Under the pieces are notes generated by a model. That model was given only the letters and a program-made list of their open reading frames with translations. It ran no database searches and was not told the DNA's origin. A stretch of DNA of 64,000 bases. Source: Candidatus Woesearchaeota archaeon (GTDB lineage Archaea; Nanobdellota; Nanobdellia; Woesearchaeales; UBA11576). Shown here piece by piece: positions 1 to 64,000 of the stretch; position 1 is the stretch's first letter; every line of letters begins with the position of its first letter. The translations under genes were made by a program, and so were the position numbers. Location: assembly GCA_018675335.1 (NCBI GenBank), contig JABGYH010000007.1, forward strand, positions 372,232-436,231. Direction: 5' to 3'.

Positions 1-547
1 CGTCAGGGTTTATGTTTACTGCACAATCGGCAAATAAAATAAGCCTATCTTGAAGTTCCATTAAAAAAAGACCACTAACTCTATGAAACCTTTCTTTAGT
101 TTTTATTATTTGTAATGCAGGACGAATAGTGTGAGCCGTCGTGTTTGTTGCACCACTAATTAGAGCTTCTGCAAAACCCATTTTAACCATTGTTGTTGCA
201 AAATAAATCGGATCTTTAAGAAGAATGTTTGCTTGCTCAATTGTAAGTCCTTTCTTTTTTCTTAATTTGAATAAAAATTTAACATGTTTATTAAATTGAA
301 TTTGGGCTTGTTTTGAAGAACTAAGATAATCAACAAGAATCACTTTTTTAATTAAAGAGTTAGGTAACTTATTTTTTTTAAGAGCTTGAGCTAATTTTTT
401 TTCTGAACAAAGAAGAACTGGCTTTGCATAATTAAGTTTTATAATTTTTTGAATTGCGCTAAGCGTTCTTGGTTCAGTAGACTCGGGAAAAACAATCTTT
501 GCAGGATTTTTAGATGCTTTGTTTTTTATTTTTTTAAGAAAATCCAT
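1..547 (-). CDS. pta: Phosphate acetyltransferase (Pta), N-terminal part; the gene runs off the left edge
   Basis: The frame opens with ATG at 547 on the minus strand after an AGGTGA ribosome-binding site and continues past base 1, so only about 182 N-terminal residues are visible. Visible motifs typical of the PTA_PTB acyltransferase family are KIVFPES near the start, MGFAEALISGATNTTAHTIR in the middle, and DCAVNINPD at the visible end. The enzyme interconverts acetyl-CoA and acetyl phosphate in the cytoplasm, and usually works with acetate kinase in bacteria and some archaea. Whether an acetate kinase lies to the left cannot be seen. The gene is followed on the same strand by nothing in this window; it lies 55 bases downstream of the coiled-coil protein gene. 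The family call rests on motif recognition and is fairly secure. Confidence 0.85.
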   Translation of the reverse strand, partial: MDFLKKIKNKASKNPAKIVFPESTEPRTLSAIQKIIKLNYAKPVLLCSEKKLAQALKKNKLPNSLIKKVILVDYLSSSKQAQIQFNKHVKFLFKLRKKKGLTIEQANILLKDPIYFATTMVKMGFAEALISGATNTTAHTIRPALQIIKTKERFHRVSGLFLMELQDRLILFADCAVNINPD

Positions 548-602
548 AAATTCACCTTTTTTATTATTGATACAAGGAATAATATTATTTTACTGGCAGA
601 AA

Positions 603-2606
603 TTATGCTGCGTGACGAGCTTGAAGAACTTGAGCTTTTGCCTTCTGAGCAGCAGTACGTGCTTGTTCTGCATCAGCTTTTGCTTTTTTCTCTTGAGCTA
701 ACACTTCTTTACTCTTTTTAATTTCAGCCTTAATTGTTTTATTAAAAGCATCGTGAACTTTTTTAACAGTATAACTCTTCGCTTTATCAGTTTCTGCAAC
801 ATCTCTTTCAAGACTTTTAACATGAGTTTTAACTTCTTCAACAGATTTTTTTAAAAATCCATATGCGTGCTTAACTTTAAATTGAACTCCCACAGTTTTT
901 CGTTGTGCAACTTGAGCCTCTTTTGCTTCAAACTGTTGTTGTCGAAATACTTTATCTAATTCTTCTTTATATTCCTTATTTTGAGTTATAAGCGCACCTG
1001 TTTGAGTAATTTCAGAATAAGCCAAAGCTAAATGCCCATATGCTTCGTCTAAAAATCGCGATGCCCTGGAAAGATAAAAAACTTCATGAACAATTTTTGT
1101 ACTTCCTTCAATAATTGGAGTAATTTTATTTTTGTTTAAATCTAATGCTAAATGAAGAATTGTTGAAATTCGATCTAGAATAATTCCCAAATAATCTGTA
1201 GCTTCAACAAGAATTGCATCAGGAATTTCATTTTCAAAATCTTTCACTTTACCTTTAAAGACTTTGTAATTTGCTTCAAGTTTTTTATCTTGATTTCTAA
1301 ATTTAGGAGTGTAACTTCTAAAACTATTTTTTATACTCTTAATATCTTTTTCTGCAGCTTCTATTCTTTTAATTTGTTTATTATGTTTTCTCCAAACATC
1401 TTCTAATTGTCGCATTACCAAATCAAGTTTACTTCTAATTTGATCTAATTTATGTTCTTCTTGTTTGAGAAATTCAATTCTTCTGTGAACTCCACCTAAT
1501 TCTTGTTTCGCATCATGAGTTTTCGCAGTAATATGTTCTAATTTTTTTCGTTCCTCTACTAATTCACCCTTAATTCTCATTAATTCTGTTGCAGTTGCAG
1601 CTTTAATATGTTTAAAATGACTCATAGGTTCTTTTAGCATCCGACATTCTTCTGCGGCATGAACTACTATATCTAATACTCCATCAATAATTTTAAGTGC
1701 TTTTTCACGATAATGCTCACCCTTACGCCTATTTTCAATTAATACAGCAAAATCTTTTAACATTTGTTTTGCAAATGCAAGAAGTGGTTTTGCACGTTCT
1801 TCATCTAAAGCTTCGGCACCAACGTGCGCTAATTGATTATCAATCCATTTTGCTTTTTGTTCGAGAACATTTAATATTTGATGATCTTTTTGTTCAAGAC
1901 TAATTTCTCCTTGTTCTAGAGAATCTAACGTTTGTCCAATTTTTTTAGCACCTGCAGCCATTGCTTCTTCATGAGTTAAAAGTTCTAAATTTTCTGCTTC
2001 GCGTCTTGCAAGAAGTGCAGTAACTTTTTTTGCTCCTGCAACAACTTTGTCTTTTGAACCTTTAATTGTAGCACCAATTTTCTCTAAAGGTTTTTCTAGC
2101 CGCAAAGTTTTTCTAGGACTAAAACCTTCTTCACTCATTAAATGTCGTTCTTGTCCAGTACCATATTTTTTATCATGATTTCTTTTCATAGAAAACAACA
2201 TAACGCCCACTGCTCCAAGAAATAATCCTGCAAACATCCAATAATTAATTGAAACTAAAGTAGACAAAAACCAAATAACAAGAATAATTGGTAAAACTCC
2301 TTTCGAATTGCCTTTCTTAACTTTGAATACAAGAACAACTGATAACATAAGCATAATACCAATTGATGCATAATTTAAATCCATTCCAAAACGAATAGCA
2401 ACACAAATAAAAAGAAGAGCTAAGTATGCTGCCAATCCTTTTTTATCTTCAGATTTTGCAGTCATAAAAATCATTAACACACAAAAGAACATAATCACAT
2501 AAAGAATCGAACTATATTCTCCAAGCTTACTAATATAACTCATTAATTTACCTGAAGGTCCAACCCACCCATTCATGCCCGTTTGTGCTGTACTTAATAA
2601 ATCCAT
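603..2606 (-). CDS. Multi-pass membrane protein with a long coiled-coil domain, function unknown
   Basis: The predicted protein has 667 residues. Residues about 30-140 hold four or five hydrophobic segments. From about residue 150 to the end it is almost entirely charged and helical, rich in Glu, Lys, Gln and Ala with heptad-like spacing, as in long coiled coils. Residues 330-420 look SMC- or myosin-like, and the last 60 residues are an Ala/Lys/Gln helix. I do not recognise a family. The architecture, a membrane anchor carrying a long cytoplasmic coiled coil, suggests a structural or scaffolding role, but that is inference. The gene is followed after 55 bases by pta in the same direction. An upstream gene on the same strand starts at 3246, about 60 bases away. 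Confidence 0.8.
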   Translation of the reverse strand: MDLLSTAQTGMNGWVGPSGKLMSYISKLGEYSSILYVIMFFCVLMIFMTAKSEDKKGLAAYLALLFICVAIRFGMDLNYASIGIMLMLSVVLVFKVKKGNSKGVLPIILVIWFLSTLVSINYWMFAGLFLGAVGVMLFSMKRNHDKKYGTGQERHLMSEEGFSPRKTLRLEKPLEKIGATIKGSKDKVVAGAKKVTALLARREAENLELLTHEEAMAAGAKKIGQTLDSLEQGEISLEQKDHQILNVLEQKAKWIDNQLAHVGAEALDEERAKPLLAFAKQMLKDFAVLIENRRKGEHYREKALKIIDGVLDIVVHAAEECRMLKEPMSHFKHIKAATATELMRIKGELVEERKKLEHITAKTHDAKQELGGVHRRIEFLKQEEHKLDQIRSKLDLVMRQLEDVWRKHNKQIKRIEAAEKDIKSIKNSFRSYTPKFRNQDKKLEANYKVFKGKVKDFENEIPDAILVEATDYLGIILDRISTILHLALDLNKNKITPIIEGSTKIVHEVFYLSRASRFLDEAYGHLALAYSEITQTGALITQNKEYKEELDKVFRQQQFEAKEAQVAQRKTVGVQFKVKHAYGFLKKSVEEVKTHVKSLERDVAETDKAKSYTVKKVHDAFNKTIKAEIKKSKEVLAQEKKAKADAEQARTAAQKAKAQVLQARHAA

Positions 2607-2664
2607 TTTGTTAAAACCAATAAAACGCGAATAATAATAAATTGTATAAAATTAAAATTTATAA

Positions 2665-3246
2665 TTAACGAATAATTTTTAACAATAAACGTTTAAACAT
2701 TAATTTAAATGATATAAATTTTCTTTTTACTGATAAATCTTTTTCTTTTTGAATGCAAATAAATGTAATTGTATGCATTATCTGCGCTGCTTTTTTTAAT
2801 TGATTTAAATCTCTAAACGCATGCGTATGAAAAATCAAATCTAATTTGGGTAGGTGAACGTTTAGTATTCTATTAATTTTTCTTAACGAAACTCCCCCCA
2901 CACTCAAAAAAGAAGGTTTGCAATTGTGACTAATCAAAATATTTTTTTCTGATTCAAGCGCAGTTTTAAAATCAGATAAATGGTTAATAACATCTTTTTT
3001 AACAACCAGGATATTTACTTCTTTTCTTAACTCTTCTTTAGAAAAAACTTGAACAAGGTCATCTAAGATGTATGTTAAATTTTTAGCCAGATTTAATTGG
3101 GTGAAACTTACTTCTTCAAATGAATTAAAACTTGGTTGTGAATTGTCAGATACTTCTTTAGAGGAAGTAGTTTTGTTCTTATTACCCTTATTATTTTTAT
3201 GACTATCAAAATTATGATACTTCTTTTTTTTTGATTCAAAAACCAT
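2665..3246 (-). CDS. Hypothetical protein with a charged N terminus
   Basis: This 193-residue protein is not recognised. Residues 1-45 are rich in Lys, Asn and Ser and look disordered. The remainder looks like a folded alpha/beta domain with hydrophobic strands, such as NILVVKKDVINHL and LDLIFHTHAF, ending in a basic helix. The start is the ATG at 3246, preceded by an A/T-rich TATA-like element (ATATTTAAG, about 3288-3297 on the minus strand). It is followed by the coiled-coil membrane protein gene on the same strand with a gap of about 60 bases, so the two may be co-transcribed. No catalytic motif can be named. It could be a lineage-specific accessory of its neighbour. Confidence 0.65.
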   Translation of the reverse strand: MVFESKKKKYHNFDSHKNNKGNKNKTTSSKEVSDNSQPSFNSFEEVSFTQLNLAKNLTYILDDLVQVFSKEELRKEVNILVVKKDVINHLSDFKTALESEKNILISHNCKPSFLSVGGVSLRKINRILNVHLPKLDLIFHTHAFRDLNQLKKAAQIMHTITFICIQKEKDLSVKRKFISFKLMFKRLLLKIIR

Positions 3247-3945
3247 TTTTTAAAACTTACCCTACTTGAGTTAAAACTCTTGTTAGTTTCTTAAATATTG
3301 AGTTTTGATAATGTGTAATTAAGTAATATATACTCTAACCACAATACTATAAACATATTAATAGATAAAAAGTATTTAAAGTTATTTAAATTAAACAATG
3401 TTGGCCCGCGCCATAAAACTTAATCAAACCAGCAAAATAATGGCGACTTCACCTAATCCAAAGTTTGTCCAAAACAGAACAAAAAAATAAATTATGAGTG
3501 AATTTAATATAAATAGAATTTAAACAAAATTTGAATTGGATTTTAACAAAATACCCTTGAATTAGAAAAAATTTGAACAAACTTTAGAAAAAATAATGCC
3601 AAAACAAATCAAAAAAAACCATTAAAACCCCCAACATTCATTTGAGTTTATCAATGTTTTGTAACTGCAATAAAATAAAATATGAACTTAGTTTAACAAT
3701 GCATAAATAAATAACATCCATAAGTGACAGATATTTGTCGTCGAGAAAATAAAAAAAATAATTCTAAATATATAAATAACTGCCAAATTAAGAGTGTTTG
3801 CGTTAAGCAAAAATATATAAACCGTAATTACTACACTGTTACAGAAGTAAAAAAACGTAACATATATTAAGTAGTACTTTGTTATACCGTTCTAATAAGT
3901 AACAAATTTTTAAAAAAAAAGTTAAAAAAGGGGGAGGTTACAAAC
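3247..3945. other. 699-base intergenic region between divergent genes
   Basis: No convincing gene is seen here. The first part carries the promoter of the minus-strand gene ending upstream at 3246. Around 3405-3466 there is a short G+C-richer island with a possible 6-bp hairpin (CGCCAT pairing with ATGGCG about 27 bases later), which stands out from the A/T-rich background. The last 150 bases carry the promoter and inverted repeats of the TrmB-like gene at 3946. Confidence 0.6.
3838..3906 (+). promoter_or_regulatory. Inverted repeats upstream of the TrmB-like regulator
   Basis: Three nested symmetries are visible. GTTAC at 3838-3842 is inverted as GTAAC at 3856-3860. AAGTAGTACTT at 3869-3879 is a perfect odd palindrome around its central base. 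TTTGTTA at 3878-3884 is inverted as TAACAAA at 3900-3906. A TATA-like ATATATAAA element lies slightly upstream, near 3812-3820. TrmB-family regulators commonly bind palindromic sites near their own promoters, so autoregulation is plausible but not shown. Confidence 0.4.
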
Positions 3946-4749
3946 ATGATTGTAAAAGAAGAATTTCTAAGCAAATTAAGGCGTTATTTCTCACTCAATC
4001 TATACGAAGTTAAAATCTGGACTGCGTTGTTATCTCGCGGTGTTTCTACAGCAGGAGAATTATCAGATATTGCAAATGTTCCAAGATCTAGATCTTACGA
4101 TGTTTTAGAAAGTCTAGAAAAAAAAGGATTTGCAGTAACAAAACTCGGCAAGCCAATAAAATATATTGCAGTAGCACCAGAAGAAGTAGTAGAAAGAGTT
4201 AAGAAAAATATGAAATTTCATGCAGATGAAAAAGTAAAAAGATTAGATGGTCTAAAGGGCACTGAAGTATTAGGAGAATTAAACACACTACACTCTCAAG
4301 GTATCGAACTTGTTGAACCATCAGACTTAAGTGGAAGTTTGAAAGGAAGACATAATCTATATAATCATCTAGAATTAACAATTAAAAATGCAGAAGAAAG
4401 TGTAACTATAATGACTACAACTCAAGGTTTAATGAGAAAAATCGAAGGATTAAAACCAGTCTTTGAAAAGATCAATAAACGAGGAGTTAAAATTAGAATT
4501 GCTGCACCAGTTACAAAAGAATGTGCAGGAGTTATAAAAGATATATCTTCAGTTGCTGAAGTAAGACATACAAGTCACAAAGGACGATTCTGCGTAGTTG
4601 ATGGAAAAGAAGTTGTATTTATGGTAATGGATGACCAAGAAGTACACCCAACATATGATGTGGGAGTATGGGTTAACACACCATTTTTTGCAAGTGCTTT
4701 GGATAATTTATTTGATCTCTCATGGAAAAGCATGAAAGTAGTTAAATAA
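3946..4749 (+). CDS. TrmB-family transcriptional regulator (paralogue 1)
   Basis: The 267-residue protein has an N-terminal winged helix (residues about 10-75) with the typical GELSDIANVPRSRSYDVLES recognition region, followed by a basic linker and a C-terminal phospholipase-D-like or sensor-type alpha/beta domain (about 120-260). TrmB proteins are archaeal sugar- or metabolite-responsive repressors or activators. The start at 3946 is chosen because of a strong GGGGGAGGT ribosome-binding site eight bases upstream. A close paralogue lies at 13878-14693 on the other strand; the two share most of the winged helix and a C-terminal motif around VHPTYDVGVWVNTPFF. The effector is unknown. The gene stands alone between divergent and unrelated neighbours. 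Confidence 0.85.
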   Translation: MIVKEEFLSKLRRYFSLNLYEVKIWTALLSRGVSTAGELSDIANVPRSRSYDVLESLEKKGFAVTKLGKPIKYIAVAPEEVVERVKKNMKFHADEKVKRLDGLKGTEVLGELNTLHSQGIELVEPSDLSGSLKGRHNLYNHLELTIKNAEESVTIMTTTQGLMRKIEGLKPVFEKINKRGVKIRIAAPVTKECAGVIKDISSVAEVRHTSHKGRFCVVDGKEVVFMVMDDQEVHPTYDVGVWVNTPFFASALDNLFDLSWKSMKVVK

Positions 4750-4934
4750 ACTTCAACTAATAATAAGGCAATTAAAACTTAAATTTTTTATTTTTTCTCA
4801 ATTTATTCTTTTATTAAAAATTAATTAATAAACACAGATATTCTTATTGCTCTTTTTATTCTAATTATTTTTATGAAAAATATCTGGTAATATTAGCATA
4901 AGATATTTAAATAACCATTCCAACCAAGACAAAG

Positions 4935-6509
4935 ATGGAAGGGAATGAAATTTTAGAATTAATCGAAACATTACACCCATTAGAGATTAAAATAGTCCCA
5001 CTATTAATTGAATCTCCAACATTCAAAGAATTAGTTGGAAAAACAGATCTTTCTGAAATAGAAGTTATGCGGGCAGTACAATGGCTTGGAAATAAACAAG
5101 TATTAAAACTTGAAACTACATCTATTAAAAAAATAGAACTCGCAGAAAATGGACCTGAATATGTTGAACGTGGCCTTCCAGAAAAAAGATTTTTGCAATG
5201 TTTAGTCCCCGCAGTTGATGGACTAACACTGGATGAAATCACTCAAAAAACAGGACTTAAAAGAGAAGAAATCAATGTATGCATTGGAACTTTACGAAAA
5301 AAAGTAGCAATAGATGTTGTCGATAAAAAATTTAAAATCACAGACCAAGGTCATAAAATACTTACAAAAGAAAGTTTAGAAGAACAATTTCTTAGAAAAG
5401 TAAACCAGCAAGAATTAATTGAAGAAAAACTCGAACCAGAAGAAAAATTTGCATATGATAATTTAATTAAACGTAAACAAATAATTCAACTAATTGAGAT
5501 TAAAACAAAAACTATTCAATTAACTGACTTAGGAAATTCTCTAACTCAAAAAATCAAAGAAAGTCCAAATATCCTAAGTAATTTAGGAAGTGGGCAACGA
5601 ATAGAACGAGTCACTCATAAAATGCTTAAAGATGGTTCTTGGAAAGGAAAAACATTTAGAAAATATGATGTAAAAATAAATGTTCCAACAATATATCGCG
5701 GAAAAAGACACTTTGTAAATCAAGCAGTAGACTATGCTCGAAGAGTATGGGTGGAACTAGGATTCAAAGAAATGAAAGGACCGATTCTTAATACTTCATT
5801 TTGGAATTTTGATGCATTATTCACACCTCAAGATCATCCAGTAAGAGAAATGCAAGATACATTTTTTATTAAAAATCCAGAATTTGGAAAATTACCAAGT
5901 CCAGAACTTGTTGCTAAAATAAAAGCAATGCACGAACATGGAGGAGATATGGACTCCACAGGCTGGCAATATAATTGGAATTCTAATGATTCTAAAAAAA
6001 ATGTTTTACGAACTCACACAACAGTATTATCTGCAAAAACACTTGCAGCACTCAAAAAAACAGATTTTCCTGCTAAATTTTTCGCAGTTGGAAAATGTTT
6101 TAGAAATGAAACTCTTGATTGGTCACACTTATTTGAATTTAATCAATTCGAAGGAATTATCGTTGATCCTGATGCCAATTTTAAACACTTGCTTGGATAC
6201 TTAAAATTATTTATGAAAAAAATAGGTTTTCCTCAAGCAAGATTTAGACCTGCATATTTCCCATATACTGAAATGTCAACAGAAATTGATATATTTCATC
6301 CAGTTCACAAACAATGGTATGAGCTAGGCGGTGCAGGAATTTTACGACCTGAAGTTGTTGAACCATTACTAGGTGAAGCAATTCCCGTACTTGCATGGGG
6401 ACCAGGACTTGACAGACAAATGGTTGATTTTTATAAATTAAATGATCTACGACACATGTATAAAAATGATGTTAAAAAACTTCGTGATATGAAAGAATGG
6501 ATGAAGTAA
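4935..6509 (+). CDS. pheS: Phenylalanine--tRNA ligase alpha subunit
   Basis: This 524-residue protein is the catalytic subunit that attaches phenylalanine to tRNA-Phe. The N-terminal 170 residues are winged-helix-like repeats (tRNA-contacting domains of archaeal and eukaryotic PheS). The class II synthetase core follows: QDHPVREMQDTFF, the motif 2 region FRNETLDWSHLFEFNQFEG and the motif 3 region GILRPEVVEPLL with WGPGLDRQ. Length and domain order fit the archaeal/eukaryotic form. A TATA-like AGATATTTAAATA element at about 4901-4913 places the transcript start very close to the ATG, so the message is probably leaderless. pheT follows after about 60 bases, and the two products form the heterotetramer. 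Confidence 0.97.
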   Translation: MEGNEILELIETLHPLEIKIVPLLIESPTFKELVGKTDLSEIEVMRAVQWLGNKQVLKLETTSIKKIELAENGPEYVERGLPEKRFLQCLVPAVDGLTLDEITQKTGLKREEINVCIGTLRKKVAIDVVDKKFKITDQGHKILTKESLEEQFLRKVNQQELIEEKLEPEEKFAYDNLIKRKQIIQLIEIKTKTIQLTDLGNSLTQKIKESPNILSNLGSGQRIERVTHKMLKDGSWKGKTFRKYDVKINVPTIYRGKRHFVNQAVDYARRVWVELGFKEMKGPILNTSFWNFDALFTPQDHPVREMQDTFFIKNPEFGKLPSPELVAKIKAMHEHGGDMDSTGWQYNWNSNDSKKNVLRTHTTVLSAKTLAALKKTDFPAKFFAVGKCFRNETLDWSHLFEFNQFEGIIVDPDANFKHLLGYLKLFMKKIGFPQARFRPAYFPYTEMSTEIDIFHPVHKQWYELGGAGILRPEVVEPLLGEAIPVLAWGPGLDRQMVDFYKLNDLRHMYKNDVKKLRDMKEWMK

Positions 6510-6571
6510 GTTTGAAATACAAATTGCAATCATAATTTTTAAAATATAAAAAAATAAAGGATACACAAAAA

Positions 6572-8287
6572 ATGCCAAGCATAACACTTAACAAAGAAGT
6601 TTTTGAAAAACTTATTGGAAAAGAACTTAGTGAAGAAGAATTAAAAGATAGAATAAGCATGCTTGGAACGGATCTTGAAAAAATAGAAGATGGAGAAATC
6701 CATGTGGAAGTATTCCCTAACCGACCAGATATGTTATCCGAACAAGGATTTGGACGCGCATTATCTGCATTTATTGGTGTTAATGTTGGACTTAAACAAT
6801 ACCAAGTTTTAGATAGTTCAGAAAGAGTAATAGTTTCTGAATCAGTAAAAAATATTAGACCTTATACTACCTGTGCAATTGTTCGTGGACTAAACTTTGA
6901 TGATGCGAAAATTAAAGAAATTGTTCAAATACAAGAAAAACTTCACGTAACATTTTGTCGAAATAGAAAAAAAGGAGCAATAGGAATATACCCTATGGAA
7001 AAAATAAAAACTCCTATAAGATATATGGCTGCAGAACCCAATACAATTAAATTCTTACCACTAGAATCACAAAGAGAAATGACTGGTCTGCAAATATTAT
7101 CACAACACCCTGCCGGACGAGAATATGGTCATTTACTCGAAGGAAAAGAAAAGTTTCCATTCTTTATTGACGCAAATGATCAAGTATTATCAATGCCCCC
7201 AATCATAAACTCACATTTAACTGGAAAAGTAACTGAAAACACAACTGATGTTTTTATTGAATGTAGCGGATTTGACTTTAACATACTTCAAATTTGTTTA
7301 AACATAATTGTAACTGCACTCTCAGACATGGGTGGAACAATTCATAACATGAATGTAGAATATCCTGACGAAACAAAAAAAACTCCAAATCTTACTCCTC
7401 GAAAAATGAAATTTGATCTTGATTATACCAATAAATTATTAGGTCTTTCTTTAACACTCGAGGAATGCGAAAAATTACTCGCTAAAATGGGGTGTGGAAT
7501 GGAAAAATCAACTGATGGTCGTAGTTATGCTTTAATTCCAGCTTATCGTGCAGACATGTTACATCACATGGATTTAGTTGAAGATATTGCAATAGCATTT
7601 GGTTATGAAAATTTTTGTGAAGAAATACCCCAAGTTGGAACAATTGGAGAAGAAGAACCAATAGAGATATTCAAAAGAAAATTATCAATTATGCTTATCG
7701 GACAAAGATTACTTGAAACAAATACTTATCACTTATCAAATAAAGAAGAACAAAATGAAAAAATGCTAGATCAAGTTAATTTAGTAGAATTAAAAAATCC
7801 ATTAACAATAGAATATTCAGTTTTAAGAAGAAAAATGTTGCCTTCGCTCATAAGAGTATTAAGTGAAAATAAACATCATGAATACCCCCAAAATTTATTT
7901 GAGATGGGAGTTGTATTCAAACATGATGATACTCAAGAAACACTTGTTCGTGAAGATGAACATTTATCAGTTTGTTTATGTGGACAAGATAGCGATTTCA
8001 CCAAGATTAAACAAATATTGAGTAGTTTAATGGAAGGACTTAATTTAAATTATGAAACAACCACTAACGAACACAATTCACTAATTAGGGGAAGAAGCGC
8101 AAATATATCTTGCGAATTTAAAACAAATTTAACCGGAACTGATGATGATACAAAAAGCATTACTCTAGGATATATTGGAGAATTAAATCCAGAAATCCTA
8201 GAAAAATGGGGAATTGAAATGCCTGTTTCTTGCTTTGAACTAAATCTTAGTAAATTATTTGAAGAATATCACAAAATAATCCAATAA
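6572..8287 (+). CDS. pheT: Phenylalanine--tRNA ligase beta subunit
   Basis: At 571 residues this is the short archaeal/eukaryotic type of PheT. N-terminal motifs include EVFPNRPDMLSEQGF (B1-like domain), the central B3/B4 editing region with FFIDANDQVLSMPPIINS, and the C-terminal class II-like domain (SVLRRKMLPSLI, NLFEMGVVF, GYIGELNPEILEKWGIEMPV). The subunit carries the editing site that clears mischarged Tyr-tRNA-Phe and supports the alpha subunit structurally. It lies 62 bases downstream of pheS in the same direction and is presumably in the same operon. Nothing looks truncated. Confidence 0.96.
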   Translation: MPSITLNKEVFEKLIGKELSEEELKDRISMLGTDLEKIEDGEIHVEVFPNRPDMLSEQGFGRALSAFIGVNVGLKQYQVLDSSERVIVSESVKNIRPYTTCAIVRGLNFDDAKIKEIVQIQEKLHVTFCRNRKKGAIGIYPMEKIKTPIRYMAAEPNTIKFLPLESQREMTGLQILSQHPAGREYGHLLEGKEKFPFFIDANDQVLSMPPIINSHLTGKVTENTTDVFIECSGFDFNILQICLNIIVTALSDMGGTIHNMNVEYPDETKKTPNLTPRKMKFDLDYTNKLLGLSLTLEECEKLLAKMGCGMEKSTDGRSYALIPAYRADMLHHMDLVEDIAIAFGYENFCEEIPQVGTIGEEEPIEIFKRKLSIMLIGQRLLETNTYHLSNKEEQNEKMLDQVNLVELKNPLTIEYSVLRRKMLPSLIRVLSENKHHEYPQNLFEMGVVFKHDDTQETLVREDEHLSVCLCGQDSDFTKIKQILSSLMEGLNLNYETTTNEHNSLIRGRSANISCEFKTNLTGTDDDTKSITLGYIGELNPEILEKWGIEMPVSCFELNLSKLFEEYHKIIQ

Positions 8288-8338
8288 TAATATTAAGAAT
8301 TAATCCTACTAAATTTATTTAATTTAAATCAGGAGTTT

Positions 8339-9325
8339 TTACTCTGCCAAATTTATTGTTTGAACTTTTGTAGAAATAAGTTCATCATAAACATCAAAGA
8401 ATGCGATGTGTAATTTTTTGTCTTCTTCTAAATCACTAGTTGTTATTTTTGTTTCTATGTTTATAGTTTTCATAGATCCACTAGTAATTTTTATTTTCTG
8501 GTCTTCAAGATTTATTTCATCATCAAACCATTTTGGCGGAACTTCATTTGCAGCATATATTTTCATTTTTATTGTTTGAGGATATACCGTAAATGTTTCG
8601 CCATTAGTTATTATTAATTCTAAATTTTCAATTGATCCCCAGTCTTCTCCTCGAGTATTAAATGTGTGATCTTCTAAATAGGTTATGACTTTAAGATATT
8701 CCCTGATCACATATTTTGCAGACTCATCAGCATCAGTATATTCATCTGTTGAAACTCCAACAGTTGGGTTTTGGTCAGTTAAATTATCTTGATTAGTTGA
8801 GGAAATAGTTGAATTGGAATTGTTAATATTATTAGCCGCAGCAGTATCAGCTATACTAGAATTATTATCAGCACCATCATTTTCGCTAGGTTCAATAATT
8901 ATTGGCACTCCTAACTGTTCTGTTTGATTAATAATTTCAGTTGCGGTTTTATTATCAGGTATTAAATCATCTTTTGAACTTACAGTTTCAGATACACTCG
9001 CCTTATTTGTAGAATTGATTGATGAATTCAAACTTGCGTTGATAGGTTCATAATCCATTTGAGTTGTTAATTCAGTAATTTGAGTGTTGTTATCCGAACT
9101 CATTTTTTGAGCACTAATTCTACCAATAAAGAAACTTCCCACAATAATTATTACAAAAATAAGTGCATAAATGATAAATTTGAGTACTGAACGCATACTT
9201 ACAGAATAAGCTAAGATTTCATCTAATAAGAATTCATGTCGCTTCTTTCGTCTAAACGGGTTGTTTATTTCTTTTCTTTTGAAAGCGAGCTTTTTTTTGT
9301 TCTTTGTTTTATGTGATGCCATCAT
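8339..9325 (-). CDS. One-pass membrane protein with Asn/Ser-rich external region
   Basis: The 328-residue protein begins with about 45 strongly basic cytoplasmic residues, then one transmembrane helix (FIIYALIFVIIIVGSFFIG, residues about 50-70). A long low-complexity stretch rich in Asn, Ser, Thr, Asp and Glu follows (about 75-190). The last 120 residues form a compact domain (from about YVIREYLKVITYLED to the end) with alternating hydrophobic residues like a beta sandwich. The family is not recognised. The topology and N-glycosylation-type sequons suggest a surface protein whose linker is exposed. Two Met codons open the frame; the second is one codon in and equally possible. It faces pheT tail to tail. 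Confidence 0.75.
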   Translation of the reverse strand: MMASHKTKNKKKLAFKRKEINNPFRRKKRHEFLLDEILAYSVSMRSVLKFIIYALIFVIIIVGSFFIGRISAQKMSSDNNTQITELTTQMDYEPINASLNSSINSTNKASVSETVSSKDDLIPDNKTATEIINQTEQLGVPIIIEPSENDGADNNSSIADTAAANNINNSNSTISSTNQDNLTDQNPTVGVSTDEYTDADESAKYVIREYLKVITYLEDHTFNTRGEDWGSIENLELIITNGETFTVYPQTIKMKIYAANEVPPKWFDDEINLEDQKIKITSGSMKTINIETKITTSDLEEDKKLHIAFFDVYDELISTKVQTINLAE

Positions 9326-9486
9326 TAAACCTTAGCAATTAGCGTCTCAATACTTGCCAGCATATTATGTTTAATCGAGGTAGTTTTTAAAAATATTTCT
9401 ATGGTTTACTAGGCCTAATTTTAAGTTAGAATGAGTTCATAGATTAAAAACTAGAATAAAAAAAATGTTAAAATAAATTAAAAGAA

Positions 9487-9906
9487 TTATTCTTGATCAA
9501 TAGCTTTCTCAAGTTTAGTTTCAGCAACTTCTTTTGATTCTACTTTTGCTTCAATTTTAGGTTTGTCTTCTTTTTTAGCAGCAGCCTTACCTTTTTTTGA
9601 TTTATCAACTAACTCAGCTTTTTCAGATCCCCTTACTTTTCGAGGTCTTGGTTTAGCTTCTTTTTTAGTAGTTTCAGTTAATTCAATACCTAATTTTTTG
9701 AATTCTTCCACAACTAATGCATGATCTGCTCCTTGTGTAAGTTCAATAGTAGATGCTTGCGGATCTAAATGAATAATATTGCATTTACGTCTTCTAGTCT
9801 CACCATCAATAAGAACATGGTTAGAATCCATAATATCAACAATAACGCAAACTTTACCTGAGTCTCTTCCTGCAATTTTAGTACATAATCGTCCTACTTC
9901 CATCAT
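9487..9906 (-). CDS. rpl14e: Large ribosomal subunit protein eL14 with an acidic/basic C-terminal extension
   Basis: Residues 1-80 match the archaeal/eukaryotic eL14 fold, with EVGRLCTKIAGRDSGKVCVI at the start and the KCNIIHLDP motif. Residues about 80-139 form a low-complexity tail of Lys, Ala and Glu that is not part of typical archaeal eL14, which is close to 80-100 residues long. The tail resembles the Lys-rich tails on other proteins in this window. Two adjacent Met codons begin the frame; EVGR normally starts at or right after the first Met, so either is acceptable. The gene lies downstream of eL34 on the same strand. Confidence 0.93.
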   Translation of the reverse strand: MMEVGRLCTKIAGRDSGKVCVIVDIMDSNHVLIDGETRRRKCNIIHLDPQASTIELTQGADHALVVEEFKKLGIELTETTKKEAKPRPRKVRGSEKAELVDKSKKGKAAAKKEDKPKIEAKVESKEVAETKLEKAIDQE

Positions 9907-9965
9907 TTTTAAAACCTAATATATAATATATGCAGCGCAAATAATCGTGCATAAAGATCATTAAC

Positions 9966-10020
9966 TTTAATTTATTCTGTATGAATTTAATTTATTCTGT
10001 ATGAATTTAATTTATTCTGT
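9966..10020. repeat. 20-bp tandem repeat at the 3' end of the eL34 gene
   Basis: The unit ATGAATTTAATTTATTCTGT occurs twice exactly (9981-10000 and 10001-10020), preceded by a partial third copy (9966-9980). Read on the minus strand, each unit carries the last codons and the stop (ACAGAATAA) of the eL34 gene, so the repeat duplicates the gene terminus into its downstream region. It probably arose by slippage. Confidence 0.9.
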
Positions 10021-10284
10021 AACTCGGGTCTTGCCAATGATAACTCTTCGAGTACATTTGGAACACAAACATCCACCATAAGGCCTTTCAGGGCGCTTAA
10101 CAGATTTCGGCATAGTTCTCATCTTAAAAGGCCTTTCTCGAGGCACTCCTTTGAGATTATCACCGCAAATACCGCATTTAGCAGCGTTAGGCTTTCGTTT
10201 CTCGAAATGCATAACTGTATTGCTTCCAGGAGTCTTTTTCATGACTCTTCTCAATGTTCTTGACTTATGACCAGGTTTAACCAT
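10012..10284 (-). CDS. rpl34e: Large ribosomal subunit protein eL34
   Basis: This 90-residue basic protein carries the eL34 hallmarks: MVKPGHKSRTLRRV at the start, a zinc-ribbon pair CGICG and CLCSKC, and the GVPRERP and SVKRPERPYGG motifs. It is a component of the large ribosomal subunit in archaea and eukaryotes. The start at 10284 is supported by a GTGAT ribosome-binding site just upstream and a TATA box (TTTATAAA) at 10317-10324 on the minus strand. eL14 lies about 100 bases downstream in the same direction. Confidence 0.96.
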   Translation of the reverse strand: MVKPGHKSRTLRRVMKKTPGSNTVMHFEKRKPNAAKCGICGDNLKGVPRERPFKMRTMPKSVKRPERPYGGCLCSKCTRRVIIGKTRVTE

Positions 10285-10674
10285 TTAAATCACTTATCTG
10301 CGAAAAAAGCGCGCGGTTTATAAATCTTTTCAATTGATATAAACTAGCAGTGCAAAATGCGCGCAAAACCACCCTAAATTCAATAAAAATTGATTTTATA
10401 AAACAACTAATCTTCGCTAAAACTGTAAAAACACCAAAAGGTTTTTAAATCTTATTATCTGAAAACAGCAATATAAAAATTATAATCAAAATAATATAAA
10501 AATTAAATAACAAAATAATAATAATCACACAAAATATTATTTAAACTGTTTTGAAAACAAAAAAATAGCAAATTTTAAAAACAAAAAGTTTAAAAAGGAA
10601 CTGTTGAGATTGAACATACAATAATAAAATAACAGAGCGCACAATCTACAAATTGCTCGAATTTGGTTATTAAC
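10285..10674. promoter_or_regulatory. Divergent promoter region between eL34 and TFE
   Basis: This gene-free stretch serves eL34 (minus strand) and TFE (plus strand). The eL34 TATA box lies at 10317-10324. Two GCGCGC hexamers, rare in such A/T-rich DNA, flank it at 10309-10314 and 10359-10364. A TATA-like GTTTAAAAAGG at 10588-10598 probably serves TFE. The middle (about 10400-10560) is simple A/T-rich sequence in which I see nothing else. Confidence 0.5.
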
Positions 10675-11589
10675 ATGAAGTTATCAAATAAACTTATAGA
10701 AGACGTAGTGACTGAAGTTGCGGGCCAAGATGTTCTACCACTTATAAAACTCATAAAAAACAAAAAAAATGTTAGTGAGTTTAAACTAGCTGAAAATCTT
10801 GAACTTGAAGTAAACTTTGTAAGAAATATGCTATATAGATTATATCATGCGAACTTAGTTTCATTTACAAGAAGAAAAGATAAAAAAAAAGGTTGGTATA
10901 TTTACTATTGGACTTTTAGAACAAAACAAATTAAACATTTAGCAATAACTCTTAAAAAACAAAAAGTAGACAGATTAAAGGATCGACTTAATAGAGAACA
11001 AGACAGTCACTTCTTTATTTGTAAAAATTCTTGTATGAGACTTGATTTTGAAACATCAATGAACTTTGGATTCAAATGTCCTGAATGTGGAGAACTCATG
11101 GAACAACAAGATAATGTAGCAAAAATTAAAGAAATAAAAGATGAAGTAGAGTTATTAGAAAAAGAATTAGAAGCAGAAAAACCAAAACCCTTCACCCAAA
11201 AAAAGAGTGCTTCAAAAAAGACTGTCAAGAAAAAAGAAGTTGAAAATGAAGATGGATGGGAAGATGATGAAGAAGATTTAGATAATGATTCTGAAGAAGA
11301 AATAAAACCAAAAAAGAAAACCGTGAAGAAAAAAGCAGTTAAAAAAAAGGTAGTGAAGAAAAAAACAGTAAAAAAAACTACCGCAGTCAAAAAAACTGTA
11401 AAGAAAAAAACAAAAGAAAAAAAAGCAGATGATTCTGATACTGACTCCGAAGACGTAAAACTAAAAATTACTAAAAGAAAAGCAGTTACAAAAATAACTA
11501 CAAAAAGTAAACACATTCGAAAAAAATCATTACTAAAAAAACCTAAAAAAGGCGTAATTTCTTATCTAAAAAAAGTTATAAATCATTAA
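10675..11589 (+). CDS. tfe: Transcription factor E (TFE, TFIIE-alpha homologue) with a long Lys-rich tail
   Basis: TFE helps open promoters with TBP, TFB and RNA polymerase. Residues about 1-95 form the winged helix (LPLIKLIKNKKNVSEFKLAE, then the RLYHANLVSFTRRKDKKKGW wing). Residues about 110-145 are the zinc ribbon, with CKNSC (spacing of three rather than the usual two) and CPEC. The usual protein ends soon after. Here it continues for about 150 residues: first an acidic stretch (EDDEEDLDNDSEEE), then repeats of Lys-Lys-Thr-Val-Lys type like a linker-histone tail. I prefer the ATG at 10675 over the in-frame TTG four codons upstream. The final length is 304 residues. Confidence 0.88.
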   Translation: MKLSNKLIEDVVTEVAGQDVLPLIKLIKNKKNVSEFKLAENLELEVNFVRNMLYRLYHANLVSFTRRKDKKKGWYIYYWTFRTKQIKHLAITLKKQKVDRLKDRLNREQDSHFFICKNSCMRLDFETSMNFGFKCPECGELMEQQDNVAKIKEIKDEVELLEKELEAEKPKPFTQKKSASKKTVKKKEVENEDGWEDDEEDLDNDSEEEIKPKKKTVKKKAVKKKVVKKKTVKKTTAVKKTVKKKTKEKKADDSDTDSEDVKLKITKRKAVTKITTKSKHIRKKSLLKKPKKGVISYLKKVINH

Positions 11590-11621
11590 ATTAAACTGAC
11601 TTTGTATCAACAAAAATAATT

Positions 11622-12533
11622 CTAGAATAAAAAAGGATATTCTCGACGTAATTCTTCAATTAATGAATCAGATCTAAAAACTCCCAGCTCAGTTATGACT
11701 CCTGCAACTAACTCAGGAAGAACTATTTCAAATGCAGGATTTAATACTTTGACTCCTTTAGGAGGTGCGCTCCAAATCTCTTTTGGATCTCTTAATTCAA
11801 CAGTTTCATCAGAACCAAACACAGTTAATGGATCAAATTTCCAAGAATGAGTACAAGAATAAACTGGAACTCTTAAAGCATGCGCAAGAGTTGCAATCAT
11901 CCCACTACCAACTTTATTAAACACATTACCTTCAGACGTTATTGCATCAGCACCCATCAAAAATAAATCTGCTTTACTCAAAGCAATGGCTGCAGCACTA
12001 TCTACAAAATGAGTCACTGGAATTTTTGCTTTTGCTAAATCAGTCGCAGTAATTCTTCCTTGAAACCGCGGTCTTGTTTCGGTATTGTAAACTTCAAAAG
12101 TTTTACCTTGTTCTTTTGCTTTAATTAAAATATTCACAACAGTACTACTATGACAATGAGTATACACAATAGAACCTGTTTTGATTTTTTTTGCTCCAAA
12201 TTCAATTAATCTTTCTTCGCCAACTTTAATAGAATGAATTGCTTCATGAATTTTATCGTGAATACTTGACACAAAAAGAACTTTTGGTTCGTGAATGAGG
12301 TTATCAATATCTTGCAACACAAAATTAATTGCGTTTCGCATCATGGGTTCCGTCGGCCTACTTTTGAATAATAATAACTTTCCTTTTTTCAAAGATTTTG
12401 CTAACTCAATTGTTGAGTCAGATTTCTTTTCTTTAATGAGTTCTTTAATAGCTAACACTGCAGATGTTGCGACGTTTGTTGCTCCCTGAATTTTTAAAGA
12501 TTTAATATCTCCAACAATTTGTTTAAAACTCAT
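11622..12533 (-). CDS. Ribose-1,5-bisphosphate isomerase (eIF-2B-like)
   Basis: The 303-residue protein belongs to the eIF-2B/MtnA-type family and fits the archaeal ribose-1,5-bisphosphate isomerase branch. It has a helical N-terminal third and a Rossmann-like C-terminal domain with the cysteine motif THCHSSTV, the substrate-binding ETRPRFQGR region, and the aspartate motif FLMGADAITSEGNVFNKVG. In the archaeal AMP pathway it makes ribulose-1,5-bisphosphate between AMP phosphorylase and type III RuBisCO. Neither partner is in this window. The alternative is a related aIF-2B or methylthioribose-1-phosphate isomerase, which the motifs fit less well. The start ATG is at 12533. Confidence 0.82.
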   Translation of the reverse strand: MSFKQIVGDIKSLKIQGATNVATSAVLAIKELIKEKKSDSTIELAKSLKKGKLLLFKSRPTEPMMRNAINFVLQDIDNLIHEPKVLFVSSIHDKIHEAIHSIKVGEERLIEFGAKKIKTGSIVYTHCHSSTVVNILIKAKEQGKTFEVYNTETRPRFQGRITATDLAKAKIPVTHFVDSAAAIALSKADLFLMGADAITSEGNVFNKVGSGMIATLAHALRVPVYSCTHSWKFDPLTVFGSDETVELRDPKEIWSAPPKGVKVLNPAFEIVLPELVAGVITELGVFRSDSLIEELRREYPFLF

Positions 12534-12666
12534 AATATTACCTCAATAGATAATGCACTATTTAATAATTTTGATTAATTGAACAATGAAAAAAATTAAT
12601 ATTCAAAAAAAAATTAATTAAATCAAGTAAATTAATTTAATCAATTAAAACAAATATTTTTGACAG

Positions 12667-13374
12667 TTAAGATACTACCTTAGGGATTTTTTGTTTAAGT
12701 TTATTATCGAGTTTAACTTCATTTACGTCAAAAGTAGTTAAACAAGATTTTTTTGAATCAAACACATCAAGAGATGGTTGAAACACATGTGCAGTTTTTT
12801 CATCAAAATAACCACAACGAAAATCTGAAAGAGGAATATTTGTTCGCCGAGACAACATCAATGCATAAAAAAACGTTTGAGTCGTGGCATATTTTTCTTT
12901 TGTTGCTTTTGGTTTAAAATCCCAAACCCAAATTTTATCATCCGGTTCTACTCGCAACACATCGATATGTCCAGTTAATGGCTCGTCAGTTTCAAAAATA
13001 GATTTATACTGTTTGAGCTCGTGAGATAATAACCAAATTGGAACTTCCACTCCAATGGTCGTTGAATCTTGTTCTAACATATGAATTTGAACATTACTGT
13101 GCGCAGTTTTGTAGCGCTCAGAATCAAGTCCGATTTTTGCAAGAGAACTTACTTCATGACCTTGAATTACCACTGGATCAATATTCAAATTGAATTTTAG
13201 AGATGAACCCCTCGGACCTGAGTGAAAATAATGATCTGGACAATCATGAAAAACAACATCCAAATATTTTTTAAGTGTTTGAAAATTAGAATTACATAAT
13301 GAATTTATTTTATGATCATTAAGGCGGTAGTGGTAAAACCATCCATGCTTAAATGATGTGTGTCTAATTGACAT
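12667..13374 (-). CDS. PD-(D/E)XK superfamily nuclease (RecB/Cas4-like fold)
   Basis: The 235-residue protein shows the nuclease motifs in order in its second half: GHIDVL (metal-binding Asp), IWVWDFKPKA (the D-x-K pair) and QTFFYALML (the Gln motif of RecB-type nucleases). The N-terminal half is unrecognised. No Fe-S cysteines like those of Cas4 are seen, and there is no CRISPR array nearby, so a general DNA-repair or processing role is more likely than a CRISPR one. It stands alone, with about 130 bases of A/T-rich DNA on each side. Confidence 0.7.
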   Translation of the reverse strand: MSIRHTSFKHGWFYHYRLNDHKINSLCNSNFQTLKKYLDVVFHDCPDHYFHSGPRGSSLKFNLNIDPVVIQGHEVSSLAKIGLDSERYKTAHSNVQIHMLEQDSTTIGVEVPIWLLSHELKQYKSIFETDEPLTGHIDVLRVEPDDKIWVWDFKPKATKEKYATTQTFFYALMLSRRTNIPLSDFRCGYFDEKTAHVFQPSLDVFDSKKSCLTTFDVNEVKLDNKLKQKIPKVVS

Positions 13375-13404
13375 ATTAAAAATATAATAAAGAAAAGAAA
13401 AAAT

Positions 13405-13659
13405 TTATTTTTTCTTCTTAACAGCTTTTTTCTTAGATCCAGATCTAGTAGCTGATTTTAACATGCTCTCAATCTTTTTCTCTTCCTTAAAAACCGCTGC
13501 TTCTTCTCTGACTAATCTATTTGCAATTTTAATTAAGTTCTCATCCATCCTAGCAATGCGCCTTTCAAGAAGAACTAGAATTCTTAAACTATAAACAATA
13601 GCTGATAAAGTTCCTATAATAATTGCAAGAGTAACACCTTCCAAACCAAGTCCTGCCAT
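13405..13659 (-). CDS. Small one-pass membrane protein with basic C terminus
   Basis: The start at 13659 is decided by a near-perfect ribosome-binding site (AGGAGGTAA, ending four bases before the ATG). A longer frame begins upstream but would put this site inside the gene. The 84-residue product starts MAGLGLEGVTLAIIIG, has one transmembrane helix (about 7-28), then an amphipathic helix (ERRIARMDENLIKIANRL) and a Lys-rich tail (KKKAVKKKK). I do not recognise a family. The strong translation signal suggests an abundant product. It lies just downstream of the second TrmB-like gene on the same strand, but a gap of 218 bases argues against a common transcript. Confidence 0.75.
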   Translation of the reverse strand: MAGLGLEGVTLAIIIGTLSAIVYSLRILVLLERRIARMDENLIKIANRLVREEAAVFKEEKKIESMLKSATRSGSKKKAVKKKK

Positions 13660-13877
13660 TTTATTACCTCCTCTTTTTTTTAATAAACTAAAAATAATCA
13701 ATAATTATTAATGAAAAATAGTGAGTCCTACTATTTAAATGTTACTCAATAAATAATGACAAATATAGAAGACAGGTAACATAAAATTTTTTATAAAAAT
13801 ATAAATTAAAAAAAGAAAATAGTGATAGAAAATCAGTGAAAAAAATTAAAATATTTAATAATTGAAATTGATAAAAC

Positions 13878-14693
13878 TTATTTTAATGCTTTATCTGCAG
13901 AGTTTAATTTTCCCCATTCGCCGTCAAATAACTGTTTTAAAGCCGCGCCGAAGAAAGGAGTATTTACCCACACACCAGTATCGTATGTTGGATGAACCTC
14001 TGAATCATCAAGTAACATAAATGTTAGTTCCTTACCATCAATTAAACAAAATCTAGCTCGCATATTTTCATTATGTTTGATTTCTGCTAAACCATTAAGT
14101 TCTTTAACTGCTTTTTTTGTTTCTTTGGATAATGGTGCTGCGATTCTAACTTTTAAATTTTTATCTTTTGCTTTTAGAAGTGCTGATCTTAAAAATTCAG
14201 CTTTTCTGATAAGACCTTCACTTGTAGTCATAATATCAACTGTGCTGGATGCGTTTTTAACCATGGATTCAACGTGATTATAAAGATTTCCTCGACCTTT
14301 AAGTGCCCCAGAAAGATCGGTTGGATCAACAAGTTCAATACCTTGTTTGTGAAGATCTTGAAGTTCATCTAAAACATTGCTCGCTTTAAGCTCATCTAAT
14401 AATCTTGTATGGCTTTGAGCATCTTGTTCAACTTTTTTCTTAACTCGCTCTAAAACTTCATCAGGAGAAACCGCAACATATTTTATTGGCTTGCCAAGTT
14501 TCATAACAATAAATCCTTTTCGTTCTAAACTTTCTAAAACATCATAAGATCTAGATCTTGGAACATTAGCGATATCAGATAATTCTCCTGCTGTAGAAAC
14601 ACCACGAGATAACAAAGCAGTCCAAAGCTTGCTTTCATATGTATTAAGACCAAAGTCTTTGAGTTTGCTTAAAAATTCTTTTTGAACAATCAT
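13878..14693 (-). CDS. TrmB-family transcriptional regulator (paralogue 2)
   Basis: The 271-residue protein is a close paralogue of the one at 3946-4749. The winged helix (about 10-75) shares the stretch around GELSDIANVPRSRSYDVLES almost exactly, and the C-terminal sensor-like domain shares GIELVDPTDLSGALKGR and EVHPTYDTGVWVNTPFF. A GGTG ribosome-binding site lies just before the ATG at 14693. Such identity in the recognition helix implies that both bind similar sites; differences in the second half may allow different effectors. No obvious sugar transport or metabolic operon adjoins it, so the target genes are unknown. Confidence 0.85.
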   Translation of the reverse strand: MIVQKEFLSKLKDFGLNTYESKLWTALLSRGVSTAGELSDIANVPRSRSYDVLESLERKGFIVMKLGKPIKYVAVSPDEVLERVKKKVEQDAQSHTRLLDELKASNVLDELQDLHKQGIELVDPTDLSGALKGRGNLYNHVESMVKNASSTVDIMTTSEGLIRKAEFLRSALLKAKDKNLKVRIAAPLSKETKKAVKELNGLAEIKHNENMRARFCLIDGKELTFMLLDDSEVHPTYDTGVWVNTPFFGAALKQLFDGEWGKLNSADKALK

Positions 14694-15012
14694 TATTGGG
14701 CACCTTCCGTTTGTTTTTCACAAATAATCACTATAACCTTCGCGTTTAGCTTAAAACCATCTAAACACCTCAAAATTATCAAAATTATGATTTTAAAACA
14801 GTTAAAATGTTTTAAATCTTTGAGAACCCCTTTTTATCCCAAAAAACCCAATTTTACAAGTTTGTTTGAGAGTTAATATAATAAAAATCTAGAAGGTGTA
14901 ACCAGTATTTAAAGGTTTCGCTATTTTTGCTATTTCTAAGTAGCAAATAAATTTTATGTTGATTTTGAAGCAAATTTACCTAATAACTACAAAACATAAA
15001 TTGAACCACACA
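14694..15012. other. 319-base intergenic region with a possible terminator hairpin
   Basis: It lies between the end of the acylphosphatase gene and the start of the second TrmB-like gene, both on the minus strand. TTTGCTA at 14926-14932 is inverted as TAGCAAA at 14941-14947, an 8-base-loop hairpin that could end the acylphosphatase transcript. No gene is supported. Confidence 0.45.
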
Positions 15013-15285
15013 TTAAAATCTAATATCAAAAAAGTTGAATTCTTGATTTGATAAATCCTCAAATTTTTCAACAGAATCAACTTTAGCCATCAATGAGCCC
15101 ATTTTTAATTTCAAAATAAATTGAGAAATCTTATTTTGATTGCCATGAACTATAATTTCTACATCACCCGAACTTAAATTTTTAACAAACCCCGCCAAAC
15201 CTAAAATTGATGCAGACTGCTTAGTAAACGCTCTAAAAGATACACCTTGAACTTTTCCTTTAACCAACAATCTAACTTTTTCCAA
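15013..15285 (-). CDS. acyP: Acylphosphatase
   Basis: The 90-residue protein is full length for the family. The signature KGKVQGVSFRAF supplies the catalytic Arg, and GFVKNLSSGDVEI supplies the catalytic Asn. It hydrolyses carboxyl-phosphate bonds, such as acetyl phosphate or carbamoyl phosphate, in the cytoplasm. The presence of pta in this window gives a possible acetyl phosphate source, but the genes are 14 kb apart. The DUF192 gene lies 20 bases upstream on the same strand, so the two form a likely operon. Confidence 0.95.
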   Translation of the reverse strand: MEKVRLLVKGKVQGVSFRAFTKQSASILGLAGFVKNLSSGDVEIIVHGNQNKISQFILKLKMGSLMAKVDSVEKFEDLSNQEFNFFDIRF

Positions 15286-15305
15286 TTTAACTCAACCTCA
15301 AAAAA

Positions 15306-15659
15306 TCACGTCCACTCGACGGATGACCCAATCAACAAATTTTTCTTTTTGATTAACCCTTTTTTAACCTCAATAAAAAACTTAGCCTTTTTTTGCGCAG
15401 TATAAAATGTAAAGGGTAAAAAATTCTGTTTAATATCAACAATTTTTTTATTTGAATCAATAAATAACACATCAATAGGATAAAAAACAAACCACATATG
15501 CAAACTTAAAAAAATAGGTTTTGTGAAAATAAAAATATGAGCCGTATCCTCAATTTGGGCTCTGTTTGAGAACATCAAACCAATCATTTTTGAAACTAAA
15601 CTTATTCTTAACCTAACTTTTTTACAAATAATTTGTTTTGAATCTTTTTCAAACAACAT
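15306..15659 (-). CDS. DUF192 family protein
   Basis: The 117-residue protein has the DUF192 core: a GLMFSNRA motif, then the central FVFYPIDVLFID strand pair, KKIVDIK, and a final KKGLIKKKN segment. Many DUF192 proteins carry a signal peptide; this one has none and would be cytoplasmic. The function of the family is not established. The gene is transcribed divergently from tbp. The 249 bases between them hold an origin-recognition-box-like sequence. Acylphosphatase follows 20 bases downstream. Confidence 0.8.
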   Translation of the reverse strand: MLFEKDSKQIICKKVRLRISLVSKMIGLMFSNRAQIEDTAHIFIFTKPIFLSLHMWFVFYPIDVLFIDSNKKIVDIKQNFLPFTFYTAQKKAKFFIEVKKGLIKKKNLLIGSSVEWT

Positions 15660-15764
15660 ATAAACATTTAAAAAACAATAAACATATAAAAGATTATCTC
15701 AAAAATAGTCTCGTTAAAAATATTTTAGGCACTCAAACACCATAAAACCCTGTCAAAACGTAAG

Positions 15765-15786
15765 TTTCCACAGGAAATCAAGGGGG
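15765..15786 (+). promoter_or_regulatory. Origin recognition box (ORB)-like site upstream of tbp
   Basis: The 22 bases read TTTCCA, CAGGAAA, TCAAGGGGG. This is the archaeal ORB layout: an imperfect TTCCA/GGAAA dyad followed three bases later by a G-run. It matches the ORB at 37717-37738 of this window in the block GAAATCAAGGGG. It lies about 120 bases before tbp in the tbp/DUF192 divergent region, not next to orc1. Confidence 0.65.
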
Positions 15787-15908
15787 TTTAGTGACCGCAA
15801 GAAATAGGTTCTTAATTATATGTTTCTGAGTAGATATATTTATAAAGAAATGGGGCTTTTGATTTATATAAGGTTTAAAAGTCATTTATAAACATATGGG
15901 GGTTTAAA

Positions 15909-16469
15909 ATGAGTAAAAAAGAAATAAGAGTTGTAAATATAGTTGTTTCAGCTGCATTAGGGCACGATATCCCTTTAGAGAAGATGGCAGCAACACTTTC
16001 TAACACAGAGTATAATCCAGAGCAATTTCCAGGCTTAGTTATAAGAATAAAGGAACCTAAAACCTCTGCTTTAATATTCAACAGTGGTAAAATTGTATGT
16101 ACTGGCGCAAGAAACATGGAAGATGTAAAAAAATCCATAAAGCAGATAATTAAAAGCCTAGAAAAGATCAATGTAAAAATTAAAGAAGAACCAGAAGCTA
16201 CAATCCAAAATATGGTTGCTAGTGGTGCTATTGGCATGGATCTTAATCTAAATACTCTGGCAATGAAGCTACAGAACACAGAATACGAACCAGAACAGTT
16301 TCCAGGATTAGTATACAAACTAACTGTTGAACCTAAAGGCATGAAACCTTTTAAAGCGACATTCCTATTATTCTCAAATGGAAAAATTGTATGTACTGGA
16401 ACTAAAAGTGAAGAACAAGTAAATCTGTCAGTAGATGCTTTAATCGAAAGTTTAGAGAAAGTAAAATAA
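15909..16469 (+). CDS. tbp: TATA-box-binding protein
   Basis: The 186-residue protein has the two direct repeats of TBP (about 5-92 and 98-184). Each contains a YNPEQFPGLV or YEPEQFPGLV loop and a GKIVCTGA or GKIVCTGT strand. It nucleates transcription initiation with TFB. Upstream, ATTTATATAA (about 15861-15870) and ATTTATAAAC (about 15882-15891) are candidate TATA boxes, and GGGGGT six bases before the ATG is a ribosome-binding site. mcm lies downstream on the same strand but is separated by a likely terminator. Confidence 0.98.
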   Translation: MSKKEIRVVNIVVSAALGHDIPLEKMAATLSNTEYNPEQFPGLVIRIKEPKTSALIFNSGKIVCTGARNMEDVKKSIKQIIKSLEKINVKIKEEPEATIQNMVASGAIGMDLNLNTLAMKLQNTEYEPEQFPGLVYKLTVEPKGMKPFKATFLLFSNGKIVCTGTKSEEQVNLSVDALIESLEKVK

Positions 16470-16495
16470 AAACTTGGGAAAAACGTTAAAATAAT

Positions 16496-16526
16496 TCGAG
16501 AATTGATCATAAATTTCAATTCTCGA
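16496..16526 (+). terminator. Inverted repeat followed by a T-run after tbp
   Basis: TCGAGAATTGA (16496-16506) is perfectly inverted as TCAATTCTCGA (16516-16526) with a 9-base loop, followed by a run of T at 16536-16540. This looks like a terminator for tbp, although archaeal termination relies mainly on the T-run itself. Confidence 0.6.
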
Positions 16527-16636
16527 CCCAAAATCTTTTTAAACATTTAAAATAGAACTAAAATAGCTTTAGCTTTCAACATAAGTTTAAAAATACCAAT
16601 TAATAAATTGTTTATTTAAAAGATGGTGTGATTTGA

Positions 16637-19600
16637 GTGGATGTATCAGAACAAGTAAGAATATTTGAAGAATTCTTTGAAAAGAATTACTTAACAGATA
16701 TACTAGAAAAAATAAGAATAGGGCAAAACTATTTAGTAGTTGATTTCTTAGAATTAACCAAATTTAATCCCGAAATTTCACAATTATTACTAGATCAACC
16801 AGAAGAAATTCTAAAAACAGCAGAAATTGCAATAAGATCATTTGACTTACCTGATAGTTTTAAAAATTTCTATGTAAGATTTTTTAATTTACCGCTATCA
16901 CAAAAAATAGCAATAAGAGCTATAAGAAGTGAACATTTAGAAAAATTTATTTTTTTAGATGGAACTGTTAGACAAAAATCAGATGTTCGTCCTCAAGTAA
17001 CTTCCGCCCGATTTGAATGTCCAAGCTGCGGAAATGTAATTACAGTTCTTCAACTAGAACAAAAATTTAAAGAACCTACCAGGTGTGGTTGTGGAAGAAA
17101 AGGAAAATTCAGACTTCTAAGCAAAGAACTTGTTGATGCACAAAAAATAGTATTAGAAGAATTAGCAGAACAACTTGATGGTGGCCAACCAAAAAGAATT
17201 GACGTATTTCTCAAAAATGATTTAGTTTGCCCATTAAGTGATAAAAAAACCAATCCCGGAACAAAAGTACAAGTTGTTGGCCAATTAAAAGAAGTTCCAA
17301 TACCTGCAAGAGATGGCGGTCAATTAATCAGGTATGATTTGATGGTTGAAGTAAATCACATATTAACTATGGATGAAGATTACGGCGAACTAAAAATAAC
17401 TGATGAAGAAAAAAAAGAAATTTTAGAATTATCACGCGATCCAAAAATATTACTTAAATTAACAAATTCAATTGCGCCTTCAATTTATGGTCATGATAAA
17501 ATAAAAGAAGCAATAGTTCTACAAATACTCGGAGGAGTACACAAAACGCGTAAAGATGGTGTTCGAACTAGAGGAGACATGCACATTTTACTAATAGGGG
17601 ATCCTGGTTCGGGAAAATGTTTGGAGGGTAATACTAAACTAGTTATGGGAACAGGAGAAATAAAAACAATCAAAGAAATAGTGGAATCAAAAATAAATGA
17701 AAATGTTTTTTCAATTAATCATACAGGAAATTGTTTTGATATTGCCCCCTCAAGATTTTGGAAAAGAAAAATTAGTGAAAAACTTTTTAAAATTAAAACA
17801 AAAACAGGCAATGAACTTTTACTTACTAAACAACATCCATTATTTACTACAAATCACGGATTGATTAATTCTAAAACTGCTGCAGAATTTAATATTGGAG
17901 AATATATAGCTCAACCATCTAATTTGAATGTTTTTGGAGAATTACAACAAGTTCCAATTGATTTTGAAAAAGTTAAATCTTTTCATAAAACAAAATATAA
18001 TTTACCAACACACATAGGTGTTAAGTTTGCAAGGTTGTTAGGCTATCTAGTTGGAGATGGATATGTTAGACAAAGAAAAACAACTGGCTTAGTAAGCATC
18101 ACAAATAATGATTTTGATTTGTTAAATCGTTTCGAACACATAATTCATGATTTATTTGGAATACAGGTTAGTAAAAGAAAAAAACAAAATTCAAATAGTT
18201 ATGAATACTATTTTTGCTCAAGAGAACTAGTTAATTGTTTAGAAAAAATTGATAAAAATATAACTAAAGGATCGGGAGATATGTTAATTAGCAAATACAT
18301 CCAAAAATCCCCTGATTTTGTTTTAAAGGAATTTATTTCTGCATTATTTGACTGTGAAGGTTATGTTAATAAAAATAAACGAGAAATAGAGTTTAGTTCG
18401 AAAAGTAAAAATTTAATTGTTGATTTAAAATTGTGTTTATTAAGATTTGGGATAACAACTCAAAGTTCTGAATGTTTAAAACATGCAACAAATACAATAA
18501 ATAAAATTAAAAGAAAATATCATAGATTAAAAATTAGTGGAGAAAATATTAAACAATTCTCTAAAACAATAGGATTTGGGTGTTCTAAAAAACAAACTGA
18601 TTTAAAAAAATCAATTGAATTAAATGGAAAATTTAACACAAATTTAAATATAGTGCCAAACATATCAGAATTATTAATAGTATTAAGACATACTTATGGT
18701 TTAACACAAAAAGATTTTGGAATTTCTCGCACAACATACCAACATTACGAAAGGGGGGATAGAAATCCAAGTTTTACCAATCTAAAAAAAATTAATTTAG
18801 TTTATCAAAATCTCAAAAATAAATTTGGACTTGTTGATGATTATTTAGCTATTTTAGATCAAATTAGCAATGCAGATATTTTTTGGGATCAAATAGAATC
18901 AATAGAAGAAGTAAAAAATGAAGAAAAATACGTTTACGATTTAGAAATTCCCAAAGTTCATAATTTCATAGCAAATGGAGTTATGGTTCATAATTCTCAG
19001 TTAATTAAAAGAGCACAACTCGTTGCTCCAAAAAGTAGATATGTTAGTGGTAAGGGAGCTAGTGGAGCAGGACTAACTGCTGCAGTAGTTAAAGATGAAT
19101 TTATGAGAGGCTGGGCTCTTGAAGCAGGAGCACTAGTTTTGGCAAACAAAGGATTTTGTATGATTGACGAGTTAGATAAAATGAGTACTGAAGACCGAAG
19201 TGCGATGCATGAAGCATTAGAGCAGCAAACAGTAACCATTGCAAAAGCAAACATTCAAGCAACTCTTCGTGCAGAAACCACCGTACTTGCAGCAGCGAAT
19301 CCTAAATGGGGGAGATTTGATCCTTATGAAATAATTGCAAAACAAATTAATTTGCCACCTGCACTTATCAGCAGATTTGACTTAATATTTCCCGTAAGGG
19401 ACCTACCTGATCGCGATCAAGATAGTAAACTTGCAGCATTCATATTAAATTTACACAAAAATAAAGATGCAGGAAAAGCAGAAATTGATACTGACCAATT
19501 AAGAAAATATTTATCTTATTCTAGACGATACTGCAAACCTGAACTAACCAAAGAAGCACTCGAAGAAATACAAAAATATTATGTTGAAATAAGAAATAAA

Positions 19601-20029
19601 GGTGGAGAGGACGGAGGAGTAAAATCAATTCCTATTACTGCGCGTCAATTAGAAGCACTTGTAAGGCTTGCTGAAGCTAGTGCTAGAAGTAGACTTGCAG
19701 AAAAAGTTACTCGTAAAGATGCAAAAAAAGCAATTGAATTACTACATTATTGTATGGTTCAAGTAGGGGTTGATCCGGAAACTGGAAAAATTGATATTGA
19801 TGTTTTAACAACAGGCGTTTCAAGTAGTGCTCGAAATAATATTGCAATAGTAAAAGAATCAATTAATGAACTTGAAAATAAAATTGGAAAAACAATACCT
19901 ATAGAAGAATTAGTAAAAGAAGTACAAGAAAAAGGCATTGATGTTGATAAGGTTGACGAAGTTATTGAAAAATTAAAAAGATCCGGAGATATTTTTGAAC
20001 CTAGAAGAGGATTTATTCAAAAAATTTAA
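16637..20029 (+). CDS. mcm: MCM replicative helicase precursor containing an intein
   Basis: The frame encodes 1130 residues. Excising the intein (328-786) leaves a normal-sized MCM of 671 residues. The N-terminal domain carries zinc-binding cysteines (CPSCG, then CGC, about 125-155) and a VGQLKEVPIP loop. The AAA+ core follows, with the Walker A GDPGSGK/SQ split by the intein, Walker B MIDELDKM, sensor 1 AANPKWGRF, and the arginine finger SRFDL. A C-terminal winged helix ends the protein. MCM unwinds DNA at the replication fork. The start is GTG at 16637, behind GGTGTGA. The promoter is probably GTTTAAAAATA near 16585. Confidence 0.97.
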   Translation: MDVSEQVRIFEEFFEKNYLTDILEKIRIGQNYLVVDFLELTKFNPEISQLLLDQPEEILKTAEIAIRSFDLPDSFKNFYVRFFNLPLSQKIAIRAIRSEHLEKFIFLDGTVRQKSDVRPQVTSARFECPSCGNVITVLQLEQKFKEPTRCGCGRKGKFRLLSKELVDAQKIVLEELAEQLDGGQPKRIDVFLKNDLVCPLSDKKTNPGTKVQVVGQLKEVPIPARDGGQLIRYDLMVEVNHILTMDEDYGELKITDEEKKEILELSRDPKILLKLTNSIAPSIYGHDKIKEAIVLQILGGVHKTRKDGVRTRGDMHILLIGDPGSGKCLEGNTKLVMGTGEIKTIKEIVESKINENVFSINHTGNCFDIAPSRFWKRKISEKLFKIKTKTGNELLLTKQHPLFTTNHGLINSKTAAEFNIGEYIAQPSNLNVFGELQQVPIDFEKVKSFHKTKYNLPTHIGVKFARLLGYLVGDGYVRQRKTTGLVSITNNDFDLLNRFEHIIHDLFGIQVSKRKKQNSNSYEYYFCSRELVNCLEKIDKNITKGSGDMLISKYIQKSPDFVLKEFISALFDCEGYVNKNKREIEFSSKSKNLIVDLKLCLLRFGITTQSSECLKHATNTINKIKRKYHRLKISGENIKQFSKTIGFGCSKKQTDLKKSIELNGKFNTNLNIVPNISELLIVLRHTYGLTQKDFGISRTTYQHYERGDRNPSFTNLKKINLVYQNLKNKFGLVDDYLAILDQISNADIFWDQIESIEEVKNEEKYVYDLEIPKVHNFIANGVMVHNSQLIKRAQLVAPKSRYVSGKGASGAGLTAAVVKDEFMRGWALEAGALVLANKGFCMIDELDKMSTEDRSAMHEALEQQTVTIAKANIQATLRAETTVLAAANPKWGRFDPYEIIAKQINLPPALISRFDLIFPVRDLPDRDQDSKLAAFILNLHKNKDAGKAEIDTDQLRKYLSYSRRYCKPELTKEALEEIQKYYVEIRNKGGEDGGVKSIPITARQLEALVRLAEASARSRLAEKVTRKDAKKAIELLHYCMVQVGVDPETGKIDIDVLTTGVSSSARNNIAIVKESINELENKIGKTIPIEELVKEVQEKGIDVDKVDEVIEKLKRSGDIFEPRRGFIQKI
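17618..18994 (+). mobile_element. LAGLIDADG homing-endonuclease intein with an internal HTH domain
   Basis: The 459-residue intein begins with Cys (CLEGNTKLV, block A), directly after the Walker A lysine, and ends in VMVHN before the extein Ser. TKQHPLF is the block B His motif, and YVYDLEIPKVHNFIANG is blocks F and G. Two LAGLIDADG motifs, LLGYLVGDGYV and FISALFDCEGYV, have intact acidic residues, so the endonuclease may be active. Between the second motif and the C-terminal splicing blocks lies a Cro/C1-type HTH (LRHTYGLTQKDFGISRTTYQ, then GDRNPSF). All splice-junction residues look intact. Confidence 0.92.
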
Positions 20030-20166
20030 AAAAATTATTTCAAATAATATTTTTATTTACTTCCTCTTATTAAAGTTAAAAATAAGATACTTTGCTTAAT
20101 TTAATTGATTTTTAAAGTTCTCCAAAGTAAAACATATAAATAAATAATATATATTCTTTTAATATT

Positions 20167-23100
20167 ATGGAAAAAAGGGGAAATTGGCAGATATACATTA
20201 AATTCGTGGGTCTGCTTTTAATTTATTTATGGATACTTCTACCAATTCATGCTAGTTCAGTATATGCAAATATTCAAAATGTTAGTGCAACAGGACAACA
20301 TGGAGTAACAGGTGTAAGACGAACAAATGATTATACTCAAATAGAACTTGATTTAATTAATAACAGCAATTATGTTGAACCTAACAGTTTAAAATTATTA
20401 GAATACACTAGTGAAATGTTTGAATGTACTTACAACAATAAAACATTTATTCACCATTGTATTTCTTTAATTGATGAAATTTTAGAACCTGGAAAATATG
20501 TTTATCAAATACAAAGATTTTCGAGTGGCGGAACTATTTCGGAAGAACTCGACTTTGCACAATTTATTGTAGATAACATACCCCCAAAAATACAAAGCTT
20601 TAATGTAATACAAAATGAAAGTGGAGTATATGCAAATTATTCCAGTATTGATCTTGGTTGTGTTGATTGCGGACTTGAATGTGCAGGAATTGGAAAAGTT
20701 ATATTCTCCATTGATTCAGTTCAAAAAGGAGAAGCAATATTTAATACAAGTTCATGCGCAATAACTAATACAACAAAAATAGAAGTTAATGGACTTGAGG
20801 GAATTTTTGAGACCAAAAAAATATGTATTGATGTTTATGATAGATTAAATCAAAAAACCAAAGAATGTACCAACATAACAATTGACATGAAAATACCTGA
20901 ACTAAAAAATATAAGTTTAAATTTGGGGAATAAAGAAATTAAATATTTTAAAGGAGATCCTTTAATGAATGCAGAATTAAAGATTTCTTTTTATGAAGAT
21001 TCAATTCTTAACTTAAGTTCATTAAATCTAGATATGTCTTCTTTAAACATAAGACCTGAGTATCAAGAAGCTTACAAAGAAATAAAAGCTCAAACAAACT
21101 ATCCAATAATCACTTTTGGAGGGTGCTCTAATGGAACTGCAAACTACAGTGAGCAAGACACAATACCAACCCAATTAAGTGGAGAAATTGAATGTACTTG
21201 GGGAGGAATTGTAGTTTATTTTTCAGAAGAACAAACTCCCGTTGTAAAAATTGATGTATCTGATGAAATCGGAAAAAAACTAAGCACAACTCATGAACTA
21301 CCAATCACAATTGATCGTGAAAGTCCCCTTGTTCAAAATATAATAACCTCCAATGTTGATGAGAATGGAAAAAGTTGGATGGGACTAAACCCAGATAATA
21401 TTACTGCACTCATTCAAGAAAATAAAAGCGGGATTTATAATAAAAAAATAATTATGGACTTTTCTAGTTTAGGAGAACAAAACGTAACTGACAACTTTGA
21501 TAAAACAAAAATATTACCTAATAATTGTACTGAAGGTTGGACTTGCTTATGGACAAATATAATTGTTGATCCAAAAACTCACAATTCAGGAGACATACTT
21601 CAATTAACAATAATTAATCCATCACAAGATGATGCTGGAAACGCAGTTGATGGAAAAACTACCACATCCATATTTTATGATTCAACCCCCCCCAAAATAG
21701 ATAATGAAAGCATACTTAGGCCTTACGCATGTCCAGTCACTGGTGAAACTATAGACATAGAATTTAATGTAACTGAGACTATGAGTGGAGAAGTCAGTGT
21801 TGAATTTTATGCACAAAATATTTCACTTAATTCATTTCCTCAAAAAGGAGAATGTGAAAAAATAGAAGATGCGTATGGGCAATGGAATTGTAAACTATCA
21901 ATAGATAATTTAGTTTCTTATTATGTTAAAGATCAAATCAGAATTGATGCAATTGATCGAGCAGGAAACAACGCAACATTTTTTATTGAACAAGAAGTAT
22001 GTGAATCTGTCAATGGAACTCCCAATGTAGTTTCTGCAGACATTCTTGAAGGAAGTATGTTCCCATCTAAACTTGATAAAATAACTTCAGGATACTTGTC
22101 ATACCCAGTATTTTTTCAAATTATGCTTAATCATGCAGAAACTGTTGCAGTTCAAAAAATTGATGTTGAAAGTTGTAATCTAAGCGAAGGAAGCATAACT
22201 GATGAATACGTTGTAACACCGCTTGAATTTATTCAACCATTAATTGGAATTAAAATATCTTTGGATGCTGACGCAGTTGCGAATGTTTCCGAAACAATTA
22301 TGACTTGTAAATTAAATTTAAAAGTTCGCGCAGGTACAAAAGTTTATTCACAACCAGAATATGAAGAAGTGGAAATTCCACTCCAATTAACAGGAACGAT
22401 ATTTGGAGGACTTAATGAAAGCATGCAAAATACGCTTGAAGGAATTGAATCAGATATTGAAGATATACAATCAGACATAGATGGTTATGAAGATGCACTA
22501 GCTTTTTTTGGAACATTATGTTCACTTGTAGAAATTTTAGTTTATTTAATTCAAGCAATGCAAATTATTAAAATGCTACTTTGGATAGTTGGGTGGATAG
22601 TTTATGCAGTTATGCTAGTCGTAAAACAAGGAGATTTAGTTGAAGCAGGGAAACTACCTCACACAATATATTATGATATTTGTGCAATAATTGATAAAGT
22701 TTCAACAACAATTGTTACATTAACATATCAATTTGATGCAAAAATTTGGACTCCAGATGTTTATACCTCCCCTGGATTTTATCTTAAATTACTTTGTGCC
22801 TGGGCTACTTGCAGATTTAGTGAAGCAGATAATTTTATTCAAACATTCGCTGGAACTGGAACATCAAGCGGATCACAATTCAAATACTCTTATGAAAATG
22901 AAAAAGGTCCATCAGGAGATAAACTAAATTTTGGCGAAGCAGTATTTTCTTATGATTGGAGTGTTTACAAAAGTATCACTGTTGCAAGAGGATTTGGGTG
23001 TATTCCTGGAATAGTTTATGGACTTAAAAAGAAAAAACAAGTCACGTGTATGCAAAGAAATTGTGTTAGAGATTATGTTTCAAGTGGTTTTTCACCAGCA

Positions 23101-23550
23101 CACTGTAATGAAATGAAAGATGCTCGCGAGTGCTTATATGTTGATAGTGCAGCTTCAAGAATGGTTGATGGCCCTCAAGCATATGCCTGGTTTCAAGGAT
23201 TGAATGAATGGCTAATTGGCCAAGTAGTTGGATCATTAATGGCAGCTTTAATGGATTATTTTGATTGTGGTTGTCCTTGCGGACTTACTACATCTAACTG
23301 TGCAAGTTCTGGAGCATCAACCTTATTTGATACAAAAACAGGAGCATATGGTCAAATTGAAAAAGCATGTGGCAAGTCTGATGGAAAAGATACACAAGGT
23401 TTTTTACTTGAATCATGGAGATCATTTGTTTGTGGAATAACATTATCACTAGCTTTATTTTTAGAACTTGGTGATTGGATAAATTGGTCAGACTTAGAAT
23501 GGAATTATTATGATAATAGTTTAGAAGGAGAAGATTATTGTAATCAATAA
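20167..23550 (+). CDS. Large secreted/membrane protein with Ig-like repeats and a Cys-rich end
   Basis: The 1127-residue protein starts with a basic N terminus and a hydrophobic signal or anchor (about 12-30). Residues about 30-740 look like successive beta-sandwich modules with N-glycosylation-type sequons and the recurring bacterial-Ig phrase of DNIPPKIQSF or YDSTPPKID type. Two membrane helices follow around 785-825, after a short acidic helical linker. The last 300 residues are Cys-rich, with CGCPCGLTTSNC, and end with another hydrophobic stretch. I do not recognise a family. It heads a group of four same-strand genes for exported proteins and is likely a cell-surface component. Confidence 0.8.
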   Translation: MEKRGNWQIYIKFVGLLLIYLWILLPIHASSVYANIQNVSATGQHGVTGVRRTNDYTQIELDLINNSNYVEPNSLKLLEYTSEMFECTYNNKTFIHHCISLIDEILEPGKYVYQIQRFSSGGTISEELDFAQFIVDNIPPKIQSFNVIQNESGVYANYSSIDLGCVDCGLECAGIGKVIFSIDSVQKGEAIFNTSSCAITNTTKIEVNGLEGIFETKKICIDVYDRLNQKTKECTNITIDMKIPELKNISLNLGNKEIKYFKGDPLMNAELKISFYEDSILNLSSLNLDMSSLNIRPEYQEAYKEIKAQTNYPIITFGGCSNGTANYSEQDTIPTQLSGEIECTWGGIVVYFSEEQTPVVKIDVSDEIGKKLSTTHELPITIDRESPLVQNIITSNVDENGKSWMGLNPDNITALIQENKSGIYNKKIIMDFSSLGEQNVTDNFDKTKILPNNCTEGWTCLWTNIIVDPKTHNSGDILQLTIINPSQDDAGNAVDGKTTTSIFYDSTPPKIDNESILRPYACPVTGETIDIEFNVTETMSGEVSVEFYAQNISLNSFPQKGECEKIEDAYGQWNCKLSIDNLVSYYVKDQIRIDAIDRAGNNATFFIEQEVCESVNGTPNVVSADILEGSMFPSKLDKITSGYLSYPVFFQIMLNHAETVAVQKIDVESCNLSEGSITDEYVVTPLEFIQPLIGIKISLDADAVANVSETIMTCKLNLKVRAGTKVYSQPEYEEVEIPLQLTGTIFGGLNESMQNTLEGIESDIEDIQSDIDGYEDALAFFGTLCSLVEILVYLIQAMQIIKMLLWIVGWIVYAVMLVVKQGDLVEAGKLPHTIYYDICAIIDKVSTTIVTLTYQFDAKIWTPDVYTSPGFYLKLLCAWATCRFSEADNFIQTFAGTGTSSGSQFKYSYENEKGPSGDKLNFGEAVFSYDWSVYKSITVARGFGCIPGIVYGLKKKKQVTCMQRNCVRDYVSSGFSPAHCNEMKDARECLYVDSAASRMVDGPQAYAWFQGLNEWLIGQVVGSLMAALMDYFDCGCPCGLTTSNCASSGASTLFDTKTGAYGQIEKACGKSDGKDTQGFLLESWRSFVCGITLSLALFLELGDWINWSDLEWNYYDNSLEGEDYCNQ

Positions 23551-23566
23551 ACAAAAATTTAGAAAA

Positions 23567-24136
23567 ATGAAACTTCAAAAAATATTAATTTGGACTTGGT
23601 TGATTTTAATTAGTTTAAGTTGTGTTTCTAGTTTTGATTGGTCAACTATGGGAACTACAGACATATTAGATCGAGATCATGGAATTCCATCAACTGATTG
23701 GTACGATGTTGAAGAATGGGAAATAACATTTTGTCTCACAAATGATGTATACAACGAACCTAGCGAAACAAATGTTGGTAATATGGTAAGGGGAGACAGT
23801 TCATTTTCACACAGCTATGTTGCAACAATCCAAGCTGAAGTAAATGAAGTTTTGGCTAATGATGATTTAGGAATAGTTATGGAAGAAAAATTATATGAAT
23901 TAAGTTGGTTTGTGCGCGCAGCACATGGAGAAACACTCAATTATGAAGTAAGAGTTTCAGGACTCACAGATCCAATAGTTTCAGGTCCTGCAAATTATGC
24001 AAATCCCGGACGAGATTATTGGTCGTACATCACTACAAGTGATTTAAAAACTGCTAAACTAAAAATATGGAATGAAGATATTTCTGAAACCATAGAAGTA
24101 ACTTTTGAAGGTGCGGATCATACAGGTTCAAGCTAA
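23567..24136 (+). CDS. Secreted hypothetical protein
   Basis: The 189-residue protein has a clear Sec-type signal peptide (KILIWTWLILISLSCVSS, likely cut near residue 23), then a small soluble domain with alternating hydrophobic residues and aromatic-rich ends, such as TSDLKTAKLKIWNEDI. No family is recognised and no cysteines remain after the signal except one. It starts 16 bases after the large surface protein and is probably in the same operon. Confidence 0.75.
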   Translation: MKLQKILIWTWLILISLSCVSSFDWSTMGTTDILDRDHGIPSTDWYDVEEWEITFCLTNDVYNEPSETNVGNMVRGDSSFSHSYVATIQAEVNEVLANDDLGIVMEEKLYELSWFVRAAHGETLNYEVRVSGLTDPIVSGPANYANPGRDYWSYITTSDLKTAKLKIWNEDISETIEVTFEGADHTGSS

Positions 24137-24183
24137 TCTCACACAATAATAAAATTAAAATAATTAATAACACAAATTAAACA

Positions 24184-25122
24184 ATGAAAACTAAAAAAAA
24201 AGAATTAAAACAAAAAGAATTGATTTCAATTAAACAGAGTTTTGACTTATTAAAAACTGAAAAAGTATTAAAATTAATCTTATTTGATATTTTAACCATA
24301 TTTTCATTTTTTCTAATAATTGCAACATTCTTAATTATTTCAAGTTTAGCTTGGGTTGATGTAATGAAAATAAATGAACTTGCAAAAGGAGTTTATGAAC
24401 TTGGCGAAGGAGAATTACAAAACATAGCAGGAGATTTGGAAAAAACTAAAGAATTAAAAGAAAATGTAACAACAATACAAAAATTATTCAACACATTCAT
24501 ACTAAAACTTATTGGAATCACCTTATTATGTATAACATTGTTTAGCATACTCTATTCTGCAAGTCAATATTTTGGATGGAAAAAAATAAATATCCCAAAT
24601 ACCAAACTGAATTATAAATTTTTAAAATTTTGGAGTATGAACTTAAGTTTTATGATTTTAAGTTTTATTACAACAACAGGGTTATTTCTACTTTTAAGAA
24701 AAAAACCAATACTCACAATAGTTATCATAATAATTACAAATATTATCATAAATTATGTTTACAAAATATACTCTCAATTAATTAAAGAAAACAAGTCCAT
24801 TCGAATTCAAATTAAAAAATTAATAATTACAATAATTAATTTAAAAACATTATTTGTTTATTTTGTTGTAGTACTAGTTTTAATTAGTTCTCTAGCAATT
24901 CTTGGAGTAGTATCTTATTTTGCGGCAATATTAAGCATCCCATTAACCATATTATTCTTATTTTGTTTATCCTGGAATAAAATATATTACGCTGAAAACT
25001 TAAAAATAATATTAAAAACAAATAAGCCACATAAAATTATAGACAATAATAATACAAAAAATAAACCTGTCAAAAAGAAACTTATTAAAAAAAAATCTAA
25101 CAAAAAAAAGACTAGAAAATAA
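24184..25122 (+). CDS. Six-helix membrane protein with Lys-rich tail
   Basis: The 312-residue protein has about six hydrophobic segments (near 30-58, 108-130, 150-172, 176-197, 222-245 and 246-265), separated by short loops. A charged, helical external loop lies between the first and second. The C terminus (about 285-312) is a Lys/Asn tail like others in this window. No family or catalytic residue is recognised. The stop codon TAA overlaps the next start by one base (TAATG), so translation of the two is probably coupled. It may help export or anchor the neighbouring surface proteins; this is inference. Confidence 0.75.
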   Translation: MKTKKKELKQKELISIKQSFDLLKTEKVLKLILFDILTIFSFFLIIATFLIISSLAWVDVMKINELAKGVYELGEGELQNIAGDLEKTKELKENVTTIQKLFNTFILKLIGITLLCITLFSILYSASQYFGWKKINIPNTKLNYKFLKFWSMNLSFMILSFITTTGLFLLLRKKPILTIVIIIITNIIINYVYKIYSQLIKENKSIRIQIKKLIITIINLKTLFVYFVVVLVLISSLAILGVVSYFAAILSIPLTILFLFCLSWNKIYYAENLKIILKTNKPHKIIDNNNTKNKPVKKKLIKKKSNKKKTRK

Positions 25123-27551
25123 TGAAACCAAACAAAAAAGCCCAAATAACTATGTTTATGATAATTGGAATAGTTTTAGTTAGCATATTTTCTGTTTTTT
25201 TATATTTTAATAATGGAGTTTCTGAAAGCATAATTGAAGAAGCAACAGAAACTGTACCCTTAGAAGTCAAACCAATACAAAACTTTGTTGAAAGTTGTTT
25301 AAATAAAATAAGTAAAGAAGCATTTGTTGTTTTAGGGAGTCATGGAGGTTACATAGATATGTTAGATGCAGATTATGCTCCCGAACAATACACCATAGAC
25401 TCAATGAATCCCACTGAAGCTGATGGTGCAACACTAACACTTAATCCCTCCACACATGTTGCTTATTGGTGGATGCTTGAAACTGAAAATAATTGTAATA
25501 ATTGCAATTATGGCTCAAATCAACCAAGCATAGAATTAATTCAAATACAAATTGAAACATATGTTAAAACACACCTGGATAAATGCATAAATGATTTTGA
25601 AGGATTTGAAAAACAAGGATTCAAAATAAATGAAATAACCGAATTTAAACCAAAAATAACTATTGCAGAAAGAGATGTCGTGGCTTTTTTAGATTATCAA
25701 ATTCAAGTAAGTATTGGAGATCGTAATACTACCATGAAAAAATTTGTTACAAAATTACCTTTAGAATTTAAAAAAATATATGAGTTCTCACAAGAAATTG
25801 TAGATAAACAAAAACAATACAGCTTTTTAGAATATGATCTAATGTATTTAATTAGCTTAAATTCCCCCGGAGACATGAATAAACTACCCCCAATTTATCT
25901 TTCAGAAGATAGTTATGTTCCAAAAATGTGGTCAAAAAGTCTAGTGTCAATGCAAATAAAAGATTTACTTACGAGTCACATTCATTTAATACAATTAAAT
26001 CAAACAAAAGATGCTAAACTTATTCAAACTGGAACTGACTTTGATAATTTATATTCACAATTCTTTTTACCAAACGTAACTGAAGATTTTGTAAATTATT
26101 CTGTTAAATTTATTTATCTTAATTGGCCAATATATTTTGATATAACTCCTAGTGATGGAGAAATGATAATTGCAAGCGAGGTAATCCACAACCCATCTGG
26201 TTTTTGGGGATTTGATATACTGCCTGCAAAACCCACTCGAATTTATAGATATAATTATGACATATCAGCTCCAGTAATTGTAGAAATTAGTAGTGATTCA
26301 GAATTTTTTGGAGAAGGCTATCGAATGTATTTTGCACTTGAAGCAAATATTCGACAAAACTTAAAACCTATTGATTGGTTTGAAGGTAATGGACGAGAAT
26401 TTTGGGATAAAAAAAGCGTAAGTTTTGCTGAAACTGATGCGATGAAAGAAGCAAAAGAACAAGAATCACCAGATGTTGATATTAGTTCAGAATCAGAACA
26501 AGCCGAAACTGCAGGGGGAGGAGATGGAGTTTCTCAAGCAGAAGATGGACTGGCATCAACAGATAAAACACAATCAACCACCCCAATTAAACAATATACT
26601 AAATCATTATTTTGCAGTTTAAAACAAAGAGTAACTGATAATATAACCATAATTGTCAAAGACAAAAATGGATCTGTATTAGATGATGTTGATGTAAGTT
26701 ATGCATGTGGCAATTATGATAATTGTAAAGTTGGAAAAATAATTCGCCAAAATGAAACCGATGATCCTAATTTAATTGTTAAACTTCCAATGTGTTATGG
26801 AGGAGGAATATTTACTTTGAAAAAAGAGGGATATTTAACTGAAAGAATAATTGATCAAACAACCACGCCTGGACAATTAGAAACATTTGAATTTGAAATG
26901 CAAAAAAAATATACAAAAAAAGTAAATGTAAAAAAACATTTAGTGAAAAGACTAGTTAGTAATGATTCATTGTATAATGAGATTAAAATATTGCAATATA
27001 CTCCAACACCCACAAAATTAAATGAATCTGAAATGGTACTAATTAACATAATTAAATTAATAGATAATCCCTGGGAAGAACAAATAAGTAAATTCATCAT
27101 GTTTTATGGAGATTCTGAATTGAATACTGACTTTTTTACAGAAATGGAACTAGTTCCTGGAAATTATAAAATTGATGCAACTTATTTTTATTTAGATAAT
27201 ATTAATCTAAGTGCAAATTGTAGCCATATGTGTGATCGATGTGATACTGAAACAGCACTAAAAACTTGTAGAACTGTAAGTCCAGATTCTGATACTTCAT
27301 ACGAATGTGAAATTGATGAATGGAGCCCTGAAGAAGATGTTATTTTAAACACCCACCCACTTGGCGGTTATCAAACTAATGAAACTGACCCTTGGGTTGT
27401 CACAGAGAGTAGTCTTGAAACGGGAGAACAAGTAGAATTTCATGTTGTTGCATCACCAATACCTAGATGCATACCAGATTTACAAGAAACTGCAGATATG
27501 TTTCAATTTTATGAAGATTTTAGATATAGTTTAAATCCAAAATTAAATTAA
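25122..27551 (+). CDS. Large surface protein with a class III-like N-terminal signal
   Basis: The 809-residue protein opens NKKAQITMFMIIGIVLVSIF. A short basic stretch followed by Ala-Gln and a hydrophobic helix resembles archaeal class III (prepilin-type) signals, which are cut before the Gln. Residues 30-430 are a soluble beta-rich region. About 440-480 is a Ser/Glu/Gly linker, about 490-590 a carboxypeptidase-regulatory-like sandwich (TIIVKDKNGSVLDDVDVSY), and the C-terminal part holds a cysteine cluster (CSHMCDRC). No family is recognised. It begins at the last base of the preceding stop codon. A prepilin peptidase is encoded at 59815-60879. Confidence 0.78.
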   Translation: MKPNKKAQITMFMIIGIVLVSIFSVFLYFNNGVSESIIEEATETVPLEVKPIQNFVESCLNKISKEAFVVLGSHGGYIDMLDADYAPEQYTIDSMNPTEADGATLTLNPSTHVAYWWMLETENNCNNCNYGSNQPSIELIQIQIETYVKTHLDKCINDFEGFEKQGFKINEITEFKPKITIAERDVVAFLDYQIQVSIGDRNTTMKKFVTKLPLEFKKIYEFSQEIVDKQKQYSFLEYDLMYLISLNSPGDMNKLPPIYLSEDSYVPKMWSKSLVSMQIKDLLTSHIHLIQLNQTKDAKLIQTGTDFDNLYSQFFLPNVTEDFVNYSVKFIYLNWPIYFDITPSDGEMIIASEVIHNPSGFWGFDILPAKPTRIYRYNYDISAPVIVEISSDSEFFGEGYRMYFALEANIRQNLKPIDWFEGNGREFWDKKSVSFAETDAMKEAKEQESPDVDISSESEQAETAGGGDGVSQAEDGLASTDKTQSTTPIKQYTKSLFCSLKQRVTDNITIIVKDKNGSVLDDVDVSYACGNYDNCKVGKIIRQNETDDPNLIVKLPMCYGGGIFTLKKEGYLTERIIDQTTTPGQLETFEFEMQKKYTKKVNVKKHLVKRLVSNDSLYNEIKILQYTPTPTKLNESEMVLINIIKLIDNPWEEQISKFIMFYGDSELNTDFFTEMELVPGNYKIDATYFYLDNINLSANCSHMCDRCDTETALKTCRTVSPDSDTSYECEIDEWSPEEDVILNTHPLGGYQTNETDPWVVTESSLETGEQVEFHVVASPIPRCIPDLQETADMFQFYEDFRYSLNPKLN

Positions 27552-27632
27552 AATTTTTGAATTTTTAAAAAAAAAACTTTAAAAAACAATAATGATGATG
27601 CGCCAATTATAATTGTTAAATTAAATAATAAC

Positions 27633-29030
27633 TTAATTCTGTTTATTCTTTGCTTGTTTTATTTTATCTTTCAAACTAGAACTTGATTTAATTTTATCCA
27701 TTGAATCATATAATGATTTAGAATTACCTGATTCTGCAGCTGTTTGAATATCACCCATCATCTTTAATTGTAAACACCCAGTTTTAAGACCAAGATCTGA
27801 AATTTTATTACATGATTCATAATCTTTTGATTCCATAGCATAATTTAAGATGCAATTTCCTTGTTTTGTAGTATCAACTATTTTTTCACAAAATGAAGAA
27901 TCTTTTTTGAAATTTGATAATTCTAGTAAACAATCATTAGTGGTTTGAGTATATGCAAAACTGCCACACATCTCAATTGCGCGATTAGGGTTACGTACGC
28001 TTACTTGAGTTATAATTTCAAATGATTCTTGCTTATTTTTACCTTTGAGGATATCTTCTTTCTCAGGCTTTGAATCTGCGTCTAACTCAGGTTCTAATTC
28101 AACAGGTTGCGTATTTGTTGATTTATTTACAGACTCATTAATAGACTCATTTAATTTAGTAGTTTGGTTAAATTCCAAATCAGTCAATTCAGGAAGGTCT
28201 GATTCAACAATATTTGTTTCATTTTCTGATTCTTTATATTTTTCAACAACATCTTCAATTATTTGTTCTACTTGCTCAACTGGTTTTACATCAAATAAAA
28301 AGCCAGATGTTGCAGTTTGATTATTATATATTGCATCAGTTCTTAGAATATAATCACCAGGAATTAAAGAATCTGGCAAATCAAAAACTACTGCTCTTTG
28401 AGTAGAAGTAATAATTGCCACAGATTCTGATTTTTCAAGAATAGTTTTATCCGATTTTTTATCAATCACAGAATATTTTAATTCAACATCAAATTTTTGA
28501 GACTCGCCCAAATTAATTAAATCAACTTTGAAAACTAATTCGCCTCCAGGTTTTTGTAAAGATGAAATTTGTTCTGATTTAACATCTAGTAATGATTGAA
28601 CCTCAAAAACACCTGAAGATAAAAATGAACTAACATAAAAAAAACTTAATACTCCTGTAATACCAATCATCATGATTAATGCCACCAGAAGTAATTTGTG
28701 TTCAGTTGATCTTGCAGTTTTTGGTTCTTGGATTTGATTGAATGCTGATTGTACTTCAGAATAAGGATAACCTTTAGAAATTAAAAATTGACGAATTGTT
28801 TGAATAGGATAACCTGCCGCAATTTGTTGATTAATATAATAAATTAATTGTTGAACTCTTTGTTGCTGTGCAATTTGAGGATTTTTCCAAAGATTTAGTA
28901 CATACTCAACACTACTTTCAACTTCAGAACTATCATAACCTGAACTAATAAGAAAATCTCTAACTTGATAAATACTTTTACCTAACTTAACCTGACTAAA
29001 TATGTAGTCAACTATAGTTTTCTGTACCAT
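27633..29030 (-). CDS. Membrane protein with N-terminal helical repeats and external Cys repeats
   Basis: The 465-residue protein has two copies of a helical unit at the N terminus (IFSQVKLGKSIYQVRDFLIS, and a similar unit about 55 residues later). One membrane helix follows (about 113-137), then an Ig-like domain (about 140-250), an acidic Asn/Glu linker, and a C-terminal region of short cysteine repeats such as SSFCEKIVDTTKQGNC and YESCNKISDLGLKTGC. The same plan (cytoplasmic helical unit, one helix, Cys-repeat exterior) occurs in the protein at 52913-54178. The repeats look like the CxxI...C helical hairpins of archaeal surface proteins. The function is unknown. It is transcribed toward the surface-protein cluster. 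Confidence 0.75.
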   Translation of the reverse strand: MVQKTIVDYIFSQVKLGKSIYQVRDFLISSGYDSSEVESSVEYVLNLWKNPQIAQQQRVQQLIYYINQQIAAGYPIQTIRQFLISKGYPYSEVQSAFNQIQEPKTARSTEHKLLLVALIMMIGITGVLSFFYVSSFLSSGVFEVQSLLDVKSEQISSLQKPGGELVFKVDLINLGESQKFDVELKYSVIDKKSDKTILEKSESVAIITSTQRAVVFDLPDSLIPGDYILRTDAIYNNQTATSGFLFDVKPVEQVEQIIEDVVEKYKESENETNIVESDLPELTDLEFNQTTKLNESINESVNKSTNTQPVELEPELDADSKPEKEDILKGKNKQESFEIITQVSVRNPNRAIEMCGSFAYTQTTNDCLLELSNFKKDSSFCEKIVDTTKQGNCILNYAMESKDYESCNKISDLGLKTGCLQLKMMGDIQTAAESGNSKSLYDSMDKIKSSSSLKDKIKQAKNKQN

Positions 29031-29204
29031 ACCACCCTCTTTTAATATAAAATACTTTTTTATTTTAAAAGATTTTCTATTTTTAGATGATATTACCTGA
29101 ATTTAACCAACCCTCACTGAACATAAAATAATTAAAAAAAATAATTAAAAAAATCAAACAACAATATAATAAAATTTATTAACAATCAAGTTATTTTTAC
29201 GATC

Positions 29205-30041
29205 ATGGGTAAAATCATATTAAAAAAACCAGATATTGAATTATTAAACAAACAAGGATACAACTGCGTTGACTTGCACACCCATACAACTTATTCTGAT
29301 GGAACTATGAATTATAACGAAATAATTAAACACACAAAAAAATTAAAAATAGGATTTTCAATTACAGATCATAATTTAATCACAGGTGCCATAAAAGCTT
29401 GTGCACAAAATAAACGCAATAAAAATAAACAATTAATAATTCCAGGAATTGAAGTTACAACAGACAAATATAAAGATTTATTATTCTATTTTTATGATAT
29501 TGCTGAATTAATTGAATTTTATTCAAAAATAAAAAAAGATATTTCAAGACCCAAACTTAAAAAAGTTCCAAAAAAAATTATTAGTTCTGATGAAATACTA
29601 GACATATCAAAACAATATAATTGTTTGAGTAGCATCCCACACCCATTTTGTTTACGACCAAAAAGAGCTTACAAATATTTTCAAAAAAAGCCTACTGTTT
29701 TAAAAAAAATTGATGCAATTGAAGTTATTAATTCTATTTTAAAAAAAAGGCGGAATGAAAAAGCAATACTTTGGAATTTAGAACTTGAAAAAGCATTTAC
29801 TGGAGGAAGTGATGCTCATCGCCTAAAAGATCTAGGGAATGTAATCACAGGAGTTAAATCAAATACTGTTGAAGATTTTTTAAATGGAGTTTTAAAAAAG
29901 AAAAATGTAGTTATGGGTGCTCCTGGCAAAATACCAAAAAAAATATTATCTCAAATAAGAATTGCTGGAACTAATATAAAAATTTGGTCTCCCTTACAAA
30001 GAAAACCAAAACAAAAAAATAATAAAATAAGAAAAACTTAA
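29205..30041 (+). CDS. PHP-domain metal-dependent phosphoesterase
   Basis: The 278-residue protein has the PHP metal-binding motifs in order: DLHTHTTYSDG, ITDHN, the Glu of PGIEVTTD, SIPHPF and GGSDAHRLKDLG. The family hydrolyses phosphoesters, including 3',5'-nucleotide bisphosphates (TrpH) and histidinol phosphate; the substrate here cannot be told. The last 45 residues are a Lys-rich tail. The gene stands alone on the plus strand, and its last four bases overlap the end of nifU, which is read from the other strand. Confidence 0.88.
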   Translation: MGKIILKKPDIELLNKQGYNCVDLHTHTTYSDGTMNYNEIIKHTKKLKIGFSITDHNLITGAIKACAQNKRNKNKQLIIPGIEVTTDKYKDLLFYFYDIAELIEFYSKIKKDISRPKLKKVPKKIISSDEILDISKQYNCLSSIPHPFCLRPKRAYKYFQKKPTVLKKIDAIEVINSILKKRRNEKAILWNLELEKAFTGGSDAHRLKDLGNVITGVKSNTVEDFLNGVLKKKNVVMGAPGKIPKKILSQIRIAGTNIKIWSPLQRKPKQKNNKIRKT

Positions 30042-30424
30042 ATTTTTTGCTTTTCTTTATAATCTTTAATCGCATTTTGAAGTGCATCTGCTGCAAGATT
30101 CGAACAGTGCTCTTTAATTTGAGGAAGACCACCTAATGCTTTTGATACATCATCACGAGTAATTTTTTCTGCGCAACTCAATGTTTTTCCTTTAGCAAGT
30201 TCACACAACATATCTGATGATGCAATTGCCGAAACACAACCAAATGTTTGAAATTTGATATCTTCAACTAATTCTTTACCAGATTCATCATTTTTAATTT
30301 TAATAAAAACAACCATTACATCTCCACATACTTTATTTCCAACTTCACCTTTACCATCTGGATTTTCTATTACTCCTGAAAATTTAGGATTTTTAAAACG
30401 TTCAATAACTTCTTCAGTGTACAT
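30038..30424 (-). CDS. nifU: Iron-sulfur cluster scaffold protein (NifU/IscU N-terminal type)
   Basis: The start at 30424 is preferred because GGGTGAT lies just upstream and the protein then begins MYTEEVIERFKNPKFSG, as IscU does; a longer frame starts inside nifS. The 128-residue product carries the three scaffold cysteines in their usual motifs: VGNKVCGDVM, TFGCVSAIASSD and KEHCSNLA. It assembles [2Fe-2S] clusters from sulfur delivered by the NifS-type desulfurase. It overlaps the nifS end by 11 bases, so the two are translated together. Confidence 0.95.
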   Translation of the reverse strand: MYTEEVIERFKNPKFSGVIENPDGKGEVGNKVCGDVMVVFIKIKNDESGKELVEDIKFQTFGCVSAIASSDMLCELAKGKTLSCAEKITRDDVSKALGGLPQIKEHCSNLAADALQNAIKDYKEKQKI

Positions 30425-31619
30425 GATTATCACCCTTAATTGATTCATAAGATTTAAAATCTTTAAATGGAGAAATCTTTCTAAGATCCTCAACTGTTTT
30501 TTTAATTTTTTTAACTGTTATATCTAATTCTTCTTTTGTAGTATATTTTGAAAGCGTAAATCTAATTGTTCCATGACATTGTTCATGCGGTAAACCTAAA
30601 GATAACAGAACATGAGATGCTTGAAGATCCATTGAAGAACAAGCACTACCTGTAGACACACAAATTCCTTCTAAATCTAAATGCATCAAAAGACTTTCTC
30701 CTTCAATAAAATTAAAAACAACTGAAATATTATTACAAAGTCTCAAATTTTGTGAACCATTCAATTTAGTATCAGAAATTTTTAGAAGTTCTTCGATTAA
30801 ATAATCCCGTAACTCAGACATTTTTTTTATATCTTTATCAGTTATTAATTCAATTGCTTTTGCAAAACCAACAATTCCTGCAATATTTTCTGTGCCTGCA
30901 CGTTTAAGTTTTTCTTGACTCCCACCAAACAAAATAGGAGTTAATGGTAATAGTTTTCTAATATATAGTGCACCAACTCCTTTTGGACCGTGAATTTTAT
31001 GTGACGAAATAGAAATTAAATCAACACCTAACTCTTTTACATCAAGAGGTAATTTAGTAAAAGATTGAACACAATCAGAATGAAAAATAATATTTTGATT
31101 CTCACTAAATTTTGTTTGTTTACAAATCGCTGCAATTTCTTTAATTGGTTGAATTGTCCCAACTTCATTATTAGCATGCATTATTGATACAAAAATAGTT
31201 TTTGGTTTTAACAATGATTTAAGATGATCCAAATCAACAATCCCCTCTTCAGTAATATTTACTAAGTCTACTTCAAACCCTTGTTTTTTTAATTGTTCAA
31301 ACGATTGTAGAACTGATGGATGTTCAAATTTAGAAGTTATTATATGATTTCCTTTATCTTTTCTTGAATTACAAATACCAAATATTGCTAGATTATTTGC
31401 TTCAGTGCCACCACTAGTAAAAATTATCTCACTTGCAGCTGCATTAAGTTTATTTGCAATATTAATTCTTGCAAAATCTAGTGCTTTTTTTGATAATCTT
31501 CCTAAATGATGCAGTGAAGATGGATTACCATAACTTTCATCATTAAAAGAATTGATTGTATCCAAAACTTCTGGTGCGGTTTTGGTTGTTGCTGCATTAT
31601 CCAAATAAATTGTTTTCAT
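30414..31619 (-). CDS. nifS: Cysteine desulfurase (NifS/IscS family)
   Basis: The ATG at 31619 follows GGTGAT and gives 401 residues starting MKTIYLDNAATTKTAP, the family's usual N terminus. Other motifs are FTSGGTEANNLA, the PLP lysine in ISSHKIHGPKGVGALY (about residue 205), and the active cysteine in STGSACSS (about 323). The enzyme removes sulfur from cysteine and hands it as persulfide to NifU and to tRNA-thiolation enzymes, such as NcsA at 48858. It is the middle gene of an HTH regulator-nifS-nifU operon. Confidence 0.97.
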   Translation of the reverse strand: MKTIYLDNAATTKTAPEVLDTINSFNDESYGNPSSLHHLGRLSKKALDFARINIANKLNAAASEIIFTSGGTEANNLAIFGICNSRKDKGNHIITSKFEHPSVLQSFEQLKKQGFEVDLVNITEEGIVDLDHLKSLLKPKTIFVSIMHANNEVGTIQPIKEIAAICKQTKFSENQNIIFHSDCVQSFTKLPLDVKELGVDLISISSHKIHGPKGVGALYIRKLLPLTPILFGGSQEKLKRAGTENIAGIVGFAKAIELITDKDIKKMSELRDYLIEELLKISDTKLNGSQNLRLCNNISVVFNFIEGESLLMHLDLEGICVSTGSACSSMDLQASHVLLSLGLPHEQCHGTIRFTLSKYTTKEELDITVKKIKKTVEDLRKISPFKDFKSYESIKGDNHVH

Positions 31620-31633
31620 TATAATCACCATAT

Positions 31634-32023
31634 TTAATTACAATTATTAAAGCAAACATTGCAATTCTTGAAATTTGAATTCTTTTTTTTATGAATTTCA
31701 CAAGTTAATTTTTGTTTATACGCGTATTCACATAAAAAATGAAATTCTGCAATTACTACTTGTTTTGCTTTTATTAAATCAGTAAAATTTAATTTTTTAA
31801 TTATTCTATTAGTGGATTCTTTAATTTTTGAGATCATATCAAGCGACAGTAAATCTTCTTTACTTCTCTTTTTTTTAATATATTGTGAAATTGCACTAGG
31901 AGTTAAATTTAAGAGCTGTGCAATCTCTTTTTGTTTGATCCCTTCTTCTTTTAGGTAAAAAGCAAGATTTTTTCGAATAGCTGGAATTAAATACCAAATT
32001 TCAATTTCTTGCCTTAAATCCAC
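31634..32023 (-). CDS. HTH regulator with a C-terminal cysteine cluster, probable Fe-S sensor
   Basis: The 129-residue protein has a Cro/C1-type HTH (residues about 20-60: KQKEIAQLLNLTPSAISQYI) and a helical middle. Its C terminus holds five cysteines: a Cys about 30 residues before the end region (LTCEIHK), then NCNVCFNNCN, the sort of arrangement that holds a [4Fe-4S] or [2Fe-2S] cluster. GTG at 32023 is favoured, because the longer frame with a TTG start would lie inside the 24-bp palindrome. As the first gene of the nifS-nifU operon it is a good candidate for an IscR- or SufR-like feedback repressor. It is not homologous to bacterial IscR as far as I can see. Confidence 0.78.
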   Translation of the reverse strand: MDLRQEIEIWYLIPAIRKNLAFYLKEEGIKQKEIAQLLNLTPSAISQYIKKKRSKEDLLSLDMISKIKESTNRIIKKLNFTDLIKAKQVVIAEFHFLCEYAYKQKLTCEIHKKKNSNFKNCNVCFNNCN

Positions 32024-32047
32024 AATAATTAACAATTGTTAATTATT
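32024..32047. promoter_or_regulatory. 24-bp perfect palindrome, probable operator of the iron-sulfur operon
   Basis: The core TAATTAACAATTGTTAATTA plus two flanking bases on each side is perfectly symmetrical. It ends right where the GTG start of the HTH gene begins (minus strand). A TATA-like TTTTAAATA lies just upstream, so a bound repressor would cover the transcription start of what is probably a leaderless message. Confidence 0.75.
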
Positions 32048-32173
32048 TTTATTTAAAATTATCCATTATTGTTTAAAAGTCAAAAATATCCCCAATTTAG
32101 ATATGTCATTTAAAAAAAAGAAACATTTAAATAGTAACCTCTATTTTGTAGTAACAAATCGAGGGTGTCTAAT

Positions 32174-35100
32174 ATGAGTAGTAAAAATATCCTAAAATAT
32201 ATTATAATCAGTTTATTAATATTAATAACGTTAATTAGCGCAGCTAGCGCTTTACAAGAAGATTTCTGGGCTTTTTCACAGCAAAAAGATTTAAACGTTT
32301 GCTCATGTGAAGTAAAAGAAAATCTAATAGTCGTCCAAAATACAGGAGACATAATTAGTTCATATAGTGTTAGTTTAGCAGGTGAGGCTCAAAATTGGGC
32401 AATAACTGCACCAAACTTCTTTATTGCAGAACAAGGAGAAAAGAAGAGTTTTAACAACTTTATTAACATACCTTGTGATGCGCGCGGAGAATATGAATTA
32501 ATAACTAAAATTCAAACAACACTTGGTTTAGAAAAAGAATTAAATCAAGTTCTAAATGTTCAAAATTGTAAAAATATTGAAATATTACAAAAATATGAAC
32601 AAAAGCTAGAAGAAGGAGTATGTCCTTGTACACCTGCAGAATATTCATTCGAAATATATAATACAGGAAAACACACTGAAACATACAAACTAAGCTTTGA
32701 TCAATACTCAGAATATATAACACTAAGTACTGACTTATTAATTCTAACACCTGGAGAAAAACAAGAAGTTAATGCATTTGTAAATCTCCCTTGTGAAATA
32801 TATGGAAATCAATCAATTATCCTTACTGTTCTCGCCAAAGAAAGTGGCATGCAGGGAATCTCTGAAATAAATTTAGATATTAACAAATGTTATGATTACA
32901 CTATTTTATCTCAAGAAAATTATGCAGTATGTCAAAATGCAGCAAATCAAATTGATTTAAACATATTAAATAATGCAGAATTTACCAATGGATATTATTT
33001 AGATATTGTTGGACCTGAATGGGTTGCGCTAACTAATGAAACTGTTGCGTTATTACCTGAAGAAACAGGCTCATTTAATTTACTTGCAATTCCTACAAAA
33101 GAACATAATGAAACTTACGAAGTTTTAGTAAAAAGTATTAGTTCAAAAGGAGATGAATTAAGAAATCACACATTCTTATTAACACCTGAAAACTGCTATG
33201 ATTATGACTTAATTTTTGATTCAGTTCAAGAAGATGTAAGCCTATATGTAGTTAACGGAGAATCTGAAGATAATACAGTTTTAATTGAAAATAAAGGAAC
33301 TAGAGATCTTGAATATAATTTAATTTATGAAGCTCCTGAATGGATTAATTTAACCAAAGGCACAGATGGTGTTTTAGAAAGCGGAGAATTCAATGAATTT
33401 AATCTTGAAAGCGTAACACCTGAAACTGCAAAGGGAGATTACTTAACTAAACTAACAGTTACAATCCATAATTTAGATAATGAAACAAGAACCAATGAAA
33501 TTCTAGTAGGCGTTAAAAATTCAGAAGATGCATACAAAATTGAGTTCGAACAATTAAATGATGATATTGCAGTTGATTATAATTTAACAACACACGAATT
33601 AATAATTAGAAATAATGGAATTAAAAAGACCAAATATGTTATGGGTCTTGATTCAAGTCCTTGGATTAAACTGGATACTTACAATTTAGAACTAGCACCA
33701 GGTGAAGGACAAATAATTAATTTACTAATTGAACCAACTGAAGACGTACCTGAAATGCTCTATAAAGCAACACTATATGTAGGAGTTTTAGGCACTGAAC
33801 AAGAATACAATCAAGAATTCTTTGTGCAGGTTGGAGAAAAAAGTTTACTAAACTCAGAATGGTTATGGTTATTACTATTATTGTTATTAGTTTTGGTAAT
33901 TGGACTTGCAGGATTATTATTTAAATTTAGTAAAAAAAACAAATCAGACGATTATTCTGAATTAGACGAAACTGAATTTGAAACTGAACAAAAAACAACT
34001 AAAAGAAAAACTAAGAAGGAATTAGATTCAGTAAGATATACAGGCTCATACGAAACAGCACAACAATCAAAACAATCCAAATGGTTGAAAATTTTATTAT
34101 TAATATTAGGTATTATTTTTATTATTGGAATTATCGCAGTTGGAACTTATTACGGATTACAAGAAGTTAATAATGATTCATTAAATGAAACTATAACTCC
34201 TGAATCTGACATAAATAATAGTGCAATAATTACTCAAAATACTAGTTCTGAAAAATTAGTTCAAACTGATTTAAGTGAACTTGATACTACTAATGGTAAA
34301 CTAATTGCAACCAATCAAACAAAAATAAATGTTCCAATAACTATTAAAAATCCAACCGATAAAACAGCAATTTTTAAAATTCAAAGTAATAATGGGTGGA
34401 TACAATTTGATAATTCATTAGTTCAAATCAACCCAAATACTACAAAAACAATTGATGTTACAATCATTCCAGATTATGAAATTTTAAAAACACAAAATTT
34501 TAAAGTAGAAATTGAAGGAACAATTACTGGAGAAAAAATAGATTATTTAGAAAACTTTTCATTTGAAGTTACACGAGCAAAAAAATGTTATGAAAATATT
34601 TGGTTTTGGTTAATTGCAGGAATTGTTGCTTTAGGTGTTATTTTATTAATATTACACCCAATTCGAAAGAGTTTGAAAAAATCTCGAGAAGAACAAGTTA
34701 AATATAAACAAACTGGAAATCAGCTTGGAATTTGGAAAATCTTAATTGGAATATCATTAGTTTTAATCATAATTTTAATTGTAATTGGTGGAGTTTGGAA
34801 ATTAGGACAAATTAATACAGCCAATAATCAAACACAAACTAATTCAACTGATTTTGATACAACTTCGTTTGAAGAAAATATTGTTACTGAACAAACTAGC
34901 ACAGAAAAATTACTAAAATTAGATTTGAATGGGTATGGAAGTTCTGGAACTATTAATGTAGAAAATGAAACTGACGTTGAAATAAAATTAATAATTACTA
35001 ATCCAACAGATAAAAAAGCAATATTTGCAATAGAAACTCAAGATAATAGTTGGGCAACACCAACCGAATCAAAAATAATTGTTAATGAAAATCAAACAGA

Positions 35101-35497
35101 AACATTACTAATCAATGTTGATTTAGATTTAGAAGAATTAAAAGAATCAAATCACAAATTAATAATTAATGGCAAGATAATTGGAGAAAAGATAAATTAC
35201 CAAGATAATTTAGAAGTAATAATTACAAAAAAATCTAAAAGTTTTTGGAACTCATATTTATTTTTTTTAATTTTAGCATTAGTTTTTTTAGTTGCAATAA
35301 TTTTAGTTGTTGAACTAATTATTAGAAATAAAAAGAAAAAACAAATAGTTGAAAATAAACAAGATGAAATGGTTGAAGAAATTTTAAAAGTTAGCCAAAT
35401 AATGGACACAGTAGTGAAGAAAAAAACAACCAAAAAATTAACCAAAAAAACACCAACTAAAGAAAAAAGAACAACAATTGCACTCAACAAAAAATAA
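32174..35497 (+). CDS. Giant membrane-anchored protein with CARDB/NEW-type repeats
   Basis: The ATG at 32174 is preferred over an in-frame GTG nine bases earlier because GGTG lies at ribosome-binding distance. The 1107-residue protein has a signal peptide (about 10-27), and about five beta-sandwich domains with a recurring 'C-Y-D-Y' or 'EYSFEIYNTGKHTETYKLSF' pattern (about 30-560). Three further modules of Ig-like domain plus membrane helix follow, with helices near 565, 640, 800, 850 and 1015. The tail (about 1035-1107) is Lys/Thr-rich. Repeated phrases ITGEKIDYLENF and IIGEKINYQDNL show internal duplication. The likely role is at the cell surface. A TATA-like CATTTAAATAG lies at about 32124-32134. 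Confidence 0.8.
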   Translation: MSSKNILKYIIISLLILITLISAASALQEDFWAFSQQKDLNVCSCEVKENLIVVQNTGDIISSYSVSLAGEAQNWAITAPNFFIAEQGEKKSFNNFINIPCDARGEYELITKIQTTLGLEKELNQVLNVQNCKNIEILQKYEQKLEEGVCPCTPAEYSFEIYNTGKHTETYKLSFDQYSEYITLSTDLLILTPGEKQEVNAFVNLPCEIYGNQSIILTVLAKESGMQGISEINLDINKCYDYTILSQENYAVCQNAANQIDLNILNNAEFTNGYYLDIVGPEWVALTNETVALLPEETGSFNLLAIPTKEHNETYEVLVKSISSKGDELRNHTFLLTPENCYDYDLIFDSVQEDVSLYVVNGESEDNTVLIENKGTRDLEYNLIYEAPEWINLTKGTDGVLESGEFNEFNLESVTPETAKGDYLTKLTVTIHNLDNETRTNEILVGVKNSEDAYKIEFEQLNDDIAVDYNLTTHELIIRNNGIKKTKYVMGLDSSPWIKLDTYNLELAPGEGQIINLLIEPTEDVPEMLYKATLYVGVLGTEQEYNQEFFVQVGEKSLLNSEWLWLLLLLLLVLVIGLAGLLFKFSKKNKSDDYSELDETEFETEQKTTKRKTKKELDSVRYTGSYETAQQSKQSKWLKILLLILGIIFIIGIIAVGTYYGLQEVNNDSLNETITPESDINNSAIITQNTSSEKLVQTDLSELDTTNGKLIATNQTKINVPITIKNPTDKTAIFKIQSNNGWIQFDNSLVQINPNTTKTIDVTIIPDYEILKTQNFKVEIEGTITGEKIDYLENFSFEVTRAKKCYENIWFWLIAGIVALGVILLILHPIRKSLKKSREEQVKYKQTGNQLGIWKILIGISLVLIIILIVIGGVWKLGQINTANNQTQTNSTDFDTTSFEENIVTEQTSTEKLLKLDLNGYGSSGTINVENETDVEIKLIITNPTDKKAIFAIETQDNSWATPTESKIIVNENQTETLLINVDLDLEELKESNHKLIINGKIIGEKINYQDNLEVIITKKSKSFWNSYLFFLILALVFLVAIILVVELIIRNKKKKQIVENKQDEMVEEILKVSQIMDTVVKKKTTKKLTKKTPTKEKRTTIALNKK

Positions 35498-35533
35498 ATT
35501 ATTTTATTTTTCTATATTTATATTGAAAGAAAG

Positions 35534-35542
35534 CTTTAAAAA
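35534..35542 (+). promoter_or_regulatory. TATA box of the tRNA gene
   Basis: CTTTAAAAA, preceded by a purine-rich BRE-like stretch, lies 48 bases before the tRNA 5' end. This is a typical distance for archaeal tRNA promoters. Confidence 0.6.
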
Positions 35543-35589
35543 GAAGCTTTGAATTCTTGAAGACAATAGTCAGATACTTAAGTCTAAAT

Positions 35590-35756
35590 GGGGCTGTAGT
35601 ATAAACCTGTTAGTTATTACTAATAAGGGTACAACCTGGCTAGAATAGTCGGCTCCAATTTCGGAGCGATGAGACGTTAAGTCAATGACTGAAACTATTG
35701 GTATGTCGCTTTGATGAAGATACCGTCGGATTTGGGTTCAAATCCCAACAGCCCCA
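35590..35756 (+). tRNA. tRNA-Trp (CCA anticodon), interrupted by two apparent introns
   Basis: The acceptor GGGGCTG (35590-35596) pairs with CAGCCCC (35749-35755), followed by discriminator A. The T arm is TTGGG-TTCAAAT-CCCAA (35732-35748). Removing 29 bases from the D loop, flanked by a direct ACCTG repeat (35605-35609 and 35634-35638), restores a normal D loop with GG at 18-19. Removing 35659-35721 (63 bases) restores an anticodon arm GTCGG-CTCCAAA-CCGTC with anticodon CCA at 35655-35657. The result is a regular 75-base tRNA. Its one weak pair is T28-T42, and D-stem pair 12-23 is also mismatched. The exact splice points, and which ACCTG copy is lost, are inferred. Confidence 0.82.
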
Positions 35757-35847
35757 TATTTCATACTTCTAAAATAATATTATTAAAAAAAAAAGAAATT
35801 ATAATCTACTAATTTTAATGAATAAAATAAAAAAATAAAAATTAATT

Positions 35848-36291
35848 TTAAGCTGCATGAGCCTGAAGTTTTGGATCATGTAATTTTGAATCAACATTTG
35901 TTGCTAAATATAATGCTAATTCTCCAAGTAATACATAGTCAGATTTTATTAAATCAGATTTATCTAATTCACGTAATAATCTACTAACATGATTACCTTT
36001 TGAATCAAATTGACGCTGAGTTCCATAACTTAACAAAACATCTTGATTAAATGCACTTTGCACTGTTAAAGATAATCTTCTAGTTTTGTTATCATCATAG
36101 AAGTGATCTATTAATTCATCTTCTAAAACAAAATAATGATCTCCTTGTCTTGCATGATACTCATGTTTATATTGAATAGTACCTTCTGCAATTTCTTTTG
36201 TTTCATGTTCAACTAATTCAACAAAGTCTAGTTGTGACTTTTGAAACTTTTTAACAAGAGTTTCAAGAACTTCTGCTGGCATTTTTGCCAT
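35848..36291 (-). CDS. Hypothetical protein, 147 residues
   Basis: This soluble, charged protein has no recognised family. It opens AKMPAEVLETLVKKFQKSQL, has a central Tyr/His-rich region (YKHEYHARQGDHYFVLED) and ends in a helix and HDPKLQAHAA. The start ATG at 36291 is preceded by GGTGAT at the right distance. The gene has its own flanking A/T-rich spacers and stands alone between the tRNA and the exchanger gene. Confidence 0.7.
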   Translation of the reverse strand: MAKMPAEVLETLVKKFQKSQLDFVELVEHETKEIAEGTIQYKHEYHARQGDHYFVLEDELIDHFYDDNKTRRLSLTVQSAFNQDVLLSYGTQRQFDSKGNHVSRLLRELDKSDLIKSDYVLLGELALYLATNVDSKLHDPKLQAHAA

Positions 36292-36451
36292 TTTATGTCA
36301 TCACCTATTTAATATCACATGCAGATTAGAATTTAAACCTTATTAATCACATTTAGTGTTATTCCGCAATACACCTAATCAAAATACGGAAATTGAAAAA
36401 AAAAGCTTATTTGACCTATAATATTATTTAATTAACAATTAAAGTAATGAT

Positions 36452-37534
36452 TTATACAATAATTCCAAAGTAAATTAATGCTAAAAAACCAACATATCCC
36501 AAAAGAAATAACCCACCTTCAAACCGTTTAATTTGCCAACCAGACCGAATAAAAAGTAAAAGTAATAATGCAGTTGCAATCACAAATGAAAATGTGTATG
36601 TAAGGGTTGCTTGAGGTAAAATCGCAGGAGAAATTGCCATTGCAGACCCACCAACAAAAAGAATATTTGCTATATTACTACCTAAAATGTTCCCTACAAC
36701 CATATCACCAAGACCTTTTTTAGCAGCTACAACACACACAGATAATTCAGGAAGAGATGTACCAAGTGCAACTAAAGTTAACCCAACAACACCACCAGTA
36801 ACACCAAAAAACTCTGCAAACCAAGTAGCTTCACGAATAAAAAAGTTAGCACCTAGAATAATTCCGACACAACTACCCAAAATAATTAAGAATTCATGCC
36901 AAAAATCAGATTTTTTCAAGTTAATTTGTCTTTCTTTATTTTCTTTATCATGAATTTTTTCAGGATCTTTTTTTGAAATAATAATATATAGATCTTTAAC
37001 GAATTTGACATTTAAAAAATAAACTAAGAACTTTTCAAAATTTTGTTGTGTTGATTTGCCAAGTCTACTTTGAGAAACATATATTAAATATGCAAAAAAC
37101 ATCAAAATCATAATAAATCCTATAATTCTAATTATAACTGGATGAGCTATCACAAAATCAAATCTTGCACTTACAAGTAACCAATAAAACAATATACTAG
37201 AAAAAATCATAATCATACCATCACGATCTAACATTTCTCTTGTAGTCTTTAAATTAGCAAATAAAGCTGAAACTCCTAAAATTAACAAAATATTTGCAAT
37301 ATTACTACCAAGAACGTTTCCTACAGCCATTCCTGCTTGTCCTTGAATTGATGCAATTAATGAAGATGCAAATTCAGGAAGAGAGGTTCCAATTGCAACT
37401 AGAGTTAAACCAATAACTAAATCAGAAACTCCAAGAAGTTTTGCAATCTTTGATGAACCATCAACAAATAAGTCTGCGCTTTTAATAAGAACATATGATG
37501 CTATGATTAATATTATTATATGAACTAGTAACAT
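36452..37534 (-). CDS. Sodium/calcium exchanger family protein (CaCA, YrbG-type)
   Basis: The 360-residue protein has about ten membrane helices in two homologous halves. Each half carries the family's alpha repeat: GTSLPEFASSLIASIQGQ with GNVLGSNIANILLILG in the first, and GTSLPELSVCVVAAKKG with GNILGSNIANILFVGG in the second. A charged cytoplasmic loop (about 165-205) separates the halves. Such proteins exchange calcium or other cations for sodium or protons across the membrane. The gene is divergent from orc1. The 600 bases between them form the replication origin. Confidence 0.95.
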   Translation of the reverse strand: MLLVHIIILIIASYVLIKSADLFVDGSSKIAKLLGVSDLVIGLTLVAIGTSLPEFASSLIASIQGQAGMAVGNVLGSNIANILLILGVSALFANLKTTREMLDRDGMIMIFSSILFYWLLVSARFDFVIAHPVIIRIIGFIMILMFFAYLIYVSQSRLGKSTQQNFEKFLVYFLNVKFVKDLYIIISKKDPEKIHDKENKERQINLKKSDFWHEFLIILGSCVGIILGANFFIREATWFAEFFGVTGGVVGLTLVALGTSLPELSVCVVAAKKGLGDMVVGNILGSNIANILFVGGSAMAISPAILPQATLTYTFSFVIATALLLLLFIRSGWQIKRFEGGLFLLGYVGFLALIYFGIIV

Positions 37535-37716
37535 GGAAAAAATAAAGAAATATTTAGGTATTTAAACTTATTTATTTGAAACTGCGTCGATTGCTTAAAT
37601 ATATGGGATCACCCACTTAATTTTAATATGACCAAATAAATTTTTAATAAATTGAATTGATTTTGCTATTTAAGGTATAAATTAGTATTCTAAATTCTTT
37701 ATTTATAAATGCTGTT

Positions 37717-37738
37717 ACCCCTTGATTTCTCATGGAAC
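37717..37738 (-). promoter_or_regulatory. Origin recognition box 1
   Basis: Read on the minus strand, it is GTTCCA, TGAGAAA, TCAAGGGGT. It keeps the GTTCCA, GAAA and AAGGGGT blocks of the usual archaeal ORB. Confidence 0.8.
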
Positions 37739-37750
37739 TTGTGTAGTAAC

Positions 37751-37761
37751 GGAAACAAAGG
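37751..37761 (+). promoter_or_regulatory. Half-site resembling the right half of an ORB
   Basis: GGAAACAAAGG equals the right half of the archaeal ORB consensus. The left TTCCA half and the last G of the G-run are missing. It could be a weaker Orc1 site. Confidence 0.35.
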
Positions 37762-37854
37762 AAATAAAGGAATAATAAGTATATAAAGTATAAAAAGAGA
37801 AGTTTTGATTTTTTTTGCAAAAGAAATTGAGGTTTGATTTTTTTTTATTTTCTA

Positions 37855-37920
37855 TATTGAAAATTATTATATATTATATATATTATAGAATACATTATAT
37901 ATTATTATTATAGTACGTTT
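37855..37920. other. A/T-only core, probable DNA-unwinding element
   Basis: Except for a handful of bases this stretch is pure A and T, with repeated TATATTAT runs. It lies between the inverted ORBs, where the duplex is expected to melt first. Confidence 0.6.
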
Positions 37921-38006
37921 TTTTCTGTTTTTTTGAGTTTAAACTTAGCAATATCTTACTAAATAACTAAAAATAACAGTTTAAGTGGTTTTTTATTATA
38001 TTAAGG

Positions 38007-38028
38007 GTTCCATAGGAAATGGAGGGGT
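38007..38028 (+). promoter_or_regulatory. Origin recognition box 2
   Basis: GTTCCA, TAGGAAA, TGGAGGGGT: it keeps all conserved blocks of the archaeal ORB and is inverted relative to box 1. Confidence 0.85.
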
Positions 38029-38135
38029 CAGAGTTAATTCATTTTTTATTTAAAAATCACTGAGTTATTTGTTTTTAACATTTTCAGCACTTCTAAATGG
38101 TGGTTTTCAGGATAATTATAAATGAAAAAGCTTTT

Positions 38136-38157
38136 AAACCTCCATTTCTTCTGGAAA
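38136..38157 (-). promoter_or_regulatory. Origin recognition box 3, overlapping the orc1 core promoter
   Basis: On the minus strand it reads TTTCCA, GAAGAAA, TGGAGGTTT, sharing GAAATGGAGG with box 2. The likely orc1 TATA element (CTTTTAAAC, 38131-38139) overlaps its left end, and the ATG lies five bases past its right end. Orc1 binding here would therefore block orc1 transcription. Confidence 0.55.
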
Positions 38158-38161
38158 TATT

Positions 38162-39364
38162 ATGGAAAAAAAGGGGATAGCCGATTTTTTTGAAGAATTC
38201 TTAGAGAAAGAACCTTTATTTAAGGAAAAAGCTAGTCTACAAGCTAATTATACTCCAGAAAACATTCCCCATAGAGATGAACAAATAAGACACATCGCAA
38301 AGATTTTAGCACCTAGTCTTCGTTTGGAAAAACCATCCAATATTTTTTTATATGGTAAAACTGGAACTGGTAAAACATTATCTGTAAAACATATAACCAA
38401 TAAAATGCAACAAGTAGCTGCAAAAAATAATTTAGCGCTTAAAATAATATATGTTAATTGCAAACTTAAAAAAATAGCAGATACTGAATATAGGTTAATT
38501 GCTCAATTAATTAATGAATTTGGACGAGAAATACCTGCAACAGGACTTCCAACAGATGAAGTATACAAAATATTTTATTCAACAATTGACAAAGAAAAGC
38601 AATTAGTTTTATTAATACTTGATGAAATAGATCAATTAGTTAAAAAAACAGGAGATGAAATACTTTATAATTTTACTCGAATCAATGCAGAATTCAAAAA
38701 TGCACAAATTTCTTTGATTGGAATATCTAATGATCTAATATTTATTAATCATGTAGATCCGCGAGTCAAATCAAGTTTAAGTGAAGAAGAATTAGTTTTT
38801 CCACCATATAACGCAATACAATTACAAGATATTTTACGAAATAGATCTAAAGAAGCATTCAAAGATGGTGTTTTAGAAACTGGTTTGATAGAAAAATGTG
38901 CTGCATATGCTGCAAGAGAACATGGGGATGCCAGGCGTGCATTAGAACTTTTACGAGTTGCAGGTGAAATTGCTGAACGTGAAGGTGAAACTCTTGTTAA
39001 AATTGCACATTTAGATATTGCTGAAGATAAAATTGAGAAAGATCGAATGATAGATATTGTTAGAACTCAACCAAAACAGTTCCAAGCAACATTATATGCC
39101 ATAATGAGTCTTGATAGTCGCAAAAATATTTTTACTGGAGATATTTATGAAGTATATCAAAAAGTTTGTGGACTTATTGGTCAAAGACCATTAACGCAAA
39201 GAAGAATATCTGATATTATTGCCGAGCTTGATATGATTGGAATGATAAATGCAAAAATAATTTCAAAAGGAAGATATGGTAGAACGCGTGAAATTACTAT
39301 GAGTCTTCCTAAAAATGTTGAAATTAGTGTTAAAACCATTCTAAAAAAAGAATTAGATTTGTAA
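38162..39364 (+). CDS. orc1: Orc1/Cdc6 replication initiator
   Basis: The 400-residue protein has the AAA+ core with Walker A GKTGTGKT (about 63-70), Walker B LILDEIDQL (about 151-159), the sensor region VKSSLSEEELVFPPY, and sensor 2 in EHGDARRALELLR. A C-terminal winged helix (about 300-400) binds origin DNA. It recognises ORBs and loads MCM, encoded at 16637. The TATA element lies about 27 bases before the ATG, so the message is probably leaderless. The polymerase D genes follow in the same direction. Confidence 0.98.
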   Translation: MEKKGIADFFEEFLEKEPLFKEKASLQANYTPENIPHRDEQIRHIAKILAPSLRLEKPSNIFLYGKTGTGKTLSVKHITNKMQQVAAKNNLALKIIYVNCKLKKIADTEYRLIAQLINEFGREIPATGLPTDEVYKIFYSTIDKEKQLVLLILDEIDQLVKKTGDEILYNFTRINAEFKNAQISLIGISNDLIFINHVDPRVKSSLSEEELVFPPYNAIQLQDILRNRSKEAFKDGVLETGLIEKCAAYAAREHGDARRALELLRVAGEIAEREGETLVKIAHLDIAEDKIEKDRMIDIVRTQPKQFQATLYAIMSLDSRKNIFTGDIYEVYQKVCGLIGQRPLTQRRISDIIAELDMIGMINAKIISKGRYGRTREITMSLPKNVEISVKTILKKELDL

Positions 39365-39424
39365 TTCTTTAAAATTTAAATATTTTATATTCATTATTTT
39401 TTAAATGAATATTATACTTTTAAA

Positions 39425-41023
39425 ATGACAAATGCAGATGAATTAGTAAAAAAAAAAGAAATTGTGAAACTTTTACTAGCTCGCGGAATAATGGTCAATA
39501 AGGACGTAATGGATAAAATAAATAATTTAGATAACTATGATCAATTCTTAACTGATTTTGAAAAAAATCTTTATCAATTACATTTATCTGAAATTGATTT
39601 AGTTAATTCACATAAGTTATCTAAGTCAGCTTCTGAATCGGATAATAAATCAAATTCAAGTTCTAATACTAATAATTCTTCAAGTTCTACTAATGTAACT
39701 AAGTCTAGTTCTGAAAAACCTGCATATGATAAAACACCTCTTGTTTCTGAAGGAATGGTAAAAATAATAAGTTCATATAATAATCCACCAAAAAAAAGAG
39801 AAGTTAAAGATTTTGTATCATATTTTTCTGAACGATATAAAACTCTTAGAAAAATATTGCTTAACAGAAAGGAACTAATGGGTGCAACATCAATAAATAA
39901 ATTAAAATTAAAACAAGAACGAGATAAAGTGGCAATAATTGGGCTTATTACTGATAAAAAAGAAACAAAAAATGGAAATATAATTTTTGAACTTGAAGAT
40001 TTAACAGGAAGATTTAAAGTATTAATTTCAAAAAATAAATCAGAACAATTAATTGCAGCAAAAGATTGTGTTCTTGACGAATGTGTTGGTGTTGAAGGTA
40101 ATTTAGGTAATAATATTATATTTGCAAATTCACTCATTTTTCCAGATATTCCAATATACAAAGAAGTAAAAAAATCACCTGAAGAAAGTTATGCTATATT
40201 TATTGGTGATTTACATTTCGGATCCAAATATTTTTTACATGAAGCATTTGATAAATTTTTGAATTGGATGCGAGTTGAACATGGAAGTGAAAACCAACGA
40301 GAAATTGCTCGAAAAGTTAAATATTTATTTATTGTTGGAGATGTTGTTGAAGGAGTTGGAATTTATCCTGGACAAGATAATGATCTTGAAATAACTGATA
40401 TTTACGAACAATATTCTGAATTTTCAAGACAAATAGCAAAAATTCCCAAGCACATAAAAATTATAATAATCCCTGGAAATCACGACGCTATGAGAATTGC
40501 AGAACCCCAACCTCCAATATATCAAGATTATGCTGAAGCATTATATGAACTTGAAAATGCAGTTATTGTATCAAGTCCTTCAATTGTTAATATTGATAGC
40601 ACACCTGATTTTGTAGGTTTTAATGTTTTAATGTATCATGGATTTAGTTTTATTTATTATGCTGATGCAATTGAGCGAATAAGAAGTCTTGGAGGGCAAG
40701 AAAGAGTAGATTTAATAATGGAATTTTTACTTAAGCGAAGACATCTTGCACCAACACACAAATCAACATTATATCTTCCTGATGTTGACAAAGATTATTT
40801 AGTAATTGAATCAGTTCCCGATTTTTTTATTTCAGGACATATACATAGAGTTTCAGCATCCAATTATCGTGGAGTTACAATGCTTAATTGTAGTTGTTGG
40901 CTTGCAACTACTGATTATCAAGAAAAGTTAGGTTTAAAACCACAACCTGGACGAGTAACAATCGTTAATTTACAAACAAGAAAAGCAAAAATTTTGAAAT
41001 TTTCAGGAGATGAACATTTATGA
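39425..41023 (+). CDS. dp1: DNA polymerase D small subunit (DP1, proofreading exonuclease)
   Basis: The 532-residue protein has an N-terminal helical domain, a Ser/Asn/Thr-rich linker (about 65-105), an OB-fold region (about 165-245) and a calcineurin-like phosphoesterase. The metal motifs of the latter are GDLHFGS (about 261), GDVVEGVG (about 305), PGNHD (about 350) and GHIHR (about 472). All catalytic residues needed for 3'-5' proofreading appear intact. Its stop overlaps the dp2 start (ATGA). DP1 and DP2 form the main replicative polymerase of most archaea outside Crenarchaeota. Confidence 0.97.
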   Translation: MTNADELVKKKEIVKLLLARGIMVNKDVMDKINNLDNYDQFLTDFEKNLYQLHLSEIDLVNSHKLSKSASESDNKSNSSSNTNNSSSSTNVTKSSSEKPAYDKTPLVSEGMVKIISSYNNPPKKREVKDFVSYFSERYKTLRKILLNRKELMGATSINKLKLKQERDKVAIIGLITDKKETKNGNIIFELEDLTGRFKVLISKNKSEQLIAAKDCVLDECVGVEGNLGNNIIFANSLIFPDIPIYKEVKKSPEESYAIFIGDLHFGSKYFLHEAFDKFLNWMRVEHGSENQREIARKVKYLFIVGDVVEGVGIYPGQDNDLEITDIYEQYSEFSRQIAKIPKHIKIIIIPGNHDAMRIAEPQPPIYQDYAEALYELENAVIVSSPSIVNIDSTPDFVGFNVLMYHGFSFIYYADAIERIRSLGGQERVDLIMEFLLKRRHLAPTHKSTLYLPDVDKDYLVIESVPDFFISGHIHRVSASNYRGVTMLNCSCWLATTDYQEKLGLKPQPGRVTIVNLQTRKAKILKFSGDEHL

Positions 41024-44000
41024 CTGTCGCATCAAGCGAAATGCAAGAATATTTTGATTCTATGAAAAAGATATTGTTAAATGAGTATGCACTAGCAAAT
41101 AAAGCAAGACTTATGGGAATAGACCCTGATACTAAAGTTGAAGTTCAATTAGCAGAAACTATGGCTGAGCGAGTAGTAGGTCTTATTTCAGTTCTTGCAC
41201 CACAAATAGTTGGAAGTGGAGTGGATAAAAGAATTCAAGAATTAGAAGCAGAATATAGTGCTCTTGATTGGAGAGTTGCACTACAAATTGCACTTGAAGT
41301 TGCACAAGAAAAATTTTGTAAATTTAAAGATAAACGAGAAGCAATAGAAGTTGGAATAAGAGTAGGATTCGCATATGGTACTGTTGGAGTTGTAAGTTCG
41401 CCTATAGAGGGATTAGTAAATGTAGAAATCAAAAAAAGATTTGATGGTAAAGGAGAATATTTTTGTTTAAATTATTCAGGCCCTATTAGGAATGCAGGAG
41501 GTACTGCTGCTAGTTGGTCAGTAATTATTGCTGATTACGTACGAAAAAATATGGGATATGCAGAATATGATCCGACTGATGATGAAGCAAAAAGATGTTT
41601 TACTGAAATATCCGATTATCATGAGCGAGTTACCAATTTACAATATTTTCCAAGTAAAGAAGAATCATTATTTATCGTAAAAAATGTTCCTGTAGAAATA
41701 AGTGGAGATCCTAGCGAGAAAATAGAAGTTTCAAATCAAAAAGATCTCTCTCGAATTCCCACTAATTTTATTCGTAGTGGATATTGTTTAATTCATAGTA
41801 GTTGCATCCCATTAAAAGCACCAAAACTGTGGAAACAATTAAATGCGTGGGGTAAAGATTTTGGGATGGAACATTGGGGATTTTTAGAAGAATTTTTGAA
41901 AATTCAAAAAGAAGCAAAATCAAAAGGTGCCAAAGCAAAATCAAGCGGGGATAAAAAAGAAAAAATTAAACCTGATTTCACATACATTAAAGATTTAGTT
42001 GCAGGAAGGCCAATACTTGGACATCCTTTACGAAATGGAGCTTTTAGATTAAGATACGGGCGAGCAAGAACGTCGGGATATAGTGCCCAAAGTATTCATC
42101 CTGCAACCATGCATGTTCTTCGAGATTATATTGCTATTGGAACACAACTTAAAGTAGAACGGCCAGGAAAAGGTGCAACATATACTCCTTGTGACGTAAT
42201 TGAAGGACCAATTGTAAAATTAAATGATGGTAGCGTCGTTAGATTAAATTCAGAATCAGAAGCAAAAAAAGTCAAAAAAGATTTTGTTGAAATATTATAT
42301 TTGGGAGATGTATTGATTAATTATGGTGATTTTTTTGATCGTGCACATCCATTAGTTCCTGCAGGATATTGTGAAGAATGGTGGATTCAAGAACTCGAAA
42401 AATCTGCAGTAAATATGTTAGGATCACTTGATTATGAAAAAATGCACGAATATACAGGAATTCCTGCAGAATTTTTTCAAAAAATAATAAAAAATCCATT
42501 TATTAGAAATATAAATTCTGAGACTTCAATAAAATTATCTCAAACATTTGAAATTCCATTACATCCGCGATTCACATATCACTGGAACTCTATAACTAAA
42601 AAAGAATTTATTGAACTTATGAATTGGCTTGTTAAAATAAAAATAGAAAAAGAAGGAGAAAAAACATTAAAAGGAATTTTATTTATTGAAGCAGCTCCCA
42701 AAAGATTACTTGAAATTGTTGGAATTCCACATATAGTTTCCGCAAATGAATACGCAGTTTTAGATAAAGATCACACACAAATACTATGGTATTTTATTAA
42801 AAATTATATGGAAAATAAAATTCAAATGAGTCAGTGGATAGAACTAGAAGAAAATGCAGAACGTGGCGTTAATGGACTCATAAATAATTTCTCAAAAATA
42901 TTTTTGAGAGATAAAAATGGAACATTTATAGGAAGTCGTATGGGACGCCCCGAAAAAGCTAAAATGCGAAAATTAATTGGGAGTCCTCACGTATTATTTC
43001 CAATTGGAGAAGAAGGTGGACGACTTAAATGTTTTCAATCAGCACTAGACGCTGGAAAAGTAACTGCAGATTTTCCAACATATGAATGTACTGGTTGTGG
43101 GCATAAAACCGTACTTACTATGTGCGAGAAATGCTGGGCATTGACTGTAAGAAAATATACTTGTTCTATTTGTGGTGAAATTGATGAATCAGAATGTCCC
43201 AAACATGGAAAAACTCAAGCTTACAAAAAACAAGAAATACCAATTAAAGATATTTTTCAAAGCATGCTTAAAAAACTTGGAACTAGAACATATCCTGATT
43301 TAATTAAAGGTGTTCGCGAAACAAGAAATAGAGATAGAACACCTGAGCACATAATTAAAGGAATATTAAGAGCAATACATAAAATTCATGTAAATAAAGA
43401 AGGAACTATAAGATATGATGCAAGTGAATTACCACTAACTCATTTTAAACCAAAAGAAATATTTGTAAGTGTTGACAAATTAGTAAGTTTAGGATATACT
43501 AAAGATATTTATGGAAAAGAATTAACTAATGAAAATCAAATACTGGAAATAAAACCTCAAGATGTTGTACTTCCTTGTTGTCCTGATAGTCCTGATGAAG
43601 CATGTGATACAATATTATTTAGGACAACAAAATTTATTGATGATTTATTAGTTCGCGTATATGGTCAAGAACCGTATTATAATTTAAGATCAAAAGAAGA
43701 ACTAGTTGGACATTTAATTATTGGACTCGCACCACACACAAGTGCAGGAATTTTGGGAAGAATAATTGGATTTTCAAAAACGCAAGGATTTTTAGCACAT
43801 CCTTATATGCACGCTGCAATGAGGCGAGATACTGATGGGGATGAGAGTTGTTTATTTTTGTGTTTAGATGCATTTTTAAATTTTTCAAAAAGATATTTAC
43901 CTTCTTCTAGGGGATCTACGATGGATGCACCTCTAGTTTTAACAACAGTACTTATTCCATCAGAAGTAGATGATATGGTATTTAACATGGATATAGTTGG

Positions 44001-44580
44001 TAAATACCCTTTAGAATTATATGAGGCTGCACTTGAATACAAAAAACCATGGGATATCAAAATCAAAAAAATAAATGAAGTACTTGATACAGAAGAACAA
44101 TATGAAAAAATGATGTTTACTCATGACACAGATAATTTTAATTGTGGAGTATTATGTAGTGCATATAAAACAATTCCTTCTATGCAAGATAAATTGTTAG
44201 GTCAGATGAAAATTGCAGAGTCTATAAGGGCAGTTGATGAATCTGATGTTGCAAGACTTATAATTGATAAACATTTTATTCGAGATATTAAAGGAAATTT
44301 ACGTAAGTTTTCTATGCAAGAATTTAGGTGTGTTAAATGTAATACCAAATATCGTCGACCGCCAATGATTGGACTTTGTACAAATTGTGGAGGTAAAATA
44401 ATATTTACTATTTCTGAAGGATCTATTGTGAAATATTTAGAACCATCAATTAGTTTATCAAATAAATATAATTTACCAATTTTTATGAAACAAACCTTGG
44501 AACTTGTTAAACGAAGAATTGAAGGAGTATTTGGGAAAGAAAAAGAAAAACAAGTAGGACTTGGAGCTTGGTTTGGATAA
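41020..44580 (+). CDS. dp2: DNA polymerase D large subunit (DP2, polymerase catalytic subunit)
   Basis: The 1186-residue protein is full length and carries no intein, unlike many DP2 proteins. Visible motifs include GPIRNAGGTAASWSVI near the start, GRPILGHPLRNGAFRLRYGR, a zinc finger pair (CTGCG and CEKCW, then CSICG, about 690-730), the catalytic site RRDTDGDES (about 935-943) and a C-terminal zinc finger (CVKC ... CTNCGG). The extreme C terminus QVGLGAWF fits a PCNA-interacting (PIP) box. It overlaps dp1 by four bases, giving translational coupling. Confidence 0.98.
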   Translation: MTVASSEMQEYFDSMKKILLNEYALANKARLMGIDPDTKVEVQLAETMAERVVGLISVLAPQIVGSGVDKRIQELEAEYSALDWRVALQIALEVAQEKFCKFKDKREAIEVGIRVGFAYGTVGVVSSPIEGLVNVEIKKRFDGKGEYFCLNYSGPIRNAGGTAASWSVIIADYVRKNMGYAEYDPTDDEAKRCFTEISDYHERVTNLQYFPSKEESLFIVKNVPVEISGDPSEKIEVSNQKDLSRIPTNFIRSGYCLIHSSCIPLKAPKLWKQLNAWGKDFGMEHWGFLEEFLKIQKEAKSKGAKAKSSGDKKEKIKPDFTYIKDLVAGRPILGHPLRNGAFRLRYGRARTSGYSAQSIHPATMHVLRDYIAIGTQLKVERPGKGATYTPCDVIEGPIVKLNDGSVVRLNSESEAKKVKKDFVEILYLGDVLINYGDFFDRAHPLVPAGYCEEWWIQELEKSAVNMLGSLDYEKMHEYTGIPAEFFQKIIKNPFIRNINSETSIKLSQTFEIPLHPRFTYHWNSITKKEFIELMNWLVKIKIEKEGEKTLKGILFIEAAPKRLLEIVGIPHIVSANEYAVLDKDHTQILWYFIKNYMENKIQMSQWIELEENAERGVNGLINNFSKIFLRDKNGTFIGSRMGRPEKAKMRKLIGSPHVLFPIGEEGGRLKCFQSALDAGKVTADFPTYECTGCGHKTVLTMCEKCWALTVRKYTCSICGEIDESECPKHGKTQAYKKQEIPIKDIFQSMLKKLGTRTYPDLIKGVRETRNRDRTPEHIIKGILRAIHKIHVNKEGTIRYDASELPLTHFKPKEIFVSVDKLVSLGYTKDIYGKELTNENQILEIKPQDVVLPCCPDSPDEACDTILFRTTKFIDDLLVRVYGQEPYYNLRSKEELVGHLIIGLAPHTSAGILGRIIGFSKTQGFLAHPYMHAAMRRDTDGDESCLFLCLDAFLNFSKRYLPSSRGSTMDAPLVLTTVLIPSEVDDMVFNMDIVGKYPLELYEAALEYKKPWDIKIKKINEVLDTEEQYEKMMFTHDTDNFNCGVLCSAYKTIPSMQDKLLGQMKIAESIRAVDESDVARLIIDKHFIRDIKGNLRKFSMQEFRCVKCNTKYRRPPMIGLCTNCGGKIIFTISEGSIVKYLEPSISLSNKYNLPIFMKQTLELVKRRIEGVFGKEKEKQVGLGAWFG

Positions 44581-44648
44581 AAACTTCTTAAGAAAATAAA
44601 TTTATTTAGTTTAATTCTTTTTTTTTAGTTATTAAATATAATAAACTT

Positions 44649-45506
44649 CTAAAATAATACAGGAGTAATAAATGCTTCAATAAGCCCTGCTACTAAAAGA
44701 ACAAAAATTGCTAAAAGTAAAAGCGTACTTGAATCAAACATTATTTTTTGAAATTTATCTTCTTCTAAATCATGTCTAATAACTGCAACACTAATTATTC
44801 CTCCAGCTAATCCTGCGATCATATAAGCAATCATCTCGGGAAGACCATGGATCATATATCTAAAAAAAGAATATGTTGATATCTGGGTTGCTGCAATGAA
44901 TGAATCAAATCCAAATGAAGTATACTTTGCTAGTTCGCCACGAATGATTCCTCCCATGGCTGCGGCCACTACTGATGAATTCCACATCAAAATAAATATT
45001 GCGCCCGAACCATAAAAGAATGAAAATAAAATACAAAAAATCATAACTTTAACATTATTAAAAAAAATCTTATTGAATAATCCTATGTTTGCTGCAAAAC
45101 CAGTTACATGACCTTTAATTGGATTATTAATTTCAGTAATTGTTGATACTTGTTGATTAAATAACATATTAGTCATTCCAGTCGGTAAAACAACATACCA
45201 AATAACCCATGCAACCATAGTACCTAAAAATAAAAATGAGAAAAATGCAATTAATTTAGAATGCTCTTTTAGAATAGATCCTTCACCCTCTAAAACTATA
45301 TCTTTTTTTTCTTCAGCACGAATTGTGTGAAACATTATAGAAATGCATGCAAATGTAGTTAAGAAAACCATAACTAAATCAGCACGATCTTTGAAAATCC
45401 AATAACCAAGAAACAGTCCAATTGATGCAACTATCATACCATAAAAAAACATTTCCCATGGTTTTTTTTCTGCTTGAAGTGGTTTGATAATTGACTCTAG
45501 AACCAT
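44649..45506 (-). CDS. SpoIIM/DUF95 family membrane protein
   Basis: The 285-residue protein has six or seven membrane helices. The family signature is visible: an NNVKVMIFCILFSFFYGSGA helix followed by FILMWNSSVVAAAMGGI, then a HGLPEMIAYMIAGLAGG segment. SpoIIM-type proteins are widespread in archaea; their transport or envelope role is not established. It is convergent with dp2 and divergent from aIF2-beta. Confidence 0.85.
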   Translation of the reverse strand: MVLESIIKPLQAEKKPWEMFFYGMIVASIGLFLGYWIFKDRADLVMVFLTTFACISIMFHTIRAEEKKDIVLEGEGSILKEHSKLIAFFSFLFLGTMVAWVIWYVVLPTGMTNMLFNQQVSTITEINNPIKGHVTGFAANIGLFNKIFFNNVKVMIFCILFSFFYGSGAIFILMWNSSVVAAAMGGIIRGELAKYTSFGFDSFIAATQISTYSFFRYMIHGLPEMIAYMIAGLAGGIISVAVIRHDLEEDKFQKIMFDSSTLLLLAIFVLLVAGLIEAFITPVLF

Positions 45507-45652
45507 ATATAGAAATAAATAAATTTTCTGTTTTTAAACCTTTTGTTTTTTATATAAGAAATAAGTAAATTATTTTTTATTTTTTATTTTAAAATTAAAT
45601 AATTATGTTAGTAAAAATTTGATTTTTGTTTGAGAATTATTGAGGTGGTATC

Positions 45653-45691
45653 ATGTTATGTCTATTATGTTTGCGAGAGTGTTTGGATTAA
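45653..45691 (+). CDS. Possible short leader peptide upstream of aIF2-beta
   Basis: ATG at 45653, preceded by a strong GAGGTGGT ribosome-binding site, opens a 12-codon frame ending in TAA. The peptide would be MLCLLCLRECLD, with three cysteines. It lies 42 bases before the aIF2-beta start. It may be a chance frame in a leader RNA. Confidence 0.25.
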   Translation: MLCLLCLRECLD

Positions 45692-45733
45692 ATCAAAAGC
45701 TTTTTAAGAGGAGGCCAATTCTTTGCTTATAAA

Positions 45734-46141
45734 ATGAAATATGAAGAAATGCTCAAAAAAGCAAGAGATGAACTGCCCGATATTGCATTTAGTGCAGAAA
45801 GATTCGAAATTCCTAAAGTAATGGGACATTTTCAAGGAAATAAAACTATAATTTCTAATTTTCATCAAGTCGCAGCAGCTCTAACAAGAGATGCTAATCA
45901 TGTTCTAAAATATGTACTTCGTGAACTTGCAACGCCTGGAAATTTAACTAGGACTGCTTTAATACTCGGATCAAAAGTTCCCGCATCAAAAATTAATGAA
46001 AAAATCAAAAAATACGCAATGGAATTTTTATTATGTTCTGAATGTGGTAAACCTGATACTAAACTAATGAAAGAAGGTCCATTTTTGTACTTAAGATGTA
46101 TGGCTTGTGGTGCAAAACACACTGTAAAAAGTAAAATCTAA
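45734..46141 (+). CDS. aif2b: Translation initiation factor aIF2 subunit beta
   Basis: At 135 residues this is the normal archaeal size. It has the N-terminal helix, the central domain with KTIISNFHQVAAALTRDANH and YVLRELATPG, and the C-terminal zinc ribbon (CSEC ... CMAC). The factor stabilises the aIF2 heterotrimer that delivers initiator tRNA. An upstream TTTTTAAGA element near 45699-45708 may be its TATA box. The DUF424 gene follows after five bases. Confidence 0.97.
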   Translation: MKYEEMLKKARDELPDIAFSAERFEIPKVMGHFQGNKTIISNFHQVAAALTRDANHVLKYVLRELATPGNLTRTALILGSKVPASKINEKIKKYAMEFLLCSECGKPDTKLMKEGPFLYLRCMACGAKHTVKSKI

Positions 46142-46146
46142 GAAAA

Positions 46147-46446
46147 ATGAAACTTATTGTTGGCAAGAAAACTTCTGAAAGAGGAATTCTAATTACTATA
46201 ACTGATAAAGATATTTTAGGTAAAACCTTTGAAGAAGGAGATGCATTTCTCGACTTAAGTTCTAATTATTATTCTGGAGAAGAAATGGAGATTTCTGATT
46301 TAGAAAAAATCATGAAAAATTCATATATGTTAATTTTTACTGGTGCAATTTCAGTTCAATTTGCAATCAAACATAAATTAATCTCTGAAGAAAATGTTTT
46401 ACATATACAAAAAATACCTCATGCGCAATGTGTTATGATTGGATAA
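46147..46446 (+). CDS. DUF424 family protein
   Basis: The 99-residue protein is a full-length DUF424 member, with the MKLIVGKKTSERGILITITDKDILGK opening (here summarised; residues 1-26), a central LDLSSNYYSGE, and IPHAQCVMIG at the end. DUF424 genes are widely found next to aIF2-beta in archaea, as here (five-base gap), which hints at a role in translation or ribosome biogenesis. The function is not established. Confidence 0.85.
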   Translation: MKLIVGKKTSERGILITITDKDILGKTFEEGDAFLDLSSNYYSGEEMEISDLEKIMKNSYMLIFTGAISVQFAIKHKLISEENVLHIQKIPHAQCVMIG

Positions 46447-46448
46447 AT

Positions 46449-47186
46449 TTATTCTAAAACTTTATACTTTCCAGGAGATATTTCAAAAATTTCTCCATCC
46501 ATCATAAGATTTTTTATTAAAGAATCCGTAGAATCATTATCTGATTTTTCTAAAACATCTTCATAAGTTGCACCTCTGCCTGAATCGAGCGATCTTATAA
46601 TATTAATTAATTTAGTTGCTTTATCTTCTGGTTCTGCAAGCTTAGGCGAGGGAGTATTTTCAGGTGTTGTTGTCTGATTAGAAACAACATTTTCCACTAT
46701 TTCTTCCTCAACTTTTGGTTCAGTTTGATCTGAAGTGCTTAAATTTGGACTTGTAGTAGGTACTGGACTAGAAGTATCATAAAATTCAGAGTAAAAAAAA
46801 TCTAATTCATTTTTTCTTACTTGAACCCAGCTAGGATCAATTCTTTTTACAATTTCAGGAATAAGATACCTTTCTCCATTAAAATCGCGAATTTTACCAA
46901 TAACTTGGACAATATCACCAACATCTGCGTCAAATTTAGATTCAGTTTCAAAAGATCTTAATGAAATACGTCCAGTTCCATCCTCAATTAACAAATTTTG
47001 AAAAGAAACTTGATTTTCTTCAGTTGAATTAGATACGACAACTCCAATAATGTTTACTCTAGAAACTTGTTTTTTGCCAAAAGAAACAAAATTAGGGTCA
47101 AATCCTTCCTGTTTAGTATAAATGGAATTAAGAACGTCATTAATTTTAATTTTAAATGCAATACTTCTTTTAAATTGATCCGTCAT
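46449..47186 (-). CDS. RPA32-like single-stranded-DNA-binding protein (OB fold plus winged helix)
   Basis: The 245-residue protein has an N-terminal OB fold (about 15-130) with VNIIGVVVS, LLIEDGTGRISLRSF and VGDIVQVIGKIRDFNGERYL. A Ser/Thr/Pro/Glu linker follows (about 130-185), and then a C-terminal winged helix (about 190-245). This is the domain plan of eukaryotic RPA32 and of archaeal RPA-associated proteins. It likely coats or senses single-stranded DNA in replication and repair. The gene is convergent with DUF424 and divergent from the ThiI-like gene. Confidence 0.82.
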   Translation of the reverse strand: MTDQFKRSIAFKIKINDVLNSIYTKQEGFDPNFVSFGKKQVSRVNIIGVVVSNSTEENQVSFQNLLIEDGTGRISLRSFETESKFDADVGDIVQVIGKIRDFNGERYLIPEIVKRIDPSWVQVRKNELDFFYSEFYDTSSPVPTTSPNLSTSDQTEPKVEEEIVENVVSNQTTTPENTPSPKLAEPEDKATKLINIIRSLDSGRGATYEDVLEKSDNDSTDSLIKNLMMDGEIFEISPGKYKVLE

Positions 47187-47325
47187 AAATAATCTAAATT
47201 AAAATAAGAATATGATTTTAAATAACTTTCGTTACTCTTTTCATACTGTTATAACAGCTAAATCAGGGTTTATAAATCATTTAAATACTAAGCTTTATAA
47301 GTCTTACTTTGATTACAAGGAAATA

Positions 47326-48189
47326 ATGGTTTGCATAATTTGTAGATATGGAGAACTTGCATTGAAAGGCAAAAATCGAGAATTTTTTGAAAAACAATTA
47401 GTTCAAAATATAAAAAAACAAATGAATAAATCTGAAATTGAATGCAGTATTCGAAAAATACGTGGAAGAATATTTTTAGAAGCTGAATCAATTGATTCTG
47501 TTAATGTTTTACAGCGAGTTTTTGGACTTGTAACTGTGTCTATTGCACAACAGGTAGAACTTGATTTTGAATTAATTTCAAAAAAAGTAATTGAATATGT
47601 TAGATCAAATTTAAAAGGAGTCAGCACATTTAGAGTAAGTACTACTAGAACTAATAAAAGTTTTAAAAAGACCTCAATTGAAACTGATAGAGAAATAGGT
47701 GCAAGGATTGTTGAAGAATTTGGATTAAAAGTTAAATTAAAAAAGCCTGATTTGGAGATTGGAATCGAATTACAAGATAGTGCATATATTTATCATGAAA
47801 AAAACGAATGTGGTGGAGGACTTCCTGTTGGAGTTACAGGACGAGTTAGTTGTTTACTTGAAAATAAAAAAAGTGTTCTCGCAGCAATTAGAATGATGCG
47901 GCGCGGATGTACAATTCAATTTATTTATTTTGAAGAATTATTTGGTGAATATTTAGATTTGTTGAATAGTTTTAGTCCAGAACCAATAAAAGTTGAAAAA
48001 ATAACAACTGAAGAATTTGAACAAAAGTTTTTTGGATGTAATAATATTTTAGTTACGGGAGATACAATTAATGAACTTGAGGTAATTAGAGATTTGAGCT
48101 GCAAAGGAATCATTTTATTAAATCCTCTGTTAACTTATGATTCAGAAAGCATCAGTCTTGAATTAGAACAACTAAAAAATGGCAAGTGA
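47326..48189 (+). CDS. ThiI-like THUMP protein with a degenerate PP-loop
   Basis: The ATG at 47326, behind AAGGA, gives 287 residues starting VCIICRYGELALKGKN, the normal start of ThiI; the longer frame adds an unlikely N-terminal extension. A ferredoxin-like plus THUMP region occupies residues about 1-165 (tRNA binding). The following domain should hold an SGGxDS ATP-binding loop, but here that place reads GVTGRVSCLLE, so ATP binding is doubtful. The rhodanese domain found in bacterial ThiI is absent. It overlaps the next gene by 11 bases. It may serve as a tRNA-binding partner for the NcsA-type enzyme downstream, or have lost its activity. Confidence 0.78.
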   Translation: MVCIICRYGELALKGKNREFFEKQLVQNIKKQMNKSEIECSIRKIRGRIFLEAESIDSVNVLQRVFGLVTVSIAQQVELDFELISKKVIEYVRSNLKGVSTFRVSTTRTNKSFKKTSIETDREIGARIVEEFGLKVKLKKPDLEIGIELQDSAYIYHEKNECGGGLPVGVTGRVSCLLENKKSVLAAIRMMRRGCTIQFIYFEELFGEYLDLLNSFSPEPIKVEKITTEEFEQKFFGCNNILVTGDTINELEVIRDLSCKGIILLNPLLTYDSESISLELEQLKNGK

Positions 48190-48664
48190 AAAAATATTAG
48201 TTGTTTTAGGATCAGGAATTTTAATTAAAGGAATGCCAAAACTTATGATGGAGCGAATCTATAGGGCAATTAGATTGTTTAAAACGGGTGAATATAAAAA
48301 AATTGTATTATCTGGTGGTATTGTTAATTTACCATTACCTGAAGCTGAACTTATGCGAGTTATAGTTTCAGAAAAAATTGATATCAAAAAAATTATAATT
48401 GAAGATAAATCACAAAATACAATTCAAAATGCGATATTTGTATGGGAAAAATTACAAAAAGAAAAAATTAAATCGATTACAATTGTTAGTTCAAAATTTC
48501 ATAAACGCAGACTAGAACACATATTTAATCAAGTATTTTCACATAAAAAAATTGAAATTAAATATTCATATGTAAAACATAATTTGCCACCAATGCTTGA
48601 ATTAAAACTAAAAGTTAATGAATTATTGTATTATTTAGCATTATTGGTTAGAGGAATAAAATGA
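48179..48664 (+). CDS. DUF218 (YdcF-like) family protein
   Basis: The 161-residue protein has the DUF218 core: VVLGSGILIKG, LSGGIVN with the EA-type acidic pair that follows, the EDKSQNTIQNA motif, and IVSSKFHKRR. Members often carry a membrane helix; this one has only a weak hydrophobic end. The biochemical function is unsettled. It lies between ThiI-like and ThiS-like genes with overlaps on both sides (11 and four bases), so it belongs to the same operon. Confidence 0.85.
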   Translation: MASEKILVVLGSGILIKGMPKLMMERIYRAIRLFKTGEYKKIVLSGGIVNLPLPEAELMRVIVSEKIDIKKIIIEDKSQNTIQNAIFVWEKLQKEKIKSITIVSSKFHKRRLEHIFNQVFSHKKIEIKYSYVKHNLPPMLELKLKVNELLYYLALLVRGIK

Positions 48665-48855
48665 AAGTATTTATTGAAAAAGAAAATAAAAATATTGAAA
48701 TTGACTTTCAAGGAACTGTTAAAAATCTACTACTGGATTTAAAAATTAATCCAGAAACAGTAATTGTTGTTTGTAATGATGAATTAGTGTTACTTGATGA
48801 GAAATTAAGTGATTTTGATAGTGTGAAATTGTTGAGTGTTGTTTCAGGAGGATAA
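48661..48855 (+). CDS. ThiS/MoaD-type ubiquitin-like sulfur carrier
   Basis: The 64-residue protein is a beta-grasp domain ending in the required Gly-Gly (SVVSGG). Archaeal proteins of this type are SAMP/Urm1-like sulfur carriers that are charged as thiocarboxylates and pass sulfur to tRNA, thiamine or molybdopterin. Its place just before the NcsA-type thiolase points to tRNA wobble-uridine 2-thiolation. It overlaps the preceding gene by four bases and is three bases from the next start. The activating E1-like enzyme is not in this window. Confidence 0.88.
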   Translation: MKVFIEKENKNIEIDFQGTVKNLLLDLKINPETVIVVCNDELVLLDEKLSDFDSVKLLSVVSGG

Positions 48856-48857
48856 AA

Positions 48858-49757
48858 TTGAAGTGTGTTGAATGTGATCAAAAGGCAGTAAGTCAAGAAT
48901 CTAAGTTATGCAAAAAACATTTTCTAAAATATTTTGAAAAAACAGTTTTTGATACAATAGAAAAATATGAGTTAATAACTCCAGGTGATAATATTTGTGT
49001 TGCTACAAGTGGAGGGAAAGACTCATTATCAGTTTTATATTTAGTAAAAAAATACTGTGAAAAAATTGATAGTAAAGGTAAAATAGTCGCGCTTGCAATA
49101 GATGAAGGAATTAGAAGTTATAGGAAGAAAACGCTAGAAGATTTAAAATTATTTTGCAATACTTACTTTATTGATTTAAAAATTATAAGTTTTGAACGAA
49201 AATTTGGAAAAAAACTTGATCAATTATTAAAATCAGAAAAATTCAGTCACTTAAAACCTTGCAATATTTGTGGTGTTTTAAGACGATACTTGATGAATAA
49301 GTATTCTAAAGGATATGATAAGCTAATTACGGGACATAACTTAGATGATGAATCTCAAGCAATCATGATGAACTTTTTTCGAGCACAAACAGAAGTTCAA
49401 GCAAAACTTGGACCTGTAACGGGAGTTAAAAAAAATAAATTGTTTACTCAAAGAGTAAAACCACTATATTTTTGTTCAGAAAAAGAAGTTGCAACATATG
49501 CACTTTTAATGGGATTTGGAGTTGGATTTACAGAATGTCCTTATGTTGGAGAATCTTACAGAGCACAAATACGAGATCTATTAAACGATTTAGGGTCAGA
49601 AGTTAAAAAAAATGTAGTTCATAAATTTATTAATAATCTCGAAGTGATTAAATCGAGTGTTACGATTGAAGGCGAAGTTGGCAAGTGTGATTCTTGCGGG
49701 GAGCCTGCAAAACGAGAGGTTTGTAATGCTTGCAAATTAATCGGAATGATAGAATAG
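48858..49757 (+). CDS. ncsA: tRNA 2-thiolation protein (NcsA/Ncs6, TtcA superfamily)
   Basis: The start is a TTG behind a strong AGGAGG ribosome-binding site. The 299-residue protein has an N-terminal zinc finger (CVECDQKAV ... CKKH), the PP-loop ATSGGKDSLS (about 48-58), the catalytic cysteine motif PCNICGVLRR, the GHNLDDESQ motif and a C-terminal zinc ribbon (CDSCG ... CNAC). The enzyme adenylates U34 of certain tRNAs and installs sulfur, using the ubiquitin-like carrier encoded just upstream. It ends the operon ThiI-like, DUF218, ThiS-like, ncsA. Confidence 0.93.
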   Translation: MKCVECDQKAVSQESKLCKKHFLKYFEKTVFDTIEKYELITPGDNICVATSGGKDSLSVLYLVKKYCEKIDSKGKIVALAIDEGIRSYRKKTLEDLKLFCNTYFIDLKIISFERKFGKKLDQLLKSEKFSHLKPCNICGVLRRYLMNKYSKGYDKLITGHNLDDESQAIMMNFFRAQTEVQAKLGPVTGVKKNKLFTQRVKPLYFCSEKEVATYALLMGFGVGFTECPYVGESYRAQIRDLLNDLGSEVKKNVVHKFINNLEVIKSSVTIEGEVGKCDSCGEPAKREVCNACKLIGMIE

Positions 49758-49800
49758 TAAATTATTTAAATTAGTAATAATATTATTACTTTTTGTAATA

Positions 49801-50409
49801 ATGATTATTAAAAAAATTTTATCCCAATTTGTCATTAATCCATCTAAAAAATGGACTATAAGAGAATTATCATTAAAAACTACAATTAATTATCGGCAAG
49901 TATACGAAGCTATTCACAAACTAATTTTAGACGGTGTAATAACTTATGAAAAAGTTGGCGCGTCAAAGCAATGTGCTATTGATATTTCAAAAAATGAAAA
50001 AATATTTTCAGAAGTAGAAAATTTTCGAACAAACCAAATAATTTCTAAAAATTCATCAATAAAATTAATAAGCAAGTTAATTAAAGAATTAAATAGTTGT
50101 TTTTTCATATGCATTTTATTTGGTTCTTATGCAAATCATACTCAAACAAAAAAAAGTGATCTTGATCTGTTGTTCATAATACCTGATTTAGAAAATGATG
50201 AAAATTTCAAAAAACAAATCAAACAAAAATTAAGCGTTCTTCCCGACAAATTAGATATTAATGTAGTGCAAGAAAATTGGTATTTAGATATGATATCAAA
50301 ACCAAATAAATACAATTTAGCAAATGAAATAATAAAAAATCACGTTATTTTATTTGGTTCAGAACAATATTATTTATTATTTCAAAAAAATATTTTAAAA
50401 GGTAATTAA
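49801..50409 (+). CDS. MNT-type nucleotidyltransferase with an N-terminal winged helix
   Basis: The 202-residue protein combines a winged helix (about 1-65: NPSKKWTIRELSLKTTINYR) with a minimal nucleotidyltransferase domain. The motif LFGSYANHTQTKKSDLDLLF gives the GS and two catalytic Asp residues, and a third likely Asp lies in DKLDINVV. MNT proteins are the antitoxin partners of HEPN ribonucleases and can add AMP to the HEPN protein. The HEPN gene follows at once. Confidence 0.85.
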   Translation: MIIKKILSQFVINPSKKWTIRELSLKTTINYRQVYEAIHKLILDGVITYEKVGASKQCAIDISKNEKIFSEVENFRTNQIISKNSSIKLISKLIKELNSCFFICILFGSYANHTQTKKSDLDLLFIIPDLENDENFKKQIKQKLSVLPDKLDINVVQENWYLDMISKPNKYNLANEIIKNHVILFGSEQYYLLFQKNILKGN

Positions 50410-50410
50410 A

Positions 50411-50977
50411 ATAGTAAACGAAAAACAAATACAAATATCTACAAGAATAATTAAAGAATTAATTAAAGAAAATAGAATAATTAAACCTGATGAACAATAT
50501 TCCACCTTTTTCATTAACAAATCAAAAATTTCTTTAAGAGTTGCAGCAGAGTTATTAGATTCATGTTCTGACTTATTTGAAGCAGAGGAATGGGTAATAA
50601 CAACAGCATATTATTCAATGTTTTATTCTGCAACTGCACTATTAGCATATTATAATCACAAAATTAACACAACAATTGGGATACATACATTAACATTTCA
50701 TGCATTGGTTTATTATTTTTTAATAGAAGACAAAAAATTTGAAAAACATTTTTTAGATTCATACAGCCAAGCAAAAGATGAAGCAGAAGAGTTAATGAAT
50801 ATTTCCGAATCACAACAAAATGCAGAAAAACTAGTAGAATCATATAAATTCGAAAGTGAAAAACGAAAAAAGTTCACATATGAGATGGGTCAGATCGCAA
50901 AACATACTAAAGCAGAGACATCTTTAAAAAGAGCGCAAGAATTCTTTAAACTAGTACAGGAGTTAATACTAAAATGA
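50411..50977 (+). CDS. HEPN-domain protein (toxin-type partner of MNT), probable non-AUG start
   Basis: The HEPN fold is clear: ISLRVAAELLDSCSDLF, VITTAYYSMFYSATALLAYY, and a C-terminal helix (SLKRAQEFFKLVQEL). An ATG at 50618 would cut off the first helix pair, yet the frame stays open upstream and has no ATG, GTG or TTG. AAAGGT at 50398-50403 sits eight bases before an ATA codon at 50411, which I take as the start (188 residues). The classic R-x4-6-H motif is not obvious; HTLTFH is the nearest feature. It overlaps rnp3 by four bases. Confidence 0.7.
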   Translation: MVNEKQIQISTRIIKELIKENRIIKPDEQYSTFFINKSKISLRVAAELLDSCSDLFEAEEWVITTAYYSMFYSATALLAYYNHKINTTIGIHTLTFHALVYYFLIEDKKFEKHFLDSYSQAKDEAEELMNISESQQNAEKLVESYKFESEKRKKFTYEMGQIAKHTKAETSLKRAQEFFKLVQELILK

Positions 50978-51564
50978 TTGATTTTGTAAAACCTAATGGA
51001 AATGAGCAGGAATTAATTTTATTTGCTGAGAAATTAGGTTATCAATCACTTTGTTTAGTTTATGACAAATTTGAAGATATTAGTAAATTTAGCAGTAAAA
51101 TTGAGTTAAAATTAGGTGTGGTCGTTGATAAATCAAAAAAAATTAAAGGAGTTGATTATATCATTTACCAGTCACAAAATCCTGATATTGATCGAGTAGT
51201 AATTGAACGAGGAGAAATTGATTTTATAATTGGACTTGAAGACACTCGAAACAAAGATTTTATGCATAATAGGGCTAGTGGAGTTAATCAAGTTATTTCT
51301 AAGTTATTACTTGAAAAAAAAGTTAAACTATTAGTTAATTTTGGGTTAATACTTGGTTCTAAAGGATACATCCGAAGTTTATATCTTGGTCGCATCAAAC
51401 AAAATTTGAAATTTTGTAATAAGTATGGGTTTGAAGTTAGAATAGCATCCTTTGCAAAACAAAGTTATCAAATGAGAGATTATTCAAGTTTAGTTAATTT
51501 TTTGAAATTATTAGGATTGGATACTCAAAAAGTAAAAAATTTATTAAGGCCAACAGATTTATAG
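50974..51564 (+). CDS. rnp3: Ribonuclease P protein component 3 (Rpp30)
   Basis: The 196-residue protein matches archaeal Rpp30: an N-terminal MIDFVKP, the LGYQSLCLVYD strand, GVDYIIYQS, an internal VIERGEIDFIIGLE and NRASGVNQVISKLLLEK. It forms a TIM-barrel-like subunit of the RNase P holoenzyme, which trims tRNA 5' ends. The four-base ATGA overlap with the HEPN gene implies joint translation. Confidence 0.93.
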   Translation: MIDFVKPNGNEQELILFAEKLGYQSLCLVYDKFEDISKFSSKIELKLGVVVDKSKKIKGVDYIIYQSQNPDIDRVVIERGEIDFIIGLEDTRNKDFMHNRASGVNQVISKLLLEKKVKLLVNFGLILGSKGYIRSLYLGRIKQNLKFCNKYGFEVRIASFAKQSYQMRDYSSLVNFLKLLGLDTQKVKNLLRPTDL

Positions 51565-51571
51565 CTAAATA

Positions 51572-51967
51572 ATGGCTGGCACGAAACAAAAATTTAGTAC
51601 AATTAGTTCTACTGTACTTATTCTAGTTGGATTTGCAGTTTTATTTACTGTTCTAATGATTGTTATGTTTGGAGAAAATCCTGAATTTGTTTCTGGAATA
51701 GAATTATCAAAAGCAGAACACAGTTACAATTTTGATAATGAAACCAATAAAACTATTGATGTGCTAGAATTAAAAGTTAGTAACACAAATGATTTTTTAG
51801 TAAATTGTGATTTAATTCTAAAAATTACTGGCGGAGAAGAAGACCTAACTGATAGTCAAGGATTTTTAATGTATCCTTGGACCCTTGCAAACAAATCATT
51901 TAGTTTTGAAATGCCAAATGGCAATAGTAGTATTAATATTTATTCTGAATGTGTGCGACTAGGATGA
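51572..51967 (+). CDS. Small one-pass membrane protein
   Basis: The 131-residue protein has one N-terminal membrane helix (VLILVGFAVLFTVLMIVMFG) and a small external beta domain with several N-glycosylation-type sequons and two cysteines. I see no family. It starts seven bases after rnp3, and its stop overlaps the next start (ATGA), so it belongs to the same operon. Confidence 0.75.
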   Translation: MAGTKQKFSTISSTVLILVGFAVLFTVLMIVMFGENPEFVSGIELSKAEHSYNFDNETNKTIDVLELKVSNTNDFLVNCDLILKITGGEEDLTDSQGFLMYPWTLANKSFSFEMPNGNSSINIYSECVRLG

Positions 51968-52845
51968 CTGAGTTAGATTATTTAATTTTAGTTAAAGTTA
52001 GATCATTATTGGGAGATTTTAAAATATTATTTGAGCAGTTTAAAGAAACAAATAATAGTTTAATTTATGTATCTTCAAATTCTCAAAATAAATATTTGTT
52101 GAAATTATTTAAGAAAAATGATTTCTCGTTAGAAAATGTTAAAAAATTAAAGAAAATCTATTTAGATTTGGGTGTTTTGTTTGAAGACTCAATATTAAAT
52201 TTTTTTTATGATGAAAAACTGGTTGAATTATATTATTTTATAGAATGCAACCCATTTGAATCAAATGTTAATTTATTGGAAACTGTCGCTAATATATTTA
52301 ATAAAATCTATTTGAACTCGTCACCAAGTACTAATCATAAACTAATTAATTTTTCAATTAATGAAATTAATAATTCTTTTTTTATTGAATATGAAAAAAA
52401 ATTAATCCAGGAATTATTTGAGGAGTTTGTAAAAAATTGTGGTTCGTTGAAACAATCTTTTTGTCATAATGATTTAAAACCACCTAATTTTTTATTTAGG
52501 GAGGATGGCGTAGTGTCAATTATTGATTTTCAAACAGCAAATTATAATTATGTGATATATGATATTTCAATATTTTTAAGTCATTTATTATATTATTATA
52601 AATTAAAAAAAATATCTTTCGAAAAAATAAATTTTTTTTTAAATATTGTATTTAAAAATATACCTTTGATTGAATTTAAAATGTTATATAATTTAGTAAT
52701 TCTTATTAATTTGGATAGAATAAAATTTTTTAGAAATAAAATGGATGGTGCTAAAAATTTGCAAGAACGAAAAAATTATGTTTATCAGTTAAAAATGGTA
52801 AAAGAAATCATGTTTGATAAAAAAGTTTCATCGTTATTCAATTAA
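51964..52845 (+). CDS. Aminoglycoside phosphotransferase/choline-kinase-fold protein
   Basis: The ATG at 51964 forms the usual four-base overlap with the preceding stop and gives 293 residues; another ATG lies five codons upstream. The catalytic loop FCHNDLKPPNFLF (His-Asn-Asp, with the magnesium-binding Asn) and the following IIDFQTANYN motif are those of the APH family. The N-terminal lobe holds a plausible ATP-binding Lys in YLLKLFKK. The substrate is unknown and could be a small hydroxyl compound such as a sugar or an amino alcohol. Resistance is not implied. Confidence 0.78.
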   Translation: MTELDYLILVKVRSLLGDFKILFEQFKETNNSLIYVSSNSQNKYLLKLFKKNDFSLENVKKLKKIYLDLGVLFEDSILNFFYDEKLVELYYFIECNPFESNVNLLETVANIFNKIYLNSSPSTNHKLINFSINEINNSFFIEYEKKLIQELFEEFVKNCGSLKQSFCHNDLKPPNFLFREDGVVSIIDFQTANYNYVIYDISIFLSHLLYYYKLKKISFEKINFFLNIVFKNIPLIEFKMLYNLVILINLDRIKFFRNKMDGAKNLQERKNYVYQLKMVKEIMFDKKVSSLFN

Positions 52846-52912
52846 ATTTTGTTTAAACAGATAATTATTTAAATCAAAAATACTTTATTCTTTTAAAAGA
52901 GGGAAATTATTT

Positions 52913-54178
52913 ATGGCACAACATAAAACACTAATAGCTTACATTAAAAAACATCTTGAGAAAGGAGTGGATATTACTAAGATTAAAAAAGCACTTTCTA
53001 GAGCAGGACACCCCATAAACAGAATAGAGCTTGCAGTCGAGGGCGTTTTCGAGTCCAATCCCCATCTAAGAAAAAAGAAAAAATTTGATGCGAATAAATA
53101 CTTTAAAAAATTTCAATCAAGACAAGTGATAGGCATAGGAATTGGTGTTTTAGCCGTTGTATTAATTCTATTTTTAGTAATGTTTGGACTAAAACAGTTT
53201 GGAGAGTATTCTGAGTATAGAGAAGATGTAGTTGAGTTTAACGAAAATCAAACATTTGAACTTATGAGTGACCTTGATTTACTTAATTTCGCACAACAAG
53301 AAGGAGACATGAAAGCTTGTTCTTTTATTGAGAGTCATAATTATTACTATGCCTGCGTTGAGAAATGGTGGGAGAAGGATGATTGTAAATTTTTATTGTT
53401 GACGGATCAACCAACTGATGAGTGTAGATATAATTATGCAATAAAAGAAAAAAATATTTTATTATGTGTTTATATTCAGGATTTGGATTTAAGAACTAAA
53501 TGTTATTCATTTGAAACTGATTTTTTACGAGATAAATTAGACTTAGCGTTAGCAGTTAATAATATTAGTTTATGTAATCAAGATAAAATTTGTGAATATG
53601 AATATTATTTAACAAAAGAGCGATGCGATTTAATGTTAGATTCTGGCGATTCTAACAATTGTTTTATTGAATTAGCTAAAATTAAAGGAGATCAATCTTT
53701 TTGTGATAAATTAAATAATTCAAATAATTTAGATATTGATTTGAGTTGTGATTTTCTATTTTATTCTGAAGAACAAATCATTAATTCATGTCAATATTTA
53801 GCAGATAGAGGGAGAGGTTTAGAAGGAACTGAAGAAGAATTTGTTGAAAATATTGCTTTTTCAGAATGTTTAATGAATTCAGCAATATCTCGAAATATGC
53901 CTAACCTTTGTTTTAAAACTTCTTTTAATGAAGCATGTTTAACTGCAGTAACCAAATTTGCTGAGCATGGCGATAGTTGTGGTTTAATTCAAGATACTGC
54001 GTGGAATTCAGTTTGTACTGCAATTAAAACTCAAAATTCTGAACTTTGTAATATTGCAACCGAAACAAATTTAAATACACTTTGTAATATTCATACTGAC
54101 ATGACTAAGAATGATTGTGAGGCTCTTCCAATAGGGGCACTAAAACAATTTTGTGAACGATTATTAAAATTAAGGTGA
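52913..54178 (+). CDS. Membrane protein with external cysteine repeats, related in plan to 27633-29030
   Basis: The 421-residue protein has an N-terminal cytoplasmic helical unit (LIAYIKKHLEKGVDITKIKK) similar to the units in the protein at 27633-29030. One membrane helix follows (about 70-95). The exterior from about 120 on is built of short helical repeats, each with two cysteines, such as MKACSFIESHNYYYACV and NNCFIELAKIKGDQSFC. GAGGG lies upstream of the ATG. The product is probably a disulfide-rich surface protein. Four bases separate its stop from the start of the His-Xaa-Ser precursor, so the two genes are likely co-transcribed. Confidence 0.75.
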   Translation: MAQHKTLIAYIKKHLEKGVDITKIKKALSRAGHPINRIELAVEGVFESNPHLRKKKKFDANKYFKKFQSRQVIGIGIGVLAVVLILFLVMFGLKQFGEYSEYREDVVEFNENQTFELMSDLDLLNFAQQEGDMKACSFIESHNYYYACVEKWWEKDDCKFLLLTDQPTDECRYNYAIKEKNILLCVYIQDLDLRTKCYSFETDFLRDKLDLALAVNNISLCNQDKICEYEYYLTKERCDLMLDSGDSNNCFIELAKIKGDQSFCDKLNNSNNLDIDLSCDFLFYSEEQIINSCQYLADRGRGLEGTEEEFVENIAFSECLMNSAISRNMPNLCFKTSFNEACLTAVTKFAEHGDSCGLIQDTAWNSVCTAIKTQNSELCNIATETNLNTLCNIHTDMTKNDCEALPIGALKQFCERLLKLR

Positions 54179-54182
54179 TTAT

Positions 54183-54761
54183 TTGAAAATACCCAAAATT
54201 AAAAAAGAAGTGAAAGCATTTTTGTTATCGGATTCGGGAAATGTAACTAAAAATAAAGTGTTAAAAATAGGGTTATTTTCTTCGTTATTAGGTATTGGGG
54301 GCATGAGTAAAGATGCATTTGCTTGTCATTGTAGTATAAATGCTGAATCTTTAACGGATGCGCCTAAAGATGATGATTGGTCTTTGATAAAACCTTATGC
54401 TGAACAAAGTTGTGGGACAAATCCTCCGTCTGCAGATCATAGGCCGTTATTCGAATCCCCATTTACTGATCATGGGAGTGATGGTCATTCTAGTGCTGAT
54501 GATGATAATTGGACTTGTCACGCGAGTACTCATGCAAGCCATCAAGATGGGTGGGAAGGAAATGATGAAGGCCAATTTGATCCCGCTATGGCTGATGCAG
54601 CATATCATAAAAATCATCTGCTAGTTGGTGAAGATTCGGATATAGGTGAATTGCAAATTACTCATCAACATGAAATAACTGACTGTGTTCAAGAATTACA
54701 TGCTAGTTATGATGAACATTGTAGTGATGGCGATTGTAATGATAATCATTGTAATGGTTAA
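54183..54761 (+). CDS. hxsA: HxsA-like His-Xaa-Ser precursor peptide (RiPP-type)
   Basis: The start is TTG behind GGTGAT, giving 192 residues. Residues 1-47 form a leader: a basic helix with VKAFLLSDSGNVTKNK, then the hydrophobic KIGLFSSLLGIGG and a signal-peptidase-like AFA before Cys48. The rest is Asp/His/Cys/Ser-rich and holds seven His-Xaa-Ser motifs, at residues 49, 97, 102, 113, 117, 173 and 179. Nine cysteines are also present. His-Xaa-Ser repeats define the HxsA substrates of the Hxs radical SAM system, and HxsB-, HxsC- and HxsD-like genes lie within 6 kb. The product is probably a modified secreted peptide; no chemistry is proven. Confidence 0.75.
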   Translation: MKIPKIKKEVKAFLLSDSGNVTKNKVLKIGLFSSLLGIGGMSKDAFACHCSINAESLTDAPKDDDWSLIKPYAEQSCGTNPPSADHRPLFESPFTDHGSDGHSSADDDNWTCHASTHASHQDGWEGNDEGQFDPAMADAAYHKNHLLVGEDSDIGELQITHQHEITDCVQELHASYDEHCSDGDCNDNHCNG

Positions 54762-54812
54762 TAAGTAGATTAAACAAAGTTTTTTTAATTAGTTATTTTA
54801 TTAATTTATTTA

Positions 54813-55885
54813 ATGGGTAATTTAATGAATTTGGAAACTATTAAAAAAATTTGGAAATATAAATTAACTAAAAATTTTATTAATGGTGATGAAAATTTTA
54901 ATTTATATATAGATAGTCCTTTTTGTATTGCACCTATTTGCAAATATTGCATATATAAACCAACAATTATTTCTGATAAATCAATTTTAAAATTAAAAAA
55001 TAAATATTATTCGGAAATATTGTTAAATAATATTAAAAGTTTTTCTGATATTATTTCTATAAGATTGCCCGATGCAATATATTTTGGAGGGGAACCAGTT
55101 CTTTGATGACTGTTAAACAAATGCAAACAATTTTTGATGAGTTAAATAAATATTTTAATTTTAAGTTAGTTAAACACAAACATTTTGAATTTAATCCGTT
55201 AAGTGCAACAGATGAAAAAATAGATTTTTTGTTAAAAAATAATTTTACTCATTTTACTTTTGGTGTTCAATCTTTAAATTCTGATGTTTTGAATTATAAT
55301 GATCGCATTAATATTAATTTAAAACAATTAAAAAATATTTGTATTAAATTAGAAAAACACTGAGTTAAATATAATTTAGATTTACTTGCATTTATTTTTA
55401 AGGATAATTTTAAACAAGATTTAAATATTTTAAAAGCGGATTTGGCTCTTCTTAAACAAGAAATAAATCCTATGCGAATTACTATTTTTCCTAATTATAA
55501 TAAGTTCAGAAATAATTATGCTATAACTTCAGAGTATGTTAAAATAATTAAACAGTTTCGAAAATTTATTTTAGCGTTTGCAGATCAAAATAGTTATGTT
55601 AATATCCATCAATGTACAACTATGCTGGAAAATAAAGAAATTGCTAAAAGTTTACTTAAAAATCCTATATTGGTTAGATCGGATCTGGCTAATGAACCTT
55701 GGGAGCAATATACTAGTACTTCCCCCTCTAATTCAAAATCCGAAAATAAAAGTGTTTTAGCATTTGGAGGTTGGAATAATAGGAAACCGTATTCTTATAT
55801 AACTGATAAATTCGAATACCGTACTATTAATTCAATTAAGGGTACTGAGTATGAATTAATTTGTGCAGATATAAACTATTATTAA
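54813..55885 (+). pseudogene. Broken HemN/HemW-like radical SAM gene
   Basis: The first piece (54813-55106) carries a radical SAM cysteine motif, PFCIAPICKYC, with four rather than three residues between the first two cysteines. Its reading frame runs out in GGEPVL. One extra G in the G-run near 55088-55091 would restore the expected FGGGTSSL and continue into 55103-55363, whose HFTFGVQSLN is a HemN-type motif. An in-frame TGA at 55361-55363 interrupts that piece, and the same frame then runs on to 55885. So one frameshift and one stop inactivate the gene. The intact homologue would be a HemW-like radical SAM protein. Confidence 0.75.
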
Positions 55886-56793
55886 TCGGTTATTGGTTTA
55901 AATTCAGAATTTCCGAATTTTTCAGGATATTCTTTCCACACACCTTCGCAAATATTATTATGTTTACATAAATTACATTGTTTAAATTTGGCTTTAATTT
56001 TTTTTCTAACTATTTCCCAATTTTTGGTATTTCCATCTAATTGTTTTAATTCTGAATTTTTTTTATTAACAAATCTTAATTCCGAAATGAGTTCTTCAAA
56101 TCCTTTCATAAAACAAAAGGGAAATGTTTCAAAATTAACTTTAATATTATTATCTTTGCAAAATTGCGCAGTTTCATGAACATATAATTCTATTTCAGAA
56201 TATTTTGGTACTACAAGATCAAAATTTTTTCTTGCATTACCTTCTGCGTGAGGAAATGCGAAATTAATATTATTAACATTTAAATTTTTAAATAATTGTG
56301 CAATATTTTTTAAATCTTTAAAATTTATTTTAGAAATTACAACTTTTCCTGTAATAGTTTTATCAATTTTTTTTAAATTTTTTATTCCTTCAATTGTTTG
56401 TTTAAATGAATTATTAACTCTGACAATTTTATCATGAATTTGCGCAGTTGATCCATGAATTGCAATTACAAAATGAATATTATATTTTTTAAAATTTTGA
56501 CAAAAATCTTGATAAAAGAACATTCTGCCATTTGTTTGAATTCCAATGCGAAAACCCATATTTGTTGCAGCAGTTAATAAATCAAATAAATCTTTTCTTA
56601 AAGTTGGCTCCCCCCCTGTAAAAACAACTTGATCACACCCATTTTTTTTAGATTCAATGAGTTCATTAATATATTCTTGAGTGCTTCTATCTTGATTTCC
56701 TCTGAAGATTAATGCTTTTTGTCTTTGATCTGCAATAACGCAATGGATGCAATTATTATTGCACGTATATCCTAATTTAATATCTGTTTTCAT
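55882..56793 (-). CDS. hxsC: HxsC-like radical SAM maturase
   Basis: The 303-residue protein has the radical SAM cluster motif CNNNCIHC (Cys 11, 15 and 18), a TGGEPTLRKDL motif, an IAIHGSTAQIHD strand, and a C-terminal auxiliary cysteine set (CNLCKHNNIC) near 280. HxsC enzymes are the shorter radical SAM partner in Hxs systems, about this length. The gene is three bases downstream of the HxsB-like gene and ends the operon, and it overlaps the 3' end of the broken radical SAM gene by a few bases. The HxsC assignment rests on context as well as sequence; another short radical SAM enzyme is possible. Confidence 0.65.
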   Translation of the reverse strand: MKTDIKLGYTCNNNCIHCVIADQRQKALIFRGNQDRSTQEYINELIESKKNGCDQVVFTGGEPTLRKDLFDLLTAATNMGFRIGIQTNGRMFFYQDFCQNFKKYNIHFVIAIHGSTAQIHDKIVRVNNSFKQTIEGIKNLKKIDKTITGKVVISKINFKDLKNIAQLFKNLNVNNINFAFPHAEGNARKNFDLVVPKYSEIELYVHETAQFCKDNNIKVNFETFPFCFMKGFEELISELRFVNKKNSELKQLDGNTKNWEIVRKKIKAKFKQCNLCKHNNICEGVWKEYPEKFGNSEFKPITD

Positions 56794-56796
56794 TTT

Positions 56797-58203
56797 TTAT
56801 TTATATTTAAGCCAGTTTAATAAAATTTTTCTAGATTCGGGTTCGAATAATAATTTATTAAAAACATAATCGAACTGAAACATAAATAATTTACATTTTG
56901 AATTTGATGAGAGTTTCGGAATCATATTTCCTTCTTCTGCATAGTTCATAACTGGACAAAGCCCGCAATATGGTTTGTAAACACAATTATCGCATAAAAA
57001 TGAACTGTTAATGGATAATGAGATTAGTTGTTGAGTTTTTTTTTGATTTATTATCTCTTTATAATTATTATCAAAAACATTTCCTAGTTTAAATAAATCA
57101 AAATTTCTTCCTTCATCACAGGAAAAAATGTTTCCTTTGTGATCATAAGCAATTTGACCGATAGCTAAACCGCAAGGGCTTCTAAAATCTAAAAAAGAAG
57201 GATCTGTTTTTGTAAGAATTTTTTTTAAAATTAAAACAACATATCTTTCTCTGACAAAAATTCCTCTTTTGTTGAGGGATATTATGTATTCTACACTTTT
57301 TTCCCAAAAATCAATAAATTCCTCAATTGAATATCCGTCATTATTCCATTTTTCTTGTGCGAATCCTAGTTTATTCAGATATTTTATTTGAATATCTTTA
57401 AACCCTTTGTCAACGTATTCATCGATGATTTCTTTATGTTTTGATAGGCTGTTTCTTGTTGTAACCATTAAAGCTGCAATGCGTTTGCCTTTAGATCTTA
57501 CATCTTTAATTTTGTTTGTTACTGCAGTATAAGTTCCACTTTTGTCCTCATATATTCTGTTGTGATCGTGGATTTCTTGAGGGCCATCAAGACTAGTACA
57601 CATATCTATATTTTGTTCTTGAATCCAGTCTAATTGGTCCTCGGTTAAACAAGTTAAATTTGTTACTAATGCAAATCTTATTTTTTTATTGAATTTTAGG
57701 TTCATTTTTTTTGCTTCAGTAACAATAAATTGAAATGTCCCCCAATTAAGTAATGGTTCACCGCCTTGAAACTCAATAGTTATTGTATTTGAAGGAGTTT
57801 GAAAAATGAATTCAAGAGTTTTTTTGGCAGTTTTTAAATCCATATCAAATTCTTTTTTGTCGCAATCTTTTGCAGCAGAGTGACAATAAATACATTTATG
57901 GTTGCATCTTAGTGTCGTAACTATAATATGCAGTGAAGCACCCTTAAATAAAAATTCAAATCGTTTTGCATAATCAATTAAAATTTGATTAATATTATTT
58001 TTAGTAATTATTATTCCCTTTTTAGTTAAATCTTCGAATAGTTTTGGATCTAATTCTTTACGCATTAATTTATCAAATTTTTTTTTACCTAAAACTATCC
58101 AAGATCCCGATTCATTAACTATTAAAAATCTATCTTTAATTTTTTTGTACCTGAAGGGATTATATTCAAAATCGGTTATTATTTCTTTTTTTTTATTTTC
58201 CAT
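56797..58203 (-). CDS. hxsB: HxsB-like radical SAM/SPASM maturase
   Basis: The 468-residue protein fits the HxsB family closely: an N-terminal peptide-binding-like region with YNPFRYKKIKDRFLIVNESG, then LRCNHKCIYC (Cys 100, 104, 107), EFQGGEPLLNW, TSLDGPQEIHDHN, and a C-terminal SPASM set (CDNCVYKPYCGLCPV, about 412-426). SPASM enzymes carry extra iron-sulfur clusters and usually cross-link or oxidise ribosomal peptides. The length matches HxsB. It lies within a minus-strand operon between two other radical SAM genes. Confidence 0.82.
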   Translation of the reverse strand: MENKKKEIITDFEYNPFRYKKIKDRFLIVNESGSWIVLGKKKFDKLMRKELDPKLFEDLTKKGIIITKNNINQILIDYAKRFEFLFKGASLHIIVTTLRCNHKCIYCHSAAKDCDKKEFDMDLKTAKKTLEFIFQTPSNTITIEFQGGEPLLNWGTFQFIVTEAKKMNLKFNKKIRFALVTNLTCLTEDQLDWIQEQNIDMCTSLDGPQEIHDHNRIYEDKSGTYTAVTNKIKDVRSKGKRIAALMVTTRNSLSKHKEIIDEYVDKGFKDIQIKYLNKLGFAQEKWNNDGYSIEEFIDFWEKSVEYIISLNKRGIFVRERYVVLILKKILTKTDPSFLDFRSPCGLAIGQIAYDHKGNIFSCDEGRNFDLFKLGNVFDNNYKEIINQKKTQQLISLSINSSFLCDNCVYKPYCGLCPVMNYAEEGNMIPKLSSNSKCKLFMFQFDYVFNKLLFEPESRKILLNWLKYK

Positions 58204-58224
58204 TTTGTTGTTATGTTTATAGTA

Positions 58225-59142
58225 TTAACTGGGTAATTGGTTATGAATATGTGCTGCACAAGGTTTACATGATCCTCTTTTCTTCAAAGTACATGATGTG
58301 CATTTTTTCATCATTATATGATCTAATTTTTTAATTATGTTATTTCTTATTTCTTGAATGTCATTTAAACTATTTTTTTTTAAATTGCCAATTTTTTGAT
58401 CTAAAAAAGGACATATGTGTACATCTAAATTTGGGAATACAAACAATCCATTATTGCATTTTTCAAAAATAAAATTATTTTTTAGTAATTTATTTTTTTG
58501 TGCGATTGTAAACATGCAAATTGGCGAAAAACAATGTTGTTTTATTTGAATTTGTTGTTTTATACATTCTTCAATTATGACTTTAATTTTGTATTTGTTT
58601 TTATCATTTATTTCTGATATGTATTCATTATTTTTTTTTTGTGTTGGAAGTGAAATGACTGGCATGACTATGTTTGGTTTGATATTTTGAATATGTTTAA
58701 TTATTTCTTGTTCATCTGTTTGATCGTGAATGACTGCAGTAAGTGCAATTTCTGCATTTTTTTCTTTTAATAATTTAATATTGTTAAATATTATATTAAA
58801 TTCTTTTTCGTTATGAGCACAATGGAAATTGAATTTAAAATTTTTCATGTTTGAGTATTTTTCAAAAAGCCTTTGATGAAATAAACCGTTAGTTGTAATT
58901 AGTATTTCAAAATCTTCTTTAAAATTGAGTATGTAATCAATAATTTGTTTTAATTCAGGATGGTTTGTGGGTTCACCCCCCAGAAGATTAATTCTATTAA
59001 ATTTATTTGCAATAAAGTTATCAAAATAAAATTTAAACTCATTGAAATTTATGTGCTGATTGTTTTTAAGAACATGTTTTGCTAAACAATAATTGCAGCC
59101 TCTATTGCATTCTTTGCTGATAAATATTTGATTTAAAGACAT
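58225..59142 (-). CDS. Third radical SAM enzyme of the Hxs cluster
   Basis: The 305-residue protein has the cluster motif ECNRGCNYC (Cys 12, 16 and 19), LLGGEPTNHPELKQI and ITTNG, plus a C-terminal cysteine set (CTSCTLKKRGSCKPC) that could hold an auxiliary cluster. It is shorter than HxsB and not closely like it or HxsC. Its start shares one base with the stop of the small gene before it (TAATG). It may carry out a second modification or be an alternative HxsC. I cannot assign a subfamily. Confidence 0.8.
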   Translation of the reverse strand: MSLNQIFISKECNRGCNYCLAKHVLKNNQHINFNEFKFYFDNFIANKFNRINLLGGEPTNHPELKQIIDYILNFKEDFEILITTNGLFHQRLFEKYSNMKNFKFNFHCAHNEKEFNIIFNNIKLLKEKNAEIALTAVIHDQTDEQEIIKHIQNIKPNIVMPVISLPTQKKNNEYISEINDKNKYKIKVIIEECIKQQIQIKQHCFSPICMFTIAQKNKLLKNNFIFEKCNNGLFVFPNLDVHICPFLDQKIGNLKKNSLNDIQEIRNNIIKKLDHIMMKKCTSCTLKKRGSCKPCAAHIHNQLPS

Positions 59143-59336
59143 TATTTCATCAAACCTAGTGCGTAATTTGAAAATTCTAATTCTAGATTTGAAATCGGTT
59201 CGTGAGATTTAAGATTAAGCTTAAAATAGTTATTATTTTCTGTAAATTTCACTTCGCAGATTTTTTCAAATGCTATAATTGTAGAGTTAATTGCAGTTTT
59301 TGAATAAAATTTTTTGTTTAATTTCAGTTGAATCAT
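59142..59336 (-). CDS. Small HxsD-like companion protein
   Basis: The 64-residue product (from ATG at 59336; an alternative ATG at 59369 overlaps the previous gene) reads IQLKLNKKFYSKTAINSTII, then ends in LELEFSNYALGLMK. It shares with HxsD-type proteins the KKFYSK...AI start and the short final helix with an F/E-x-x-NYAL motif. Such small proteins accompany peptide-modifying radical SAM enzymes and may bind the precursor, like PqqD-type recognition elements. The homology is suggestive, not firm. Confidence 0.5.
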   Translation of the reverse strand: MIQLKLNKKFYSKTAINSTIIAFEKICEVKFTENNNYFKLNLKSHEPISNLELEFSNYALGLMK

Positions 59337-59346
59337 TTTAGTTTGT

Positions 59347-59760
59347 TTATTCTTTGTAATCTTCTGCATCCCAAGGCTTCATAATTTTTTCAGTATCGCT
59401 AACAGTATTTTTTGGCTGTTTGATGGTGGTTTGGGGTTCTGCATTATTTGTGAGTAAAACTCTTTGCAAGATTGTTTCTCTAATTTGTTTGTTTCTTTCA
59501 TTTTGAATTTTATAAACTGAATAATTAAGCAGCTCTTCATTAAAATCTTGAACTAATAAATTTAAATCTTGATTGGGTTTTTTTTTTCGAATTTCAATCA
59601 AGATTTCTTGAGTTGGATCTCCATCTAAAATAATGAAAGCCTTATCAATCATAATATATGCTGCGCTATATACTATATCTATGGGATAAATTTTTGGATT
59701 CAAAGAAAATGTTGCATTATCTGATTCTATAGTTATATTTCCTAATTTGTTAGATATCAT
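59347..59760 (-). CDS. hxsD: HxsD-like protein
   Basis: The 137-residue protein matches the HxsD layout: LNPKIYPIDIVYSAAYIMID in the first third, and the ELLNYSVYKI segment (about 76-85) that corresponds to the 'LLNDYxLRE' signature that I recall for this family. The last 30 residues form a Pro/Thr/Asp tail. HxsD co-occurs with HxsB and HxsC; its role is not established, and a precursor-binding or chaperone role is likely. It lies 54 bases after the prepilin peptidase gene. Confidence 0.7.
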   Translation of the reverse strand: MISNKLGNITIESDNATFSLNPKIYPIDIVYSAAYIMIDKAFIILDGDPTQEILIEIRKKKPNQDLNLLVQDFNEELLNYSVYKIQNERNKQIRETILQRVLLTNNAEPQTTIKQPKNTVSDTEKIMKPWDAEDYKE

Positions 59761-59814
59761 TATAATTCTCCTTTTTATTTAGTTTATATTATTATTCTTA
59801 TTATTTATGTATTT

Positions 59815-60879
59815 TTATGCGAATATTTGAATTAATGCAGTAATTATGTTACCTTTAAAAATAATTGTTAATAAACAACCTGCGAATATGAATGGTGCGA
59901 AAGGTATTGTTTCTTGTATATTTAAATGACTGAAATGTAATTTTCTAGAATTGTGTGCTGTTTGAATAAATTTTATGTCTTTTTTTGTTAAGCCAGTTGT
60001 TCGTCTTTCTATTGCAATAGTATCCTTGTTTAATTCTAAAAATTTTTGGTTTTTTTCAAAAATGGCAAAACCCTTTTTTGTTATGAGTTCTAAGGGGATC
60101 ATTCCTTCTTTAAGATTTGATATTTTAATTTTATATGAATAAAAATCAGTCGAATTAATAATTAACACTTTAATAAGTAAAAAACCCGTTAAAAAACTTA
60201 AGAAATTAAACCAAAATTCAAATCTGGTAAAATGTTCTGGACTAATAAATAATCTGATGATTGCAATGAAAATTAATACATAAATTGTTTGCTCTTCAAA
60301 TATTTTATTGAATAAATATGAAATTAAAAAAAGACCCATCATTATATATAAATAATTTGAATTTATTCCTACATAATTGAGGATTGATTTGGAAATCCAA
60401 GTTAGGCTGAATACCGTTAAAATTATTCTGAGAACATATCTATGATTAGTAAATCGTTTTAAAATTTTTCGTTTATGAGCAAAATTGGTTTTTAAGATTA
60501 GTTTAACAGTTAAATAAATAAATAATGGGATGAATGCGTTTATGATTAATTCTAAAATTGGCAAATCTATGCTGATAAATTTGTAATGTGTTAAAGGGAT
60601 TAGTGAAAAAAATGCAAGATATAATTTGGCATCTCCTGCACCCCAAAAAGAAAAATGCCAGCCTATGAACCCTAATAGTGTGGCACCCACAATATTAATT
60701 AGAAAAAAAATTATATAATCTAATTGAATTAGGTTTAGAATAAATAATGTTGAATTAATTAAAATGCTACAAATTAATGCAATTATGACATATTTATTTT
60801 TAATTTTTCTTTTAGTTATATCTTGATAACTAGTAACAAGTCCTAAAATTATTATTATAGGTAAAAAATAAATAATCAT
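59815..60879 (-). CDS. Type IV prepilin peptidase (A24 family) with C-terminal extension
   Basis: The 354-residue protein is mostly membrane helices. Two catalytic Asp motifs of A24 peptidases are present: SYQDITKRKIKN (Asp near residue 21) and FWGAGDAKLY (Asp near residue 82). The core is about 200 residues; the rest adds another cluster of helices and a soluble segment not typical of short archaeal FlaK or PibD. The enzyme cuts short basic leaders from pilin-like proteins at the membrane. It starts nine bases after the fused radical SAM gene and so lies inside the Hxs operon, which is unusual. Confidence 0.85.
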   Translation of the reverse strand: MIIYFLPIIIILGLVTSYQDITKRKIKNKYVIIALICSILINSTLFILNLIQLDYIIFFLINIVGATLLGFIGWHFSFWGAGDAKLYLAFFSLIPLTHYKFISIDLPILELIINAFIPLFIYLTVKLILKTNFAHKRKILKRFTNHRYVLRIILTVFSLTWISKSILNYVGINSNYLYIMMGLFLISYLFNKIFEEQTIYVLIFIAIIRLFISPEHFTRFEFWFNFLSFLTGFLLIKVLIINSTDFYSYKIKISNLKEGMIPLELITKKGFAIFEKNQKFLELNKDTIAIERRTTGLTKKDIKFIQTAHNSRKLHFSHLNIQETIPFAPFIFAGCLLTIIFKGNIITALIQIFA

Positions 60880-60888
60880 GTGAATCTC

Positions 60889-62874
60889 CTAACTGTGCTC
60901 TTTTATTTCTGAAATTATATTTTGTAGTTTATTTTGGATTTCATTTATTTGATTTGAATTGGGTTGATTTGTAAGATTTTCTATAATTAAAAACTTTGGA
61001 GTTCCAACACCCATAAATTCAAATATTTTTTGTAAATAATTTTTTTGTAAATCAAATTCATTAAATGGGGGTTTAGAATAAATTCCCCCTCTTGTTAAAA
61101 TACATATTATTGTTTTATTTTCTAATAATCCTTTTATTGTGGGTTTTAATTGAAATGTTTTATTTTCAATTAAGATTAAATCAAAAAATGCTTTGAGAAT
61201 TGAAGGTATTGAAAAAGACCACATTGGGGTGGATAATATTAACATATCGCAGTTAACTAGCTCTTTAATGTAATAATCTGATAAATAGTTTAAATTTGTT
61301 TTTTTATTATTTGAATTTGTTAAATGTTTTATGTAGTCTTCATTTATGAACTCTATTTTTTCAGAACATAAATTAATTATTTTTGTGTTAGATTTTTTTT
61401 TACACGAAATTTGATTTATTAATTCTTTTGCTATATTTTTTGAGTTTGAATTTTTTTTCGGACTAGTATTAATCCATAATATGTTATTAGCGATATTATT
61501 TTGGTTTTTTGTTAATAATTTAGTTTCAATTTTAATTAATGAATTAATTGAATCTTCTGGGCAATCTAAACATAGTTTAATGAATTTAGAACTTTTTTTG
61601 ATTTCTTCTAAAAAAAGTTGTTTGTTGTGGTCAGTTAATAATGATAAATTATTTTTTGCTTGATCTAAATTTTTGGATGATAAAAATTTAAAAAGATTTT
61701 GGTATTCTTGCACGTTTTCATCAGATATTAATGGCCATAGTTGTCCTTGTAGTTCAGAATAACTTTTGTGTTTGATTAAACTATTATAATTAAAATAGTC
61801 CTGAGTTCCTGGAAATAAAAAAACAGGAAATGGGCAGGGAATTCCTCCAAAATAAATTATGCTCAGGAATGTCCTAAATATTGATTTAATTTCATCATCT
61901 GGGTGGCCAATAATGAATGTGCATTCACAGTCTTTGATGTGAAATCCTTCTTGTTTAAGAAGATGTGTCATTTTTATTGATGATATGATTGTATACGGTT
62001 TGTTATATTTAGTGATTGTTTTAGAACTTGCGGTTTCAAAAGGTAAACTGGCAGTTGTAACTCCTGCAGTTATCATTTTTTTAACAAGTGACTCATGAAT
62101 AAGATTTGGTTGAAAACCCATTTCAAATTTAAGTTGAGATGTCATTCCTGATTTAATATACATATCAAGAAATTTTTCTAAATGATCTGGAAATAAAAGT
62201 ACGTTTGAATCCCAATTCCAAAAAGCTTTGGGGTTATATTTGACATAAAATTCTTTCATATAATTAATTACAAATTCAATTGGGATTTTTTTTAGTTTAT
62301 CCATTGCAGAGATGCAAAATGAACATTTATTTGGGCAACCAACTTCAAGTTGAAATAATCCATAACTCCATTTGTTTTGGATTTGAAAATCTGGTTTGAA
62401 AAGTTCGACTCCCTTTATTCTTTTTTTAAAACAAATAACTCCTAACTTAGATTCTAGGTTGGGAGTAACTCTTGCCATGGTTCCGCCCAATTTTATTATA
62501 GATCTAGGAAAAATGAATTTGCAGGTTTGAATCATGGAGTTAACAACGTCAAAATCACAAGAAAATGAACAACTAATCCAAATTTCATCAGGTATTTTTT
62601 TAATATTTTTTAGTTCATATTCTAGAAATTTTTTATTTTTTCCTAAAATGTGTGTTTGTATTTTTTGTTTTCCATTTAACCCTAGGGGCTTAATTTTCCA
62701 TAAGTGTTTATCATTTGATCGCATATTAATAAAAAAAACGTTATTTTGTTTATTTTTTAAAAATGATATTAACTGTAAAATGCCTATTGCTATTTGGTTT
62801 GGGCAAAGATAGTTTTCAATACAAGTATAAGGCGTATTCAAAATAACAATATTTTTATTTGAAGGAATAATCAT
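60889..62874 (-). CDS. Radical SAM protein (B12-binding-like N terminus) fused to a flavodoxin-like reductase
   Basis: The 661-residue protein has an N-terminal Rossmann-like region (about 1-165), as in B12-dependent radical SAM enzymes but without a visible DxHxxG motif. The radical SAM domain follows, with CPNKCSFC (Cys 180, 184 and 187) and FIIGHPDDEI. The last 190 residues (about 468-655) look like an NADPH-quinone-reductase/flavodoxin fold: LWINTSPKKNSNSKNIAKEL, LSTPMWSFSIPSILKAFFDL and LTRGGIY. Flavodoxins supply electrons to radical SAM clusters, so the fusion may carry its own donor. It heads the operon. Confidence 0.75.
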   Translation of the reverse strand: MIIPSNKNIVILNTPYTCIENYLCPNQIAIGILQLISFLKNKQNNVFFINMRSNDKHLWKIKPLGLNGKQKIQTHILGKNKKFLEYELKNIKKIPDEIWISCSFSCDFDVVNSMIQTCKFIFPRSIIKLGGTMARVTPNLESKLGVICFKKRIKGVELFKPDFQIQNKWSYGLFQLEVGCPNKCSFCISAMDKLKKIPIEFVINYMKEFYVKYNPKAFWNWDSNVLLFPDHLEKFLDMYIKSGMTSQLKFEMGFQPNLIHESLVKKMITAGVTTASLPFETASSKTITKYNKPYTIISSIKMTHLLKQEGFHIKDCECTFIIGHPDDEIKSIFRTFLSIIYFGGIPCPFPVFLFPGTQDYFNYNSLIKHKSYSELQGQLWPLISDENVQEYQNLFKFLSSKNLDQAKNNLSLLTDHNKQLFLEEIKKSSKFIKLCLDCPEDSINSLIKIETKLLTKNQNNIANNILWINTSPKKNSNSKNIAKELINQISCKKKSNTKIINLCSEKIEFINEDYIKHLTNSNNKKTNLNYLSDYYIKELVNCDMLILSTPMWSFSIPSILKAFFDLILIENKTFQLKPTIKGLLENKTIICILTRGGIYSKPPFNEFDLQKNYLQKIFEFMGVGTPKFLIIENLTNQPNSNQINEIQNKLQNIISEIKEHS

Positions 62875-62933
62875 CTGTTTTGTAGGAATGTTGGAATTTA
62901 TAAAACTTTCATTTGTATTTAATAAGGTTTATT
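62875..62933. promoter_or_regulatory. 59-bp divergent promoter between the operon and the prenyltransferase
   Basis: One short region must start the minus-strand radical SAM operon and the plus-strand prenyltransferase. A TATA-like TTTATAAAAC lies at 62897-62906 and may serve the prenyltransferase; AAGG lies just before its ATG. The compact divergence suggests shared control. Confidence 0.55.
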
Positions 62934-63758
62934 ATGGCTGAAGAAATAAAATTTAAAAATGTACTCGAAAAGTTTAATTTTCATTTGGATATGAATTCAA
63001 TTAAAAAAGATGATTTGTTAAATTTATTTGAAGATTTTTTAGTTCAAAATAAATTAAATAGTTTAGAATGTTCTATAAAATATGCTCATGATAATGTATT
63101 TTCAAAAAGATTTAATATTTGGTTTAAAGGAAAAAATCATTTTCAATCTATTTCTAATACTATAAAATTTTTTAACCAAGTTGAAAATAAATTTAATTTA
63201 AAATTAAATTATGACCTGCTTAAAAATTTTTTTGGAAAAGAATTCGATCTTGATTTGTTTGATCAGGTGATTATGGGAGTTGATTTTAGAGAAGACTTGA
63301 GTAAATCTCGTCTTAAATTATGGGTTTTGACTTTAAATTATGGTGTGATGAAAAAATTAATTCAGTTTTATGGGATAAATTATAATCTTGCGTCTTTACC
63401 TATATCCAATCAAGTATTATTGGGATTTGATTTTGGATTTGACGGATCATTAAATAATAAAATTTATTTTACCTATTTTCAAGAATTATTAAATCAAGAT
63501 CATACTAAACAAGTTTTTAAAAATTTATTTTCTAAAGAATTTATTGAGGTGGTTAATTATTGTGATCTAATTCACATTTCTTTGAGTGGGGGAAATGGTA
63601 AATATATTTTTCATTTTGCACCTTGCCAAATTAATTTTTTTAAAGAAAAATTTAGTTCTAGTGTCGGTTATGATTGGAATTTTCCATTAAAAGTTTTTTC
63701 TACTTCCTCGACTGAATTTAATTCAATGCAAATTAGAAATTATAATATTTATTATTAA
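62934..63758 (+). CDS. LynF/TruF/PatF-like peptide prenyltransferase
   Basis: The ATG at 62934 (after AAGG) gives 274 residues; a TTG earlier is unlikely. The protein follows the pattern of the cyanobactin prenyltransferase family: NTIKFFNQVENKFNLKLNYD, then FGKEFDLDLFDQVIMGVDFR, the LGFDFGFDGSLNNKIYF segment, and a C-terminal end of IRNYNIYY. Family members have an ABBA-type fold and transfer dimethylallyl groups to Ser, Thr or Tyr of peptides, though some, such as PatF, are inactive. Finding it divergent from an Hxs operon suggests the modified peptide is also prenylated. Confidence 0.75.
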   Translation: MAEEIKFKNVLEKFNFHLDMNSIKKDDLLNLFEDFLVQNKLNSLECSIKYAHDNVFSKRFNIWFKGKNHFQSISNTIKFFNQVENKFNLKLNYDLLKNFFGKEFDLDLFDQVIMGVDFREDLSKSRLKLWVLTLNYGVMKKLIQFYGINYNLASLPISNQVLLGFDFGFDGSLNNKIYFTYFQELLNQDHTKQVFKNLFSKEFIEVVNYCDLIHISLSGGNGKYIFHFAPCQINFFKEKFSSSVGYDWNFPLKVFSTSSTEFNSMQIRNYNIYY

Positions 63759-63841
63759 TGTTAATAATAACTAGAAACATTTATAAATAAAATCTGTTTA
63801 ATCATAATAAATACTTTTAAAATATATATTAATGATATAAT

Positions 63842-64000
63842 ATGTTGTTTGATATCAAAAAGGGGTTTTTAATATTTTATGTGATTAATCTAGTTTTAAT
63901 TTTATCTTTGGTGGTAATTGGAAGTGAAGTTATTTCAGGTCCAGTTAAATCCACGCTTTCAGGAGGGATTCAAGATCCTGATTTAATTATGGGGGAAAAT
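63842..64000 (+). CDS. Partial gene for an exported protein, cut off at the window end
   Basis: From the ATG at 63842 the frame is open to 64000 (53 codons). It begins MLFDIKKGFLIFYVINLVLI, a short basic stretch followed by a 17-20-residue hydrophobic helix, then a Ser/Gly/Pro region. The KKG just before the hydrophobic run could be a class III (prepilin peptidase) site; an ordinary signal peptide is equally possible. A TATA-like element lies near 63818. It could be a further substrate of the peptidase in the neighbouring operon. Confidence 0.55.
   Translation, partial: MLFDIKKGFLIFYVINLVLILSLVVIGSEVISGPVKSTLSGGIQDPDLIMGEN

Follow-up and report, generated by a model that had tools for sequence, protein, structure and literature searches.

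Introduction

The locus analysed here raises the question of whether an archaeon carries a genuine Hxs system, a RiPP-type gene cassette that was reportedly first described by Haft and Basu, and of what such a system would make. In the NCBIfam collection the cassette is represented by HxsA (TIGR03979), HxsB (TIGR03978), HxsC (TIGR03977) and HxsD (TIGR03976), with further models for HxsA3 (NF038309), HxsA4 (NF038313), HxsC4 (NF038332) and HxsD_rel (NF038315). Hxs genes receive passing mentions only in the literature that we searched; no product of an Hxs cassette is reported there, and nothing was found on Hxs in archaea or in association with A24 peptidases. The window, the whole stretch of 64 000 nucleotides that was analysed, lies on contig 7 of a Candidatus Woesearchaeota genome of 1.7 Mb that is 97% complete. 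An earlier note, made from the letters of this stretch, had described a His-Xaa-Ser RiPP-like system with unusual extra enzymes; the archaeal host that it named is supported.

Organization of the locus

All of the genes named in the earlier note lie at the coordinates that it gave (Table 1). Seven genes form a minus-strand run from 62874 to 55882 in which neighbours overlap or are separated by at most 54 bp, and the precursor gene lies on the opposite strand, with a broken HemN-type radical SAM gene between it and this operon. The gene for a Cys-rich membrane protein, which is probably a partner of the precursor, ends 4 bp upstream of the precursor gene on the same strand, and homologues of this protein are encoded at five other Hxs or HxsA loci. 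The earlier note mentions neither this gene nor the broken one. The phosphotransferase encoded further upstream has no phmmer match or close homologue among the fetched loci. The window gave no match when scanned for Rfam families and tRNAs.

Table 1 Genes of the locus in window coordinates, with supporting model scores
Feature	Position	Strand	Evidence and remarks
APH/choline-kinase-like phosphotransferase	51949..52845	+	Pfam PF01636 43.2 bits, PF01633 36.7 bits; possible accessory
Membrane protein, 421 aa, one N-terminal TM segment, 22 Cys	52913..54178	+	Homologues at L032, L035, L038, L043, L152
HxsA-type precursor, 192 aa, seven His-Xaa-Ser motifs, 8 Cys	54183..54761	+	
Broken HemN-type radical SAM gene	54813..55885	+	Frameshift near 55103, in-frame TGA at 55361
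HxsC-like radical SAM protein	55882..56793	-	CNNNCIHC motif; NF038332 147 bits, TIGR03977 105 bits, both below cut-off
HxsB radical SAM/SPASM maturase	56797..58203	-	TIGR03978 462 bits, cut-off 370
Third radical SAM protein, SPASM-like C terminus	58225..59142	-	Pfam
HxsD-like protein (HxsD_rel)	59142..59369	-	NF038315 64.5 bits, cut-off 41; model pLDDT 87.7
HxsD	59347..59760	-	TIGR03976 50.2 bits, cut-off 50; model pLDDT 89.0
A24 prepilin-type aspartic peptidase	59815..60879	-	PF01478 31.3 bits, PF06819 20.2 bits
Radical SAM + Flavodoxin_2 fusion	60889..62874	-	PF04055 36 bits, PF02525 113.7 bits
LynF/TruF/PatF-type peptide prenyltransferase	62913..63758	+	Alternative ATG start 62934; divergent from operon

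An intact radical SAM protein encoded at the Hxs locus L073 matches the first two pieces of the broken HemN-type gene. Its frameshift and stop, together with His-Xaa-Ser motifs that are sparser in the window precursor than in most relatives, could indicate that the locus is decaying in the host genome and yields no functional product. We consider this very improbable: all of the other genes are open, the CxxxCxxC motif is kept in each of the four intact radical SAM proteins and an error in the assembly could account for the frameshift.

Assignment to the Hxs family

The assignment to the Hxs cassette made in the earlier note stands, with the family models agreeing in part. HxsB exceeds its curated cut-off by a wide margin, HxsD_rel clearly and HxsD marginally, whereas the HxsC-like protein falls below both of the models that it matches (cut-offs of 500 bits for HxsC4 and 268 bits for HxsC), yet is a clear homologue. 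The precursor also scores below the cut-off, with a match confined to the N-terminal portion of HxsA3 (30.4 versus 65 bits, E = 2.5 × 10−7), and the founding HxsA family was ruled out for it, with no match to TIGR03979 in the genome. HxsA3 is the nearest model, and relatives of the precursor match HxsA3 or HxsA4, some of them above the cut-off; this class of precursor is thus already familiar to NCBI curators. The locus therefore shares with the Hxs cassette its HxsB, HxsD and HxsD_rel proteins and an adjoining HxsC-like enzyme and His-Xaa-Ser precursor. It differs in the scores of the latter two and in an A24-linked archaeal gene order, and contains in addition two further intact radical SAM genes (among them the flavodoxin fusion) and a prenyltransferase gene.

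Precursor and leader

The seven His-Xaa-Ser motifs that had been noticed in the small protein were all located (HCS at residue 49, HGS at 97, HSS at 102, HAS at 113, 117 and 173 and HCS at 179). Shuffled sequences of the same composition contain a mean of 1.38 such motifs, and none of 20 000 reaches seven. The protein contains 14 His residues besides its eight Cys. Among its relatives, many cores consist of long HGSHGSH runs and most lack Cys in the repeat.

An alignment of 29 precursors shows a leader with the consensus PKIKKK..FL..EEG-KISK, in which Phe13 and Gly19 are invariant and Pro4, Lys8, Glu17 (Asp in the window), Lys23 and Gly30 are nearly so; the TTG start of the window precursor is upheld by this conservation. 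A profile of the leader matches a single protein in the host genome. Across the genomes searched it has matches in 22 of the 26 with HxsB but in only three of the 72 others (Fisher p = 7 × 10−15), the profile having been built partly from several HxsB-positive genomes, with many of the positives and all of the HxsB-negatives not contributing. Two candidate cleavage sites can be placed, Gly19 for the A24 peptidase (54239/54240) and AFA|C48 for signal peptidase (54323/54324); in the relatives, an AxA-like site is often present at the end of the hydrophobic stretch that follows the Gly. The RiPP-like logic and the export signal read from this locus earlier are supported. The leader also contains a Tat-like stretch (T/S-K-x-x-x-L-K), but export by the Tat route was rejected, TatC not being found in the genome.

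Distribution among archaea and bacteria

The cassette, which the earlier note gave as described mostly from bacteria, is not chiefly bacterial: it is common in DPANN archaea. Of 98 genomes from the same order, 26 encode an HxsB that scores above the cut-off, and scanning GTDB genomes brought up relatives in Woesearchaeota, Nanoarchaeota, Aenigmatarchaeota, Diapherotrites, Undinarchaeota and Nanohaloarchaea as well as in bacteria (e.g. Elusimicrobiota, Myxococcota and Patescibacteria). The usual archaeal gene order, A24-HxsD-HxsD_rel-HxsB-HxsA, recurs in Woesearchaeota and in other DPANN archaea, so that the neighbourhood search proposed for such genomes returned the same cassette, including homologues of the precursor beside the maturases. 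In a quick HxsB tree, whose sample was chosen by similarity to archaeal queries and therefore under-samples bacterial diversity, 58 archaeal sequences cluster with only two from bacteria, which share a single Halothermothrix bin, and 38 further bacterial sequences fall outside this cluster. Given this grouping, a recent transfer of the system into archaea seems unlikely.

Several archaeal loci carry tailoring enzymes of their own. Radical SAM-kinase fusions are present at two (L032 and L038), a radical SAM-glycosyltransferase-methyltransferase fusion at a third (L042) and a fusion of A24 with a PMT glycosyltransferase at a fourth (L023); the last of these and L031 have arrays of five or six radical SAM genes. 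Giant secreted proteins are encoded beside the cassette in several genomes. They were tried as substrates of the A24 peptidase and rejected: the one on the window side begins with MLFDIKKG followed by hydrophobic residues, but its homologues begin differently.

The A24 peptidase as a member of the cassette

The prepilin-type peptidase had been listed as an extra enzyme, but turns out to be a regular member of the archaeal cassettes. An A24 gene lies within 5 kb of HxsB at 29 of 41 archaeal loci versus six of 39 bacterial loci, the loci having been divided by record titles, with at least one (L097) probably mislabelled. The host genome contains only two A24 genes, one of which is in the Hxs operon, making a chance linkage to HxsB implausible; the other A24 protein is a distant match (44 bits) to a profile of the cassette type. 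In one further genome (G023), A24 and precursor genes adjoin on a contig without HxsB.

The protein scores above the PF01478 cut-off of 26.5 bits and contains the candidate catalytic residues Asp20 and Asp83, in the motifs SYQDITKRKIKN and GAGDAK. These features, and a Gly before a hydrophobic stretch in the presumed substrate, are shared with the archaeal prepilin peptidases PibD, FlaK and EppA, from which the present enzyme differs in being encoded inside a RiPP-type operon. Archaeal prepilin peptidases require Gly, Ala or Ser at the cut position, before a hydrophobic domain (PMC4371748). The invariant leader Gly does precede such a stretch, but the spacing is atypical, with about ten residues including several Lys, unlike that of typical pilins. 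Bacterial cassettes that have no A24 gene linked to them retain this Gly as well. The A24 class goes unmentioned in a review of the proteases that act on RiPP leaders (PMC10885120).

The same features could be read as those of a pilin-like surface protein, which A24 would process so that it can assemble as a filament or as a coat on the cell surface, and which the radical SAM enzymes would modify. The peptidase type and the pilin-like Gly fit such a product, as do members of the secretion ATPase family in the genome, the giant secreted proteins that flank some cassettes and the A24-glycosyltransferase fusion of one relative. However, the AxA-like sites past the hydrophobic stretch suggest that the stretch is removed, unlike in pilins, and the cassettes lack an assembly ATPase or platform gene. 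We regard a pilin-like product as unlikely and favour an exported, modified peptide with A24 as the candidate leader protease.

Candidate HxsB chemistry and the two small HxsD-type proteins

The known i,i+2 links made by radical SAM enzymes include one between His C2 and Cβ and one between Phe and Ser (PMC11002830), and a cross-link from His to Ser within His-Xaa-Ser is by analogy our leading guess for the modification. The motif resembles that of the triceptides (three-residue cyclophane peptides made by radical SAM enzymes) in its i,i+2 spacing with an aromatic residue first. HxsB, however, lies outside the cyclophane-forming families by score, far below the cut-offs for GrrM/OscB (77.8 versus 310 bits), YhhB (69.3 versus 445 bits) and AmcB (61.3 versus 425 bits).

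The main rival to the His-to-Ser link is oxidation of Ser, as in anaerobic sulfatase maturases; together with thioether formation to Cys, either of which would give a metal-binding or reactive peptide, it forms an alternative that we judge somewhat unlikely, although less so than a pilin-like product. The next-best family for HxsB is that of the thioether-forming PapB (163 bits), its solved relatives are of the SCIFF maturase type (PDB entry 5wgg) and an anaerobic sulfatase-maturating enzyme (4k36/4k37), and the window precursor has 8 Cys and 14 His. Against this, many of the relatives have pure HGSHGSH cores, mostly free of Cys in the repeat, and Ser oxidation alone would leave the strict His-Ser spacing unexplained. 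The cross-link between His and Ser thus remains the modification that we prefer.

Predicted models of HxsD and HxsD_rel share a β-α-β-β-α core, and a heterodimer of the two is a reasonable guess. A known fold was sought for them and not assigned, no PDB match reaching E ≤ 0.001; the top match of both proteins is Rpb11/Rpo11 (E = 0.011 and 0.039, respectively), which is weak and serves as a lead only. HxsD is not mentioned in a recent survey of RiPP recognition elements.

Prenyltransferase and other tailoring enzymes

The further enzymes that had been picked out at this locus, namely the third radical SAM protein, the radical SAM-flavodoxin fusion and the A24 peptidase, are confirmed by Pfam. 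The best relative found for the third radical SAM protein is at the Hxs locus of another genome (G058, locus L034). The N terminus of the flavodoxin fusion is weakly B12-binding-like (PF02310 at only E = 0.33), and the fusion occurs in no other fetched locus.

The prenyltransferase-like gene likewise proved to be what it seemed. Its product is related over its whole length to the LynF/TruF/PatF prenyltransferases of cyanobactins, scoring above the PF19156 cut-off (95.6 versus 28.8 bits) and below that of TIGR04445 (109.5 versus 140 bits, E = 2 × 10−31); its solved relatives, from sequence, include LimF, PagF and PirF. It differs from the cyanobactin enzymes in being archaeal, in its TIGR04445 score and in its linkage to radical SAM enzymes. 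A copy just above the TIGR04445 cut-off (140.6 versus 140 bits) is present in G001, the sole genome of the same genus that was found, which encodes it within a protein of 1005 residues, a fusion of UPF0004/radical SAM, radical SAM and prenyltransferase parts, immediately before A24-HxsD-HxsD_rel-HxsB. This fusion to two radical SAM domains indicates that the linkage of the prenyltransferase to the cassette is not accidental and bears out its supposed relevance.

In two other genomes (G013 and G058) prenyltransferase homologues lie 13–27 kb from HxsB among other genes, and the family is therefore not limited to Hxs. It is conceivable that only the core of precursor, HxsB, HxsC, HxsD, HxsD_rel and A24 is a real Hxs system, with the prenyltransferase, the flavodoxin fusion and the third radical SAM protein belonging to a separate neighbouring pathway. 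The position of the prenyltransferase gene on the opposite strand, these distant homologues with their unrelated surroundings and the absence of the flavodoxin fusion from the other fetched loci point that way, but both radical SAM genes sit within the same tight operon and the G001 fusion stands directly before the cassette. We consider such a separate pathway quite unlikely, more so than a pilin-like product, and take these enzymes as candidate tailoring enzymes of the same precursor.

LimF geranylates the C2 atom of His (PMC11002830), and the obvious candidate for the acceptor is thus the His in His-Xaa-Ser, with Ser, Tyr or Trp as other options. The host genome contains a cis-prenyltransferase but gave no match to a trans-prenyl synthase or HMG-CoA reductase, an absence that is not certain at the completeness of this assembly. 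Short prenyl donors would then need to be scavenged.

Proposed pathway

Taken together, the locus is probably a genuine archaeal Hxs RiPP-type locus that yields a modified, tailored and exported precursor. The conserved leader would be recognized in the cytoplasm by HxsB, HxsC and the HxsD and HxsD_rel pair. HxsB and HxsC would then use radical chemistry to modify the His-Xaa-Ser motifs, most probably by joining His and the Ser at position i+2. The other radical SAM enzymes may decorate the same precursor together with the LimF-type prenyltransferase, as the gene fusion suggests. We infer that processing follows in two steps, in which the A24 peptidase of the cassette would cut after the invariant Gly to remove the leader and signal peptidase would cut at the AxA site on Sec export, leaving a modified product containing Cys and His outside the cell. 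Counting against this reading are the nearness of HxsB to PapB, the atypical Gly spacing, the distant prenyltransferase homologues, the missing prenyl-donor enzymes and the broken HemN-type gene.

Implications

As judged from the sequences, there is a real archaeal variant of the Hxs system, in which a linked prepilin-type peptidase is regularly present and the tailoring enzymes are specific to individual genomes. The cassette is seen to be widespread in DPANN archaea and to be tied to a candidate leader protease, and the locus offers a compact set of genes that makes clear predictions for mass spectrometry, as well as a pointer to peptide prenylation in archaea. More tentatively, and with rather less than even confidence, we suggest that DPANN archaea may possess a distinct class of surface-exported RiPPs, with radically cross-linked His-Xaa-Ser repeats, A24 as the dedicated leader protease, a tailoring set that varies among genomes (extra radical SAM enzymes, a LimF-type prenyltransferase, glycosyltransferases, methyltransferases and kinases) and prenyl donors obtained partly from the host. 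The contacts of these small, probably host-dependent archaea with other cells are poorly understood, and the locus points to a chemically modified molecule that they may display at their surface.

Records apparently at odds with their domain label

JAFCCF010000004.1 (locus L097), labelled as Candidatus Aminicenantes bacterium, is probably mislabelled, because it has the same size (37,978) as contig C12 of G052, a genome of the same order as that of the window, and because the HxsB of G052 (locus L044) was placed among the archaeal HxsBs in the tree. Two HxsB copies of a Bacillota bin, Halothermothrix sp. bin B5_bin.9 (locus L076), also fell within the archaeal clade, near the HxsB of the window, which may reflect either inter-domain transfer or contamination of the bin.

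Genes in and around the Hxs loci

The features described here are listed in the table. The break in the HemN-type radical SAM gene of the window may represent either decay or an assembly error; an intact relative is present at another Hxs locus (L073). The nucleotidyltransferase-domain gene of the window and the following 119-residue ORF, which gave no Pfam match, resemble an MNT–HEPN pair, and a comparable pair is present in the Hxs contig L038 of genome G005. Large fusions occur at other archaeal Hxs loci.

Features in the window and at related loci
Feature	Location	Strand	Remarks
PF01909 gene and 119-aa ORF	window 49801-50977	+	Pfam
Comparable pair	L038:3239-4322		
Broken HemN-type radical SAM gene	window 54813-55885	+	frameshift near 55103, in-frame TGA at 55361
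Intact relative	L073:12155-14119		
Radical SAM, glycosyltransferase, methyltransferase fusion	L042:4495-8208		
A24, PMT-type glycosyltransferase fusion	L023:11195-13858		
Radical SAM, APH-type kinase fusion	L038:1700-3202		
Radical SAM, APH-type kinase fusion	L032:12646-14763		
Two giant secreted proteins	L001:11074-18710		just downstream of window

Prenyl supply and surface proteins

The genome of the window encodes one cis-prenyltransferase and gave no match to a trans-prenyl synthase, HMG-CoA reductase or TatC. Judging from its gene content, the archaeon apparently lacks the capacity for making short prenyl diphosphates, yet retains the peptide prenyltransferase.

The giant secreted proteins (1,123 and 1,422 residues) carry metal-binding motifs of the MopE type. 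In several related genomes, homologues are encoded near the Hxs cassette (L066, L043, L053, L039, L050 and L036); these proteins could be surface partners, or the arrangement may simply reflect conserved gene order.

Follow-up and report, generated by a model that had tools for sequence, protein, structure and literature searches.

A radical SAM protein with a C-terminal azoreductase-type flavin domain in a predicted His-Xaa-Ser peptide-modification cluster of a Woesearchaeota archaeon

Introduction

The bacterial His-Xaa-Ser (HXS) systems, such as the one on plasmid 4 of Aeromonas salmonicida, comprise HxsA, HxsB, HxsC, and HxsD. The woesearchaeal locus described in this work is similar to those systems in that its HxsB and HxsD exceed the NCBIfam cut-offs and it also has HxsC- and HxsA-like genes. 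However, the woesearchaeal HxsC- and HxsA-like genes are below their family cut-offs. Neither an A24 peptidase nor fused tailoring enzymes are listed beside hxsB in the three annotated bacterial loci (Aeromonas, Methylobacter, and Mesorhizobium) that were compared, where the plasmid gene tables are incomplete.

The eukaryotic tRNA 4-demethylwyosine synthase TYW1 carries an FMN-binding flavodoxin-fold domain on its radical SAM chain (PMC9186531). The woesearchaeal protein resembles TYW1 because a flavodoxin-fold domain and a radical SAM domain are on one chain. However, the flavodoxin-like domain of TYW1 is N-terminal and its substrate is tRNA, whereas the woesearchaeal fusion has an azoreductase-family domain at the C terminus of a predicted B12-class enzyme that is encoded in a predicted peptide cluster. 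In the C3 deoxygenation of apramycin, the radical SAM dehydratase AprD4 is coupled to the NADPH-dependent reductase AprD3 (PMC5461906). Among solved structures, AprD4 matches the radical SAM half of the fusion best, but AprD4 and AprD3 are two separate proteins that act on an aminoglycoside. The RiPP radical SAM maturase PapB is driven by NADPH and free FMN alone, which support its full turnover (PMC10470005).

The cobalamin-dependent radical SAM enzymes MgmA, TsrM, TokK, OxsB, and CysS exhibit the same Rossmann and radical SAM fold as the fusion. They differ from it in that the C-terminal flavin domain is found only in the fusion, where cobalamin is putative. The FMN-dependent NADH azoreductases (AzoR) share their fold and FMN loops with the flavin domain, but they are stand-alone enzymes. 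No description of this cluster or this fusion was found in the open-access literature on HXS systems, archaeal and woesearchaeal radical SAM peptides, and azoreductase fusions.

Organisation of the fusion gene

The window, which is the whole stretch of 64,000 nucleotides analysed in this work, was taken from a draft assembly of nine contigs. The fusion gene is located at 60889..62874 on the reverse strand, as are all of its parts, and it consists of a single 661-aa frame that has no internal stops. The radical SAM half covers residues ~4-437. It starts with a cobalamin-type Rossmann domain (62380..62865, residues ~4-165) that has the motifs PDEIWIS (residues 95-101) and LGG (residues 129-131), followed by the radical SAM domain (61876..62340, residues 179-333). 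A linker (61486..61563, residues 438-463) connects this half to the azoreductase/quinone-reductase domain of flavodoxin fold (60922..61485, residues 464-651). The first-pass annotation had described a radical SAM protein fused to a flavodoxin-like domain, and that description is borne out by the single frame, in which both Pfam domains exceed their cut-offs.

In-frame ATG, GTG, or TTG codons are found at residue 388 and next only at residue 544. The reductase domain starts near residue 464 and is not a separate gene because there is no start between those two residues. Two separate genes with their own starts were ruled out since the linker does not have a start codon, and no second gene start was seen in the linker DNA. 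An assembly artefact that joined two genes would be consistent with the exact fusion being found in one genome only. This explanation is very improbable, since the long frame is open throughout and its linker is free of start codons, the contig is 564 kb in length, and two sister proteins are fused at the same point. The genes on either side of the fusion gene are of the same cluster type.

Radical SAM half

The Pfam Radical_SAM family (PF04055) matches residues 179-333 with 36 bits, where the curated cut-off is 29.5. The three [4Fe-4S] cysteines (C180, C184, and C187; 62314..62337) are conserved without exception in 39 aligned sequences. They form CX3CX2C, the cluster motif of class 1 cobalamin-dependent radical SAM enzymes. 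The Pfam B12-binding match is below cut-off in the fusion (E 0.33), and the sisters from L031, L052, and L032 have B12-binding matches of 31-39 bits.

The full-length model used 38 homologues spanning the N-terminal half, and it is confident for residues ~1-360 (blocks of 65-97 and one of 50). Structural comparison with VIA-align gave AprD4 as the best match (Z 25.8, rmsd 3.5, 374 residues), followed by MgmA (Z 23.8, rmsd 2.8, 328 residues) and TsrM (Z 22.9, rmsd 3.3, 367 residues). CysS, MiaB, and OxsB were also matched, and the fold match extends over residues ~4-437. Judging from the model, this half is predicted to have the architecture of B12-class radical SAM enzymes, including the N-terminal Rossmann domain. 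The B12-type N-terminus claimed earlier thus agrees with the fold matches to MgmA, TsrM, OxsB, and AprD4. The Z score to AprD4 is near those to the cobalamin enzymes, so these scores choose no chemistry. Since AprD4 has the same architecture, a reaction other than methylation is possible for the fusion.

None of the 27 B12-type radical SAM ORFs inspected in HXS clusters, the fusion among them, has the motif DxHxxG. OxsB, TsrM, and TokK bind cobalamin without a His ligand, and the missing motif is therefore uninformative on methyl transfer. The first-pass annotation was right that the motif is lacking, but it had used this absence as a ground for doubting methyl transfer, and for that purpose the absence carries no information. 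NrdJ was not found in the host genome (G000), which has four other PF02310 matches, each beside radical SAM matches.

Flavin domain

The Flavodoxin_2 family (PF02525) matches residues 464-651 with 113.7 bits (cut-off 27, E 1e-32), which is far beyond chance, and the domain also matches the Pfam family FMN_red. The curated AzoR family profile NF010075 is matched below its cut-off (69.4 bits against 188). The best PDB matches of the domain sequence are FMN-dependent NADH-azoreductases. A scan of viral contigs gave no homologues of the flavin domain, so residues 456-661 were modelled alone without an alignment, and the model is of low confidence (mean pLDDT 55). The order of strands and helices in the model is that of the flavodoxin fold. 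A Foldseek comparison (E 9e-8) gave FMN azoreductases and NQO1/NQO2 as the closest experimental structures, and this low-confidence model superposes on AzoR with Z 13.9 and rmsd 3.7 over 175 residues. The structure prediction is thus in line with the flavodoxin fold that had been proposed for the reductase region.

Three segments of the domain are probable FMN loops. The alignment with FMN azoreductases places SPKKNSNS (61441..61464, residues 471-478) at the probable FMN phosphate loop and TRGGIYS (61075..61095, residues 594-600) at a probable FMN-contact loop. TPMWSFS (61210..61230, residues 549-555) is another probable FMN-contact loop, which reads PMWNFS in azoreductases. The retained SPKKNSNS, PMWSFS, and RGG are presumably the loops that touch FMN in the AzoR family, and the domain probably binds FMN on the basis of these motifs. 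The nearest structures, the PDB matches, and the FMN loops together assign the domain to the azoreductase/quinone-reductase family and not to the electron-carrier flavodoxins. The label of a flavodoxin/quinone-reductase-like domain holds for this reductase of flavodoxin fold. Azoreductase-family enzymes are two-electron hydride-transfer reductases.

Predicted HXS cluster around the fusion gene

The neighbouring genes place the fusion gene in a predicted woesearchaeal HXS peptide-modification cluster. An A24 prepilin-type peptidase (59815..60879, reverse strand; PF01478, 31.3 bits) has the catalytic-aspartate motifs SYQD and GAGD. HxsD (59347..59760, reverse strand) is just over its cut-off (TIGR03976, 50.2 bits against 50), and the radical SAM maturase HxsB (56797..58203, reverse strand) is well above its own (TIGR03978, 462 bits against 370). 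A radical SAM protein similar to MoaA/NirJ2 (58225..59142, reverse strand) matches SPASM weakly, with 19.2 bits against a cut-off of 21.5, and a relative of this protein was found in another HXS locus (L048). The radical SAM gene at 55882..56793 on the reverse strand is similar to HxsC4, with 147 bits to NF038332 (cut-off 500) and 105 bits to TIGR03977 (cut-off 268). With these scores it is classified as HxsC-like and not as HxsC proper.

The HxsA-like precursor is located at 54183..54761 on the forward strand. It consists of a leader (AFLLSDSGNVTKNKVLKIG), a hydrophobic stretch, and a core rich in His, Cys, and Ser, and it has seven HxS motifs. The family NF038309 (HxsA3) matches its residues 3-51 with 30 bits, where the cut-off is 65. 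The same leader is common to about 30 precursor-like ORFs near HxsB elsewhere, with the common form FLxxEDG-KISKExLLKxG followed by a hydrophobic stretch. Beside the precursor, a HemN-like radical SAM gene (window positions 54813-55885, forward strand) is split into three short frames. One TGA lies within its PF04055 match, and two pieces match the HemN/HemZ families.

A peptide prenyltransferase similar to LynF/TruF/PatF is located at 62913..63758 on the forward strand. It exceeds the cut-off of PF19156 (95.5 bits) and has 109 bits to TIGR04445, where the cut-off is 140. A relative of this prenyltransferase forms the C-terminal part of a 1005-aa protein in a genome of the same genus (L034:5713-8730), which also has MiaB-like and HxsC-like radical SAM domains.

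The cluster probably builds a chemically modified small peptide. The first-pass annotation had read the domains of the fusion correctly, but it did not mention the HXS cluster and its probable substrate.

HXS loci across the order

Of 352 genomes from the order, 59 have HxsB, and all 14 control genomes lack it. HxsD is within 3 kb of HxsB in 55 of the 59 loci, an A24 peptidase is within 5 kb in 46, and an HxsA-like ORF was found in 33. These counts are lower bounds as several contigs end early. A tally of the Pfam families in 81 other ORFs close to HxsB was mixed and of little help.

Both A24 catalytic aspartates are kept in nearly all A24 proteins of the HXS loci, in the forms (S/T/N)AGD and SYxD. 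The GxGD pattern is missing in most of these proteins, but the alignment with both aspartates speaks against their being inactive. The leader of the HXS precursors resembles a prepilin-type (class III) signal in sequence. This resemblance would fit cleavage by the A24 peptidase, which is probably the leader peptidase of the HXS cluster. Another protein that adjoins HxsD-HxsB (L038:11195-13858) combines an A24-type peptidase with a PMT_2 mannosyltransferase-like domain.

Sister proteins and their C-terminal domains

The radical SAM half has four sisters that are 23-28% identical to it, from four genomes (G158, G177, G032, and G058) of the same order. All four are located in or beside HXS genes. 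Relatives outside Woesearchaeota are much weaker (E 3e-16 against 4e-36). The sister in L032 (1237 aa) has a C-terminal GT1 domain and a methyltransferase, and the sister in L033 (743 aa) has a C-terminal methyltransferase. The C-termini of the sisters in L031 and L052 have no Pfam match.

The radical SAM proteins scanned in other HXS loci, which were picked for their length and are not a random sample, exhibit fusions to GT2/GT28, GT9 (twice), GT1, an APH-type kinase (twice), and BpsA_C, and also to diphthamide-synthase-like, DUF364, and DUF362 plus Fer4 domains. A PatF-type prenyltransferase is fused with two radical SAM domains in an HXS locus. Since many radical SAM proteins in HXS loci are fused, the addition of a second activity is a habit of these clusters. 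The BpsA_C fusion (L052:11845-13701) joins a radical SAM domain to the C-terminal domain of branched-chain polyamine synthase, an aminopropyltransferase, and this domain assignment suggests aminopropylation of the peptide. The radical SAM protein of L068:6187-8886 is joined to DUF362 and to a ferredoxin-type 4Fe-4S domain, which makes it another candidate for an electron supply on the same chain.

The azoreductase fusion was seen in one genome only among those searched. It was not found elsewhere among 98 relatives, 371 genomes of the phylum, and the contig scans of other genomes. A search of 55 genomes, nearly all of them HXS-bearing, with PF02525 found no other member inside an HXS locus. 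A class-wide search of 378 evenly drawn genomes with a profile of the radical SAM subfamily gave no new member. The search for the same fusion in other genomes, as had been proposed, therefore returned no second azoreductase fusion, but it did return sisters with other domains at the same position.

Proposed function of the fusion

The fusion is very probably a peptide-tailoring enzyme of the HXS cluster in one way or another. This is supported by HxsB and HxsD above cut-off nearby, together with the A24 peptidase, the precursor, the radical SAM genes, and the prenyltransferase-like gene.

The reading that we tentatively favour for the flavin domain, by analogy with the sisters, is a second tailoring activity in a bifunctional HXS RiPP enzyme. 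It is favoured because two sisters carry other enzymes at the same C-terminal position. AprD4, whose structure is closest to the model of the radical SAM half, also supports it, as its partner AprD3 is an NADPH-dependent reductase. The enzyme would recognise the HxsA-like precursor by its conserved leader and work on it alongside HxsB/HxsD. The radical SAM half would then introduce a change that depends on the 5'-deoxyadenosyl radical, and perhaps on methylcobalamin, in the core rich in His, Ser, and Cys. With FMN that has been reduced by NAD(P)H, the azoreductase-type domain would next reduce the product of this step or a neighbouring modified residue by two-electron (hydride) transfer. The radical step would thus be followed by a reduction, as in the AprD4/AprD3 pair. 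Finally, the A24 peptidase would cut off the leader and the peptide would be exported. Several observations count against this reading: the azoreductase fusion was found in one genome only, the Z scores to AprD4 and to the cobalamin enzymes are close to each other, TYW1 is a clear example of a radical SAM chain with a flavodoxin-like domain, and the DUF362 plus Fer4 fusion indicates that HXS clusters may also fuse electron-transfer modules.

It is possible, though somewhat less likely, that the flavin domain is instead a built-in power supply. It would take hydride from NAD(P)H and deliver single electrons (or FMNH2) to the [4Fe-4S] cluster, as well as to any bound cob(II)alamin, and no separate flavodoxin would be needed. 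The FMN-binding domain of TYW1 (PMC9186531) and the turnover of PapB with NADPH and free FMN (PMC10470005) are precedents for such a supply, and the FMN motifs of the domain are intact. However, the domain belongs to the azoreductase/NQO family and not to the electron-carrier flavodoxins. The host genome has 22 other Radical_SAM matches but just a single further Flavodoxin_2 match, in a frame of 197 aa, so its remaining radical SAM proteins function without a fused domain of this kind. A fused flavin domain is also missing from the sister enzymes, two of which have tailoring domains at the same position. The electron supply proposed in the first-pass annotation is thus possible in view of its precedents, but it is weakened by the family of the domain and by the sisters.

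It is unlikely that the flavin domain reduces or protects something else (a quinone, a cofactor of the modified peptide rich in His and Cys, or oxidised thiols) and is brought close to it by the fusion, or that it is a structural relic. PDB titles show that the family accepts a wide range of quinone and azo substrates, and this range and the Cys-rich precursor core are consistent with another substrate, but the FMN-contact motifs have been kept despite the divergent sequence, which argues against a relic.

Conclusions

Where radical SAM enzymes obtain their electrons in the cell is for the most part undecided. An enzyme with its own supply would allow SAM cleavage driven by NAD(P)H to be tested directly. 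Should the flavin domain instead tailor the peptide, the fusion would be a radical-plus-reduction pair on one chain. We hold it as a tentative conclusion, somewhat short of an even chance, that a single archaeal polypeptide, a B12-class radical SAM enzyme with its own flavin reductase, uses NAD(P)H for a radical reaction on a peptide made by the ribosome. It would be either self-powered or carry out a radical step and then reduce the same residue by hydride transfer, and it would belong to a large family of woesearchaeal HXS peptides whose radical SAM enzymes exchange fused tailoring domains. The occurrence of HxsB in about a sixth of the genomes of the order opens a set of Woesearchaeota peptide pathways with many fused enzymes.

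Follow-up and report, generated by a model that had tools for sequence, protein, structure and literature searches.

F-type peptide prenyltransferases have been described in cyanobactin pathways, whose gene clusters are marked by PatA/PatG-type subtilisin proteases, a PatE-type precursor and often a YcaO protein. His-Xaa-Ser (Hxs) systems are organized around radical SAM maturases, and we know of no described product of any of them. In the literature available under open licence, preprints excluded, no report joining archaeal or Hxs clusters with prenyltransferases was found. Individual prenyltransferases differ in what they do. LimF acts on His/Tyr (PMC11002830), and NctPC is an ABBA peptide prenyltransferase fused to a terpene cyclase and placed outside the main F-type group (PMC13290415). 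PatF is reported to be without prenyltransferase activity, which was ascribed to His125 and Met136, near Arg66, where other members carry Asp and Lys/Arg, respectively; its Gly127 is Arg in other family members (PMC3668578).

The locus described here holds a member of this known enzyme class in an archaeon and in a new pathway context, and in one relative the enzyme is fused to radical SAM domains. The whole stretch of DNA analysed, 64,000 nucleotides long, is referred to as the window. The prenyltransferase gene and its neighbours are as follows.

54183..54761, plus strand: candidate His-Xaa-Ser precursor, 192 aa (NF038309 (HxsA3), E 2.5e-7, below cut-off)
55882..56793, minus strand: HxsC4-like radical SAM enzyme, 303 aa (NF038332, E 7e-43; TIGR03977, E 4e-30; both below cut-off)
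56797..58203, minus strand: HxsB, His-Xaa-Ser system radical SAM/SPASM maturase, 468 aa (TIGR03978, 462 bits, above the cut-off of 370)
58225..59142, minus strand: radical SAM enzyme, 305 aa (PF04055, E 2.7e-12), with a weak SPASM match below cut-off
59142..59369, minus strand: HxsD-like protein (NF038315, 64.5 bits, above the cut-off of 41)
59347..59760, minus strand: HxsD (TIGR03976, 50.2 bits, just above the cut-off of 50)
59815..60879, minus strand: A24 prepilin-type peptidase homologue, 354 aa (PF01478, above cut-off)
60889..62874, minus strand: radical SAM and flavodoxin/FMN-reductase fusion, 661 aa (PF04055, E 1e-8, residues 179-333; PF02525, E 1e-32, residues 464-651)
62875..62933, no strand: divergent intergenic region, 59 bp, a putative promoter region as read from the letters
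62934..63758, plus strand: F-type (ABBA-type) peptide prenyltransferase, 274 aa, an almost certain assignment (TIGR04445, PF19156, AlphaFold model)

The prenyltransferase reading frame is intact, from the ATG at 62934 to the TAA at 63756-63758. A sequence-only reading of this DNA had assigned the product to the LynF/TruF/PatF family, by a pattern running from a VEN motif to a C-terminal YNIYY, and had expected an ABBA barrel. Both motifs are present, as QVENKF and NYNIYY, and profile searches bear the assignment out. TIGR04445 (LynF/TruF/PatF family peptide O-prenyltransferase) matches with E 2e-31 and 109.5 bits, which does not reach its own curated cut-off of 140, and PF19156 matches residues 15-231 with 95.6 bits and E 4.5e-27, exceeding its gathering cut-off of 28.8 bits. 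PF19156 is DUF5838, the Pfam family covering F-type prenyltransferases. The TIGR04445 cut-off is neared or passed only by the protein of one relative, G146 (146.8), and by the fused domain of the genus-mate G001 described below (134.4-140.6), and the profile matches in none of 14 control genomes. All 14 phmmer matches in the PDB are F-type enzymes, KgpF being the best (E 1.2e-26). No relative of the prenyltransferase was found in the viral contigs searched, nor any match in the plasmids searched, and an Rfam scan of the window gave no match.

The expected fold was recovered as well. An AlphaFold model built with nine related sequences (pLDDT 88.5, pTM 0.86) has the helix and strand order of an ABBA barrel and matches solved F-type prenyltransferases along the whole chain, the best Foldseek and VIA-align matches all being ABBA enzymes and spanning residues 6-274. 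KgpF is matched with E 1e-23 and TM 0.87 in Foldseek and is the best match in VIA-align (PDB 8ye0; Z 31.2, 267 residues, rmsd 2.3, 26% identity). It is followed by LimF (Z 28.6-29.1), PagF (28.4), DciF (27.4), PirF (27.3) and PatF (26.0), whereas enzymes of the DMATS/indole type begin at Z 16.4, far below the F-type range of 26.0-31.2. It is thus almost certain that 62934-63758 encodes a divergent cyanobactin-type (F-type) peptide prenyltransferase.

Next, we examined the residues that are altered in PatF. Motif spacing and alignment make R59, D117, R119 and K128 of the window protein correspond to the PatF-numbered positions Arg66, Asp125, Arg127 and Lys/Arg136, and all four residues are identical in 11 of 11 archaeal sequences compared. 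Since they are intact, the enzyme is predicted to be catalytically active. Origin of the prenyl donor is less straightforward. Two family searches, PF00348 (polyprenyl synthase) and type-2 IPP isomerase (IDI-2), define what is meant here by absence of isoprenoid genes: in the host (G000), G001 and G058, PF00348 gave no match of note and IDI-2 none except a short, marginal one in G001 (E 6e-4, 19 bits), while every one of the 14 controls, and likewise G013, G146 and G353, has a PF00348 match. As neither enzyme is detectable in the host, the donor is maybe scavenged; it may come either from other enzymes or by uptake, perhaps from partner cells. A survey of DPANN archaea found that, in several other phyla of this group, only some members have the mevalonate pathway (PMC8407392).

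These results bear on the idea that the protein is an inactive, PatF-like relative retained for another role, e.g. peptide binding. PatF is a precedent for loss of activity within the family (PMC3668578), and both the host's lack of detectable PF00348 and IDI-2 and the score under the TIGR04445 cut-off would fit such a loss. The donor-binding residues altered in PatF are, however, intact here and invariant across the archaeal members, the reading frame is undamaged, and the gene has been retained in distant archaeal lineages. We consider inactivity quite unlikely, and an active enzyme is the preferred reading.

The genes on the other side of the divergent gap form an Hxs-type cluster. HxsB, HxsD and the HxsD-like protein score above their cut-offs. 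The HxsC4-like protein reaches 104.6 with TIGR03977 (cut-off 267.9) and 147.1 with NF038332 (HxsC4; cut-off 500) and is accordingly called HxsC-like only; its identity with homologues in other Hxs loci is up to 55%. The radical SAM enzyme at 58225..59142 shares 36% identity with a homologue in the G058 Hxs cluster, and homologues of the A24 peptidase adjoin HxsB at many other Woesearchaeota loci. The candidate precursor is atypical, with 192 aa and few HxS motifs (seven), and scores 30.4 bits with NF038309 against a cut-off of 65. Its leader, of the form K-I-P-K-I-K-K...FL...G...K, is homologous to ORFs adjoining HxsB in other genomes. Among the genes tested, within 52913-62874, there was no match to YcaO, a PatA/PatG-type subtilisin or a PatE-type precursor. 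At 54813-55885 (plus strand), a radical SAM gene resembling coproporphyrinogen oxidase (HemZ/HemN type) is broken: the frame changes near 55100 and an in-frame stop codon follows at 55361-55363, as a result of either real decay or sequencing error.

The radical SAM-flavodoxin gene (60889..62874) is transcribed divergently from the prenyltransferase gene. The 59-bp gap between them contains one palindromic TATA-like TTTATAAA at 62897-62904, whose centre is some 27 nt away from the ATG on the minus strand and 34 nt from that on the plus strand, and a Shine-Dalgarno-like AAGG at 62924-62927, ahead of the prenyltransferase. TTTATAAA occurs 11 times in the 64 kb, against 16.5 expected. The single copy in the gap could serve as a promoter element for both directions. 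Shared regulation had been thought likely on account of the divergent position; the arrangement of the gap makes this idea plausible, the promoter itself being a putative one.

To place the locus among its relatives, we turned to 352 genomes of the window's order. A credible prenyltransferase is present in five, and HxsB above cut-off in 49, among them all five prenyltransferase-bearing genomes (chance P 4.4e-5). In four of the five, both genes lie on the same contig, 2-26 kb apart; the distance is 26 kb in G013 and 12 kb in G058, and in both of these genomes the prenyltransferase adjoins other genes. Only five of the 49 HxsB-bearing genomes carry the prenyltransferase, so the enzyme is optional. 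A further match, in G311, covers 51 positions with E 1e-3 and was treated as noise.

The physical connection is closest in the genus-mate G001. There, one ORF of 1005 aa combines a MiaB/RimO-like domain (18-391), an HxsC-like domain (414-678) and the prenyltransferase (731-1005), and is followed by an A24 peptidase, HxsD and HxsB up to the contig end. The middle domain of this fusion has an unfused relative in the window's HxsC4-like protein, and the surface-protein genes beside the prenyltransferase in G001 and in the window are homologous (37% identity). In G146, the contig starts inside an open prenyltransferase frame whose first residues are the KPLK stretch also seen in the G001 linker, a hint that a second fusion may exist. 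The link to radical SAM RiPP genes that the sequence-only reading had drawn is thereby strengthened, by the HxsC-like fusion, by the co-occurrence with HxsB and by a separate operon in Methanosarcinia (see below).

Several further features of these loci were recorded. Directly upstream of the G001 fusion gene lies a 308-aa orphan (L010:10809-11735) with no family and no convincing PDB relative. As a candidate second barrel it was rejected: its single-sequence model has pLDDT 37 and is meaningless, though the succession of helices and strands bears a loose likeness to a barrel. Adjoining the G001 Hxs cluster is a DUF483 protein (L010:9859-10755), to which a protein of the G146 cluster is weakly homologous (26% identity, E 9e-7). 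Near the Hxs cluster of G146, a 974-aa protein (L083:298-3222) carries two radical SAM domains around a DUF362/ferredoxin-like middle. G013 has two prenyltransferase copies (L011:9144-12941), the second broken. Between them, on the opposite strand, lies an FAD oxidase with a fused squalene-hopene-cyclase-like domain, an arrangement that invites comparison with NctPC.

Outside the window's order, the prenyltransferase was found in seven of 237 Methanosarcinia genomes (L030:8181-12027, L032 and L044-L048), in an operon of a short precursor ending in CxxCANGWHW, a radical SAM/SPASM enzyme (477 aa), the prenyltransferase (272-278 aa) and an FAD amine-oxidase-like protein. All four genes are seen in six of the seven genomes, the seventh locus ending at a contig edge. 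The FAD protein shares 36% identity with the one flanked by the two G013 prenyltransferases. The precursor gene of L030 occupies 8181-8375; at L047, two precursors stand in tandem. One Coleofasciculus and one Acidobacteriaceae genome have the prenyltransferase gene near a Nif11-type precursor; bacterial relatives at L028:365-3502 and L031:9791-13031 have genes for Nif11-type precursors and for FAD-binding oxidases nearby. Samples of 279 genomes from the window's phylum and 246 from the phylum of Methanosarcinia yielded no further credible case, and distribution of the enzyme is therefore rare and patchy.

In a tree of these proteins, cyanobacterial sequences are separate, with moderate support, from the Woesearchaeota group (84/83) and the Methanosarcinia group (100/100), in a comparison that includes five usable cyanobacterial rows and several long branches and is partly open. 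The host is an archaeon (Woesearchaeota): the window belongs to a genome of 1.7 Mb (97% complete) and lies on a contig of 564 kb, which carries an MCM with archaeal winged helix, together with PolD subunits and Orc1/Cdc6 as read from the ORF list. An intein, carrying a LAGLIDADG domain along with an HTH match, splits the MCM helicase gene (16637-20029, plus strand). It is extremely improbable that the gene is a stretch of bacterial DNA, cyanobacterial or otherwise, wrongly placed in an archaeal genome, or that it was transferred very recently. The family is, admittedly, best known from cyanobacteria, but the contig bears archaeal replication genes, the genus-mate presents the same setting and the adjacent surface-protein homologue in a separate assembly, GC content of the gene is 22% against 28% for the window, and the archaeal sequences form their own branches.

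What the enzyme acts upon can be approached from its gene context. It might be an active ABBA prenyltransferase of a small molecule (an amino acid, an indole, a lipid or cofactor precursor) for which the Hxs cluster is a mere neighbour. Many ABBA relatives are indeed small-molecule enzymes, F-type enzymes take amino acid derivatives too (PMC7253389), and the gene is not directly beside HxsB in G058 and G013. Sequence and fold nevertheless group it with the peptide-specific F-type and not with DMATS, and the HxsC-like fusion, the presence of HxsB in five of five genomes and the Methanosarcinia operon of precursor, radical SAM enzyme and prenyltransferase indicate a peptide. A small-molecule substrate thus appears unlikely, and we think it probable that the prenyltransferase is a RiPP tailoring enzyme working on an Hxs peptide together with the neighbouring Hxs radical SAM cluster.

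In such a pathway, the Hxs machinery would bind the HxS precursor (54183-54761) through its leader, and HxsB and the HxsC-type radical SAM enzymes would modify the His/Ser-rich core. A short allylic diphosphate would be bound in the beta-barrel, R59 and K128 contacting the diphosphate and D117 orienting R59, and an SN1-like transfer would place the prenyl group on a nucleophilic side chain of the core, for which Trp, His or Tyr are the best guesses. The sequence-only reading had put forward Tyr and Ser as candidate acceptors and dimethylallyl diphosphate (DMAPP) as a candidate donor. The A24 peptidase and export would then complete a lipidated surface or secreted peptide. HxS precursors adjoining HxsB in the order have a common leader, such as LPKLKKKISSFLTxEEGKISKE (Hxs loci L049-L078), and most of them carry Trp or Tyr at the C-terminus or within the last few residues. 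The same ends occur in genomes devoid of the prenyltransferase and do not, by themselves, show which residue is the acceptor.

Taken jointly, the data incline us slightly toward the view that there are archaeal prenylated RiPPs which combine radical SAM chemistry with ABBA prenylation, as an optional branch of Hxs systems in Woesearchaeota and as a separate CANGWHW system in Methanosarcinia. In one case the two chemistries would be united in one MiaB-like/HxsC-like/prenyltransferase polypeptide, and at least three of the Woesearchaeota involved have no detectable polyprenyl synthase or type-2 IPP isomerase; their donor would perhaps come from a partner cell. This view would extend F-type peptide prenylation to archaea, and the fusion of a prenyltransferase with an Hxs-type radical SAM enzyme would bring two kinds of modification together on one peptide. 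The precursor sequences and the small operons offer handles toward a first Hxs product. The Methanosarcinia operon in particular is compact (four genes, a short precursor, an invariant CANGWHW end), making prenylation testable in E. coli. If the host cannot make prenyl donors, the question arises of metabolite uptake by a presumed episymbiont.

Among described enzymes, KgpF, the Trp C-prenyltransferase of kawaguchipeptin, has the same barrel and is the best structural and phmmer match to the window protein. KgpF is cyanobacterial and belongs to a cyanobactin pathway, whereas the window enzyme sits in an archaeal Hxs radical SAM cluster with no cyanobactin genes detected. LimF, a His C2-geranyltransferase (PDB 7vmy, 7vmw), has a similar fold and is likewise a cyanobactin enzyme; its acceptor, His, is an abundant residue of HxS precursors. 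PagF, PirF, PatF and DciF have the fold and conserved motifs in common with the window enzyme (Z 26.0-28.4), but share only about 18-24% identity with it in structural alignments and act in other pathways. Fusions also differ in their partners: in NctPC the partner is a terpene cyclase, in G001 it consists of MiaB-like and HxsC-like radical SAM domains. Like Hxs systems, the window has HxsB and HxsD above cut-offs, an HxsC-type enzyme and a candidate HxS precursor; unlike the known ones, its cluster adds an A24 peptidase, extra radical SAM enzymes and the prenyltransferase.
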